Source: Thelephora terrestris (lineage: Eukaryota; Basidiomycota; Agaricomycetes; Thelephorales; Thelephoraceae). Taken from it: DNA of 64,000 nt. The stretch is taken from contig WIUZ02000008.1 in assembly GCA_015956445.1 (NCBI GenBank), positions 124,001-188,000 of the forward strand, read 5' to 3'. Shown one piece after another: positions 1-64,000 of the stretch. Below the pieces are notes generated by a model. The model worked only from the letters and a program-made list of their open reading frames with translations. It ran no database searches and was not told where the DNA came from. The translations under genes and the position numbers were made by a program. The stretch's first letter is position 1. Each line of letters begins with the position of its first letter.

Positions 1-1445
1 TGGCTCAACAATGAGCTTCTCCATTTGAGAACAAAGTGACTCCCGCCCAACATCATGGCTAGTTGTCAGGACTGGGAGCAAGGCCTCGCGGAAAAGTGGA
101 TACTGATAGGCGAGCTGGAATGCTAGGGTGGGAAAGATTGATCGAAGGTTGCTCCTGTCTTCAAAATTTCGTGAACAGAAAAAGCTCGCCCCAAGCTTCC
201 CATCTGCAAAACTAGTCTCCGCAAACATCTGGGCTATGGTTGACTTCCCAGTGCCTGCGAGACCGCTGAGCCAGAACACATGTTTATCCTCTTGATCATT
301 CAGCCAGTTCTCCAACTGATCGAGAACATCCCTCCTTGTGCCCTTCATACATCCCTGCCTGTCTCCACAGAGGTACCCAGCGTTGGTGACGTGATACATG
401 CGGTCAAGAAGGGCCAGGTCTGATCTCTCCTGTTCTCTTGTCATCATGTGTAGAAAGATGGAGTTGGGAGAGAAAACTAACAATGAGCATACAGTTCTTT
501 TTATAGATGTCTTGTTGCAATGAGGTCTGGAAAAGGTGTCGGTCAAGGCGGGGGGTGAGGACTCCAAGGACAAACCTGGTACTCCAGGATAGCATTTCGA
601 ATATCCTCTACCAAGCCAGCAAGCCAATCTGCATTCTTGACATTCTTGATGAAACCCTCCACATTGCTTTGCTTCGTCAATGAATCGAGTTCTCCGGCAA
701 CATTGTTGAGTTTCCTAATGTTCGATGTTCGTCAGACTCAGTCCGCGATACAGGAGGGCACAGGCCTACTCTTTGAGAACTTTTCTCCTGGATTTTTCCT
801 TGTTATCATCATCGAGAACGGGTTTACAGAGCGAATCGGCGAGTGCTTCGACGCGGCGCGCCAACGATTCCAACGATTTCTCGTTTGCCTCCGTTCGCTT
901 GTGTGCTCGTAAGCATTTTGAAGGACAGGCGCAGGGGTTTGACGTACCTCGTAGTTGTCTAGGAAATAGCAGAGACCCCCTGCAACAGATTTAAGCGGAA
1001 CAAAGGCATCCGCAGATTCCTTGACCCCACGGAGGATGAACTTGGCCCCGGAAGATGCAAGGGACTTGAGGTGCGACTTTTTCTTATCTGTAGCGCCTGC
1101 CTCGACAATAGGATCAGAGGACCCGGGACCTGCGCTTTCTCCTTGGTTGAGGACAGAGTGGAATAGACCAGCATCGGCCGGGTGGCCTGGGTCATGCGAA
1201 ACAAGCACAGTTAGATGGGTCACTCAAGAAGCAATCGCCAACGTACCATCGCGTCCTTGATCACCAGAGGTCGAGGGCCCAGACACTGATGAAGTCGAGT
1301 CGTCGATCCCCAGATCTGGAGTCGACTGGGTGGGACGTGGCACGGTCAGGCCAACTCCACTCGGGTCTTCGATGGCCTCGCTCCTCGCTTTGCTTCGGCC
1401 ACGGTGAGGCCATTTGGGTATACAGAGAAGATCTCGCAATCCCAT
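1..1445 (-). pseudogene. NACHT NLR-like gene, broken copy (5' part, runs off window)
   Basis: This is the 5' part of an NLR-like gene, cut by the window start and almost collinear with the intact gene at 11116-15556 (offset about 14106). Inferred exons are 1247-1445, 948-1186, 770-897, and 714 to beyond position 1. Splice sites of exons 1-3 are conserved and those exons are open. Exon 4 carries the P-loop GLAGTGKST near 250-275. Compared with the intact copy it has an extra G in a G-run near 549-555, which gives a stop at 543-545. It has a second 1-nt gain near 470-476. Two +1 shifts do not restore the frame. It is therefore read as a pseudogene, unless these are assembly errors. The NACHT family comprises STAND P-loop NTPases linked to self/non-self recognition in fungi. 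Confidence 0.8.
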
Positions 1446-3065
1446 GTTGTTGTTGGTTCAAGGTAGATAGATGGTGGAATGATAAGGGATAGATGGACAC
1501 GTGGCATCCAGCCCTTTCCGAGCGAATCCAAAGTGCTCTAGGAAAGCGCTGAGAAAACAATTCTGCTCGCATACTTTGAGGGACCGCGATCCCCCTCATA
1601 TTACAACGTCATGTCCTCTTTATTACCATCCACTGTGTCTATTGAAACTCGTCAAAACCATTGTAAATTCATTCTCATACACAGAGCACCGAACGCGTTT
1701 CCAAGAAAGACCCTTGAGGGCGCCGCAGTAGCCGAACGGTCAACGCGGCCTCCCACTACCATACGTCCGCACCTCGTCACCACCGTGGGGAAGGATTATC
1801 CCTGAGATTGATTCGAGTCGAGAAGAGGATGATCATTTCGTCGCTTACATTCTCTGGGAAGGATTGGGTCCAGATGGGTCGAAGTCTGGACCCCTCGAGA
1901 TCTACAAGTTCCTATCGTCCCTTCCACCCCTTGGATCATCTATACCCCACCACCCATTGACGACAAGCTCCGGCCTGCGTTGGAGAGAGGAATGTGCAAA
2001 AGTGATCAAGGGAAACCCGGTGGCATAGGTTCGACCAGTTCGCGATCGCCAAAGGAGGTTTTGCAACAAACCGAACGTCTGGAAATCGCGCGTAGAAAGG
2101 AGGGCTGGTCGAACTGCGCACGCCCGAAGGGGTGGGGATGTGAGGTTGGTTGTTTTTCCTTCATTCCCGTCGAGGAACTTTGCCGATGTCACCATTCAGT
2201 AGTACCTGGCCAACGAGTACTAGCGGAAGTGCTTTCAACACCTTGGGCCTCGTTCCCTCCGGTTCTTGCTAGGATAGCGAGAGACCTCCAACTCATGCGC
2301 ACATCACTGTAGCCCCGGTATGATGCATAGGCTCAGTATGTTGAAATCACGGGTCGGTTGGGATCCCGAGACGCGCCTGAGCTGGTCGCCGCGGGCTTCG
2401 TTTGGTAGCTTTCCACATTCTCGTTCATCGCGCTTCTCAGATGGAGTCGGACGGCCGACTACGAACCGCACACCGAACTGGTACGACGTTTTGAGAGGGG
2501 AACCCGACTTTATCCTCCCTGACCCTGAAGAGACGACTTTGAACACCATGCTGTCTCGAGCCGTGATCTCCTCCCGTTAGTGGGTTTCCGCGCGATAAAC
2601 TCGGATCGCCTGTGGCGTCGATGATCTCCTACATTCCAACCCATGCACTTCACCCGCCCTCGTATGTCAACCAATGCTTTTCGACGCACGAATACGACAG
2701 CCAACCTCCAAAGTCTGCGACCTTTGTCAACAAGCAGAATCATCCTTACCTCGTACCCCTTTGCTCGGGGCTCTATCGACTGATTGTCGGAAGTACTTAT
2801 GGTAATCGGGACGACGGCATCGTCATCCCGTGGCTGTTCCTACGGGTCTGGTGCTCTGGATGACTCACGGAAATCTCTCGACGGTCCCCTCCGGGATGAA
2901 ATCAGGAGCTGGGTAATGTACCAGCTGCGCTCCTAGGACACCGGGGAGCTCTGTAGCACACTTACGCGATCTGCGCGTTGACGAGTAGGGGTTGCAGAGC
3001 AAGTTCGGCCCTCGGACCTTATCCCAACGTTACTCGTGCTTCACGAGGCCAACGATATATAAACT
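1..3065. repeat. Segmental duplication, left copy (partner 14107-17110)
   Basis: The sequence from position 1 to about 3065 aligns in the same orientation with 14107 to about 17110. The match is very close through the NACHT exons. It becomes more diverged, with many small indels, in the 1.6 kb upstream of the start codon. The match fades at about 3065 and 17110, just after shared text around 'cacgaggcca'. The unit continues beyond the window start. The two copies are about 14 kb apart with CTF4 between them. Confidence 0.8.
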
Positions 3066-5950
3066 AATGTTGTAGGTACAAATAGAGATTTTCGAGTTTC
3101 CCTCCGAAGGCTCAGCTCGAGGAGCTTGAGAATCAGTCTATTTTCGGTTACGGGGTCCCTCGTTTCTGTGCTCCTCTCATTCTCAGCCATCTCTCGCTTG
3201 TCTCGAAACCATGCTTGTCGACGAGCCACTGGAACCCCAGCCATCGAATCGGTCCTCCCTCTTCTCGTTCTCGCTTTCCCGTTACCGACCTCTTCAACTC
3301 CGTTCTGGGTGCCTACTGCCTATTAGCAGAAGGTACTTCGGGCACCCTGTTGAGTTGTCCGTGCCTCGATCCCGCTCACCCCCAACATCGCGCATATTAT
3401 CCCGACCCAAACCCCGCTAATAGATCGAAGGACCAGCTCACTGTAATGTCGGGTGATGGAAATGCTGTGGCTCGATGACGCAGCTCTACCGAAGTGGTTT
3501 CTGCGACCGAATTCAGAAGGTCCGCGTGCTGGGACGAAACTTCACCCCTCACTTCGAGGTCCATGCTTGGAAGAAGACGCCACAATTAACGATAACGACC
3601 GGGAAGTCATAACATACCTGGCGCATGAGACCTCTGACGGGCAGGCCGTTTCGCACAATTTTGTCGGTGGGTTTCCGCATTTGCGCCTGGAAGTGATAAG
3701 AGACAGAGCGCCAGGCTGAAAAATCGAAATGCGAATTGGGCCCAGGAGTACAATGCCCTCTTACTCGTTGCATTTCAACGGTGAATGAGTCGAGGTAATC
3801 GGGTGGTCCGGTGACTTCACAGAGGACCCGATGCCCTGAAGAACCGCATGGCAAACCGACGTCAAGCGTAAGGCATCATTGGACTGCTCACGGATATAAT
3901 ACACCACGGTATCCACGAACAAATCCAATGAAGGAACATGGAGGCTACTACAAGGGGATCTCCGTCGGGAAAAGCGGACGGAGAGAGAAGAGGTAGAGGG
4001 AAACTGCACGATGCCACGGCGTTCGACGCGTTGAAGATGATAGAAAATACAGAGATGTTTGGGGGACGACGGGATAATACTCTACGAGAGCCCTGTTCGA
4101 ACTATCGCAGGCGGATTGCATTGAGGAGCCAGCGCGCGGAGGGAGATCGATGATGCCTCTCAGTGGAGGTCGGTGGACGTGAAACATGCTTCCGCATGTT
4201 GAAACGCGGGGCGGGACAACGTAGCAGCCCTATCCATACTCAGGACGATGAACAACAAGTTGGATGGGTGGCGCGGTCGATCCCCAGTCAGTGGATGCCG
4301 TGTGAGGCTTAACGGTGTGAATGTTGCGAGGGCAGGCTTGCGGTGGGTTATAGCGTGTGGGCGGGAGGTTGAATGAAGTTGGCGCTCAGAGCGAACGGGC
4401 CTGCTGCTTGGACGCAAGTGGTTACCTTTTCGCGCTCTGGTTGAGGCCAGCTAGAATCAAGGATGCCCGAATTTACCAGCAGTACTCGAAGATACCCCTC
4501 GCGCGGCTCGAAGCTATAGCGATAGCCATGCAATCATTCGGCGTCTCCTCGCCACAGACGAGGTTAGCGTGGTACACCTCAGAGAACGAAACCGGTCCCT
4601 CCGCGTTGCTCGATTTCCTGGTTCTGGGCCCCTTGACTGGTGACTTCAGTTGTCCGATGTGTTACTTCGCCCACTTGCTCTCCACCGGCACGGCGTAGCA
4701 TTTCTGGTGCCTAGAGTAGATCGACTGAAAGGAATGTGATCGTAGTATCTCTTGGCGGAGGATAGGTGCGTCTTGAGCGATCCCTCCACGTTGGGATATA
4801 TCTCGCAGACGTCCGGTTGGCCATCAGCAATTCGTGGGCAGCGTATGATCATCGCAGCGGGCGGCCGAGGAGTTGGAGATGGGTGAGGCAGAAGTCCTCG
4901 ATGACTTGTGCTCGGTTGGCTTCGGGTTGTGGTCCAGAGAAGGCTGGCGGACGAGGCACGGATACAGAAGCGCGTCGACGAAGCAGGTCCGGTTTCCTGG
5001 GAGTGGCATGAATGCTCGGGCTTTCTTCGCGTAAATAACCCTATAAGCACGAATCTGTTCCACCGACTATATCATCGATTTGTACCGAAAGTGAGTGCGT
5101 GACAATACTGGGGGTTAACGAGGGTTTGGTCTGAGGCGGAGGAAGTCGGTGAGCCCGGAGGGGGTGGCGGTAAGGTGTAAATTGGAGTCTGCCACGTTCG
5201 TTCTCAAGGCCCGGGAGAGTCGCGAGGAAGGCATAGAAGCATCCACCAATGTGTGGGCACTCGCGCTGTGGAGATGAACGAGGCCTGTTGAAGGGGTGGA
5301 GGGAGAACCTAGACGTAGGTGAACGTCGGAATCATGAACTCCTGGGGTAACTTTTGCTGATAGAGGGTGTGCTTACGTACGACCACGGAATGTACACGGG
5401 CGACGCTCCAGGCGCGATGCAAAAAGTGGATGTTGTGGTGAGCCCGCTGGTCGGTCGCAGTTTTTGCTGCGTCGCGTTCAATGATCGTGACACGTTCAAT
5501 TCAACGCTCGGTTTCATGTGTCCCCATCATTCTGTTCGAGGAGTTCTTCGAGTGGCTGCGATTATGCATCAAGTGGGGGGGAGGATCAGGCTTGCCCAGG
5601 GCTTGCCAGTAGCCGAGAGGGAAGCGTAGTAAATACCCAAAGTGAGCGCTCTCCGATCGGAATTCTCGCTCACACAGGTCGGGTCGATTCTTACCTTCGA
5701 AGGTGTACCGGTCTCTTCTCTACTCCATCATTGTCTTTGGATTCTTCTTCCTCATGCTGGTGTTCACGACAAAACGCGTGTCACAACACGTAAGCGAGCT
5801 GCGGAGTCAGGTCGCCAACGACAGCTACGCGCGCATTCGATCCTGGCAATCGTGGTTAGGGCAGGGCATCGGTCATTTTCTGCCCTCGGACTTTGGCTTG
5901 AAGGTGAAGAAAAGGGAATGCCATGGCTCTCGGACCGCCTCGACGACTAG
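1446..5950. other. Non-coding stretch: duplicated NLR 5' flank, then unassigned sequence
   Basis: Bases 1446-3065 are the duplicated upstream flank of the NLR gene. They hold only short, non-conserved reading frames that are disrupted relative to the other copy. From 3066 to 5950 I find no recognisable protein, RNA or repeat. Open frames here are short (mostly under 135 codons) and overlap on both strands. One methionine-led, Arg-rich frame at about 5922 looks like a mitochondrial presequence but cannot be extended convincingly. Confidence 0.45.
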
Positions 5951-6432
5951 TCCAACAATCGCAGCTTAGCACCCGCAGATCCTTCCCACTTCCACACCCC
6001 TTCCGTTGCGCTATCTACCTTGTATGTTCTTCTCGAGGACTCGCGAATGTACCTTGCTAAAGCTTCTATTGAGATGCTCTTGCGGCGGGTGGGTTTGGTT
6101 CCATGCAGCGAGGGATGCGATTGCCGTTCGACCATAGAACATTTTCCGCGAACAACGCCGACACTGGTGGGTCCTCGTCTGCATCCCTCCCTCGCACTCT
6201 CCGTTCGTTTATTCCTCTACGTCGCCACAAATTTCCTTGTTTGGTCTGCAACTACATTCTTCTGCCTCGAAATCGTCCATGCCGCTCATGTCCTTACCTT
6301 GCGCGGTTATCGTAAGCACGAACGCACCCAACGAAGAAGTCTGTCTGTATGAATTTTGACATGACGCAATGGTTCCCGCTTCTATCGATTCTACCACTCC
6401 GGGTGTTTATCAATTTGTGTTGTGGGTTTAGA

Positions 6433-9400
6433 ACGATAGCTGGTTTGCCAGAAGCGCTGACTCAAACCTACGGTCCTATGTCAAAGGAGAACACGACATG
6501 TCCGGAATCGTCACTGCGAACCCCGGAGGAGATACTATTAGATCGGTCGCTGTTGATCCGTACTCAAACAGGATTGCGGTCACATCTGAGTAGGTTGCGC
6601 CACATATCTCATACCAGTGCTCAAGTTATCATGTCATAGTGACAAGGCGGTCAAGGTCATTGACCTCCAGGATACCAAAAATATTGTGTTATTGGAAGGC
6701 CATACGAGGGGCGTGAGACGAGCGTCCTGGCATCCTTCTGGAACTCTTCTCGTACGTTTCTATCCTCACTGCAGTAGATTCTATCTGATTCTTAAAAACC
6801 GTGATAGGCCACCTGTGGTTGTGACGGGAAGATCATTATCTGGGACGTCTCAGGCGCAGAACCAAAACTCGAGAAAACGATCGAAGGGATCATTCCCACA
6901 GTAATTGATACTACCAGTATGTGTATGTAGACGTTGTCACGTCACAATCTCACCCAGATCTCCTCCAGGGCTCCAGAATACTGTCATGACTGTTCGGTAT
7001 CATGGCATCCAGCCGGGCAATACTTCGTGGTGGCCACGCGGGCCCACGGTTCGTTCGTTTCGTGCCCTCCCTTTCCCCCTCAGGTGTTCTGATTGAGTGT
7101 CCCAGAGATCATTTCCGTTTCGAAGTCTACGTGGTCGAAGTCGACAACATACACATCTGGTGATCTATCTGGTGCAATTACCGCCCTATGTCTTTCACCC
7201 AATGGCGCGTACCTCGCATCTGCCTCGAAATCAGGTGTCTTCATCTGGTCGACACAAGACCGGAAAATCAAATACCGATTCAACGAACCGCAGGTTGCTA
7301 CGGTCACACAGATCGTATTCTCTCCCTCTAGCAATCTCCTCGCGTGGACGGATATGGATGGATCGTTAACTAGATGGAAAGACCCGATACCGAAGGACGC
7401 CCCTAGCCCACATGAAGTGCAAAAAGTTGAGCAAACGATTCGATCCAGGGCAAGGGCCGTGCTGTTGGGAGAAGCCACGGACGATATGGTGGACGACGCA
7501 GCTGGTGAAAATGAAAAGGGACCAGATTTTGACCTGGACGATGACATGCTGATGGACGATGACTTTGTCGTCGATGACCTCGGAGGTGGAATGTTAGACG
7601 ACGAGCCTGAGGTAGATAAGTGGAAGGGTGAGGGTGTGCGAGAAATGGGTAAGGCATTCAAACTTGCACGTCCAGCTTCAGGTCGAGCTAAGGTCCTTTT
7701 CAGTTAGCGTGACGAAGGCGCAACCCCCATTCAAACCCGGCGCCACGCCTATGGAGGGCAAGCGGAGATACCTGGGTGCGCATACAAGCTCACGGGCAGA
7801 TCGAACTTGACCTGATTCGTCTGAACTTCAGCCTTCAACATGATCGGCGTGATCGAGGCGACTGACCAGGATACCCACCACATCGTAAACGTCGAGTTCC
7901 ACGACAAATCCGCGAGGAAGAGCTACCATTTCACCGATTACTTCAAGTACGACTTGGCCACTCTCGGTGAGGTGATCTCCGCTTGTATCGCTCCGCATCT
8001 CGGGTTTAACATCACCTGTTAGGTGAGCGTGGTGCGGTGTATTCCTGTCCTCCTGATGGGGACCATACGGCACACGTCGCGTACAAACCCTACGGTTCCT
8101 GGGCGACGCAAGGCGAATGGACATACGACCTACCTCCCGGGACTAAAGTCATCGGCCTCGCGGCTGGCGGTCCACCCCCTCGCAAATCCCTCCTCTCGAA
8201 GTCTGATGTAGACATTCAAGGTAACGGAAACGTCGTGGTCGCCACGACAGAAGGCGACTTGACCTTCCTCTCCGGTGGAGGAGTCGAGAGGTGGTTGATG
8301 GGGTTCGAAGGAGAGTTCGTTTCGATGGTGGCGGGTAACGAATGGCTGTTCGTGGTATTTCGGGATGGGTCAACTAGCATGGACGGGTCGCAAAACCTGA
8401 AGTGCCAGTTGATCCGTTTTGCGGACTTCACAGTTGTTCAAGACAAGCGGCTACCGTTGTTGAAGGGGCACACCCCGAAGTGGATAGGGATCAACAGTGA
8501 CGGGGTTTGTTTTGAGTGTCCTTGTCGATTGCCATTGAGCTGACAGGTTGCGCTCAGGCTCCGTGTGTCTATGACTCTGCAGGGCACTTGCACGTTATGC
8601 ATCACTTTAGTATTCCTGGAAGGTGCACGTGGGCGCGGGTACTGGACGCTCAAAGGTTAGAGCGGCGGAAGGGAAAGGGTGAGACCTACTGGCCGGTTGG
8701 GGTGACGGATGGAAACCTTATGTATCTTATCTTAAAGGTCTGTGATTTCCTCCCGTGATTTGTGCTTGAATATGGAACTGATGTACAATTAGGGAAGGCA
8801 AGAACATCCAGGCTGGCCAAGGCCTCTCATCCAAGACCTCCCACTTTGTATGCCGTTCCGGAGGACAGATCCGAAGGAGGGGCCCATGGAACAACAGTAG
8901 GTTGTCTCCCTCCGTTTTTTGGGTGGCCGCGTCGACATGATCTGGTAGGTTTGCCATCGAGACGCTCCACCTCGACGCTCTTCGGGACGCACTTGGTCCT
9001 GATGAACTGGCTTCCGACGAGATCGCAGCGAAAGAGCTCGAGCTCGGATAAGGTCGTTATCCAGCTGATTCAGAACGGCTGCAAGAACGATAAACTTCAT
9101 CGGGTGTTGGATCTGGTTAAGATGCTGCATCACACCACATCATACGACATGGCCACCAAAGTTGCTGGGTTCTACCATCTCATTGGTCTGCAGGAGAAGA
9201 TCGAGATTCTCAAAGCGGATCGTGAGGAAGGCGGGGATGAGGAGGATGAGTATGGGGTCGAACCAAGGGAGGTTGCGAGAAGGAAACGAGAACAGTGGAG
9301 GAAGGAGGGGTCTGGGACCGTTTTACCGCCTCGTCCGATCGGGGGACCGTCAAGGTCTGGAGGGTACAACGGGGCACAGGGGGCTTTTCAAGATTTTGGG

Positions 9401-10541
9401 CCTCCACCTGCGATCCATCGACCAGGGTTGGCCAGAGCGGGAGGGACATCCATTCTATCCCAACCGTCACAAACACCATCATCCTTGGCGGTCGGCCTGC
9501 CATCCTCGAGTATTACTAATGGAGATGGAGCCTCGTACCGTGAGGCCTCACCGACGAATAACTTTGACTGGGAAGAGGAACAGTCGATGTCGATCTCGAC
9601 TGCCGGGCCGGTAAACGAGGGCAAACGTAAAAGGGATTTTCTCGACGAGCCGATGATGGACTCGTTTGATGAAAGTAGTGACGGCGCGAAACGACGTGCG
9701 CTTGGCCAACCCAAAACCAGTTGAGTGTTGCCTTACCATGCTTCCATTCACCGCGCACGGCCGAACTGATGCATCGTTATTCTATTTCCTAGAGGCGAAT
9801 CCGTTCGCGAAGAAGGCAGAGATGGGTCCTCCGAAGATGGGGCTTGGGATTGGAAGCAAGAAACCCGCTGCCCTCGGCACGCAGAAGTCGTTGCACAAGA
9901 GCGAAACTTTCTTCGAGAAGGTCGAAGCTGCAGAAACCAGCACCGATCCTCCTAAACGTGAGCCCGAAGCGTTTTAATCCTTGCCCCTTCAGGCTTGATG
10001 TGAATGGGCGTTTGTTTCGCACATGTCAGGCGGTAAGCTTGTGAAAACGGGGATGAAACAACAAAACTTGTTCGGCCAACCCGTTGTGGAAGACACGAAT
10101 AAAGGTGTTGGAGCCAAGGGCAAGAAAAAACCTGCGGGGAAGGATAAGGCGAAAGCTGACTTCAAGAAAAAATCCGAATCCCCTCTTCCGGACGGTGTTG
10201 CAGTGAAGGGCAAGAGATCTGCCGAAGAGCCCCAGGACGCGCAAATGGGAGACGATTCTCAGACCACGACCAATTTTGATTCTCAGGTGGAAGAGGTGGA
10301 AACCCAATTGGAAGAGACGCAGCTGGACGGGTCGTCACCTCATGCTGATACCGAAGTGGAAACTCAGCCCGCAACAGAAACCCAAACGGAAGAAGAAACT
10401 CAGGAGACCCAGGTGGATGAGGACGATAATGAACCGGTAAGCCATCGTTCGTAAACCTCGCCTCACCACCCCAAGCCGAGTTTCTGTCAGGTTATCGATT
10501 GGCCAGCGACGCCACCACAAGTGATGACACTAGAATCATAG
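6433..10541 (+). CDS. CTF4: Ctf4/Mcl1/AND-1 replication fork protein (apparent frameshift)
   Basis: Homologue of Ctf4/Mcl1/AND-1, the trimeric hub that links CMG helicase to DNA polymerase alpha at replication forks. Exons by splice reading: start unresolved (about 6433)-6589, 6640-6751, 6808-6916, 6977-7048, 7106-7648, 7704-7775, 7832-7966, 8023-8504, 8558-8737, 8793-8896, 8949-9719, 9793-9957, 10030-10436, 10491-10541. N-terminal WD40 repeats include [14 protein letters not shown]. An acidic linker follows, then the Ctf4 middle domain ([26 protein letters not shown]), a helical segment and a charged tail with a PIP-box-like KQQNLFG. The first WD repeat was not located, so the true start lies upstream. 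All phases agree except exon 8949-9719, which has one surplus base near 9046. It converges on the NLR gene downstream. Confidence 0.88.
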
Positions 10542-11115
10542 TCCCTTCGAGATCCTGGGAGTAGTCTTCTCGCTGTTCACCTCGTCACCTGCTGAGTTCA
10601 GATTTGTATCAAAATGTACCTAGTAGTGAAGTTTTGAGTACCAATCAAACATCGAAAACACCTTTCCGAGATACCGTCTTTTGGAAAAACTCTGTACCAG
10701 TGTACTTGCACAACCACTCCGGCGGTCAACCCCGGTAAGAAATTTGGCAGGCAGAGTCGAGATTTCCCCTGCACTTGTAAATTAGATATTTTTCAACATA
10801 GTTTTGGTACTATTTCAATATAATGGTGGTGCCTTCTGGCTATGTCTAGTTTCTTCCTATAGAGTTTTGTGCTTGTGAGGTAGATCTCTTCGTGAGCTTG
10901 TTACTTGTGTTTTATCCATGTCAAAAACCTCTTCTGTGAAACAAACAACTTTAAGCAATAAGTTCTGAGATTGAGGCAGAAGTAAGTCTTCCCACTCTAG
11001 ATACTATATTACCTCAATCTTTACATTCATATCAAGACAAAGTTTCCGCACATATTTTATTGGTCATAGCCTATGAACACAAAAAATACAAAACTTGTCA
11101 AGAAGATATCAATCT
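10542..11115. other. Intergenic region between convergent genes
   Basis: AT-richer 574-bp gap between the stop of CTF4 (plus strand) and the stop of the NLR gene (minus strand). It presumably holds both 3' UTRs. No ORF, RNA gene or repeat is recognised. Confidence 0.6.
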
Positions 11116-14100
11116 CTACTGAGGGAGTAGATGGCTGAAGTCAAGAATGAACACCTTTCTTGGAAAAAAGCACATGTACAAAGATTGGTTTTTCCATTTC
11201 ACATCAGCAGGGGAGCCATATCCCTTAGCTAGCTGAAAGAGCACCTTTCCAGTATCTACATCTTGAACCCTGTCTTGAACAAGGTTCCACATTATGGTGC
11301 CACTAGGGTGAAGTTTACTTGGGGGTATGTTGGACAGTTGAATAGGTGATGATCCTGGGATCCCAAACTCCCACCCGGAATTCTCCCCATAGCCAGTCCA
11401 GACTCTTGAGCCATCCAGGTGTAGGGTACTGTGTTCTCCAGAACTCTCTATCATATCTTCAACCTCTCCTGTCCACAAGGATAATACTAGGATAGGCCCA
11501 GACTCTTCTTTAAAAAAGATTTTAGACCCAGCTTCTGATATTTCAGCCTTAGATCCCCGGGAAATATTGCTAAAATGCTTGTGCCAGAGGAGCTCTTGTC
11601 TGTCAACATCTGAAAGAGTGACATCTTTGTCTTTCCACTGGACAATGATCAACTTGTCACCAGCTAGCTGGGCCTTATGATTGTAGCCCTTAATTCCAGT
11701 TTGAAAGGATCCCTTACAGTGGCCAGTCAAGATGTCCCAGATCTCCACCACCCCATCAATATCACTTGTGATGACAGTGTGATTGTTTACATGCAAATGG
11801 ACAGAGATGGTTTGAGCTGGGGAGGGGGAGGATGCATCCTTTGGATCAGAAATGACTGGCTTTGTTGAAGAGTCCCCAATCCGCCAGAATTTGAGTTTAT
11901 AAGAGTTTGAGACAAGAGTGGAGGGTGAGGTAAATTCAAGGGCAAGAACAGTATCGCAAATGAAAGTCTCAATGGGGTGGGAAGTTGAGTTTGTGATTTC
12001 CCACACATAGATGATGTGACCAACTGCTGCTGCAATAAGCTTGCTGTCAGGGGAGAAACAACAGGCTCTGACCTCCCTCTCATTAGGATGGAACTCAGCC
12101 ACAGTTTCCCCTGACCTGAAGTCTTTAACTGTAACAACTCCATCATAGCACAGAGCTAACTTGGTACCATCCAAGGAAAAGGCAACACAAGTGCCCCCAG
12201 ACTCCTCTCTAATCTGGTGACCATTGATATCCCAATGCTTGAGTTCCCCATGAGACATAGACATGAAGTACTGGGGGTCCATAGGATGAAAGATAACTTG
12301 GAAAACTGGCTCCCCCTGTGTTATTTGAAGGCAACACTCCCCTGTTTGGACACTCCACAAATGGATTGCCTGATCAGACCCAGAAGCAATCATCGCAGAG
12401 TCTGCAGAGATGGAAACAGACAGGATCTCCCCTGTAGGGCTAATGAAGGTCTTTATGGTTCCACCTGTCTGCACGTCCCAAAGTTCGATGGTCCCATCTA
12501 AACACCCAGATACAAGCAATGCTCCATCTAGTGAGAAGGTGACATAAATCACCCCATGCTCATCCCCAGAAAGAGCAGCTGTTTGACTACCAGTGATCGC
12601 ATCTAGGATCACAATCCCTTCCGTAATGACAACTGCAATTGTGTTCTTCCAGCTTGAGAAGGCAAATGAAGGACCACCAAAGTCAACTGTACGATAGCAT
12701 GATCCCCACTCAGCTGGAAGCCCATTGGCTACCTTCACCCCGTCTAGGATCTCTGCACCATAATCCTTTTGGAGCCATGATGAGGAGGGGCAGAATGGGA
12801 GGGCGGAATGGTATATATGGGATGGGGAATCCTTGATGGTGTCAAAGTGTTCCAATAGAAAGTGTTGGGCATCATTGGTCCATGTGCATGGAATCCCTAC
12901 CTGAAATAATTGTCAACAATCTACTGATTAAACATCCTAGACAGTACTCACTGAAGTGCACCACTGCTCAACATCATTCATAGCATAGACCCCAGCATCA
13001 AGGTTCCGTGAGAGTATGAGGACTTCTATCCAATGCAACAATCTTTTGGTGAAGAATTCCTTGATTTCTTTCTCTAATTCCCCAATAGCTGGGCTGTCCT
13101 TGGGGATTTCCAGAAGGTGTTTTGTCCAAAATTGACATGCATATTCCAGAGCATCCCCAATAAATTCCTTTCTGTGGCTAGGAAGCTCCTCGACCTCACT
13201 GAGAAAAGCATAGTCATTCAAGTTGCAGATATTCTTCTTCAGCTTTTCTTTCATCAGACCCAAGCATAACAGTGAGATTTTTGCATGATAAATTTTTTGA
13301 TCCACAAAAAACCACTTTTTACTGCACCGCTTGGAATCCATAAGGAAGTCAGGAAATGACTTGTGAAAGACACGGATCGGCTCTCCTATTCTTTCTGCAC
13401 CTGGGATAAGGAGGAGAGAATTGAGGGAAGACAGAGTGGTGGAAACTTTATTGTTTGATATTCTGAGGAGTTCTGAGAGTGCCCCCATTGGAAGAGAGTT
13501 AAACACAAGTAGCACTGCCCCAACCACAGTCTTGAAACAAGAGTAGATTTCCTCCTTATCGTCATCATCTGCCTCCACATCACCAACTGCTTGCTCAAGA
13601 ACCTGAGTGTATAGGGAGTCAATTCCCTTCCCTTCATTGGCAATTCTTTGTGGGAGGAAGACAACCTGGTCCAGTTGTTCAGTGGGTATGCGGCTTGGGG
13701 ATGCCACAAACTTGACCACAACTGAAGCATAGATGAAGAATCCTGCTGCCTTTTTGCAAAGAATGTTGATGTCAGATGACTTGGGCCAGTCTTGTGGGAA
13801 GGTACAGTTATTCCGTGATTTGGTGATTTCAGCTAGCCGAGTCCTGAAGAACAGCCTGATATCGCTCTCCACTGAAGATGGCTCAACCTCGTGCAGCTTG
13901 AAGACTTCTGTGGTGGGTTCAAGGGATTCAAGATGGAACCCCTCACTGATTCGAGGTTCAGGGCGACCAGTGATGAGGAACTTGACACTGGGGATCTTGT
14001 CCACATAGCGGGAGAGCACTGAGAGGATTGCAGAGGCAGGTTCGTTGTCTTGACACTCATCAAGAGCATCGATGATAATGAGGGTGGGAATTTGTGTGGC

Positions 14101-15556
14101 CTGGAATGGCTCAACAATGAGCTTCTCCATTTGAGAACAAAGTGACTCCCGCCCAACATCATGGCTAGTTGTCAGGACTGGGAGCAAGGCCTCGCGGAAA
14201 AGTGGATACTGATAGGCGAGCTGGAATGCTAGGGTGGGGAAGATTGATCGAAGGTTGCTTCTGTCTTCAAAATTTCGTGAACAGAAAAAGCTCGCCCCAA
14301 GCTTCCCATCTGCAAAACTTGTCTCTGCAAATGTCTGGGCTATGGTTGACTTCCCAGTTCCTGCGAGACCATTGAGCCAGAACACATGTTTATCCTCTTG
14401 GCCATTCAACCAGTTCTCCAGGTGATTGAGAATATCCCGCCTTGTGCCCTTCATACATCCCTGCCTGTCTCCACAGAGGTACCCAGCGTTGGTGACGTGA
14501 TACATGCGGTCGAGAAGGGCGAGGTCTGATCTCTCCTGTTCTCTTGTCATCACGTGTAAAAAGATGGAATTAGGGGACAAACTGACAATGAGCATAGAGT
14601 TCTTTTTATAGATGTCTTGTTGCAATGAGGTCTGAAAAAGGTGTTGGTCAAGGCGGGGGTAAGGACTCCAAGGACAAACCTGGTACTCCATGATAGCATC
14701 TCGAATATCCTCTACCAAGCCAGCAAGTCTATCAGCGTTCTTGACGTTCTTGATGAAACCCTCCACATTGCCTTGTTTCGTCAATGAATCGAGTTCCCTG
14801 GCAACGTTGTTGAGTTTTCTAATGTTCGATGTTCGTCAGACTCGGTCCGCAATACAGGAGAGCACAGGGCCTACTCTTCCAGAAATTTCCTCCTGGATTT
14901 TTCCTTGATATCATCCTGGTGATCGGATGCACAAAGCGAATCGGCGAGTGCTCCGACGCGGCGCGCCAACGATTCCATCGATTGCTCGTTTGCCTCCGTT
15001 CGCTTGTGCGCTCGTAAGCTTTTTGAAGGACGGGCGAAAGAGTTTAACGTACCTCGTAGTTGTCTAGGAAATAGCAGAGACCCCCTGCAACAGATTTGAG
15101 CGGACCAAAAGCATCCGCAGATTCGTTGACCCCACGGAGGATGAACTTGGCCCCGGAAGAGGCGAGGGACTTGAGGTGCGACTTTTTCTCATCTGTAGCG
15201 CCTGCCTTGACGACAGGATCAGAGGACCCCGGACCTGCGCTTTCTCCTTGTTTAAGAACAGAGCGGAATAGACCAGCATCGGCCGGGTGGCCTGGGTCAT
15301 GCGAAACAAGCACATTTAGATGGGTCGCTCAAGAAGCAATCGCCAACGTACCATCGCGTCCTTGATCACCAGAGGTCGAGGGACCAGACACTGGTGAAGT
15401 TGAGTCGTCAATCCGTAGATCTGGAGTCGACTGGGTGCGACGTGGCAGTGGCTCGGTCAGGTCAGCTCCGCTCGGGTCTTCGATGACCTCGCTCCTCGCT
15501 TTGCTTCGACTACGGTGAGGCCATTTAGGTATACAGAGAAGATCTCGCAATCCCAT
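11116..15556 (-). CDS. NACHT-WD40 NLR-like protein (about 1407 aa)
   Basis: STAND-type P-loop NTPase of the fungal NLR-like class, a family tied to programmed cell death and allorecognition. The specific ligand is unknown. Five exons keep frame throughout: 15352-15556, 15053-15291, 14875-15002, 12952-14818, 11116-12900; all introns are GT-AG, 50-60 nt. The N-terminal region has the usual LKSVAGGLCYFLDNYE helix of basidiomycete NLRs, followed by a coiled-coil-like stretch. The Walker A motif GLAGTGKST is near residue 341 and the Walker B LIIIDALDE near 435. After a helical linker the motif SHIYHSALPFCPSSSW introduces about 590 residues of WD40 repeats (WDVQTGGT, LWSVQTGE). The protein ends after HLLPQ. 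The 5' half and promoter are duplicated at the left edge of the window, where the copy is broken. Confidence 0.92.
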
Positions 15557-17110
15557 GTTGTCGTTTGTTCAAGGTAGAAGAAGGTAGATGGTGGGACGAT
15601 AAGAGATAGATGGACACGTGGCATCCACCCCTTTCCGAGCGAATGCAAAGCGCTCTAGGAAATAAAGCGCTGAGAAAAAAAATCAGCTCGCGAACTTGAA
15701 GAGACCCCGATCTCCCCCAATTTACAACATTGCTTGGTGCATCTTCTCCTCATTGTTTCCATCCCCTGTGTCCACTGAGCTCATCAAACCCATTGTAAAT
15801 TCTTTTTCGTGCAGAGAGAACCGAACGGGCCCTCAACCAAGACCCTCAAGGGCGCCGCAGTAGCCAACTGGTCAACGCGGCCTCCCCTCCCGTACGTCCG
15901 CGCCTCGTCACCAGCATGGGGAAGGATTATCCCTGGGATTGGTCAGGACTCAGGGGAGAATAATCAATGAATTGGCTACATTCCCTGGGAAGGAAACAGT
16001 CTGGATGGATCGAAGTCCGGACGGGCCCTTGAGATCTATAACTTGTTCCTATCGTCCCGTCCACCCACCACCTATAAACGACAACCCCCGGCCTGCGTTG
16101 GAAACACGAATGCGCAAACGTGATAAGGGGGGAACGGGACCATAAACTCAACTAGTTCGCAATCGCCACAACAAGTTTTGCGATAAACCGAATGCCTGAA
16201 AACCATGCGCATCGGAACGGAGAGCTGGTCAAACTGTGCCCACCTCAAGGGGTGGGAATGTGACGTTGGTAGTTCCTCCCATCATCTCTGTCGAGGGATT
16301 TGTCGATGCGCACCGTCCAGTGTCAGGCCAACGGGTACTAGCAGAGGTGCTCTTACCACCTTGGCCTCGTCCCGGAGTCTCACTCCTCTGGTTCCAGCCT
16401 CAGGCTTTGGCGCACAGATGATAGCAAGAATTCTAGGAGCTGCGTGATGCATGGGAGCTGTATCTTGAAAACCTGCGTTGGTTGGGATCCCGATACAAAC
16501 AGACCCGGGCGCCGTGGGTCTCTTACAGCTGCTTTTCACACCCTTGCCCATCCCACTTTCCAGATAGAGGATATCAAAAATCGTCAACTACGGACCATCC
16601 GATAAGCTCATACCGCGTTTTGGGAGAGGAATCCGACCGCACCCCCCTCCCCGACTCTGAAGAAACGACTGACTGGAACACGATGCTATCTTAAGCCGTT
16701 GTTCCCTTCCGTCAATGAGCTTCCACGCAGTAAACCCGGATCGTGTCTGTCGTCGATGATATCCTACATTGCAACCAGCGTTCCACATCCCTCGTACGTT
16801 GACCATTTCTTTACAATACATGAATACAACAGCCAACCCTCAAGGTCCGCGCCATTCTGGTTAACATACCAAATCATCCTTGACCTCCAAGCTCTTTGCT
16901 CAGGTCATACGCACTGTTTTCCGCGCCCTACAGCTTCGGGAATCCGGGATGGGGGAGGTAAAGTACGCACGCGTTGCGCTCCTAGAACACTGGGGAGCCT
17001 GTAACGCATCCATGCGGCGTGAACGAGTAGCAGTTTACGAGCGAGTTCATTCCTCGGATCTCACCTCAACGTCACACGGGCTGCACGAGGCCAAAGTTCC
17101 GGAGTATATA
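14107..17110. repeat. Segmental duplication, right copy (partner 1-3065)
   Basis: Direct repeat of 1-3065, covering exons 1-3, part of exon 4 and about 1.55 kb of 5' flank of the NLR gene. The coding part is the more conserved. The upstream part keeps recognisable blocks, such as the 'ggcgccgcagtagcc' region near 15850 (1720 in the other copy). Confidence 0.8.
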
Positions 17111-17353
17111 GTACTAACAATCAACATGACATTATGATCACAATCACATACTTACAACTTTTCCAGTAACTTTCAAAATCAATGATGTTTGAGGAAAGTA
17201 CACTAGGCAGAAACACGGGGGAGAGGTAAAGGCAAACAGGAACCAAAATTAATCAGGCTCTGTCATATGGTGTATTCCACACTAAGTTACAAAACACAGA
17301 GATGAATACATCGGATCGTTAACGGCAGCGGGGAAACCACCCCAAGCAAATCA
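15557..17353. other. NLR promoter/5' flank and downstream gap
   Basis: No gene is recognised. The first 1.55 kb belongs to the segmental duplication. The remaining 240 bp lies beyond the stop of the oxidoreductase gene. Short frames here are not conserved between the two duplicate copies, which argues against coding. Confidence 0.55.
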
Positions 17354-19022
17354 CTACCTCGTCTTTTTGGTCTCACCGGTTTTTATACTCTCGCTCGAGA
17401 TGGTCACGCCAGCAAAATCCTCTAGCCTCCGTATCAGAACGTCTCCCAAAGCGGCGGCGGGGGTCAGAACTCCGCCTCCGCCGGTCTTTCTGTACGGTAG
17501 CTCATTGAACTGCAACAAGATCGCCAGAGCGGCTTCGCTGGTCATCCCTAGAACAAAGTTAAACGTGAGCGCTGCGAGGATCGAGGGATGTAACATGTAG
17601 CGAAGGATATCTTACGAGCGGTGGCGTAGTAGGCGAACTCTCCTTCCCCTCTGACTGTCGTCTTGACCGTCAATGGGCCCGCTTTCGTAATATTCACAAC
17701 CTCAAAGTGACCCTTACTGTTCAAACAACACTGATCAGCGAGCGGATACGAGCTAGCAGCAAACGAGAGGATTCACTCAGAGGCGGGTCCTATGCCAGAT
17801 TGAGGTAATATCCGCTTCAGCACCCAACGTATCTAGTTTTAGATGGATCAGCCACCCAGCCACACGTTGCTGGTCCGCCCATCTTACAGGTGAGATCAAA
17901 ATCGCAACCACGAACAAGCAAATCGAAAATCCGACAAAAAGCGCAGAGATCGGACCAGGAGACCTCAAACACTCGTCGTATCTGAACTTGTCCCCGTAAG
18001 CGTCCGCAGGGTGAGCGTCTCTGCTGCGTTCGAACAATGACCAAGAGTGGTGGACCGTTTGGCGGTTGATCACCCGTTGTGGCCAAATCGTCCCATACCA
18101 CGACGTAGACACGTCATATGGGAGCTTGTACACGATTCTTGGGAGACGGCTGGGAGGTCCATGAGCTACGAGAGGGGAAACGTCAATCTCTCTAAAGAGT
18201 GACTCCTGACAACTCACGCTGACGGAGGCCATAGTCTGCCGCTGACTTGATGAGCGTCTTCCCCGGGTCTTCCACGAACGACATGATAGAATGAATCAAA
18301 CCACCACTAAAGCCTCCCTCGACATCATACGCGGTCGTCGAATCCTCGATCGACGTGTCCGACCCAAGAACCGCCTTCACGTATCGGTTCGCCACAAACA
18401 CGGCGATGTCAGGAGGGATCGAATCGAACCCGCACGCAGGTATGACCAACGCGTTCGTCTTAAACGCCATGAAATCGTATCTGGAACCGAGCCGAAAATA
18501 AAAGAAAGGATTGAAAATCGTTTAGCGATTTCACAAACGTTCTTCGCACGAGATTAAACGTGGGGTAGAATCACAAACACGCACTTTGCCACGATGTCGG
18601 CGATGAAATGTGGTTCGGGGGTGATGTCTACATAATGAACGCCATGCCTTGCGCACGCCCTGGTCGCGTGTGACTTGACGGTTAGATATCGTCGTTTAGA
18701 GAAGCCAAAAACCCAAGGAAACCTCTCACCTCACGACAAAATCCCCAAATTTCCAGTACGGGCCGACGGCATTAATGACCACTTTCGCTCGAACGACGGC
18801 CCTCTCCACTGTCGAATAATCTGAAAGATCCACCACCACAACCGAGCCTGCGTCGGTGCTCAAACCAAGCGACTTCGCGACTCTGTTTAATTTGTCTCTC
18901 GATCGACCCCCGAGGGTTACATTGAACGGTGAGGATGCGCGTTGCGGATGGTTGACGAGATAACGAGCTATGAGCTGCCCTGTGAAGCCAGTAGCACCTA
19001 GGATTAGGATGTCACGAGTCAT
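17354..19022 (-). CDS. Saccharopine dehydrogenase-like oxidoreductase (SCCPDH family)
   Basis: Member of the saccharopine-dehydrogenase-like family, whose human form is a lipid-droplet protein and whose relatives include trans-acting enoyl reductases. The substrate here is unknown. The start MTRDILILGATGFTGQ at 19022 begins a Rossmann fold with the dinucleotide-binding GATGFTG. Later exons read HGVHYVDITPEPHF, ALVIPACGFDSIPPD (the family's conserved GFDS(I/V)P block), a hydrophobic segment (ALFVGFSICLFVVAILI) that could anchor the protein to a membrane, and a final exon 17354-17596 ending GETKKTR. Several short GT-AG introns separate them. The gene shares orientation with the next three genes upstream on the minus strand. 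Confidence 0.85.
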
Positions 19023-19559
19023 GGTGGGAGAGAGCAAAGCCCACGTCACCGTAATCGGTCCCAGGTTGTCGTCCGGTGGAGGCGCTCCCCAGCCGGAACA
19101 TGTCGGATGCACCGTGTCCATGGTTCAGGTCGACCTAGGCAGATACGTGACCCCCTATTTGCGGATATACCGAGGTCTTGTGGATGGGTATTTTGAACCA
19201 AGGTTGAACAATCTAACGCGAGCGTCACGCAACGCATCCAGTGCGACAGACCACCTGCTTTTGCACGAGGTCATATTTTTCTGCCCAACGCCTAGCCTTT
19301 CTCGAATTGTATGGCATTGGGTTAGTGGATGAACGACGCCGACTCTAACGAGGGGGGTATGTTACAGCGTGAAACCAAGATGAAGAGCATGATGATGACG
19401 ACAACGAAAAGTGTAGGTGGAGAATACAATACGGCTACTAAAAGAGCATGCGAATGAAAAAGAGGGGGGAAAAAATTGTTGGCGCCGTGATCCTATAGGA
19501 TACAATTTAAGGAGTGGGATTTATCGTCCGGACCCAAGGTAGATGCATGCTGGTGGATA

Positions 19560-21595
19560 TTAATTGCGTTCTTCTTGATGTGGAAGAGCAGGTACAGGGG
19601 GATAGTTTTGGTCATAATACCCCGAGTGTTCGTGGATGGTGCTTCCCCTCCGTCGGGTGGCGAACCTAAGGTACCTTGAGAACCGCCCTCGGCTGGAAGC
19701 AGTGGGCGGAGGATCTTCGTATTCGTGGTCGTATCCGTAAGGCCCGTGTTGATCTTCCGACCTCCCAGAGAGCATGCTCTCGAGGGCATAGAAATCTGTG
19801 TAAAGGTGGTTAGCGCGGAACGACGGACACCTCACACTAACTGCCTACCTTCACGGCACAACGGGCACGAACTCGAAAGCTCTAATAACCACGGGTCGAC
19901 GCAGGCTTGGTGGAACCTGTGCTTCCCTTCACATGGTAGCACCCGGAGGTCATCCCCCTCCTCGAAATCGACGATGCAAATGGGACACGTCTCCCGACCA
20001 ATCGTTTGAGGGGTGACATCCGTGTTTTGACGGCTCGACTGTGTTCCGGTTCTCCTCAGAGTGCCTCTTCGTAGCTGGCCGTTGGAGCTCCCTTCTTCCA
20101 TAGGGAGCGGCTTCTCGCTTGTCACCTTCTGTTCCGAGCCACCGGACCCGTCCGATGTCTTTGGTTGGTCCACCACCTCCCAATGTGACAACTCCATGCC
20201 CCGGGCTTCCTCATCTTTCTGTCGTTGCTCGTCCTCTGCTAGGTTGAATTTGACGATGGGAAACGTATCTAAAACGGCCCTTGCCAAACCCTTGGCACGA
20301 CTTTGGGGATACATGACTTCGTCGGGATTGGCTGGGTCGACGCGCCTGGGCCCATATCGTTCAGGATGTCGGAATGCTCGGATGGCCTGGGTAAAGTTAT
20401 TAGCTGGAAGACCGCAGAATTCGACGCTGAACGCACCCCTGAGACTATCACAACAATGAACAACGCGGAGACACAGCCCGTGATCACATAAAGAATAATC
20501 CTTTGAGACAAATTCAGTCGGTACCACAGGAGTGGTAAAGGGTAAACCGTACATGGCCAGACTGGTCTTCTTCCCTTGTTGTTGATTGTTGTTCCCGTTA
20601 GGACCATTGGCCGTGCTGCTTGGTGGTACAGTCGTATCGGTCGCGTTATACGCGTGTAGGGTTGCGAATATATAACCCGGAAGGGAAGTGGTACCGTTGT
20701 TAATGGTGCTGTTGATCGCATAGAACGACGCGTTGAGCTGTTGCGGATCATAGTCCCCATAAAGAGTCTGGTTAATGTTCAGGAAACGTTCCTCGATCAG
20801 CCTGTCTTGTAGGTAAATTGAATGGCTCAAGTGATGTAAGCATGGACGACTGACCGGGCAGATGTAAGCGACTGCGTTGAGAAGATATCGAAAACCTGGT
20901 CAAAGTTCGCAGGGTCGGCATACTCCTTGTTAATGATGCACGCAGAAGAGTAATTGGAATACAGGAGCTGAATTGGCAAAGGATGAGCGGGGAGTGTCGG
21001 AGTCATCGACCTCTGAGAAACGTACTCCTGCGACAGCACCCCTATCTCTCGCGAGGGTGAAGACGTCGTTCATTTGAGAAGCATCTGTCGCGTTGGCATC
21101 GCAGGAAACGAGCGCTATCCAAGGGGTAATGGCTAATAAAGGGCGCGATAAGCAAAGAACCTCAAAAGGATCGGCGGGAATTGGTTCTGCGTACTGGTGC
21201 TATTCGAAAGGTTATGCTCGCCAAAGTGCACAAGTGCACCCTTCGTATCCAACTTAGCGAGAGGATAGACAACTTAAACGAATACGAACACACCTGGCTG
21301 ATACCCTTGCTCCCTGCCCCCACCAACTCGTAGGCGACATTAATGCTATAAGAATTTGACCCTCTGTGGGCGGATGTCAACCCAAGAAAGCATCCCGTAA
21401 AACGAAAGAAAGAACGCACCCGTTTTGATACCACAACAGACTGAGCGTCGAGACATCAGTAACGTTCAGCCCACTTTGAATCGCATCTTGTGTGTTGTTC
21501 GTGGGTACCGCTGGGATGTACGCATGGACGGCTGATGATAACCACAGGATGCAAAACAGGAAAGTGGGGACGGGAGTTGACGGATGGAAGCGCAT
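19560..21595 (-). CDS. PA-TM-RING type E3 ubiquitin ligase
   Basis: Likely membrane-anchored E3 ubiquitin ligase of the endomembrane system. It starts at 21595 with a signal peptide (PTFLFCILWLSSAVHA). The lumenal part follows with many N-glycosylation sites (NVT, NLS, NST, NAT, NYS, NQT) and an arrangement compatible with a protease-associated domain (ALVHFGEHNL, RDRGAVAGVLLS). A single transmembrane segment (IILYVITGCVSALFIVVIV, about 20450-20510) is joined by splicing. The cytoplasmic side has a C-terminal RING-H2 finger, CPICIVDFEEGDD then KHRFHQACVDPWLL and CPLCR, near 19850-19990. The last exon is a Tyr/Pro-rich tail ending PALPHQEERN. Neighbours are metabolic genes, so context gives no substrate. 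Confidence 0.85.
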
Positions 21596-21973
21596 GGTCG
21601 GTGGAGTGGAGATGGGCCAGCCTTCCCTTGAATTATGGAGGACTTAATATCCTGGTCGTCGTCTTCGTCGTCGTTGAAGTAGTTTCAGGGAGGGAAGAAG
21701 AAGGCGTGGTCGACGCCCCGATTCGTGCAAGTAAACACGGTGGCCGTCGAGCTCGTCGTTGGGTCCAAGCTAGATCTTAAGAGAGCGGAAAATGCCGCCC
21801 ACGCCGGAAAGCATCCGCTGCCTCACCTGCGCCACATGGGAAACGCGACTTCCAGATAAATGATGAATGGATTTCATACATTGCCTTGCTACCAATACAA
21901 GTGATTTCGAGCGTAACGTACTATCTTTGACATCCTTCGAGCAAGGAAGGGAAGGTTTGCCCCCCCGCTCATA

Positions 21974-23636
21974 CTAACCCTCCTTCACAACCTCCTCAAC
22001 CGCCTGAGTGAATATTTCAATCCCCTTGGCCATCTCTTCCGCAGAGATGTTCAAGGGTGGAATGAACCGAACAACTTCATATATCGAGGTCGTGAGGATC
22101 AACACGCCCTTCTCCAAACACCGTTTCGCAACTCGACTGGCCAGGCTCTTCGGTGCACCAGCCAACGTATTGGGGTCGTAAACCGATATCGGTGACGGTG
22201 AAGCAAACTCGACGCCAATCATCAGACCGAGTCCCCGCACGTCAAGGATATAGGGGCCAACGTCTGCCCGAGATCGCAGTTGGTTTAATGAACCGATAAG
22301 CTCGTGCGAACTGTCAACTCAATCAGTCTCGATGCCAACTTGTCATTTTTGTTACCACACCGTTGTTGGACGTTCTCGAGCACCCTCTCCTCTTTCATCA
22401 CATCTGCGCACGCGATTGCGGCTGCACACGCTACTGCGTTTCCGGCGTATGTTCCACCCTGGGGTCGTTAATTTGAGTTCCAGGGGATGAAATCTTTTGA
22501 CAATTGAATTACCATGATTCCCGGCTTCAGCTTGTCAGTAATGTCCGTCCGACTGACAATCGCACTCAATGGAAACCCATTAGCAATCCCCTGCAATACA
22601 CCTGTAAGCCGGGGAGCGCAGCTTTCTGTTGAGGGATCACAATACCTTTGCGATTACCAAGATATCGGGGCGAACGCCGCTATGCTCGGAAGCAAAGTAC
22701 TTTCCGGTCCTCCCGAAGCCACTTTGAACCTCGTCCAGAATCAGGACGATTCCGTGTTTGTCGCATATCTCGCGAAGACTCCTTAAATAAGCAGGTGGAG
22801 CAGGAACATATCCACCTTCCCCGAGAACCGGCTCGATAACGATAGCAGCAACTTCCTGGGGATTTATCTGCTGGGAAAAAAGAAGATCGAGCTGATAGAG
22901 CGCCTTCTGGATAACCTCTTCCTCAGAGGCCGATGGGGGCAAGGAAAGTTGGTGCCAGAACGGAAATGAGGCGACGAAGACCGACGGCTTTAAAGAAAGT
23001 ATTAGAGGAGCTGAGCTGCTTATGGCCCCCTGACGCACCATGAGTGGTCCGGAACCCTCGCTAAAGATGGTCTTGCTCCTTGTGAGCGCCATAGCGCCGA
23101 ACGTTCGGCCATGATACCCGCCTACCAATTGGTCAATTGAGGATGGCAAAAATAACAGAACGGGGCGGACCTTGCATGGTGATTATGGCCTTACGGCCGG
23201 TGTAAATTCGGGCCATCTTCAGAGCGCCCTCAACAGCTTCAGAACCAGAGTTCCAAAAGAAAAACGAGTCGAGCGATGGGTCTGGCATAATAGGGAGCAG
23301 CTTCTCGATGAGCTTGAGATAAGGCTCATGATAGGCGACGCTGCACTGATAGAATGGAACATCAACCGTTGTGAAGATGCATGAGAGATCGTGTGACGAT
23401 ACCTGGCAGTGGACGAGGTTCAAGCACTGGTCGGCAGCCGCCTTGCTGACCTTCGGATGACAATGGCCAAGGTTGGTGACACCGATACCAGTGGTAAAGT
23501 CGAGCAGCCGTCGGCCATCCTCGAACTCGACCCACGATCCTTTGCCCCGGACCATGACCGCATCACCGGCGACCCTTCCGAGCCCCTTTGTAACATGCTT
23601 TGCGCCGACCTCTTGCAGGTGAGTGGTAGTCGTCAT
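21974..23636 (-). CDS. Class III PLP aminotransferase (4-aminobutyrate aminotransferase-like)
   Basis: PLP-dependent class III aminotransferase, probably transferring the amino group of 4-aminobutyrate or a similar omega-amino acid to 2-oxoglutarate. It starts at 23636 ([15 protein letters not shown]). The family blocks are visible in order: [74 protein letters not shown], and the PLP-lysine segment [14 protein letters not shown]. The C-terminal domain is [13 protein letters not shown], ending EEVVKEG. Introns of 50-60 nt break the reading frame several times. GABA versus acetylornithine or diaminobutyrate substrate cannot be decided by eye. Confidence 0.88.
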
Positions 23637-24589
23637 GAACCTGGCGGAGTTGTGGGGAAACAGGGGACCCTGGGTAAGGCGTGGGCTATTTATATGGACC
23701 TTTGCTGAGAAAAATGGAATTCCACGAATGACAACGGGCTCACGGGTGGGAAGTTTGACGATGACGGGTAAGGCGGCAGCAATGCCTGGTCAAGGGAAGG
23801 GTGGCTCTAGAATACATCATGGTGGGGCGAAGACGTCGTGAACACTGTGAATTATCTCGGTCAATCTAGTCCGATCTCGCTAATACCAGTGGCCCCACTC
23901 ACGGAATCGGGTGTTTGCTCCGCTCAATTATCTGATACTGGGCTCACCGCTCGCGAATTATGCACTCTCTTTAAAAACATCCCTGTAGCAGGAAAACCTC
24001 AAGAAACACTCTGACCGGCGTAAACGCGTTGATAAGGCGAGAAACCGTCGCGTTCCAGGCCCTGCCAAATCGATCACTTGGCGGGAGGCTGACCTCACCA
24101 TCCCCGAGCTCAGCTTCCCAGTCGCAGGCATCGGGGTCTCCAATTCCACCGTACACTTACATGTAATCTCGCGCATGTCTGCCAGTCTACTACTGGTCAG
24201 TCCCAATCCTTCCGGGCTCGCTTAGATGGACCATCACATGGCGAAGAACGACCTTCCCATCATATGACCGATGATAACGGTTCATTCTCGCCCCCCGGGC
24301 CCTCCGCTTGGACAATCAACTGCATTGAGAGCCTTGTAAGGCCCTTCCAGTTATGAAAGAAGCGCCCCCTTTTACTAGCCAGTCATAGCCAAGTTTCAAT
24401 CATACCTGACCTTCATTCGTTCTCCCGTGAGATATGGATGTTGGGGAATATGCAGTGAATGTATATTCGGAATATCCTGTCGCTCTATTAGTATGACTGG
24501 TATCGTACACCTCTGCGAACGTTGTGCCATGCATGTGCTTTCGGAACAAACCACCCGAAAACAACAATCCGCTTATGTCGGATCGCGGT
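23637..24589. other. Intergenic, nothing recognised
   Basis: A 950-bp gap between the aminotransferase start and the end of the DUF6533 gene. Only short overlapping frames without recognisable motifs are present. Confidence 0.5.
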
Positions 24590-26260
24590 CTACGCCTCAC
24601 GGTACGTTTCAAGCGCTATATCGTCTTCTTCCGGATAGGTAACCCTCCGAGGACGAGCGAATCTCATGCCGTGGAGACTCCTACTGCTCGCGGATGGCTC
24701 CGTATGGAACCGGCCATTCTTGTGTGGATATGCGGCTTTTCTTAACGAGAGCACCAACCGCGAAATCATCACGGGGAGATACCTGAAGCCAGTCGTTGGT
24801 CATTCGAACAAGCCCGAGGAAAATCCAGGACTTACACGACGTTGCCACTGATCGTAGCAGCGAAAAAGGAAAAATGAGGACAGCGGTGTTGAGTACAGGC
24901 CGGCAATAACTCACGAAGCAGAAGACGAAACCAATTGGACCGCTTCCTGGAGAGGCACGGATCGGAAGTCATTCGCTGTAGTCCAGGAAGGGGAGGGGGT
25001 CGTGCTTACATTTCCAAAAGACAGCGCAGCCTCGAGCACGAAATGGGAGGTGAATATGAAGAGGAAGTACCGCGCCGCATCTTCTGCGATCGTTTTCAAA
25101 ATCACCGAAGTCTTGAGTCCCGTCTTCCTCGACCGTGTTACAAAGAAGATGGTCAACGAGAAGGCGAAGAAGTCTGCGGTATCCACGTTTTCCGCAGGGT
25201 CAGTGCCGCCTGGCTTGGATTTGAGCTCGCTCTCACGAACCGTAGAAGAGCGAGATGCCCGTATACGTGATTTCGAGGGCTCTGTGCTGGACGAACACGC
25301 ACACATGGTATGCTTCGAGGGGTATCGGTGGGAGCGTTTGAGCTTCACAGTTCCAATTGCAATCGAGCGATAATGCATCCCGAATGAGAGTGGTTCTTTC
25401 AATGCGAGAACTTGGCCTCACCTCCCCCCTTCGCCGCAAAGACTACCGCACACAACCCAAGCACGAGTTGGCAAATAGTAATGATCGAAAATCCAACGGT
25501 GATTGGAATGTTTTTCATCGTCACCGCATACATCCTGCGACAACGATCTCAGACTCGAGCGACAAAAAAGGGGGTTCCTAACCTGAGGGTTAGCACCACC
25601 TGTGCAAGGAGGGTGCAAACGACAAACGAGAAGGCGGGGTACCACGCGGTTTTGTTGCACCTGTTTTCATGGGAATGTGAGAAAGGTGATGGCGCCCAAG
25701 GACCGTCAATTGCGATCCGTACACCTGGAACACAACGGGAATTATACCCCAACATCAACGTAAATTCTATGAAGTCTTAGCCTGGACTAGACTCACTTCC
25801 TTGTCGAGTTGAGATTGGGGACTATAGGACACTGATTTGGCGAGCAAGGGTTAATACAATCCCAGAGCCCGAGTAGCAAGATGAAGCACTAGCCTCCGAG
25901 CTGCCAGAGCTGATAGGTCATGGGAAAGTATCTATTCTGCGACCCCCAGTCACAAAAAAACGGAGCTCGCAAAGAGCGGATGTCACCCACAAAAATGAAA
26001 AGCCAAGATGCTACCCGAAGATCAGCAGTAAGCAGGGTATAACAAGAAATGAACGCACCAAACGACTTCTTTTCAGACCAGACGTATTCAATCTAAAACG
26101 TGACCTCAGTAAACAACGGCAAGATGAACTGAAAGGAGATGCGGTCAAACCTCATCCGAAAGCGTCAACAGGTAGTCGTAAAAAAGGACCGTGCCAGTGG
26201 CCACTATATAATACTGAGGAAATGTACTGTTGTCAGCTGGTCCACCGCGGCGAGAATACT
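24590..26260 (-). CDS. DUF6533 serpentine membrane protein
   Basis: Multi-exon membrane protein of the DUF6533 family, an expanded group of unknown function in Agaricomycetes with about seven transmembrane helices. The hallmark block reads YYIVATGTVLFYDYLLTL near 26150-26225 and continues after an intron as IEYVWSEKKSFGAF. Further hydrophobic exons are KNIPITVGFSIITICQLVL (about 25480-25540), DFLAFSLTIFFVTRSRKTG (about 25130-25190) and RYFLFIFTSHFVLEAALSF (about 25020-25080). The C-terminus is LVLSLRKAAYPHKNGRF, ending ETYREA at 24590. The first exon and start codon were not resolved; the in-frame open start near 26339 is not an ATG. The function is unknown. Confidence 0.72.
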
Positions 26261-26339
26261 GGTCGGGATACCCTAATCGCGGTGCTGAAAAGCGCCTTAG
26301 TGTTAACAAATTGAAGTATGACACTCGAGATGGGCTCAC

Positions 26340-27368
26340 ATATCATTCCCGACTCGTACAAGCTGTTCCAATTCGGAAGACATGGGAAAGTGGAGTTGTG
26401 AAGGATATGACACGGGCAACAGAGGGATGGCAAGAAAACCCAGATACCTGGGGCCAAAGGAGAACTCAGTATCACCGCGTCTGATGTCTGTTTCATATAC
26501 CCCTCCGTTGGGCGCCCTCCAACTCCTCACAAACGCTCATCGGAACGGATGGACTATCTTTCGCCCAGCGTCATACCTTCTCTGACTACATGAACACAAT
26601 CAGGGTCGCGTAAGCGTGACCGCGATGATCGCTTTCAGCAGGCCATGTATTCGAACTTTGGATAGGCCCGCTCTCCGAAACTTCCGATCGCTATAAGTTA
26701 GTCCCGCGATCATAGGATGAATGGGGACTTCAGTAGTCTTTATGCGCAGGTATGCGTTCAATTCAAAAGCTGGCAAGAGCCGATGGGATGGAAGCGGACC
26801 CCGTCCGTGGTAACAAGAAGGCCAGCCGATTGTTTGGCTGCGGAGGCGACTCTCGAGATCGAAAAGAGGTGAGGGAATTCGGAGAGTACCTGCCAAGGTC
26901 GTGGGAAAGCAAGGACGGTGGAGTGAGTCGGGGAGAACGGGATCACCCGAACGAAGAAATGGAGAGTATTCGTGGCAGTGAGGATGATTAGTAAATTAAA
27001 GAGGGACGGGATTAGAGAGTAGTATTGCATTTTGTCTGATTGACAGTAGCTCTCACAGGTTTTGGGTACCGGTGCTAACGCTGAAGGTTGCTGGTGGAAG
27101 TCAGGATCCCTGGTAAAGGGAATGCAACCCGAGTTAGGTGGTGACCGGTGAATCACCGAAGAGATTGCCTAGTTCCAGGCGGGGCCACAGAGGCCAGATA
27201 CTGGCCACCAGCCGACGCGTCTCGGTTCTTGCCGGAATGGCCATTCCTATTAACCTAATGAAAGTTCAATCCGCCACGTGCCTCTCCCGCCTCGTCACGA
27301 CCCGCCACACTCGCTATCTCCGCTTGTAACTCTGACTCCAAGTAGCCGCATTCAGCTCTTCACCATCT
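26340..27368. other. Intergenic, no supported gene
   Basis: Both strands carry frames of 60-130 codons (largest 26758-27156, minus strand), none with recognisable motifs. Part of this may hold the unresolved first exon of the DUF6533 gene and the promoter of the downstream plus-strand gene. Confidence 0.45.
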
Positions 27369-29417
27369 ATGGCAAAGAAATTCATTGTGGTAACTGCTGG
27401 CCGAAAGCCCGGGGTATATCGGGGTTGGTAAGTGATGGCCGCCTCTTATTCGGCCCCAGCGAGGCTAGGAGTGTTCCGTGAATCTGATGCTCGCGTTCGA
27501 CTTTGTTAATATAGGCCGGAGGCAGCCCCCCACGTGCTCGGTGTACCGAAGGCCGTTTGGATGGGGTATGATTCTGAAACAGAAGCGTACGGGGCATTCG
27601 GGAAAGCGACCATGGCGGGGAAAAGGCGGGTCCTCGAAGCGGATGGCTTTGATAAAACCCCCAGCCAGTCCTCCGCTCGTGTTAAAGCGCCAGAAAGGCG
27701 GCCCCAAACCGTCAGCGCTCAAAACGACACCAAAGCAGGAGTAAGGAGAGATGCTTCTGTTGAAGAGATTGTTATTCAGTGCCCCGCTCTTTCGAGTTCG
27801 CGGCCTCGTTCTACGATACAGCGAGCCAGTACTCTGCCACCTCAGCACCCCCCGCGTTCCCTTAACAAAGCAGTTCAGAGGTCAAAGACCGCACCGGAGC
27901 TGGATCCCCACTCAACGCCATCCACGCCGAGGAAGAGAGCTCGCGAGCAGACTCTGAGCGTTGGCCGCTCGAGAGCAATCTCGATCTCCACCGATCGTTC
28001 CACGACTGACGAAGAAGCTATCCCTCCTTCCCCTGCTACAAACGTGTCGAGCACACTGAGCCCCACTTTTGGCCATCTTTCCTTGCCTCCTTCCCGCAAT
28101 GTGACGCCGTCTCGTCCCTCCCCAGCTCGAGGGAGAGACAAGGATGATGGGTATCAGAACAGCCATCGGCTAGCGACTGCTCGATCTGCACGGGGAGTCA
28201 AGAGTCCCGGGCATACAGGCGCCGGACCGCCCTTTAAAAGAGTCACCAACACTGCTGGGGGCTCTGCTCATTGTACAACCCAGCCAGGAACTAGCCGTCG
28301 GCACCAGTCGCCGAAGAAAGTTGTCTGGGATCCGTCTCCGCCCACAAACCGACTTCCGAGCCGGGAAGACCTCTATCGCACCGCATCGCGTACCATGCGC
28401 GATCGCAGTAGGGGTAGTCCGCCCGCTTCTCCCGGTGGATCTTCGCAGTTGACCTATGTGTCTGACGACGAACATCCAGCGGGCGGTTTGGTTCAATCGA
28501 CCGACGATAGTGATTATCACACACCGTTATTAAGGGATTCTGAAGTGTCGGATGTCGAATCAGAACTGCTTGAGCGAGTTTCTTCCTCCACGTTGAAACG
28601 AAAGGGGAAGCATCGTGAATCACCGCCTCCGCCATCTCCCTTCCCGCGTTCTTCTTCCCCTTCGTCTCTCGCGGGTTCCTCCCCTGGGGGCTTCAACTCT
28701 GTGACCGCTCGAAGCCACAAAAAGCGTAGAGACAGGCGTGCTCGTCGCCCGAGCTCTCAGGACAGTGCAAATTATCAGGAGGCTCGTGAAAAGACTCCAG
28801 CACAGGACTTCAATCAATCACCTTTCCAGGGTTTCTGCCAATGTGCGGGCCCTTGTCCATCTTGTCACAAATCAAGGGTCCCCTTTCCACCCTATTATCA
28901 CCCATCAATGTTCTATCCCATCCCCTACCCATACCCCTACTTCCTGCCACCACACATGCACCAGCTATCACAGTACGGACCTCCACCGCACCCTTACCCA
29001 AACGCGATATCTCAGCAAACCGACCTTCTCCCTTCCATCTCTTCTGCGCAACCCATACCCCTCTCCTCTGGGTACACAATATATCCTCCACCTGCGACAC
29101 ATCCTCCTATCACTCACTCCGCTGGTGTGCCTGCCTGTGACTCGCCTGCTCCTGTCCCAGTCCCTACTCCTTCCACACCCGCTCCCAAACCTTCCATCAT
29201 CACTTCTTCCCGCCCTACTACACCTTCCCCTTCTGTCCATGTTGGCTCCCCTCCTGTGGACCCTCCAACAACAGAACAGGTGTCACCTGAAATCTTTAAT
29301 TCCTTGGGTCAATTCTCTCAGCCTCCACGATCTCCAGTGAAGATCATTGATCCATCGTGCGATCCAAGGTCACCGTACTCAAAGATGGCAGCTGTCCCCA
29401 CGTTTCTGAATAGGTAG
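27369..29417 (+). CDS. Protein with N-terminal RNase H1/viroplasmin-like domain and long disordered tail
   Basis: Two exons, 27369-27427 and 27515-29417, give 653 residues. The splice exactly rebuilds an RNase H1 N-terminal domain (caulimovirus viroplasmin-like fold, PF01693 type): AKKFIVVTAGRKPGVYRGW joins EAAPHVLGVPKAVWMGYDS and EAYGAF. In other proteins this domain binds RNA/DNA hybrids or dsRNA. No RNase H catalytic domain follows. The rest is low-complexity: Ser/Pro/Arg-rich, with a Cys-containing CQCAGPCPSCHK segment and then a Pro/Tyr/His-rich stretch (PIPYPYPYFLPPHMHQ). Proteins of this layout are common and uncharacterised in Agaricomycetes. A nucleic-acid-binding role is inferred only from the first domain. 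Confidence 0.8.
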
Positions 29418-29638
29418 CCTGCCCCTGAATCACATGGCTTGTACTGATTATTTCCTGTTTAAGTACCATTACACTGGGACGCCCTAGAACACCACTGTCG
29501 CCCCTGGATGGGCTGGGATTAGCTCTTTAGTCCCCAGCCTTGTGGTACCACTTACTTATACCGGTCTAACTACCCCTGCTAGGAGTAACACTAGGTAGTT
29601 CGGTAGATTTTGTAGATATTATCTTGATTTATAAAACT

Positions 29639-30160
29639 TTAGATTCTACCACATCCCCAAAGCACGATGTCTTTCGGGTACCAAACCTCCATCTGCCGGC
29701 GAATATTCTCTGCGTTCTTCTGAGAATGCCCACCTGCGCTCAGGCTTACGGCGACTGGACGATCTGGGCGAACATGTACAGGAACGCTAGCCAGTGGTAA
29801 GTATGAGTTCCACCACCTAAAATGAACCCTTCCAACGTATACCCTCCGATCGTTGGTCACGTTTCGACAGGGTGAGACCGGTGTAAGTATTGGATAGTGC
29901 TAAACTTCCCTTTAACTCAAATAGTTGTAGCATTCGTGGGTAACGAGGGAGATTCATTCTCCTGGTTGGTCCTGGACCAGGCATCGAGAACAGTTTGGAC
30001 CGACCGCTTGGAGTCATCTTGGGCAGTCTCATCCGCTAAAGCGGCCAGCATGGCCCAACGTAGGAAGCCAGGGGCGTCGAAATGCGTGTAGGTTTGATCA
30101 TGCTCACTACCAGTGGGCGACCGCGCTGGGGTTGTAAGTCGTCCGAGCTTCCGATGTCCA
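29639..30160 (-). CDS. Possible small hypothetical gene (two exons readable)
   Basis: Minus-strand coding-like text. An upstream segment reads YTHFDAPGFLRWAMLAALAD and continues to a possible donor after PSLPTNATTI near 29930. After a short intron comes a last exon with RPDRPVAVSLSAGGHSQKN, ending VLWGCGRI at 29639. The composition and continuity look protein-like rather than random, but I do not recognise the family. The start codon and upstream exons were not found. It could be a fragment or a decayed gene. Confidence 0.35.
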
Positions 30161-30670
30161 AGTGGCTTCTGCGGCGCAGTTAATTTTATTCGACGCTGCG
30201 GACGGAGCCATCAGAGCCCTGACACGCTTAACTGATAAGGTTCCGTGGTGTCAATCGACTCCAGGTTTCCAGTTTGAGCCTTCGAGGGCGAGCCTTCGAG
30301 GGCGAGCCTTCTCGGACCCACCCGTGGGCGTGGAAATCGGCACGGCAAGATCCGGGCGATGTTGATCCGGATCTCAGAACGTGTCCGCGCCCAGGTTATT
30401 CATCCACCACGACGTACGCAGCCAAGTATCGACTCATTTTACCCCGCTGTCGTTCCTCTACGATTTCTTCCAATATCTCTTCCACACCACACCTCTTCTG
30501 TTGCACAAACAGAAGACGCTTCATGCATAGGCCAAAACAACTGTCCAGAGAGAAACTTAAACAGGCCGTTTGTCATTTAACCCTCCCCACAATCGTTCGT
30601 TTTTTCGTCTATTTGTGGCTCGACTCTCTTGATTCTCACCCGGAAATTTTCCAACAGAGATAACTCCAAT

Positions 30671-32034
30671 ATGGCTGGTGTCCAATATGTTAATGTCCGT
30701 CGCGACGTCGACGACAAGTTTTACCGCTACCGGTGAGAAGGGGCAAACTAGTCGCCTGAGAATATTCATCTCACCAATCGTTTAGCATGCCTGTCCTCCT
30801 CACCAAAATCGAAGGCAAAGGCAATGGTATCAAGACGGTTATACCGAACATGTCCGACGTCTCTCGATCCCTCAGTCGTCCTCCCACCTACCCTACAAAA
30901 TTCTTTGGCTGCGAACTCGGTGCTCAGACTTCCTTCGATGAGAAGGCCGATCGCTACATCGTAAATGGCGCTCACGATGCTGACAAACTCCGAGACCTCC
31001 TTGACACCTTCATCGTGAAATTCGTCCTTTGTGGTTCTTGTAAGAACCCTGAGACCGAATTGATCATCACCAAGAATGAAGACTTGATCAGGGACTGCAA
31101 AGCCTGCGGAGAGCGTACCATCGTCGATATGCGTCACAAGCTTGTAACCTTTATCTTGAAAAACCCACCCAAGAACCCGAAGAAGTCTAAGGGTGCCAAA
31201 AAGCAGGGTACTGCAGAGAATGGGCAAAATTCTCCCAAGGTCCAAGCAGAAGAGCCTCTCGCTGATGGTGAGGGAAGTGACCACGAGTTAGCGAAGATTA
31301 GGTCAGAGGTCGCAGGCCTCGAAGAAAACGCCGCCATCGCCGAGGAAGACTGGTCCGTAGACACGTCCGCTGAGGCTATCAAGGCTCGCATGAAATCTCT
31401 TGGAGCGGTTATGGCGAAGGTCAAGCTCGGAGACGATGACAGTGGCGACGAGGGCAATGGGGATGACCCTTATTCACAGCTAGGCGCCTGGGTTTCCGAA
31501 AATCAGGACGCAGGTCCTGTTGAGGTGTTCAGGAAGGTACAGGAAATGGGTCTCGAGAAGAAGCATAAGGCAGTCCAGGTTCTCGTCCAGACCCTGTTCA
31601 CTGAGGACATCGTTGAAGAGATCAAACTAAGCGCCCCTATCTTCCTCAAGGTTGATTTCAATGTTACAGCGCTTGTTTAAAGTTTACTGACCGAAAATAT
31701 TGATCTAGATGGTGACGTCTGAGAGACACCAAAAGGCCTTGTTGGGAGGACTCGAACGTTTCCTTGGGATTGACCACCCCGACCTCATCTCAGTTGTCCC
31801 TAAGGTCCTCATGGAGTTCTACCAGATTGACGTTCTGGAAGAGGAGGTTGTTAAACAATGGGGAACTCACGTCAGCCGGAAGTATGTGGATAAGGAGACG
31901 AGTAAAAAGGTCCGCAAAGCCAGTGAGCCCTTCTTGCAGGTACGTTTTTGGCGCCGTTCGAGTGAGAGCTGAGTACTGATCGTGGCTCCTCTTAGTGGCT
32001 CGATGAGGCAGAGGACGACGACGACGACGAGTAG
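30671..32034 (+). CDS. TIF5: Translation initiation factor eIF5
   Basis: GTPase-activating factor for eIF2 in the 43S/48S preinitiation complex. Four exons, 30671-30732, 30786-31650, 31709-31939 and 31996-32034, encode 398 residues in an unbroken frame, a usual length for fungal eIF5. The N-terminus [20 protein letters not shown] carries the conserved FYRY block with the arginine finger. The next exon reads [19 protein letters not shown], followed by the zinc ribbon [10 protein letters not shown]...CKACG. An acidic linker leads to a C-terminal W2/HEAT domain, ending in the acidic aromatic box [13 protein letters not shown] that contacts eIF2-beta and eIF3. The 5' side (30400-30670) is pyrimidine-rich, as in highly expressed fungal genes. 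Confidence 0.95.
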
Positions 32035-32354
32035 AATGGTTTCGCACTCGTCCGCAACGATAGATGTCCTTTGTCTTTCTTTGCGTGAACTCTGAGAGCA
32101 TATCTTGTCATCCTCGTTTAAGAAGCCACTGTCATCAAATTAAATATATATCTGAACTGTACAATGATCGAAGGTCCCACTCCATTCCGTGAATGTTCAA
32201 ACGTTCAAGCTCAAGGCCAGCCTAGTCGAGGATACTTACTGAGGCTGGTGCTGCAATAGGTTTGACATTTGGAATCCAAATTGGAAAGAACACGGGGAAC
32301 TCGTCACGTGAGTATTACCGTTTGCTAGATCCCGACCACTTCAAGTTTAGAGAC

Positions 32355-35267
32355 ATGGCTGGTGTCACCGCGTCAACTCGGGTGGGCTACTGTTACGACC
32401 CTCGCATGAAAGAGCACGAGCATCTAATCTATGACCACCCCGAACAACCCGAGAGAATTACGAGCATCTTCAATGCACTCGAGCATTTCGGGTACACCTC
32501 TCGCATGATTGACCTCCCCGTAAGGGAAGTCTACGAACACGAGGTCGCCCTGGTTCACAGCAAAGCTGTATGGGAACGAGTCGATGAAATAGAATGTAAG
32601 ACTTCCTCTACGTTTCAACCACTGGGTGCTTATTTCGTGATCCTGCCTTTTGCCTTGTGGTGTACCTCCGCGGTGCGAAGCGATGACCACGACGCAGATA
32701 CGAAACAAGTATAGAAGCTATAATTCTAGATCGCTTTTCGCCAACTCCAAGACTCCGTCCTCTGTTCGACTCAGTTGCGGAGCCACCATAGAAGCCGCGA
32801 TGGCCGTTGCAAATGGGAAGTGCAAACGATCAGTGGCTATCGTTCGTCCACCCGGCCACCACGCGGAGCCCAATAAATCCATGGGCTTCTGCTTCTTCAA
32901 CAACGTGGCTGTCGCTGCCAAGGTTATTCTACAGAGGACAAAGATCAAGAAGATCTTGATTCTTGACTGGTGAGTGAACAACATTAATCTCTAAGATCCG
33001 TAGTCTTACTGTGAGCCCTCCAGGGATGTCCACCATGGTGGGTTTCCGCGATCATTTCTGTTATGCTCCGTCATTTTTTCTAACCTTCCACTATCAAGGT
33101 AATGGAATCCAGGCTGCATTTGAAGATGATCCAAATGTGTTGTATATATCTATACACCGGTACGAGAACGCGGCCTTCTACCCCCATGATACCTCTGGAA
33201 GCTATTCTTCAAAGGGAAAAGGACGAGGGCTCGGCTTGTGTGTACCCTTCCGCTCTGTCTTTCCCGTCCACTCCGGTTCATCCAGAGTGTTCGGGATGTC
33301 ACGCGGTCCCCGTGTCTCACGACTCGCTTTTTCTCCTGACCAGCTCGGTTAATATCCCCTGGTCAAAGGGTGGGAAAGGCGATAGTGACTATCATTACGC
33401 GTTTCAAAAGGTGGTAATGCCTATTGCCAAAGAGTTCGCTCCAGAAATCGTCCTCGGTATGTGACGGCCTTCAAACACACACATTTGCTCATTTGTTTTC
33501 GAAGTATCGGCTGGATTCGATGCCGCTGAGGGGGATCCGCTGGGCGAATGCAACGTCACCCCGCGCGGGTTTGCTCATATGACAAAGGAACTGTGTACGC
33601 TTGCCGACGGACGGGTTGTCGTTGTTCTAGAGGTAAAAGGCTCGCCTGTGACTGAGATGTATCCTCACTGACGATTTTTATGACAGGGAGGATATAACTT
33701 GGAGTCAACCTCAGAGTCAATGTTGGCCGTGACACAAGTACTCTTGGATGATCCCCTCCATCCGTTAGAAGGGATCGTCGCGGCAGATCGTTCCACAGCA
33801 AAAACGATCTCCGATGTTCGTCGAGCGCACGCACCTTACTGGAAGTGCTTGGACACCGGCGAAACATTGGTCACCCGGGCCCTTCCTCGAGCTTCCAACA
33901 CCACCACCCAGAGGAAACGGAAGAGACAGAGCTCGGATGGAGACGGGGAATACGTGCCGCACCAGAAGACGGAAAACGAATCGTTGAATCCTACAGCCCG
34001 GCGGACGTCGAAAAGACTCGCGACCTTTGCGCAGTTGGAAGAGCAGTCATCTTCTACCAGCGGCAGCACACGCTCTTATCGGGCCGGGTTTACGACGAAG
34101 AGATCTTCCTCTCTATCGTCTGCTCCGACATCTGCAACCTCCAGTTCCTTCGAGCAGCTCGGAACTCCAAAAGACATCGATCGAACAAACCTTGCCGCGT
34201 CTACCGTCAATCGACCACCCCACAAACGGCCCCTTGCGACTGAAGCTGGTTGGTCAAGCGACTCTTTTGATACAGATTCGCCCCCGCAGATTGAGACAAC
34301 CAGGGCCGTTACTTACAAAATCGGACCCCCACCGAAGGAGAGGAAGCTTGGCCAAGACCCTCAAGTAGGTGACCGAGTTTCCTTTGCCCCATACCTAGCC
34401 CCTTCTCTCGTGCGCTTTAGTGATCATTAATCGCATTTATCTGCACAGCTTTTGAATCTTGAAACTCATCGCAGCTCAGAACGCGCGGACGCGCGGAAGG
34501 ACTATCTCAAGATCCCCAGTTCGGGACCAAGGCAACGAATTCCCTCGACCTCCCGGGCTTCGGCACTTGGATCAATATTCGAATACCGACCTTCCCCTGT
34601 GCCTCTCCCAAGGCTCCCCCGCGGGAGGCGTAACCTTTCGTCTCTCCAACCTCCAGCCCCCGAACCAATATTTGAATCGCTTGACCATTCTTCCGATGAT
34701 TCCAATGATTCTCTGGGCCCAAGACCCTCCCCCGTGAGGCTTTCGGCTCCCCAACCTCCAGCCCCCGAACCAACATCTCAATCGCTTGACTATTCTCGCC
34801 CTGTGTCTCTGGGCCCAAGACTCCCCCGCGTGAGGCGTCACCTTTCGGCTCTCCGACCTCCAGCTCCCGAACCAAAACCTCCAGCCCCCGAACCAAAAGT
34901 TGAATCGCTTGACTATTCTCATCCTGTGTCTCTGGGCCCAAGACTCCCCCGCGTGAGGCGTCACCTTCCGGCTCTCCTATCTCCAGCCCCCCAACCAAAG
35001 CCTCCAGCCCCCGAACCAAAACCTCCAGCCCCCCAACCAAAAGTTGAATTGCTTGACTATCCTCGCGCTGTGTCTATTGGCCCAAGGCCCCCCCGCGTCA
35101 GGCGTCACCTTTTGGCTCTCCAACCTCCAGCCCCCAAACTCCCTCCCCCGTCTAATCCTGTGGAAGCTCCTGGCCCGAGTGATAGCGATGCGCCCCCGCC
35201 GAAGGAAGGAGAGATAGGATTCTTCACCGTACTTCAAGGGCTGTTGAAATCTGCGGCTCCGCGATAG
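32355..35267 (+). CDS. HDA1: Class II histone deacetylase (Hda1/Clr3-like)
   Basis: Zinc-dependent histone deacetylase of the Hda1/Clr3 class. Eight exons keep frame: 32355-32595, 32681-32969, 33024-33037, 33099-33237, 33344-33456, 33505-33632, 33687-34364, 34449-35267 (806 residues). The catalytic domain holds [21 protein letters not shown] (His140-His141), WDVHHGNG (zinc Asp178 and His180, in the 14-nt exon 3), and [15 protein letters not shown] with the second zinc Asp. EGGYNLES follows. The C-terminus is not the Arb2 domain usual in Hda1/Clr3. It is a basic disordered region plus a Pro-rich repeat tail (units of about 30-40 residues with PPAPEPK and [13 protein letters not shown]). The start at 32355 ([13 protein letters not shown]) fits homologues better than upstream codons. 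Confidence 0.93.
34600..35150 (+). repeat. Imperfect coding tandem repeat in deacetylase tail
   Basis: Units carry the text for [20 protein letters not shown] and [14 protein letters not shown], repeated about five times with indels. The repeat is in frame with exon 8 of the deacetylase gene. Confidence 0.8.
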
Positions 35268-35809
35268 CGTTATTTACGACTTTGGACCTCTATTCATCCT
35301 CTTCGCGGGAAGTCCAACATGACCTCACGCTTGTCAACCTTGTTCTCGTTGTCAGTTTCTGCGTTATTGACCGCGCCGCGCCGCGTATCTGATTGTTGCT
35401 TGCAACATGTATAGACTGCGCCTCAAAGCGTGTTCTTGTTGTGTCGACGTGTAGACCATGTTGTTGTTCTCGTCTCCTAGTCACTTTTAATAGCAGGTTG
35501 CACGGTGTTTGATGATAAATCTGGCTCGAAGGAATGGTCCTTGAACAACCATTTCAAGAACTCCCATATATCGTCAATGAACGCTAATGCTCCGTCAATC
35601 CGAGCAAGATAAGATTTGCTTGTACATGCATGAGAATAAAAATACACCCGCACAAAGACTGCCTCCTTTATAGTGTGTACGACCAACAAACCTCCAGATC
35701 TTGGAGAGTGCTTCCGGATTTACCGATCGTGGGGATAAGTACCACCCAGCGACGAGGGCCCTGCCCTCCCACCACGATACCCGCAGAAGCAGACTCTTAG
35801 GGTGTTCAA
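35268..35809. other. Intergenic between convergent genes
   Basis: A 540-bp gap between the deacetylase stop and the ataxin-3 stop. No gene was identified. It presumably contains the two 3' UTRs. Confidence 0.55.
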
Positions 35810-38204
35810 TCAGCCCCCAAACCTGGCCAACCTCCGCTTCCTCATTTCTTCCATGCTGACTTGCTCTTCCTTTGATTCATCGAAGCTCCCTTCCATCTCG
35901 GACCCGGACTCCGGCTCCGTTTCACCTTCAGTACTTTGCGTTTCACTATCCTTACCCTTGCTCTCCTCTTTGTCCATCTCCCTCTGTTCGCCTTTCGGAT
36001 CCTCCACCACAGTTGCAGTCTTCGGGAACGCACTGGTACCCAAACCTGTGGGTCGGGGGGTACCGACCCCAGAATCCAAACTCGGTGTGAGGACTGGAGG
36101 GAGGTCGGTGAATCCCATGACCGGCGCAAGAGTTTGTTTTCGAGATAGAGTGAGCCCCTCGGGAATCCGCCTTCGAGATGGAGGTGGAAAGGGTTGGGGT
36201 TGATACCCAGACGGGGCGTCCTGAAGCGAAGCCCTTAATGCAGCTTGTAGTTCTTCATCCTCGTCATCATAAACCCTATCATCCCTCAGAGACGACGATA
36301 TGTGTGTAGGCGAGGTCGAGCTTGATTCTCCCGCATGTGGTTGTTGGTCCTGATGATCCTGCTGTTTCTTTCCTTCCTCTTTTGCTAGCTTCTCACTCTC
36401 CTCGATGGCCCTCCTCAACATCATATCCTCCTCCTGAGCCTCCCTACTTCTTCTGGAAACTTCTTCCATGTCAACATCCTCGTAAGTATCGCGGAGCGCC
36501 ATCTCTTGTTCGCGCCTCATCCTTTCCATAATAACCCTATTTCTGGCAACGCTCGCTGCGACGGGATCCAGGTCTGGGACAACTTCTGGTCCAGTAACGT
36601 TTGGAATGGAGGCTGGAGAAGCCAAGTTGCTCCCTCGTCTCGACTGTGTCCTTGATCCCGAGCCAGAGTTCGACCCGGAACCTGACATCGATCTTCTGTT
36701 CCTAGGCGGCCGAGATCTCGTACTCGACGTCGCAGAGGCTCTATTGGCAGAGGACCTAGGGTTATTCAATAGCGGTGGAGGAATAGGGAGAGGGAGAGGC
36801 GACTCCAATCCTGAATCGCTATGTGGTTGGAAAGCGTCAAAAAAAGGTTGATTCGCAGACACGGAGGCAAGTCCAGACATAAGGGAAGCCTGCAGTGCAG
36901 CCTGAAGTTCCCTGTCCTCCAGGGCGGCCTGCAGCTCTGGATCATCGTCGGGATGATCGAGTCTCTCGAATCCTCCTAGACCTCCTTCGTGAGCGTCGGA
37001 TCTAGGGCGTCTTGGAGGCTCCCTCATATATGGTGGGTAACTTGTGTCGCGATAACGGTCGTTTTCCGCTCTTTCCAGAAGTTGATGCATTGGACTGTGC
37101 GAGCGTTCCTCTTCCCACGACCGAGGAGAGGGGGAACTTGGGGAAGCCGGTCCAGATCGAGAGCCACCGGGGGCATGGGGAAATAAAGCTTGCGAAGTAC
37201 CCACGGCGAGAGACGATGTGCCATTGTTTGGATCTGGGAGACGTGCAGCAAGTGTATCAGCCTCCGTTTCTCGAAGGGCAGCCGTCTGAGAGGGGTCCGA
37301 TCGCTTCACCGCGAATACAGAGTATCCTAGTAACGGATGAGCGGCAACATGATTTCAGCTTTGGCGTCACTAGAACCATACAACAAGAGAACCCATACCA
37401 TCCTGTTCAGATTGTTGGAGCACCATGGACAAGTAAAGACTTCCAACCCATTCGGGCTTCCGGAGGAACGAGTCCAGGTTGAACCAATGACCTTGGCCGG
37501 GGTCCGGGTCATCAACGTCTGTAGGTGCGGCGCCAAACCGTCTGAGAGTAAACCAATGCTCGTTCAGGTTGAGAATGAACGCAAGTTGCGTGCTAGGCAG
37601 ACGGAACACCCGTTTGTCAAACGTCCGCCAGAACAGGACGCGAATCTCACTGTGGGTGGCTCGTGTATGCACTCATTTCTTCGCTGCGCCAGCTTATAAG
37701 TCTGTGTGCATAAGCGCCAGATCGATTTCCCATCAGTTGCCAAAGGTAGACATTTGGTGGCAGCACCTACGAGAGACTCCAAACTTCCAGGGCTTTCTGT
37801 AGAACCTGTAACGAGAAGAAACCTAGGGACCGTTAAGCCTAATGAACCGTGCTGGGTCATAGGATACACACCAGTATCGTCCATATTTGAGCTCCTTCTT
37901 CCCCGACGACCCTCGTTGTAAGATTCCTCCAGTTCATCGAGACCTCGGGCGATCGTAGAAAGATCTGGAACGGAGAACTATCCGGAAGCCATTATTCATG
38001 TTTTTCGCCCGACAATGAGCGAAATGGGGACAAACACAATGTTCCTCTGCGTGGATAAATGATTAGTTGGTTATCACACAGAGAGAGCGTTATCGGGGGC
38101 GGCGTACGTAGGAGGTTGTTCAAGGCATGCTGAGCGCAGAGCATGGACCCTTTCTCCTGGCGTTCGTGGTAGATCAAGGGAACCAACTGACTGAGCGTAG
38201 ACAT
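35810..38204 (-). CDS. Ataxin-3-like Josephin deubiquitinase
   Basis: Homologue of ataxin-3, a cysteine protease that trims ubiquitin chains in protein quality control. The first exon starts at 38204 with MSTLSQLVPLIYHERQ and GSMLCAQHALNNLL, containing catalytic Cys23. Further exons read STIARGLDELEESYN (near 37940), FFSVQVLQKALEVW (near 37800), and AFILNLNEHWFTLRRFG with catalytic His plus HWFNLDSFL with catalytic Asn (37440-37590). The last exon 35810-37309 is disordered, with three ubiquitin-interacting-motif-like helices (ELQAALQASLM, EDMMLRRAIEESEKL, EELQAALRASLQD), and ends KRRLARFGG. There is no polyglutamine tract. The start codon is only 111 bp from the ATG27 start on the other strand. 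Confidence 0.88.
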
Positions 38205-38315
38205 GGTGGTGGAGAACAAGCGCGTCCGAGGACAGATATCAGACGCGTCATTCCCGTTTGGCACGCGGCAGCACTTAGACTCAGACGGTGACCTCGGACG
38301 ATATCCCACTCTGCA
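38205..38315. promoter_or_regulatory. Divergent intergenic promoter (ataxin-3 / ATG27)
   Basis: Only 111 bp separate the two start codons (38204 minus, 38316 plus), so both 5' UTRs and core promoters must lie in or overlap this gap. No clear TATA box is seen. Confidence 0.6.
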
Positions 38316-39444
38316 ATGATTCTTAGGCACTCCTCGTTCTGGTCATCTCTCGCTTTCGCTAATCTTCTCTTCATCATCGGGGCTGCGGCCCAGGACGGGA
38401 ACGACCCGTTCAACTGCCGAGTCCGGACGAACGACCTCACGTACGACCTCACTCCTCTCCAAGGCGAACGCACAGTATCAAGAACACGGGAGACTCCCCC
38501 ATCGAGCTGGGTTGACTCCGTCAGATTCGATCTCTGCGCAGATTTAAAGCTGCAGGATGGCGTGGCTGCCAGTGATCAAGTGCGTAGTCATCCGAATACT
38601 GCGTCCCAAGCCACAATGTTCAAGTTGGTCTATACTTCACACAGTGTCACGGAGGGACGAGAGCATGCCTGACAAAGACGAACCGAAAGGGCGAGAACTC
38701 AGATCGTGTCGTTGCCGTGATACCTCTCGCCCAATCGAGCGCGCTAGACCCGAAGTATTCCCATATCGCCCGTAAGTTGATATATACCTGAGCATCCTGA
38801 TGAGTTTCGGTCGGATGCCCTTAAAGTCCCCACTAACCGAGTTTCTGATCTTAGCGGCGAACGATAATCCCAAGGGCCTTAGCCTAACCCTCCACGGCGG
38901 GGAGTACACATCTGTTGCACAATCCCTCACTGTCACGTTATACTGCTCCACGACGGAATCGGAACCACAATTTACTTCTTACGAGAATGGGGAAGTCAAG
39001 CTCATGTGGTCAACCCCGGCTGGGTGTGGGATGGCTGCCGATGAGGATACAAAACCTCCGCCTGATCAGACTCCTGACCCTGAGGAGGTGGGAAGTGGGA
39101 TTGGCTGGTTCTTCCTAGTGTAAGTTAAAACGCAAAACCGTCATCGCATTTCCGTTCTTCAGGACTTATTAGGGTGTATCACAGATTGCTGCTTACATTC
39201 ATGTCATACCTTGCGCTCGGAGCGTACTACAATTATTCGACATATGGTGCTACAGGTTTCGATCTAATTCCGTGGGTCCCATCTCTTCCTTGGCTCCTCT
39301 CTGAAACTATTACTGAGACCCGCACCATCCAGACACCGAGACTTTTGGAGAGATGTACCGTACATGATTCGCGATGTCTTGGACCATCTCTGCACATCGT
39401 TCCGACCAAGGCATAGTAGCAGGCGCGGATACATTGCAGTTTGA
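38316..39444 (+). CDS. ATG27: Autophagy protein Atg27 (type I membrane protein)
   Basis: Atg27 is a single-pass membrane protein that cycles with Atg9 between the Golgi/vacuole and the phagophore assembly site. The start at 38316 begins a signal peptide (SLAFANLLFIIGAAAQ). The mannose-6-phosphate-receptor-like lumenal domain follows with paired cysteines: FNCRVRTNDLTYDLTPL, VRFDLCADL, an exon beginning CHGGTRACLTKTNRKGEN, then SLTLHGGEY and STPAGCGM. The transmembrane segment FFLVLLLTFMSYLALGAYY is joined by a GT-AG intron at about 39121-39185. The cytosolic end is the family's NYSTYGATGFDLIP, HRDFWREVPY and HSSRRGYIAV, with the stop at 39444. Confidence 0.9.
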
Positions 39445-39653
39445 TGCTATGCTTGGGAGATGGAGGCGTGCTTGACATTCACTTATCTCACCATGTGCTT
39501 CAATCCTTTTCCTTAGATACTTTTCTGCCCCAGTCTGCACCATGAAGGTGGTCATTAATAAATTTTCATATTTGACGTTGCCTCCCTATCAAGTTTGGAT
39601 CCTCCGTAGATCCGATGTCGACTTGGAGCTCCCCACACAAATGTTTTACAGAA

Positions 39654-39741
39654 GCATTAATGGGGTAGTGGTAACCTGGGTCGTTGCCACCAAACGGCGC
39701 GCAGCGTCGACCCGCCGGGGGTTCGATTCCCTCTTAATGCA
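39654..39741 (+). tRNA. tRNA-Gly (GCC) with 17-nt intron
   Basis: Cloverleaf read by eye. Acceptor stem GCATTAA pairs with TTAATGC (39734-39740, 7 bp), with discriminator A. D arm is GGGT/ACCT with loop AGTGGTA. Anticodon stem GGTCG (39679-39683) pairs with CGACC (39708-39712). The anticodon is GCC at 39686-39688. An inferred intron at 39690-39706 follows the base 3' of the anticodon, the canonical site. T arm is GGGGG/CCCTC with loop TTCGATT. A T-run at 39745-39751 fits a Pol III terminator. Mature length is 71 nt before CCA. Confidence 0.88.
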
Positions 39742-39902
39742 TGTATTTTTTGTTCTTGCACATTTTCCCCCCTCGGCATAAGCTTTCTCTCATCGTAAGG
39801 ACATGATAAGTTACATTCACTGCAATTTTCCTACAATACATATCAATACGTATCGCAGATACAACCTCGACTCCAAGGAATATGTGGGGCTACACCCATA
39901 AA

Positions 39903-41976
39903 TCACTGAGCTACAGAAGTCTGGCCCCCCCACGGAGACCCAGCAGCGTGGTGAGAGTCCCTGACAAGTCTCAGGGCGGCTTCAGACCGGGGCTTTACCA
40001 AACAGTTGAAAGGTACGGGATGCCTAAATCACCAGTCAGAAAGAACCTTATCTCCTGATCTTCGGACGAGAGCAGGCTTACCGCACAATTCCTTCCTCGA
40101 ACCTGACTTTCGATTCCACTTCGCCCTTTTCGTTTACACCGGGCTCAATATCGAACGTAGCGAGGATGGTCGCAATCCTCAAAAATATGGCGCGGTTCGC
40201 GAAGGGTTTTCCGGGACAGATCCTACGGCCGGAGCCGAAAACTCGATCATCAGGATCCCTCACCGATGAATCGAGCTTCCCGTCTTTCAAAAACCGTTCA
40301 GGGTTGAATCTGTGTGGTTCGGGGTACGCCACTGGGTCTCGGAAGAGCGCCCAGACGTTTTCCATGAATACTGTGCCTTTTGGTAGGTGATACCCCTTAT
40401 AGTCGTCATCTTCCCTCAACAACTTGGGAATGTTGATCGGTAACGGTACGTGCCACCTGTAGATCTCTTTGACTATGGCCCAGATGTAGGGGAGGTCGTC
40501 CTGGTCGGCCAGCGTGGGCAAACGGTCTCTTCCTAGAAGTTGATCAATTTCCTTCTGTGCTTTCTTTTGGAATTCGGGGTGGAGCGCCATCAGCATAAAG
40601 AAGACTTGTGAGATGGCCAGGGTCTGCCGGTTTCGGGGGGCTACTCAGCGAGGTGGAATGTAAACTTGAACCGAAGCACTTACCGCGTCAACTGCAGCTA
40701 TAGGGGCGTTATCGATTAAACCTATTCCGTGCGGAAAACCAGAGGACCTTACCGATATACAGGGAAGAAGTCGACATGCGGATGTCTTCTTCAGAGAACC
40801 CTCGTTTGCTCATATCATCCATACGATCCAAGCAAGTGGATGCGATCGACGCGTTTCTTGCGCTCCCGTTCTGTTAGACGGTGAGTGCAATCCAGCGAAG
40901 TCGTCAGGTAGACACACCTTCAGACACTCCTTGACGTATTCCAATGGACCATTGACGGCGAGCTCGAAGTCTTTCCGCGCGGCCTGCGCGGTATGTTGAA
41001 ACTTGGCTCCAGGGAACCACGATGGGACGTGTCTCACTACGTCAGACGCTCAGCAGGAGAAAAAATACTTTTTCGTTGACCCTTACAAATCGGGAAAGTA
41101 TCGACAAGGAAGGCTCCCGGAACTGCCACTTCTTCCATGACTTCCAACGCTCTTGATGCTGAGGTTAGGAAAGGGTCTTTATGCGACTTGACTTCGATTC
41201 CGTATGCCAGGGACATGACAATCGCGCCTGTTGTTCTGAGATCTCAGGTAAGCCGCTAGTCAGCCGGGCCTCCCGAAGTAAGGACTCACAACTTGAGATG
41301 ATCCCACAACTTGTCTGGGGACTCAGCGATGCGAAGGATCAGGTCGCGCGAGTAGTAGTGTTGTTGATCGTCGTAGGTGCTCGTCGCCCTTACGTTCAAG
41401 AATTCGTGGAGGAGCCGACGACTGGTCTTCCATCGATCCCCGTACTTTGCGAGAGGAAGAGACCACGCGTATGCACCCATCCTTGTCGCACGCCTGTGAG
41501 AACAAGGTCCGATGAACGTAGAGCGACCACGACTCACAGATCTATCATCGGGAAATGTGGCTGCAAATCGACAGAATTACTGAGCCGAAGTGGGGCGGAT
41601 TCAAAATCTACGTACCCTATCTGAATATAGTGTGGAACGTTTATCGAGCAAGTCCGACATTGCTTCGTTAGAGTTCAGGATGATGTGATCTGCGCCCAAG
41701 AAGTTCAGGTAGATCATGTCGGAATCTGGGGACGCTGATATCAGCTCGACGAACACCTACCGCAAAGCCGATCTACTCACTATACTCCCTCCCCATCGAC
41801 ATGGCAACTTGCCACAGCGGGACATCCTGTGGGACATCAAAGATATTTCCGACCACGGGATACCCTTTGGGTCCTGGGGGATATCTGGACCTGGAATTTC
41901 GTCTTCTTTTGTGCAAAAGATATAAAGAAGAAGCGATGACAAGAAAACCCGCCCCAAGGGATGATGGCGAAAACAT
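39903..41976 (-). CDS. Cytochrome P450, tandem copy A
   Basis: Microsomal heme-thiolate monooxygenase of the fungal CYP class with many short introns. The start at 41976 gives an N-terminal anchor (LGAGFLVIASSLYLL), basic residues and the proline hinge YPPGPKGYPVVGN. Later exons show the C-helix WALPLAKYG-like block (here VVSSSRKVRGS in a shifted shadow frame), the I-helix AAVDA followed by TLAISQVFF, ExxR in VKEIYRWHVPLP, FNPERF, and the heme loop FGSGRRICPGKPF with the Cys ligand. A last small exon beginning HPVPFNCLVKPRSEA ends at 39903. It is the near twin of 42656-44710. The I-helix position normally held by the oxygen-activating Thr is Ala in this copy. The substrate is unknown. Confidence 0.87.
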
Positions 41977-42655
41977 GGAGGGTGACCGGTGAGGGATGGG
42001 GGAGGGAAGGGTGTGACTAGAACCAGCCTGAACTTATACGATACGGTAACTGGTTCCGTTTTCGCGTATGACACGACATGGAACAAGCAACTTGTTGCCG
42101 AGTCTGCTCGCGCTGCGAAGACAATGGCGACTTACATCTAGTAACTTGAATTGACTGAACTCATGACGCCTTTCAGGTACTATAAGCGCCCACATTCAGT
42201 GCCTTATACCAAATGAGTCCAGTTCAGTTGATTCTCTGCTGGACTTGTGATTTCAGCTGGATATCAATGAGTTCAAGGACACATCACAGCGAGCTCGTCG
42301 AGTGAACATGACACGTCATTCCCATTTACCGAGGTCAGTGCTCTAGGATTTGACAGCCATCAGTGAACCAACCCCCTGGCTCGATTCAATTTGGGGTAAC
42401 GCTCATCGGCGAAAGGGAAAAACTTGCTTTTCATGCTTTTCGTGGTCTTTTTATTCACAACATAGCTTATATAAGTACGTACTACCTTGTCATTAGAAAA
42501 GGTCGATGCCTCCGGCGGAAGGACCTGACAAATAAAGCAGATCCATCTATTAACAACATCTACACACGAGTACATTCATAGAACAGGATCAATACACATC
42601 GCGGGTATGAACCCAACTCCATGGAAAAACGCGGGCCCGCTACAACATAAAGAAA

Positions 42656-44710
42656 TCAATAAGATACGGTCTGGGCGTCCCACGGAGACCCGACGACATG
42701 GTGGGAGTCCCTGACAAGTCTAAGGGCCGCTTCAGAACGGGGTTTTATCAAACATTTGAAAAGTTCGGGATGTCTAAATCACCGGTCAGAAAGAACCCTC
42801 ATCTCCGTCCGGAACAGACTTACCGAACAATTCCTTCCTGAAACCTGATTTCCGATGCCACTTCACCGTTTCCGTTTGCAGCGGGTTCGATGTCGAACGT
42901 AGCGAGGATGGTCGCAATCCTCAAGAATATGGCACGGTTCGCGAAGTATTTCCCAGGGCAGATCCTACGGCCGGAGCCAAAAACCCGATCACCAGGATCC
43001 CTTATTGACGAACCGAGCTTCCCATCTTTCATGAATCGTTCGGGATTAAATGCGTGTGGTTCAGGATACGTCACCGGGTCTCGGAAGACCGCCCAGACGT
43101 TTTCCAAAACTATCGCTCCTTTGGGTAGATGATACCCCTTATAGTCGTCATCTTCCCTCAACAACTTTGGTATGCTGATCGGTAATGGCACATGCCACCT
43201 GTAGATCTCTTTGAGTACGGCGGAGATGTAAGGGAGGTCGTCTTGATCGGCAAGAGTTGGCAAACGGTCTCCTCCTAGAAGTTGATCGATTTCCCCTTGT
43301 GCTTTCTTTTGAATTTCGGGGTGAACCGCCATTAGCAAGAAGAAGACTTGTGAGGTGGCCAGGGTCTACTAGCGTTGGGGCTAGTCAGTGGGATGGGGGC
43401 TTCACTTAGACCAAAGCCCTTACCGTGTCAACCGCAGCTATAGAAATTTCACCGATTAGCCTTGTTCCCAAAAAATTAGAGGTACTTACCGATATACAAG
43501 GAAGCAGTGATCATACGGATGTCTTCTTCAGAAAACCCTCGTTTGCTCAGATCATCCATGCGATCCAGACAAGTAGAGGCAATTGATGCGTTTTTCGCGC
43601 TGCCGCTCTAGTAGGTGGTGAGCGTAATCCGGTGAATTCGTTGGGCAGACACACCTTCAGACTGTCCTTGACGTAGCCCAGTGGTCCATCAACAGCCATC
43701 TCGAAGTCCTTCCGTGCGGCTTGGGCCGTGCGTTTGAACTTTGCTCCAGGGAACCACGATGGGATATGTTTCACTGTGGATGACGTTTAGCAGGAGAAGA
43801 TACGCTTTGTTTACTCTTACAAAACGGAAACGTGTCAACGAGGAAGGCCCCTGGGACCGTCACTTCCTCCATGAGATTCAGCGCTCTTGCCGCTGAGCAT
43901 AAGAACGGGTCTTCGTGCGACTTGATGTCAAATCCGTATGCCAAAGACATGACGATCGCACCAGTCGTTCTAGAATCTCGGATAAGCTACCGATCAGCTG
44001 GAACTCTCGGAACAAGAACTCACAGTTTGAGGTGATCCCACAAGTTGTCTGGGGACTCAGCGATGCGAAGGATCAGGTCGCGCGAGTGGTAATGTTGCTG
44101 GTCGTCGTAGGTGTTCGTCGCCCTTGCGTTCAAGAATTCGTGGAGGAGCCGACGACTGGACTTCCATCGATCCCCGTATTTTGCGAGCGGAAGAGCCCAC
44201 GAATATGCGCCCACCCTGTAGTTTGCCCGTGAGAACAAGGTTTAATGGATATAGTGCGAACACGGCTTACAGTTCTATCATGGGAAAATGTGGCTGCAGT
44301 TCAACGGGATTGAGGAGGCGAAGGAGGGCAGATTCCAAAGCTACGCACCCTATCTGAATAGATTTCGGAGCGCTTATCAAGTAAGTCTGAGATTGCTTCG
44401 TTGGAGTTCAGGATGATATTATCGGTGCCCAAGAAGTTCAGGTAGACGACATCGGAATCTGGAAACACCGATGTCAGGGACAACAAACACATGCCCCAGT
44501 GTTAATCCACTTACTACAGTTCCCTCCCATTGATACCGCAGCCTTCCACACCGGAACACCCTGGGGAACGTCGAAGACATTCCCGACCAAGGGGTACCCT
44601 TTGGGTCCTGGGGGGTACGGTAATCTGGACTTTCGTCGTCTTCTATGCACAAGATACAAGAAAGCGGTGATGACCAGAAAGATGGCCCCAAAGGGCGATA
44701 CAAGAAGCAT
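42656..44710 (-). CDS. Cytochrome P450, tandem copy B
   Basis: Second copy of the P450 at 39903-41976, same strand and same intron pattern. The start at 44710 (MLLVSPFGAIFLVITAF) gives a membrane anchor and the hinge YPPGPKGYPLVGNVFD. An in-frame earlier ATG at 44860 would add 50 residues but breaks the resemblance to copy A. I-helix AAVDT plus TLATSQVFF keeps the conserved Thr. ExxR is in LKEIYRWHVPLP, then FNPERF and heme loop FGSGRRICPGKYF. The final exon HPELFKCLIKPRSEA ends at 42656. Tandem P450 pairs in basidiomycetes usually serve secondary or xenobiotic metabolism; no partner enzymes are visible here. Confidence 0.88.
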
Positions 44711-46791
44711 GGTGGCAGGAAGGGAAAGAGGGTGTAATGAGACCATGCGGCCCCAACTAGAGATGTACGGCAGTGAACGTTCCCGACACCACTTGTTTGG
44801 GTCATCAGCCACTTGTAGCGAGGTTCGGTCAGGTTTGATCAGATCAGGTCTCGGGCTCATCCCCTGGGTCCGTTACACATGGCTGCGTTCGTATGATTAC
44901 GCCCAAACCCCTAACCGGCGGTTAGATATGTTTCCGGGTGAGCGGAGGTCGAATGGAAGGCTCGAGGCTCAGGTCCACACGATCTCCCTGGAATAGTGCC
45001 TCAGTAACATGAACAGTAGCTGACAAGCGCATCAAGTTTGGGTTTAGACTGTCTACCTAAGCCGGCGGTAGTTGAATAAGGAAACGAGGTTTCAACGCTG
45101 CAAATTTGTGTGTGACATGGTTACTCACAGGTGATGCCATGAACTGTGGATCACCCAGCGGCCCATATGAATTAAGCGCCACAGTGGCCACGACACCAGA
45201 TACAAAACAGTGCCTGCTGACAAAGACCCAGTCTTGTTTGACATTGGTTTTCGCCATAGGGCACGCGCTAATAGCGCAAGTGAACCGCGTTTCGTACCGT
45301 CGTTTGTTCAAGTTGTAGACTGAGAAGCAGACCGGGGAATGCCGATCCACCATTGATGTTGTCCATGTATAAGCTCGTGCGCACGCTGGTGATCATGCAA
45401 TCCTGCGCGCTGATCCTGTGGATATGCCAGATACGCCATAAATTGCGGACTTGTTTTACTCGGAACTGAACGTGCACGTCCAGGCTGGCTAGTTGACGAG
45501 TCTGAAGTTCTCACGCTCACTCGCACCCAGCTCTGCTTCCTTGACAAACTCACCCTCACCAAGGTCCTCCTTCTCGGAGACGTCTTGGCAGTCGGGCTTT
45601 CTCGCACGCGTTTTTCATCACTCACAGAACGCTAAATGCTGCAGGGGGTCTCTCCATCCGAGACCCTATCACACTCGACCTTATCACACTCATGTTCGGT
45701 GCAGGGGAACCACTCTCGTTACCCTGAAAACTATGGTCCTAGGTGCTACGACCAGGCGTTTCCGAACACTTCGGACCAACCACTGGACACGTTTCAGTGT
45801 GAAACGTGGAACGGTGGCGAGCCCAAGGTGCTGACTCTACACAGGGACGATTAGAGGGCCTGGCTTCGATGTTCACCTAGACAGCACGGTTATGGTCGGT
45901 CGCGACGTGGCTCTCATTTCCACTATCACACCCGGGGGAGGCTCGAGCTCACAGCATTAACGCCTGCGTGTTAGTAAGCGCGACGCCGTCGCCTACCTGG
46001 TGGAAAGACCTGCGCCTGCGGGAACCCGACCTCTGCCGGGTTCTTTCTCGGCCAGACGATCACTTCTGAGCGCTCTATTGCTGGCATTGCCATATAGTCA
46101 CCACGCCCAGCCTGAATTGAGTGCATGACTGGAGATTCTATACGGAAGCCCCCTGTTTTTAGGCCTTTTCCTGGATGTTATAAGGACCGAGGCCGACCAA
46201 CCGCCCATTCCACTTCGATATCTCCAGACCTCATTTCGGGGCACAACGTGGCTTTCCCGATCACCGCCGGTAGGGCGGCCGACGACATGTCCTCCCTCCC
46301 CACTCCCTCTCCCTTCAGCACCCCACGTGATTGATCTCAAGATGTCCCCCTCTCAGTGTTTACGCGTTACGCCTTGTCGAGGCGACACTCAATCAGCCGC
46401 CATGCTCACACGAGGACGCCTTACGTTAAGGACGACTGCACAAGATCTTCGTTTGTCCAGGTACAATCTAGGATAGCATACAACATTAAACCGAATCCTC
46501 ACTTTAGTTCCCTTGAAACTCTTGTCTCGTGGAGAACCCTGGACCGCACATGCGTAGACGAGTTTCGTGGGTGATTGATTGATTATCGGTTTCGCCTAAG
46601 CGTTCAGTCCTGAGAGACCAAGAGAGTACCACGTTTTCATACCAAGACACTGGGCATCTCTGCGCCTCGTTTCAGAGGCCCCTTAGTTCCTACATCCACC
46701 CGGAAAGCGACAGGAACCATTGGCAATCGTGGGACATGACTACCAAGCGACACGCCTCCAGCACATGTACAATTCAACCACTGTCGTTATT
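44711..46791. other. Intergenic, no supported gene
   Basis: About 2 kb with frames of up to about 165 codons on both strands, none recognised. A plus-strand stretch at 45690-45990 has a Cys/Tyr/Asn-rich frame (CSVQGNHSRYPENYG) and, after a shift, GRDVALISTITPGGGSS. This might be exons of a small secreted protein, but no signal peptide or splice path could be fixed. Confidence 0.4.
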
Positions 46792-49629
46792 CTACTCCAC
46801 AACCATCTCGTCGTCCTCATTTTCCCTCGGCCCACCAGCTCCGTCTTTCACCAACTCCGCCCACTTGGGATACACCCTCTTATACAAACTCATGCATACG
46901 GTATCCATTTGGTTCATCGATCCATCGAAGTGCGCTTTGAAGTACCCATGCGTTCCGAGACTTTCCTTGATGTGGCCTACCCTTCCGTGTTTCGTGTGCA
47001 GTTGGACGGGCTTGAAGTAGTTGATGTCCTCCCGGTTGAAAAACATGTACCGCACGGTGGCGGTCTTGCGGTGCAATTTGAAGGGATGTCCGGAGAGCAC
47101 TATCCGCTTAGCAATGACTCGTGTCGTATCCGGATGGATGAAAGTTCCCATCGCCACTAGATCTGGAACTGGGAGACCAATGTAACAGAGCGTCAGCGAT
47201 GCGCTGGCCAGCGAACTAAGACAAAACAGCGACCTTGAGATCCCTCATTCTCCCTCAACAGAATGCAAGGTTGTTTGCCGAAGACAACAGGTCCGTAGAT
47301 GGTAGCCACATTAGTGACCCCGTGCCGCAGGTACTTCTCGAATTTGTGCACATTGTTCTGCCCCTTTCCTCCACCCTTGGTGTGCTGACTGTAGATTGGG
47401 TTTACTCGAAGTCGCCGTGGGCCGATACACAACAAGAGAGGGTCCTAAGCCTACCGTCAACAACCAACGGGATAGAGAAAGCAGAAGAAAACCCACCTTG
47501 GAACGAACGGATCCTTCACATTCTGTGTTCCTCTGGACTGTGAAGTGTAGCACCGTCTTCTTATGTTCGTGCTTTAAGAGCCCAAAAATGACGAACGGTG
47601 CGCCAGGGTTGGAAGTAGAGGCTTCCTGAGGCACGTTTTTGAGATGTACGGTGACCCTCAAGCCAGGCTTTGACACACGTCACATCAGCGCCCGGCTAAG
47701 AAGTAAGCCACCGACGTACCTCCACTCCAGAACCCTCCTCAGCCTTTCGGAACGCGCTCCTCTCCGTCCGTTTGAAATCTTCAAACTGGAATATTCGTGC
47801 GTAGTCCCGTGGAAGGTTTTCGTACGGATCCCAAGGACTCGTCCTGAACGATCGTAACCCTCGATACCGTTGAAACCTCGTCCGTGCCGGAACGTCCATC
47901 GGTGTGTCGACCTCGTCGGGGAACTGCGCGTCTTCCTCTTCCTCCCGTTTTCGATCCCGCCATTTCTTCAGCCTCAAGCGCAGGATAAGTCATAGCGACG
48001 AATAGTGATGGATTTTGACGGAACGCTCACTGTTGTGTTTCTTCCTCCATATCGAGGTCCTGAAACGCCACGACACTCTTCTTACTCTCCACCTCCATCA
48101 ACTCCTCCATCGCCATCCCTTCTTCCTCCTCGCCATGCTCGCCATGTGCCTCGGCATCCATGCTTGCCGAGTCGTTATCATCTTTCTCATGGCCCTCTTC
48201 GTCACCTTCCTCATCCGAATCGACGATCCAGGTCGCTTGATACTCGCTCATTCCCTTCGGGATTCTCTTGACGCGTTTTGGCGTTGTACCGGCCTTGGCA
48301 TCAGGCAATGACGCCCCTCCTGCTGATTGTTCGAGACCGTTCATCTCCTCTTCCGTCGGCCACGTTTGCTCGTTTGCCAGGTCATCGGGGTCGTTCGTGG
48401 ATATCAGCGAATCAGCGGATTCCGGGTCCGGTTCTGCGAGGACTGCGGGTTCAATCTCGATCGCGTCGTCGCTAGAGTTTTTAGGATGGAAATGACTAGT
48501 GGGTGTGGACATGACCTGGGAAAAGAGGTTGGGGTATTCCATAGGCAAAAGGTGGATATAAGCGTAGTGCTCACGCATTGTATCTGGTAGTCACCGTGGC
48601 CAGGGATATGCACCAGCCGATCAGGAGATAGTTGGGATCCTCTAACATACCCCGTAACACTTAAAACACCCTCGCTCCAGACAACTTCCTCCCCCAATAT
48701 GTACGACCTGTTTTCTCTCCACCGTACACCACTTGGCTTGCCCTCACATAATGATCGTAACGCATTGAGCCGGTCCGAGGAGGAATGAATATCGTAGACC
48801 CGCGTTTGACTTGGGACAAAGTATTGGATGAAAGAAAGTAGCGATTTGAGCACTCCCCCTTTGGACTTTGGGTCGAAAGAAGCGTCTGGGTGGAAGGTTG
48901 TGACCACATCTGGGAGTCCCTGAGCTTGGAGAGTTCGCAGCAGAGTATCTCCACATTTGTCGACTTCCACCGTGGGCGACAAGACAAACACAACATAGTC
49001 TGCCACGCGGCAGGCGTCGAGGGCTGAGTATACATCACCATACCTGAGAGGGATGAACTGAAGAGAGGTTTTGAATCTCTCAGCGCTGTGAAAACGTTTT
49101 AACGTCTATTTCACAGTACGGGAACTTGATTTACTGACCTCATCCTCCAGGTCCCAACTTCGGGACATCCCTCTGCAGGTACATCCAAGACCTCAGCCAA
49201 CCCCTGGATCGTGCTCCTTGCAGAGACGTCGGGTGTCAACGGAATAACAGCAACAATCCTTGGTGTTCCATCTGATCCGGAGAACAATCGAGTGGCAGAT
49301 ATCAAAGCCTGACGCTTCTTCGCTTGAATTTGCTTTGCGTTATTCCGTCGATTCTGTCTCGCCTGGGCAATCGTCGCGGTTGAAGCTGACTTAAGCGACT
49401 GCCTCGCGGTCTTGCCTATATAAATTCAACCCTCTCGTCAACCCGAACAAAGGGGAACACCGTGGTGAATACCTTTAGCGGCGGTCTTGATGGAATGTTT
49501 TGTTGCGTGCTTCGACTTGAAGCGTTTGTTTTGCTATCGGCGGTTCAGTTATCTGGAGAGGAGGCTTGAGAATTGCAATCCTTTTACCTGTTTCAGAGTA
49601 GGCCGATGGTGGTGAGCTTCAGCACCCAT
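46792..49629 (-). CDS. TSR1: Ribosome biogenesis protein Tsr1
   Basis: Tsr1 is a GTPase-like but inactive assembly factor needed for 20S pre-rRNA processing and maturation of the small ribosomal subunit. The start at 49629, [14 protein letters not shown], splices to [15 protein letters not shown], the family's basic N-terminus. Next come [39 protein letters not shown] and the AARP2CN-like part with [10 protein letters not shown]. An acidic insert follows (48030-48540). The C-terminal Bms1/Tsr1 domain contains [48 protein letters not shown] and [19 protein letters not shown], ending at 46792. Multiple short introns are present. No P-loop is visible, as expected for Tsr1 rather than Bms1. Confidence 0.92.
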
Positions 49630-51125
49630 GGTGGTCACAATCTAATCAGCTTAGCGGAGGCTCTGGGTGAGGAGTAAAACTTGGAGATCGATCAAAATTT
49701 GAGCGCCCGTTCTGTCTTGCCTATAAGCTGCGCGTTCCCTAGGTCTGAAACTGAGGCTGGGTTCAAAAGTATTGGTTTTGGTTGCATCGAAGGTTGAAAG
49801 GCTTGAGGTGAAGTAAGTGTCGAATAAAAAGTTGATTTACTACTCATTCTTCTACACGTCTCTAACACTCACATCGTTATCGACAGAACAACGCCCCTAA
49901 AATACGATGGCTTATAATCGAACAAACTTTCAACGTCTCAGAAATCTTGAGGAAAAATTTACGAAGCCGACAGCCCCCTTTTCACCGCTTGGTCATGAGG
50001 CCACTTCGCCAATGCGACAGTACACACCTTCGAACTCGTATACTTTATCCCGAGTTCCTTGGTGATGCTCCTATCCAAACTGATCTGAGCCCTCTCAAGG
50101 CTGCAGGCTACGAACTGCTTGTTTCTCGTCTCCCGTCTAATATATACGGCTCCAACGCGAGAAACTCCGAGGTTCCGGTCGTCTAGCCAGACGGGTGGGT
50201 GCTGAGCCGCAAACGGATGGCCCATCCCTGTAGCCTTGGATCGGAGCGTTGACGATGGAAAGGCTTTCCAACGGATGGACCCACGACCCGACAATGTGTA
50301 CTGTACGAGGCACGTTACGGACCCGGGACTTATCGAAAACGACCGCGGAGGAAGATGTGTCAGTGACTACCCGCCTCACCGGCGGACTCTTTCACATATA
50401 TCCAGATCGACTGCGTTCCTTTGATGGCAGGAAGGACGACATCCCGTACAAAACTCGAGGTTGCCATGCTGGCAGGGACGGGCTTAACGAATTCTGCATC
50501 AGCCGCTGGCTCTTCGAATGGTCAGCACGAAGGCGGACTCGGATAACGATGTCTACGTCTTGCACGGCGTCATCAAACGCTGGGGGCGATGAGATCCCCA
50601 GTGATCACAACGCAAAACAGATCCCGGTGTCTTTCCCGACGGGGTTTCATTTCATTGGCCTTTGTAAGCGTAGCGCCACCCCGAAGGCGGCTAATCGGCC
50701 CGTAGATAGTTACGACTCAAAAACCCTTTTCCCCTCTAAGTTATATTTCGAATCCGTAGTGTACCCGGATCCCACTATTACATAATCTACCCTACAGTAT
50801 ATAAGGAGTCTAGGTAGAATGGGAAACGAGGACGCTTTCGAACGGTTCTACTCTGTGTGTTTACCTCGCTCGACTCAACTCACGTGATCTGGGAAGTCCA
50901 GCATCACTCCCGAGTTTCGCTCGAGGCCGAGAGTTCACATTTTTTTGAACCCTGAAGGAATCCTTGTCTACCAAGACAACACCAAAACCTCATCTCTCAT
51001 CTCTTTCTCTCTTTCTCATCTCTATTTTCTACGCTTCAAAACTCAAGAAAACACGCTCGACTTGATCACTCGAGTGTACCCAAAAACATCTCAATTTCCT
51101 ATCTTGGTAATTTCTATTTTCAGTC
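49630..51125. other. Region between TSR1 and the charged ORF; unassigned
   Basis: It holds the TSR1 promoter and, from about 50790, a TATA-like 'tatataagg' and a CT-rich stretch (50990-51050) that resembles a fungal 5' leader for the ORF at 51126. A 178-codon plus-strand frame (50249-50785) has no recognisable motif and is not called as a gene. Confidence 0.45.
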
Positions 51126-52169
51126 ATGGCAGGAACTGATGGTCGTCGATCCGCACAGGGCGGTCGAGTCAAACCCAGTTTCGAGTACAAGATAATCCCC
51201 GAAAACATAGGTGATCCTGGTCAGTCTGAAAAAGACTTGGGAACCAGGTGGGGGATTGGCGAAAACGCAGGACCGCGCACCGCGCGAAGGAGGGCAACCT
51301 CCCCGGTGTTACCGGGAGGCCTCAGGACCGGGACGGTTCCCGAAGGAACGGAGTCCCGACGCGCGAGCCTGGATCAACCTGTTTTGGGTACTGATCGGCC
51401 GCGGGAACCCCGCTTAGATCAAGCCTCCAAGGCCGATGATCAGCAGAAGAGCCTGGATCAACCGCCGAAAGGTGACACTGATCGGCCGAGGGGTAGCCTT
51501 GATCAATCTCCAACAGGGGATATTGATCGGCTCATAGGCCGCAAACGAGGCCACAGCTCAGAAGAAGAAGAGAGCTCGGATAGCTCTCAGGACGAGCAAA
51601 ACCCGGAGGGCGCAAGAAAAAAACCGGGGGGCGAGTCTGAAGGACTCGAGTACGCTGAGTCACGGGACGATCGGGAAGATTGCGGAAATCAAAGTACCGA
51701 TGACGAAAGCGGTAAGTCCGACGAGAGTGACACTGTCGGCCCCAACAGCTCGCGATACCGCTGGAAGCGGGTGTTTAGAAAGCCCTCTAAAAACGACGAA
51801 AGATCGGACGGCTCGAAGGACGTGGAAGATCTATTAAAAGGCCCGTCTTCTAAAGACGGAAGTAGGTACTTCCCAAAAGAATTCCACAATAGTGATGCGG
51901 ACGACGGTCCGGAGCCCGAACCTGATGAACCGAGTTTCGACGACCGCTTAAAGAGCGAGTTAATTAAATTGCTTGAGCGACGCGCCAAAAGAAAGGCTAA
52001 GAAAAAGAATCGCAAGGGCAAGGAACCCGTGAGGCCCAAGGGCTTCGATAATTTCATGTCTTCCGTTGTCGGACCCGAGGATTATCATTATTTATTTTAC
52101 GATTTTACGCACAATTTATACTCAACAGACTGGTCAATGGGTTATTTAAATGATTTAAATATTGTTTAA
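51126..52169 (+). CDS. Highly charged low-complexity protein (347 aa), possibly truncated
   Basis: Single open frame starting at 51126 after a CT-rich leader, family unknown. Residues about 80-140 contain an imperfect repeat of about 16 residues built on SLDQPxxGDTDRPRG. Acidic/Ser-rich and then basic (RRAKRKAKKKNRKGKEP) stretches follow. The GC-rich codon use changes abruptly to AT-rich at about 52075, so the last 30 or so residues (from GPEDYHYLF) probably come from the inserted AT-rich element. It may be the 5' half of a gene whose 3' part is at 60866-62028, or the first ORF of a retroelement. No domain supports a function. Confidence 0.5.
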   Translation: MAGTDGRRSAQGGRVKPSFEYKIIPENIGDPGQSEKDLGTRWGIGENAGPRTARRRATSPVLPGGLRTGTVPEGTESRRASLDQPVLGTDRPREPRLDQASKADDQQKSLDQPPKGDTDRPRGSLDQSPTGDIDRLIGRKRGHSSEEEESSDSSQDEQNPEGARKKPGGESEGLEYAESRDDREDCGNQSTDDESGKSDESDTVGPNSSRYRWKRVFRKPSKNDERSDGSKDVEDLLKGPSSKDGSRYFPKEFHNSDADDGPEPEPDEPSFDDRLKSELIKLLERRAKRKAKKKNRKGKEPVRPKGFDNFMSSVVGPEDYHYLFYDFTHNLYSTDWSMGYLNDLNIV

Positions 52170-52267
52170 TCCAGATAAGATTAGATAACAGAAATCTAAT
52201 TATAATCCATTGTAGATAAGATAAGATAAGGATCCTACAGATTAGATCAAGAGATCAGATAGCCATG

Positions 52268-52340
52268 GAAAGCCCTAGAACATCATGGAACTTCCTGGAA
52301 CATGCTGGAAAGTGCTGGAACATTCTAGAAGGTAACGGAA
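52268..52340 (+). promoter_or_regulatory. GAA array 1: eight GAA triplets at 10-bp spacing (HSE-like)
   Basis: GAA occurs at 52268, 52278, 52288, 52298, 52308, 52318, 52328 and 52338. Between several of them lies an inverted TTC or near-TTC at 5-bp offset. The core 52318-52330 is a perfect GAA-nn-TTC-nn-GAA heat shock element. Confidence 0.65.
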
Positions 52341-52370
52341 CGTCACAAATGTGATAACTTGTCACACCAA

Positions 52371-52448
52371 GAATGCTGTGGAAGCAGATGGAACATGACG
52401 GAATATTATGGAACATTGTGGAAAGTGCTGGAATGTTCTGGAACATTC
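52371..52448 (+). promoter_or_regulatory. GAA array 2: eight GAA triplets at 10-bp spacing (HSE-like)
   Basis: GAA occurs at 52371, 52381, 52391, 52401, 52411, 52421, 52431 and 52441. The 3' end (52431-52448) is a perfect four-unit heat shock element, GAA-nn-TTC-nn-GAA-nn-TTC, only 13 bp upstream of a TATATATA box. Confidence 0.7.
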
Positions 52449-52461
52449 TTGTGTAAAATAG

Positions 52462-52469
52462 TATATATA
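52462..52469 (+). promoter_or_regulatory. TATA box
   Basis: TATATATA lies 13 bp downstream of the last heat-shock-like unit. Transcription would be expected to start near 52490-52500, in the leader of the gag element. Confidence 0.6.
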
Positions 52470-52578
52470 GACCTCAACCCCACTTCTAAGAGAAAAACAG
52501 GTACCTACTGCTCAGGAGAAAAGCACAGTTTGCTCTATCCTCACATCAGCTGAGCATCCTTTTGCTCAGTGTCTCTTT

Positions 52579-52603
52579 CCCCCCCCCCCCCCCCCCCCCC
52601 CCC
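52579..52603 (+). repeat. 25-base poly-C run
   Basis: Uninterrupted cytosine homopolymer in the leader, followed by a CT-rich stretch. The true length is uncertain, as such runs are error-prone in sequencing. Confidence 0.85.
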
Positions 52604-53092
52604 ACTTTACATCTACCCCCTCTCTCTCTACATCTACCCCCTAAAGTATCTACCTCAATTCCCTTAGGACTGATTGGTTGAGTGATTTGAGCAATCACAT
52701 ACCATATTTTAGCCCTACCCTCTGTGAGAAGAAGTTCTAAGTCAGAAGAACTGAATAAGCTTAGTACACTTGAGACGTTGGAATCTTGGTATCTGTAGTA
52801 CTAAAGTCTGAAACTTTAGGCAGATAACCCCACCTCAGAGAAGTGACTGACTGAGTGACAGCCAGATTTAGCAGTACCACAAGGACTTACGACATATTTT
52901 ACGACATAGGTTTATTATCTGAAGATTATTGAAGACATATCAGTTAGACGTACTAGACGTCATCTGCAGCAAAGTTTAGGGTATCAGTTATACCCTCCCA
53001 GTTTTACGACATATCTTGTCACCTTTACAACATATCTAGCACAGCCCCAGGTGTAAGTGTACACCTTCCCTTTTAGGTCTAGTCACACGACA

Positions 53093-53225
53093 CAGCCTCA
53101 ACACAGCCTTAGGCATAGCCCTAAGCACAGCATCAATACACAGCCTCAATACACAGCCTTAGGCACAGCCCTAAGCACAGCCCTAAGCACAGCATCAAAG
53201 CACAGCATCAAAGCACAGCCTTAGG
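53093..53225 (+). repeat. Degenerate CACAGCC(C/T)(T/C)AAG minisatellite
   Basis: About ten imperfect units of 12-14 bp alternate forms such as CACAGCCTTAGG, CACAGCCCTAAG and CACAGCATCAA. The tract is in the untranslated leader upstream of gag. Confidence 0.8.
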
Positions 53226-53762
53226 AATTCAGCCTCAAACACACCCTTTGAGCACCCCCCCTCTTCTCCCCTCCCCTTTGGTCTACCCCAGTAGATCATC
53301 CCCTCCACTCTTGATCTCCCCTTAGATCAGGAACTCCATTCCCATCAAATCACCACCAAACCCCCACACACCAGATAAGCGTCTAATCAAGGAACAGGAA
53401 CAACTGAGTGATATAGTACGTCTGATTCCCTTGGAATAATACTGAAGGACACACTCACAGAGTAGATCCCTCAGCGAACTCATCAGGTCCGAGAGCTGGA
53501 AAGAGGAACCCCGCTCACCCTGTGGAGTTGTTAGTCGCGTTCATAGACTACTCAACCAGCCTGCTTAGCTTCTATACACTTAGTCTCTAAGCGAACCAAC
53601 TGGGTCTAGTTATCTTCTGTATAGAACATAACACTACACCACACACGAGCACGACAACTGGAGCCCACGGCGAGGGAATCCAGTGTAAATACACATATCA
53701 CCCAAGACACCATACATACCATTAGACCCTTATCCACCCCTATCCCCCTCCCTACTACTACC

Positions 53763-55970
53763 ATGACTCGTTTCTCTGAATCTGAGAACGAACGGTCCCC
53801 AACCACTAGGAATGAGGAATTCTTCCCCTATACTGGTTCCTATTTGGAACTACCTTCCCCTAACAGATCACGTGCTCCACGTACATTCAATGGAGAACCT
53901 CACAGTCTGGAACCTTTCCTGGAAACCTATGAACACCTCTGTGAACGTTACAGGATCATTGCATCCAGAGAAAAGTACCAGGGACTTGTCAGGTATTGCA
54001 GTGACAAGGTAGCTCGGAAACTCCGGAGCTTGCCTTCCCATGCCAATAGAGATTATATTGAACTCTTGAAGGATTTAGAATACTTCTTTGGAGAAAAAGA
54101 AGTATGCCTAAACATGGGAAAAATCGAGGGATTTACAGCTAAATGGAGACAACACAAGATGCGTACTCTCCATGACTTCAAGAAGTACCAGTTAGATTTT
54201 TGGAAACTGGTAGGCTTAGCTAAAGAGAAGAAGAGAATCTCCAACAGGGAGGTTCGCAGATACTTCTGGGAAGGACTGAATGGGTCCCTCAGAAGGCAGC
54301 TGGAATCACATATGAGAATGGTGAACCCAGATTTGGACGTAACCATCCCATTTGAGATCTCAGACATTGAAAGAGCTGCAAACTCTGTTCTCAACCCAAA
54401 TAGGTTTGACCAGCACCTCACAACTAGGACTGGGTATGATTTCTCTGAATCAGACTCAGACTCAGATCCAGAAGACGACAAAGACAAAGAGAAAGGATAC
54501 AGTTCAGAAGACGAATCTGATGTTGAAGTAAAACCCCTTACTCAACGAAGAACACCCCCTACCCCTCCCAAGACACCCCCTAGATCCAAGAAGCGTAAAG
54601 GCAAAGGCGACAGAGACCTTAACAAGCTTGTTGAAGAGATGAGCAGCTTAAAGATAACTGAACCTGAGTACTTCGTTAAGTATGTTCATCTCGTCAGAGA
54701 ATATCCTGAGCTTAAAGACGTAGTGGAAGCGCCTGCAAGACAAGGTGCCAACAAACCCTTTAGGCAAAATGGACAGTTTCAGAGAGACCTTCCTCCCCAT
54801 CAGCAATTTAATAATCCACCTCGACAACCATTCAACTTCTCCTCTCAACAACGTTTCAACCCAACATCTCAACAATCAGGGAAACCCCCTCAGCAATCAT
54901 ACTCTCTGGGAACAGGGTCCAATGCCATTGGACAGAATTTCACCTGCTTTGGTTGTGGAGAACAAGGACACCACATTAGGAATTGCGAAGAGATAGACAA
55001 GTTGGTTCAGAAAGGTAAGGTAGCCAGAGAACCAATCAGTGGTAGACTCAGACGACCTGATGGATCACGAATTATCCGTTCTCAAGATGAAACCTGGGTT
55101 CAAGCAGTTAAACGTGAAGTAGCAGAAGTGCATTTCACGGAAATTATAGCATATGAGCCTAGTGTAGATTTAACGGACAATTATCTAGAAGTGGAACGCG
55201 AAGAAGATGATGCTAGCTCAGATGAGCAAGAAGAATTAGGATGGGCCTCTGGGCAAGTAGCTAACTATCAAGCTTATGGAGTACAAAGGACACAAGGCAT
55301 CACTAATGTTCATCGTAAAGAAGCAGCTCGAGGAATCTTACCTAGCGGACCCCAAGGAATGAAGAAATTCCCCAGGAGTGACAAAGCACAAGGTTTGGGT
55401 AGGAAGGAAATCCCCATCAACCCAGGCGTCAACCTTAATGCCAACAAGGCAGGGAACCCCAAAGGAATGGGTACCGTAGACATCAACAAGAGCGTAGTTA
55501 AGTTGAAACCTAATGAACAAACGGTGCCAATGGATGTTGATAAGGCAGTCCTGATGAAACCTGGTAAGGGTTTTAGGAAGGAGCCTGCGCATCAACTTAA
55601 GCCCAACATCGTCAAAGTCACTAATCCCGGGCCTACAGGAAGAAATTGTTCAGAAATTACTAATGAAATTCTGAGCACTCCAGTTACCCTAACTGTACAG
55701 GAGATAGTGAATAATTCGCCTTTTTTGCGACGAGGCCTAGCGACCGCAATGAGACCACATCGTGAGGTTTTAGGCCCAACTCAGGAGAAAACAGGCTTTG
55801 TCGGAGAGGTTTACGAGGACCATAATATGGACCCATCTGATGAAGACATGTCAATCCAGGAAGAAGATGACGAAGAAGAAAACTACCTCAATGATCGAAT
55901 GCTAGAACCTCAGATAAACCAGGACAGAGGAGATCTGTTGAAAATTCCAGTAAAAGTAGGAGAGGCCTAA
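53763..55970 (+). CDS. Retroelement Gag-like protein with CCHC zinc knuckle (735 aa)
   Basis: Gag-like protein of a basidiomycete Ty3/gypsy-type element. It starts at 53763. The N-terminal part has the capsid-like block RAPRTFNGEPHSLEPFLETY followed by DFKKYQLDFWKLVG and RRYFWEGL, as in retrotransposon gag domains. A Ser/Asp-rich linker and a Gln/Pro/Phe-rich region follow. The zinc knuckle CFGCGEQGHHIRNC lies near residue 400. The C-terminal 300 residues are acidic and disordered. The frame stops at UAA (55968-55970), directly followed in the same frame by the AUG of the protease ORF. Codon use is AT-rich, unlike the host genes nearby. Confidence 0.88.
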   Translation: MTRFSESENERSPTTRNEEFFPYTGSYLELPSPNRSRAPRTFNGEPHSLEPFLETYEHLCERYRIIASREKYQGLVRYCSDKVARKLRSLPSHANRDYIELLKDLEYFFGEKEVCLNMGKIEGFTAKWRQHKMRTLHDFKKYQLDFWKLVGLAKEKKRISNREVRRYFWEGLNGSLRRQLESHMRMVNPDLDVTIPFEISDIERAANSVLNPNRFDQHLTTRTGYDFSESDSDSDPEDDKDKEKGYSSEDESDVEVKPLTQRRTPPTPPKTPPRSKKRKGKGDRDLNKLVEEMSSLKITEPEYFVKYVHLVREYPELKDVVEAPARQGANKPFRQNGQFQRDLPPHQQFNNPPRQPFNFSSQQRFNPTSQQSGKPPQQSYSLGTGSNAIGQNFTCFGCGEQGHHIRNCEEIDKLVQKGKVAREPISGRLRRPDGSRIIRSQDETWVQAVKREVAEVHFTEIIAYEPSVDLTDNYLEVEREEDDASSDEQEELGWASGQVANYQAYGVQRTQGITNVHRKEAARGILPSGPQGMKKFPRSDKAQGLGRKEIPINPGVNLNANKAGNPKGMGTVDINKSVVKLKPNEQTVPMDVDKAVLMKPGKGFRKEPAHQLKPNIVKVTNPGPTGRNCSEITNEILSTPVTLTVQEIVNNSPFLRRGLATAMRPHREVLGPTQEKTGFVGEVYEDHNMDPSDEDMSIQEEDDEEENYLNDRMLEPQINQDRGDLLKIPVKVGEA

Positions 55971-56951
55971 ATGACTGGAATATTTGACAGTGGATCTCAG
56001 CTCAACATCATAAGCCAGGAATTGGCTGAGAGCGCCGGAATACCTTGGTTAACAGCTGATAAATACCAAATTCAGTTAGTTTCAGTCGATGGTAACCTGA
56101 CCAAATGCGCCGGAATGGTACCAATGGCTGAGATGATAATCCAAACTGATGATGGACCAGTATCAACCAGAGGTAACCTGTTTGTTAAGCCCCATGCTGG
56201 ATTCCAGTTGCTCCTAGGAAGACCCTGGGGACGACGGAATCGAGCCCATCTCTTTGAAGACAAAGAAGGGTCAAGAATAGCATTCTTAACTAAGACAGGG
56301 TGGCACAACATAACCCCTCTTGCTAATCTAAGAAAGACAAGTAACCCTGGGCAACTGCCCAAAAGGAAGCAAAGGCAAACAGCACAAGTCTATGCTGCTC
56401 AAGGATCCCATACCATCGAAGAAGGAGAGGTACCTGAGACAGAAGCAGAAGAAGAAGAAGAGTACGATTTTGAGAGCAATAATGCCTACATTGGCTCTCA
56501 AGCCCTGGAAGACAGAAGAGAAGATTTCCCCTACACACCTCTGAATATTGGAGAGATAGAACCCCCTACCCCGGCACAGCGTCGAATGATTATAGAGATT
56601 GAAGATGAAGAAGATGAAAGGGAAGAAGAAGAGAACAGAGAAGTTCAAGCACCAGAGAACCCGAGAAATGCACCGGAAACGAGCAACCCAACAGAAGAAG
56701 AAACCGTTGATTCGGAACTCTATGAAACATTTATTGATAAGGTACTAGACGGTGTATCTAACCAAGAATGGAATGAGTTTCAGGGATTAATGGCACAGGA
56801 AAAGCAGCGCGACGAAAAACGATGGAAGAGGCTATGTAAGAAGGAAACTAGCCCAGAAGCAATGGATCAGGATGACTCGGACTCAAGTGACCAACGGAAC
56901 GAAGAATGGAACGAAGAAATCGAGCCGTCGCAAACCCTAGCTACCCAGTAG
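55971..56951 (+). CDS. Retropepsin-like aspartic protease ORF (326 aa)
   Basis: Aspartic protease domain of the same retroelement, in frame with gag and starting immediately after its stop. The catalytic motif is GIFDSGSQLNIIS (DSG at about residue 6). The flap and second half read ISQELAESAGIPW, GFQLLLGRPWGRRNR and HLFEDKEGSRIAFL, typical of Ty3/gypsy retropepsins. After residue 120 the protein is Glu-rich and disordered. The last Gln codon and the stop TAG lie in the first bases of the palindrome (from 56946), so the original C-terminus and any reverse transcriptase, RNase H and integrase are missing. The copy is non-autonomous. Confidence 0.85.
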   Translation: MTGIFDSGSQLNIISQELAESAGIPWLTADKYQIQLVSVDGNLTKCAGMVPMAEMIIQTDDGPVSTRGNLFVKPHAGFQLLLGRPWGRRNRAHLFEDKEGSRIAFLTKTGWHNITPLANLRKTSNPGQLPKRKQRQTAQVYAAQGSHTIEEGEVPETEAEEEEEYDFESNNAYIGSQALEDRREDFPYTPLNIGEIEPPTPAQRRMIIEIEDEEDEREEEENREVQAPENPRNAPETSNPTEEETVDSELYETFIDKVLDGVSNQEWNEFQGLMAQEKQRDEKRWKRLCKKETSPEAMDQDDSDSSDQRNEEWNEEIEPSQTLATQ

Positions 56952-57039
56952 TCCTTATCATAATTGTGTACAATTTACTGCCAGATCTCGTAAAATTGTA
57001 ATACTTTAACTCGTAGCGATTACAATGCTCAATGGCATT

Positions 57040-57102
57040 GCAATGCTGCCTGTGGCAGTTGCAATGCTGCCTGTGGCAGTTGTAATGCTGCCTGTGGCAG
57101 TT
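57040..57102 (+). repeat. Tandem 21-bp repeat, 3 copies (2 in right arm at about 60755-60797)
   Basis: The unit GCAATGCTGCCTGTGGCAGTT contains its own inverted repeat CTGCC-TGT-GGCAG. One unit fewer in the right arm accounts for most of the outer length difference between arms. Confidence 0.85.
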
Positions 57103-57164
57103 GCAATACCAGCTGCTCGGTACTCCTGATTAGGCAGGAGCCGACAATGTGGTAGCACCGAGTG

Positions 57165-57700
57165 ACTGGGTGTGCTTATATAAGTGAGTCATGTGATTTT
57201 TCCAAAAAAGGAAATTTTGATGGCTTATATAAGCAGGTCAGGTGACTGAAAAAAGTGGGAGTTGCTGATGTAAGCAGATCATGTGACTGACCAAAAAAGG
57301 AAATTTTTGATGGCTTACATAAGCGACTTGAAAATGATTTTGGCATTGAATTTCCCAAAGAGGAAATTTTGATGGCTGACATAAGCAGGTCATGTGACTG
57401 AAAAAAGTGGGTGTTGCTTATGCAATCAGGTCATGTGACCGTCCAAAAAAGGAAAGTTTTGATGGCTTACATAAGTGTCTCAAAATTGCTTTTGGAGGGG
57501 TCTTTCCTAAAAAGGAAATTCCTTTTTAGGAAATATTTGATGGATTACCAAAAAAGGAAATTTTGATGGCTTACATAAGCAGCTCAAAAATGCTTTTCAC
57601 AAAAATTACCGAAAAAGGAAATTTTGATGGCTTACATGAGCAACTCAAAAATGATTTTGGCAAAAATTACCAAAAAAGGAAATTATATGCCAGAAAAATC
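57165..57700 (+). repeat. Degenerate repeats of about 50-60 bp (GGAAATTTTGATGGCTTA... ) in left arm
   Basis: At least seven imperfect units share GGAAATTTTGATGGCTTA followed by CATAAGC. Several add a TCATGTGAC box. The mirrored set is at about 60170-60690 in the right arm. Confidence 0.8.
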
Positions 57701-58019
57701 GGAAAAATGCCAGAAAAATCTTAAAAAATACCGAAAAAATTCCCACAGGTCTAGAAAGTGCCCAAAATGGTAAATTACTCCCAGAAATATCCAGAAAATT
57801 GTTTTTCTGGCTGGAAAAATCATGAAAAATTCCAGAATATAGATAAATATTTGATAAAAATTATTCCAATTTTTTTGGTCCATTGAATAGCCCATAATTG
57901 TAATATTAATATATTTTTTGCCCAAAAAATTCATAAAAATCCCAAAAAAATAAATCAAAATAGGAAAATACAAATATATCCATAATATTCATTATATCAT
58001 GAAGTACAGACCAGTTTGT

Positions 58020-58367
58020 GGTCATAAACTAGCCCTAAACCTAGTCCTGGACCTAACCTAACCTAACCTAGCCTAACTCTAGCCCTAACCCTAACCCTAA
58101 CCTAGACCTAAACCTACACCTAACCTAACACTAAACCCAACCTAACCTAACCCAACCTAACCTAACCTAACCCAACCTAACCTAACCTAACCTAAACCTA
58201 ACCTTAACCTAACCTAACCTAACCTAACCCCAAACCTAACCTGCCCTATATCCAGCCTGCCCTAAACCTAACCTAGCACCAAACCTAAACCTAAACCTAA
58301 ACCTAAACCTAAACCTACATCTAAACCTAACCTGCCCTAAACCTAACTCTGACCTGGCCTAGTTCAG
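58020..58367 (-). repeat. Telomere-like CCTAA/CCCTAA tract, left arm
   Basis: Dense CCTAA, CCCTAA and CCTAAA units, including three consecutive CCCTAA near 58081-58100. The G-rich strand is the minus strand, so TTAGG runs leftward, away from the palindrome centre. Confidence 0.85.
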
Positions 58368-58371
58368 CCTT

Positions 58372-58412
58372 GTCTTATCTTATCTTATCTTATCTTATCT
58401 ATCTTATCCTGT
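58372..58412. repeat. CTTAT repeats, left arm
   Basis: Five-base CTTAT units in tandem. The mirrored GATAA tract lies at about 59388-59428. Confidence 0.75.
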
Positions 58413-58863
58413 CTTACCTACCCTAGACCCAACCTAACCTGACATAGTCAACTTAGCCTAGTCCACCACAGATCACCCAACCTAACCTAAAGTGGTTCAC
58501 CTGACCTAGACTGATGCAACTTGAGTTTATCTCTTCTAATCAGCTGTAATCTTATCTGGCCTTAATCCAAATACCGTAGCTAACCAACATCTAACCCAAC
58601 TTCACCTGGCTCACCAGCAAGTAACTGGGCTACAGGAACACACTGTGAACTGCACTATCCCATATCCTGTATCCAACTGTCACTCAAACACAAGAACTGT
58701 GGTGGACCTACAAGTTAGTGGACCCATAAGCCCACAGACCCACAAGTATAGGCTGCTCACTCAGTGGAGACATCTGTTATCCAACCTCACCCACGTACCA
58801 CCCTCACCCTGTGTTCTGTGCCAGAGTGCAACTTCACCACAGCTCAAGTTCAACCACCTGGCT

Positions 58864-58936
58864 GAACCTGTAAGTCAGGTTGATAGACTGTTGGTTATGG
58901 ATCCATGGATTTGTAGACCTGATTGTACATGGGCTT
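58864..58936. other. Palindrome spacer (73 nt)
   Basis: The only extended non-symmetric sequence between the two arms. It contains a short palindrome around GGATCC (ATGGATCCAT) and no ORF of its own. Confidence 0.8.
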
Positions 58937-59432
58937 AGCCAGGTAGTTGAACTTGAGCTGTGGTGAAGTTGCACTCTGGCACAGAACACAGGGTGAGGGT
59001 GGTACGTGGGTGAGGTTGGATAACAGATGTCTCCACTGAGTGAGCAGCCTATACTTGTGGGTCTGTGGGCTTATGGGTCCACTAACTTGTAGGTCCACCA
59101 CAGTTCTTGCGTTTGAGTGACAGTTGGATACAGGATATGGGATAGTGCAGTTCACAGTGTGTTCCTGTAGCCCAGTTACTTGCTGGTGAGCCAGGTGAAG
59201 TTGGGTTAAATGTTGGTTAGCTACGGTATTTGGATTAAGGCCAGATAAGATTACAGCTGATTAGAAGAGATAAACTCAAGTTGCATCAGTCTAGGTCAGG
59301 TGAACCACTTTAGGTTAGGTTGGGTGATCTGTGGTGGACTAGGCTAAGTTGACTATGTCAGGTTAGGTTGGGTCTAGGGTAGGTAAGACAGGATAAGATA
59401 GATAAGATAAGATAAGATAAGATAAGACAAGG

Positions 59433-59830
59433 CTGAACTAGGCCAGGTCAGAGTTAGGTTTAGGGCAGGTTAGGTTTAGATGTAGGTTTAGGTTTAGGTT
59501 TAGGTTTAGGTTTAGGTTTGGTGCTAGGTTAGGTTTAGGGCAGGCTGGATATAGGGCAGGTTAGGTTTGGGGTTAGGTTAGGTTAGGTTAGGTTAAGGTT
59601 AGGTTTAGGTTAGGTTAGGTTAGGTTGGGTTAGGTTAGGTTAGGTTGGGTTAGGTTAGGTTAGGTTGGGTTAGGTTAGGTTAGGTTGGGTTAGGTTAGGT
59701 TAGGTTGGGTTAGGGTTAGGTTGGGTTTAGTGTTAGGTTAGGTGTAGGTTTAGGTCTAGGTTAGGGTTAGGGTTAGGGCTAGAGTTAGGCTAGGTTAGGT
59801 TAGGTTAGGTCCAGGACTAGGTTTAGGGCT
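59433..59830 (+). repeat. Telomere-like TTAGG/TTAGGG tract, right arm
   Basis: Mirror of the left tract, about 61 bp longer through extra copies of a 20-bp higher-order unit TTAGGTTGGGTTAGGTTAGG. The G-rich strand runs rightward, away from the centre. Confidence 0.85.
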
Positions 59831-60865
59831 AGTTTATGACCACAAACTGGTCTGTACTTCATGATATAATGAATATTATGGATATATTTGTATTTTCCTA
59901 TTTTGATTTATTTTTTTGGGATTTTTATGAATTTTTTGGGCAAAAAATATATTAATATTACAATTATGGGCTATTCAATGGACCAAAAAAATTGGAATAA
60001 TTTTTATCAAATATTTATCTATATTCTGGAATTTTTCATGATTTTTCCAGCCAGAAAAACAATTTTCTGGATATTTCTGGGAGTAATTTACCATTTTGGG
60101 CACTTTCTAGACCTGTGGGAATTTTTTCGGTATTTTTTAAGATTTTTCTGGCATTTTTCCGATTTTTCTGGCATATAATTTCCTTTTTTGGTAATTTTTG
60201 CCAAAATCATTTTTGAGTTGCTCATGTAAGCCATCAAAATTTCCTTTTTCGGTAATTTTTGTGAAAAGCATTTTTGAGCTGCTTATGTAAGCCATCAAAA
60301 TTTCCTTTTTTGGTAATCCATCAAATATTTCCTAAAAAGGAATTTCCTTTTTAGGAAAGACCCCTCCAAAAGCAATTTTGAGACACTTATGTAAGCCATC
60401 AAAACTTTCCTTTTTTGGACGGTCACATGACCTGATTGCATAAGCAACACCCACTTTTTTCAGTCACATGACCTGCTTATGTCAGCCATCAAAATTTCCT
60501 CTTTGGGAAATTCAATGCCAAAATCATTTTCAAGTCGCTTATGTAAGCCATCAAAAATTTCCTTTTTGGTCAGTCACATGATCTGCTTACATCAGCAACT
60601 CCCACTTTTTTCAGTCACCTGACCTGCTTATATAAGCCATCAAAATTTCCTTTTTTGGAAAAATCACATGACTCACTTATATAAGCACACCCAGTCACTC
60701 GGTGCTACCACATTGTCGGCTCCTGCCTAATCAGGAGTACCGAGCAGCTGGTATTGCAACTGCCACAGGCAGCATTGCAACTGCCACAGGCAGCATTGCA
60801 ATGCCATTGAGCATTGTAATCGCTACGAGTTAAAGTATTACAATTTTACGAGATCTGGCAGTAAA

Positions 60866-62028
60866 TTGTACACAATTATGATAAGGACTACTGCGGGAAA
60901 GAGCCCGACCGCGAGTACTGGGGCGCCAAGATCAGCCACGAGCTTGAGGAACGCAAGTACCGAGCCTCGAAACTCCTGGCGTCGAAGGAGAAGGAGGCTG
61001 AGGAAGGAGAAAAGATGAGAGGAAGGAAGAGGGAAGTGGACTACGAAGGAAGGAAGGAGAAAAGAGTTAAAGAAGAAGAACGAGACGAGTTCGGCAACCG
61101 AGCCTACACGGCTGGCGATTGGTTTCCCGACGTCCAGGCCCCTCCTTACCCAAGCGATAATGAAGAAGAAGAAGAAGGCGCTTACCTGGACAAGATCCCG
61201 GGACCCTCGGAACGTGGCACGTCTGACCCACCGTCCTCCCCCGAACCTGACGACTTTGAGGACATCGCGACACGAGTCTCGATGCTTGAAGATCGCGTGT
61301 ACGCCACGACCGAAAGCCTCAAGGAGAAGATCACCTCGCTTGAAGATCAAGTTTTTGCCGACGGATGCCTGCTTACCGAGCTCCAGTGGAAGATAAACGA
61401 AGCCAGGAGGGCCGATAATGAGCAGCGCGCAGACCAGATTAGGATGAATCGCCGACAGGACCCTAGGGTAACTCACCGATATCTGACACGATCAGTGACA
61501 GCTGCCGAAGGACGGACCCTAGACACGAAGAAGGTGATCGCAAGAATTAGCGGGGAAATTAAGACTTTGGAAGGAAAGATCGAAGACACCCGTGCCGAGA
61601 TCACGTCAATCAAAGGCAAGATGGATTCGGTGCTGTGTTTGGCGCCCGACATCGAGAAACTCGCTAAGGTCGTCGAGGAAAATTACAAGATCCAGAACAA
61701 GACGACTGCAGCCCTATGGGAAGAGTTGGACTCCCTCAAGAATGTCTACGGCCCATCGACTCTCACCGCCCTCAAGGATCATTCCCTCGATATCGCCGTT
61801 CTCGCCTCCCGCTTCCAATACCTCTACCAGGTCGTAATTTCCGCCATATATTCCGCTAACGCCCGCCCATCAAACCAAGATTGCGCCACCCAGGATTCCC
61901 CTCACCCTCATGCTAACCCTACTGTCAAGACTGTGTCCGCGTTTAACGTAAGAAACGCCACCCCTATCCACCTCACTCGTTTATTGACGTCCAACCCACC
62001 TCGTGCGCCTTATCAACCCGACCCGTAA
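60866..62028 (+). CDS. Coiled-coil protein, 5'-truncated at the palindrome edge
   Basis: Open frame from about 60866; the first ATG is at 61015 (337 residues from there). Codons between the palindrome edge and this ATG read as protein (CGKEPDREYWGAKISHELEE), so the true start was probably lost upstream. A basic, charged N-terminus (RGRKREVDYEGRKEKR) is followed by an acidic stretch. A long heptad-like coiled coil runs through residues about 90-240 of the ATG-started form (SMLEDRVYATTESLKEKITS, ISGEIKTLEGKIEDTRAEI). A Pro/Asn-rich tail ends the protein. Family unknown. It may be an ORF1/gag-like protein of another element or the 3' part of the gene begun at 51126. Confidence 0.55.
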
Positions 62029-64000
62029 CATAATCTTTAGTCAGGCGGATCGGATTCAGAGAAACGTTTGATCCGATCTCCGGTTCCTGGCGCCTTTCCT
62101 CATTCGTAAGTCAGCTGTCGACTTAAGCACTTTTCTTCCGTCTCATTGACGCCCCCATCTCTCTCTCTCCCCCACGTCCTCGGACGTCCCTCCGTCTCTC
62201 ACGTCCCTCGTTCTTGACGAACGTCGGACTCTCCCATCGCTGGTCGACTGTACAACACCTCCGCGGTTCCTCGCTCGTCTCTGACGCCTCCTCGCTTTGC
62301 AACCTTGCTCTGCCGCCGCCTACCAACATACCCCGACCCCGACCTTATACCTCCACCCCAACTCTATCCCGGCCTCTCAACTCTCTCTTTTCGACATTGA
62401 CGACTACCCTACAACCACCTCTATCGGATAATTCCCTTTTTACGCCGCCCCGTGCCCCCCAAACAGTAAAGTCCCCCACTTAATCTCTCTCTCTCTCATT
62501 TTCGCCTACTCTCCCTCCCGATCTCTCGAATCTCTCTCTCGCCTACCTCTCTCTCACCCGACTGCCTCGGAAACGTCTACGGCGTTTGGTACCTCAACCC
62601 TTAGACCGGGTACCGCGCGTTCGTGATTTTCCGCTAAGTCCCCATCTCTATTCCCCTTTCGTTTCGACCCTTCTATCCCGTCTCGCCTATTCCCATCTCA
62701 CCTTATCACTTTCTCTTGAAATTTCCGTAGCCTACCAACTCATAATTTCTCGCGGACCTAGCCTAGCCTGGTCCACCGTCTCTCACGTATCTCACGCCCA
62801 CCTTTCTCCAGATCCCGCGTCTACCGCGCCGCTCAACCGTCGCCCTTCCGTCAAACCTCCGATCTCGCTCCCCCTTCCGAAGACCTCGACCACAACCTCT
62901 CTCCACCCCCGCCGTTTCTCTCTCCCCCCTCAAACCAACCTCCCGCCGCTCCTACCGCCTCTCCTGTGCACGCCGCTGCCCTCGTCTCCTCCAAACGAGC
63001 GCACCCGCCGCCACCACCACCCGATCCCTTCGCCTTGATCTTTCCGTACCCCGCTTCCCTTTGGACTTTTTTTACCGTACCCTCACCCACCCTTCCTTTC
63101 GTTAGTTCTATCCTTCTTCCGAACGCTAGCCGTTCCCTTTTGCCCCCTTCTTTTTCTACCACCCCTTTCGGTTTCATCCCGCCTTCACCTTCTCCCCGCC
63201 TTATTTTTTTACGGACCACTCACCCTTCTCCCACGTCATTCTTTGTTTTCTTTGATCGCTACGTATTTGACATACAGGTTTAAATTTTGTTTCTACCTTT
63301 CTTCGCTCTTTGTTGCCGCGCCCACTATATCCATTATATAGGTAGACTACTTTCCTGTTAGTACACCTAGGTGCAACACGAGTGCCCCCTCCCCTTTTCA
63401 ACCTAACTCTCGTGCGATAAGTCCTCGGCTTATCAGCCTTCTCACACACATTACTGAAAGGTTAAAGTATTTTTATTAGTAAGGCCGTTTTTCTTACTTA
63501 ATATCTATCCTGCCCCCTCTCGCTTCCCGGCCTCTTTCCCGTCGTACGCCACATACTAATCGCGCGGCGCAACTTGAAAAAGTTCCCCGCGGATTCGGAT
63601 TCTCGCCCTCCCTCTATTCAATTTTTTTTTTTTTTTTACCTCGTTTTCACCCTTAATTAGTTCCCCGCGACCTCGTCGCCTTATTTTAAATTTTTTATTT
63701 CCTCCGCCCATTCTTTCCTCTCCTCTGTTCCCCCTCTCGGTTTTTCCGTGCCCCGATCATTTTCTTCCGCTCTCCCGGTTTCCCCTTCCTCTTTTATTTC
63801 TTTTTCCCACAACCTCTCCGCCTCGATCTTCGTCCCGCTTCATCGAGTCTTTACCCTTTCTTCCTTGGCTTTTTTTTTCGGTTTCTCCCGCCCGCCCACC
63901 CTTCCGGCCTTTGCTGATTTTTTTTCTTTTCCTTCTTTTTTATTTTGTTTGTTGTGGGTGCCCGTTGGTACAGGTGAAATAAAATTTTTATTTTACATAC
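62029..64000. other. Pyrimidine-rich region without supported gene
   Basis: The plus strand is dominated by C and T for nearly 2 kb, with CTCTCT runs (62155-62560), a T-run (63628-63640) and a final AT hairpin (63976-63995). Open frames on either strand are compositional by-products, rich in Pro/Ser/Leu or Arg/Gly/Glu. Nothing recognised. Confidence 0.5.

Follow-up and report, generated by a model that had tools for sequence, protein, structure and literature searches.

Palindromes of several kilobases with nearly perfect arms are expected to be unstable, and the 64,000-nt stretch of Thelephora terrestris DNA analysed here (the window) holds one of them, which raises the question of what kind of sequence it is and how its arms have stayed so alike. 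An earlier note on this DNA had described a near-perfect palindrome without a transposase, and had listed a foldback-type element and maintenance by gene conversion among its possible explanations. The palindrome is real: inverted-repeat blocks of 141, 249, 854 and 735 nt, with 98-100% complementarity, constitute both arms, and the element aligns with its own reverse complement over the full length (94.4%, gaps counted). A short spacer does separate the arms as proposed, but the inverted-repeat tool places it at 63 nt and not at the 73 nt given before. No ORF of at least 100 aa is wholly contained in the element, in line with the claim that it encodes no transposase. The two arms differ by 2 substitutions over 1753 aligned positions (innermost 120 nt of each arm omitted) and by indels, mostly within tandem repeats, and are thus not exact mirrors of each other; the CCTAAC- and TTAGGT-type repeats (Table 1) are the chief place where they differ in copy number. 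An Rfam scan of the whole 64,000-nt window gave no matches, and ARAGORN reported one tRNA in it.

Table 1. Features of the palindrome and of the interrupted retroelement, in window positions
Feature	Position	Strand	Remark
Entire palindromic element	56946..60893	.	3948 nt, CAGTAGTCCTTATCA...TGATAAGGACTACTG
Left arm	56946..58868	+	inverted-repeat blocks
Inter-arm spacer	58869..58931	.	63 nt by inverted-repeat tool
Right arm, inverted copy of left arm	58932..60893	-	inverted-repeat blocks
Left terminus CAGTAGTCCTTATCA	56946..56960	+	exact 15-mer
Right terminus, identical 15-mer CAGTAGTCCTTATCA on minus strand	60879..60893 (C59:184879-184893)	-	exact 15-mer
152-nt direct repeat x2, left arm	57199..57502	+	mirrored in right arm
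CCTAAC-type short tandem repeats, left arm	58038..58336	+	repeat detection and sequence
TTAGGT-type tandem repeats, right arm	about 59436-59823		counterpart of left CCTAAC-type
735-aa ORF, gag-like, weak zinc-knuckle match below Pfam cut-off	53763..55970	+	left part of interrupted retroelement
326-aa ORF, weak aspartyl-protease match below Pfam cut-off	55971..56951	+	last codon and stop from palindrome
Right part of same retroelement family, including coiled-coil ORF 61015-62028	60894..62028	+	

The search for further copies, which the note had proposed, places the palindrome in a dispersed family of at least 57 paired copies in the 40.6-Mb genome, 55 of them facing pairs of exact 15-mers and two with an inexact second end. 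The termini are of two 15-nt types, CAGTAGTCCTTATCA with 24 exact ends and CAGTAGTCCTTATTA with 100. An exact 7-bp target-site duplication (TSD) flanks 21 of the 49 copies read at both borders, as against 0 of 2352 mismatched control pairings; L012 matches at 6 of 7 bp, L039 has 8 bp, and 26 of the 49 (L012 not among these) have none. Across the 21 TSD sites no position exceeds 0.18 bits. Full copies are palindromes measuring about 2.4-4.3 kb, lengthened in places by nested insertions and shortened by deletions, and several members are located in shared repeats. Because their ends are constant and their TSDs have a fixed length, these dispersed elements are identified as foldback-type DNA transposons, the long and internally repetitive inverted repeats making up most of each element, and the window palindrome is one copy of this non-autonomous family, although itself without a TSD: the check at its borders found AGCTACC outside the left end and CGGGAAA outside the right.

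Palindromes are difficult for some sequencing methods, and arms mirrored or homogenised by the assembler would also look alike, a reading to which the mirrored flank of one copy (L031, below) might lend itself. For the family, assembler mirroring is unlikely because tandem-repeat numbers still differ between the arms of one copy and because 21 of the 49 copies sit between unique, differing flanks that bear matching TSDs of 7 bp; each copy moreover has variants of its own, and taken together we regard an artefact as extremely improbable.

The evidence on how the arms are kept alike comes from comparing them within and between copies. In 23 of the 25 copies compared, a copy's own arms are nearest to each other when set against the arms of every other copy; over these 23 the within-copy mismatches sum to 34 in 35,875 aligned positions, whereas the nearest arm of another copy lies 0.39-13.5% away. 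In the tree, too, the arms are sisters in 23 of 25 copies. The distance comparison masks the innermost 120 nt of every arm and, for L014, all positions past 1280 nt, a masking chosen after inner-end mismatches had been seen; unmasked, the arms are mutually closest in 22 of 25. The inner-end mismatches of L021, L025, L027, L038 and L042 are spacer. L014 had been considered a chimera on its arm identity of 90.7%, a reading that was dropped as the difference lies in an inner, non-palindromic part and the outer part differs at 2 of 1246 positions. The two exceptions, L020 and L047, are chimeras with unlike arms and no TSD, so copying between arms is not universal.

Similarity of this kind could be ascribed to recency, all copies being members of an ordinary young MITE burst, and arm differences are indeed few throughout. 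Yet the median difference between copies is 1.43% and the maximum 13.5%, against a summed own-arm difference of 0.095%, and substitutions private to a copy are present on both of its arms (53 in L012, 22 in L022, 21 in L038 and 15 in L037, with few or none in others such as the window copy with 2, L009 with 1 and L021 with 0). How inherited arms look is illustrated by another palindrome of this genome, a MITE of 725 nt, which lacks such arm matching (three copies, two of which are one duplication). A young burst is thus disfavoured, and we hold it to be highly improbable.

Arms could instead be renewed at transposition, if a strand that has been excised or is replicating folded back on itself and one arm then served as template for the other, so that each copy would be perfect at birth and then age. 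This agrees with the 11 of 25 copies that have no arm difference (spacer side omitted), among them L012 and L022, although the closest arm of any other copy is 13.5% distant from theirs. Against it, L044 has all 10 of its 10 arm differences within the outer 453 nt and none further in (a test made after the pattern had been seen), and one renewal would not yield matched inner and unmatched outer arms. In L031 the arms of 1643 nt are 100% identical and the mirroring continues outside the element, over 200 of the 200 flanking nt read, although L031 stands alone in this and may reflect an assembly error. Copies without a TSD, which are rearranged or abnormally inserted, are also mostly matched (the window copy, L014, L023, L025, L026 and L041). 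Overall, renewal at transposition appears unlikely, and the part-matched arms of L044 and the mirrored flank of L031 look like traces of copying from arm to arm.

The reading we favour, and consider probable, is that of a non-autonomous foldback-type family in which each copy's two arms are copied from one another after insertion and in which the window copy has replaced about 3.6 kb of its host sequence. A full-length palindrome would insert with a 7-bp TSD, by means of a transposase presumably supplied from elsewhere; thereafter its arms would copy each other in place, with gene conversion between the two inverted repeats as the likeliest mechanism, which would keep both ends matched. At times such copying might extend into the flank, or a copy might recombine with another one. 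The suggestion that the arms are maintained fares well, since they match more closely within copies than between them: the arms show concerted change, and what is observed of conversion is its expected outcome. Weighing against this reading are the 26 copies lacking a TSD, the tandem-repeat numbers that still distinguish the two arms of a copy, the unlike arms of L020 and L047, and the copies with hardly any private substitutions common to both arms. Consistent with this, between the TATCA and TATTA types the outer part differs in the same way on both arms, against 86-89% similarity in the inner part (one pair compared). Inverted arms held alike through gene conversion are familiar from the palindromes of Y chromosomes, but those are fixed chromosome segments, whereas the palindrome here is a dispersed mobile element.

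At the window locus, the element abuts a protease-like ORF on its left, and its first six bases (CAGTAG) complete that ORF with its final Gln codon and its stop, both as described in the note, as is the coiled-coil ORF on its right. The setting itself had to be revised: a single retroelement family accounts for both flanks, and in four other copies of that retroelement 3586 or 3633 nt lie between the points matching the two borders of the palindrome. This comparison shows the palindrome standing in place of about 3.6 kb of retroelement. That the missing stretch was pol was considered and dropped, the integrase matches sitting downstream of the right flank instead (C59:191475, beyond the window, for this copy). 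How the 3.6 kb was lost from around a TSD-less copy can be proposed in two ways. Conceivably, if somewhat short of likely, two copies entered a single retroelement about 3.6 kb from each other and recombined with deletion of the intervening stretch; alternatively, one end of the element may have been joined to a second, nearby site. The former finds a parallel in L020 and L047, where arms of unlike origin have combined, likewise without TSDs, and family members within shared repeats make two hits in one retroelement possible. However, it requires two insertions into the same retroelement copy where end-joining needs one event, and the matched arms of the window copy would mean that the hybrid was later smoothed out or that both copies were alike. 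A 7-mer search for reciprocal partner ends of the window flanks found none, its single match only mixing letters of both degenerate halves; neither reading strictly requires such a partner.

No copy examined has a transposase of its own. Although the genome has 125 KDZ-domain matches, a coordinate comparison placed no KDZ transposase between paired ends among the matches listed; at one KDZ locus (L052) exact CAGTAGTCC is absent and two 9-mers occur with one mismatch. The hAT dimer domain gave three weak genome matches, none between paired ends. Neither of these two domains has a listed match in the five longer pairs (C59:930941, C59:1544967, C60:500118, C23:2669771 and C56:1986918), which may still hold an autonomous copy of another type. 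A 10.2-kb pair (C2:262655-272844) was rejected as the autonomous parent, its MULE transposase belonging to a separate, nested MULE with ends GGACAGACGGCGG and its own 9-bp TSD AATTAAGTT; the palindromes, with 7 bp, are unlike a MULE, which would have its transposase between the same ends and a 9-bp TSD. An 8.0-kb pair (L029) was likewise set aside, its 1514-aa ORF reading by eye as Copia pol. In L030-L033 and L043 no transposase was seen among the longer ORFs, also read by eye; these ORFs turn up at more than one of the loci and seem to derive from other repeats.

Among known systems, the CA..TG ends and 7-bp TSD fit best with Kyakuja of the KDZ group, which is reported from Agaricomycotina and has such ends and TSDs (PMC12730594), and the family might be regarded as a candidate member only. 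The two Kyakuja families described there encode a transposase and lack TIRs, whereas the palindromes are all arm, TIR throughout, and encode none. KDZ1-KDZ3 of Cryptococcus are also basidiomycete KDZ elements with inverted ends, but they measure 9-11 kb, with TIRs of 139-241 bp, a TSD mostly of 8 bp (4-8) and a transposase present (PMC12810828). The hAT7 elements of rust fungi share the 7-bp TSD (PMC12730594), in contrast to the sparse hAT dimer-domain matches here. Tm1 of root-knot nematodes (Mutator/Foldback) resembles the family in its composite foldback ends, variable length and non-autonomous forms, and differs in its 9-bp TSD and asymmetric terminal motifs (PMC3169594). The closest analogue is Galileo of Drosophila, a foldback-like member of the P superfamily with long, internally repetitive inverted arms, within-copy arm identity of 98-100%, TSDs of 7 bp or, rarely, 8 bp, and chimeric copies with non-matching 7-bp flanks, for which arm extension by templated repair has been proposed (PMC3573991 and PMC4168063). 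However, the longest Galileo TIRs in the D. mojavensis paper are about 1.26 kb, against arms of up to about 2 kb here, which take up almost all of the element; the 21 sites show no preference resembling the Galileo target GTANTAC, and the host is a fungus. The literature searched held no report of a fungal family resembling this one, an absence that is not proof.

It may be, though we advance this tentatively, that the lineage survives by means of its own palindrome, with arm-to-arm copying repairing mutations and transferring changes at one end to the other. If so, new terminal sequences could arise at both ends simultaneously, and subfamilies whose matched ends are new (TATCA, TATTA and perhaps the CAGCTG type of L050 and L051) could emerge from one shared body, which would explain how transposon ends remain matched while changing. 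Despite the instability expected of such sequences, the copies are dispersed across the genome, with arms matched in 23 of 25 while the copies diverge. The family is thereby a natural experiment, with many palindromes of separate histories in a single genome, and would permit tests of palindrome persistence, of the frequency of arm copying and of the co-evolution of transposon ends. Chimeric copies, the mirrored flank of L031 and the replacement of about 3.6 kb of retroelement at the window locus already document rearrangement at such elements.

The window holds a real and well-supported mobile palindrome. Its arms are built of blocks of 141, 249, 854 and 735 nt with 98-100% complementarity and are separated by 63 nt, while alignment of the element with its own reverse complement covers all 3948 nt at 94.4%, gaps counted; both bear out the coordinates and the description of the palindrome in an earlier note. 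Outside the innermost 120 nt, 2 of 1753 aligned positions carry a substitution between the arms, and indels between them fall mostly in tandem repeats. The earlier observation that this copy encodes no transposase also stands, and no ORF of at least 100 aa lies wholly inside it.

The palindrome belongs to a mobile family, the members of which are here called CAGTAG elements after their first six bases. Across its own genome (40.6 Mb, 60 contigs), the outer 115 nt of the element has 24 matches, for the most part in facing pairs, and the exact 15-nt terminus CAGTAGTCCTTATCA likewise occurs 24 times. Allowing one mismatch yields 130 occurrences, against 30 for the reversed control; 100 of these are a second form, CAGTAGTCCTTATTA, with 100 exact occurrences and 0 for its control. 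Exact ends of both forms give 55 facing pairs and 14 single ends, the total being 57 pairs because two of the singles (loci L020 and L047) have an inexact partner. Among the 49 copies with both borders read, an exact 7-bp target-site duplication (TSD) flanks 21, that of L012 matches at 6/7 positions, that of L039 is 8 bp long, and 26 have none; when flanks were paired across different copies, 0 of 2352 gave an exact 7-bp match. No position at the 21 target sites with an exact TSD exceeds 0.18 bits. Many copies sit in shared repeats (flanks of L010, L011, L014, L021, L023, L033, L040, L041, L042 and others), so that other mobile elements appear to be frequent insertion sites.

The two arms of a copy evolve in concert. 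Arms were compared in 25 copies, 2-5 kb long and known at both ends, after masking of the 120 nt that adjoin the spacer. In 23 of these, each arm has its closest counterpart in the other arm of its own copy, with 34 mismatches summed over 35,875 aligned positions; distances to the nearest arm of another copy are 0.39-13.5% (median 1.43%). The unmasked comparison gives 22 of 25, L014 dropping out because its inner part is non-palindromic. A maximum-likelihood tree built on the first 1150 nt of the arms likewise pairs them by copy in 23 of 25, though some of these forks are modestly supported. The exceptions, L020 and L047, with arms diverged by 15.2% and 8.0% and no TSD, are chimeras. Private substitutions shared by both arms number 53 in L012, 22 in L022, 21 in L038 and 15 in L037, and each arm of these four has 0 or 1 confined to it alone; other copies have few or none in both arms (window 2, L009 1, L021 0).

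Individual copies carry what look like traces of arm-to-arm copying. In L044, which has no TSD, all 10 arm differences lie within the outer 453 nt and none in a further 1.2 kb, a stretch that differs by about 2% from its nearest counterpart in another copy. Random placement would give this pattern with a probability of about 2 in a million, a figure for a case chosen after the data had been seen; the boundary resembles the edge of a conversion tract. The arms of L031 are identical over 1643 nt, and its outside flanks (L031:1-200 and 7863-8062) mirror each other at 200/200 nt read, as if copying from one arm had overrun the element end; the other reading is an assembly error. Between the two terminus types, TATCA and TATTA (L039 against the window copy), the inner part is 86-89% alike whereas the outermost 264-333 nt are unalignable beyond the first 13 nt, in both arms alike, so that a change on one side must have spread to the other, unless both were altered. 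In contrast, a 725-nt palindromic MITE of the same genome has arms unmatched within a copy, only 90-91.5% alike (among three copies, two of which represent a single duplication). In L012, where TAA lies on both sides of it, each MITE arm has its best match in the arm on the same side of the other copies (92.4% and 93.0%).

The earlier view of the palindrome as a foldback element kept up by gene conversion is largely right; its setting, taken to be the edge of a truncated gag-pro element, needed correction. With the window itself excluded, the left flank gives five match rows from four copies elsewhere in the genome, and the right flank seven rows from six. In the four copies with both flanks, the left match runs up to window position 56946 and so reaches one base into the element, and the right match begins at 60894, with a gap of 3586 nt in three copies on contig C56 and 3633 nt in the one on C45; therefore, both sides of the palindrome belong to one retroelement family. 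Judging from these matches, about 3.6 kb is missing in the window, exactly from one palindrome end to the other. In the window copy and in five of the six others that have the right flank (none is listed for the C45 copy), an Integrase_H2C2 match of equal score follows that flank at a distance of 5-8 kb downstream; for the window copy it falls beyond the window. The lost segment is therefore not the integrase. The window copy has no TSD, and a search for reciprocal partner ends of its flanks found none. That the loss coincides exactly with the two element ends suggests that an element end was joined to a second nearby site, or that two insertions were followed by recombination. The KDZ and retroelement content of the genome suggests a basidiomycete, and among six gag hits the only named relative is from Trametes cingulata (27% identity). 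Another CAGTAG element, in L045, lies in the same retroelement family; its second end was not found within the 5 kb read.

As for a transposase source, the one on C2 was rejected as the family's own, since it belongs to a MULE that has its own ends and a 9-bp TSD and sits nested in the middle of a CAGTAG palindrome; a second copy of this transposase, on C60, is 98% identical. Kyakuja elements of Agaricomycotina are described with CA..TG ends and 7-bp TSDs, and in that description without TIRs (PMC12730594). The genome holds 125 KDZ transposase-domain matches, exon pieces counted singly and several in near-identical pairs, and 3 weak hAT matches. A Kyakuja/KDZ source remains conjecture, because by coordinate comparison none of the listed KDZ matches lies between paired palindrome ends and Kyakuja is described without TIRs.

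Judged by reported features, the closest analogue is the Drosophila element Galileo. Its TIRs are reported to be long and repetitive, to agree at 98-100% within a copy and to be extended in inverted form by templated repair; its TSDs are of 7 bp, rarely 8 bp, and it has chimeric copies whose 7-bp flanks do not match (PMC3573991, PMC4168063). The fungal family resembles it in its way of working, a likeness of features that does not imply kinship, but goes beyond it in that the arms, at most about 2 kb long, occupy nearly the whole element.

Locations of the features discussed (plain coordinates refer to the window; C, contigs; L, loci of the same genome)
Feature	Location	Details
CAGTAG palindrome	56946-60893	
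Two long ORFs resembling NACHT-type NTPase, then WD40 repeats	11116-14784	minus strand; by eye
tRNA-Gly (gcc) gene	39654-39741	
Integrase_H2C2 match, window retroelement	C59:191475	
CAGTAG element in same retroelement family	C8:92063 (L045)	different insertion point
MULE with SWIM-type zinc finger region	C2:262655-272844 (L015, L016); second at L049	ends GGACAGACGGCGG
725-nt palindromic MITE	L012:4538-5262; L018:6797-7521; L019:7030-7754	CACTGGGGGCAA..TTGCCCCCAGTG
Third palindrome type	L050:312-2574; L051:204-2466	ends CAGCTGAGAAAATA..
Unrelated 2.97-kb palindrome	L019:937-3904	arms 99.8% alike

Two further palindromes were observed. The unrelated one in L019 is joined to a CAGTAG element of which one half remains. 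The third type, with two copies 99.9% alike, has part of its arm in common with the window element at about 83%.
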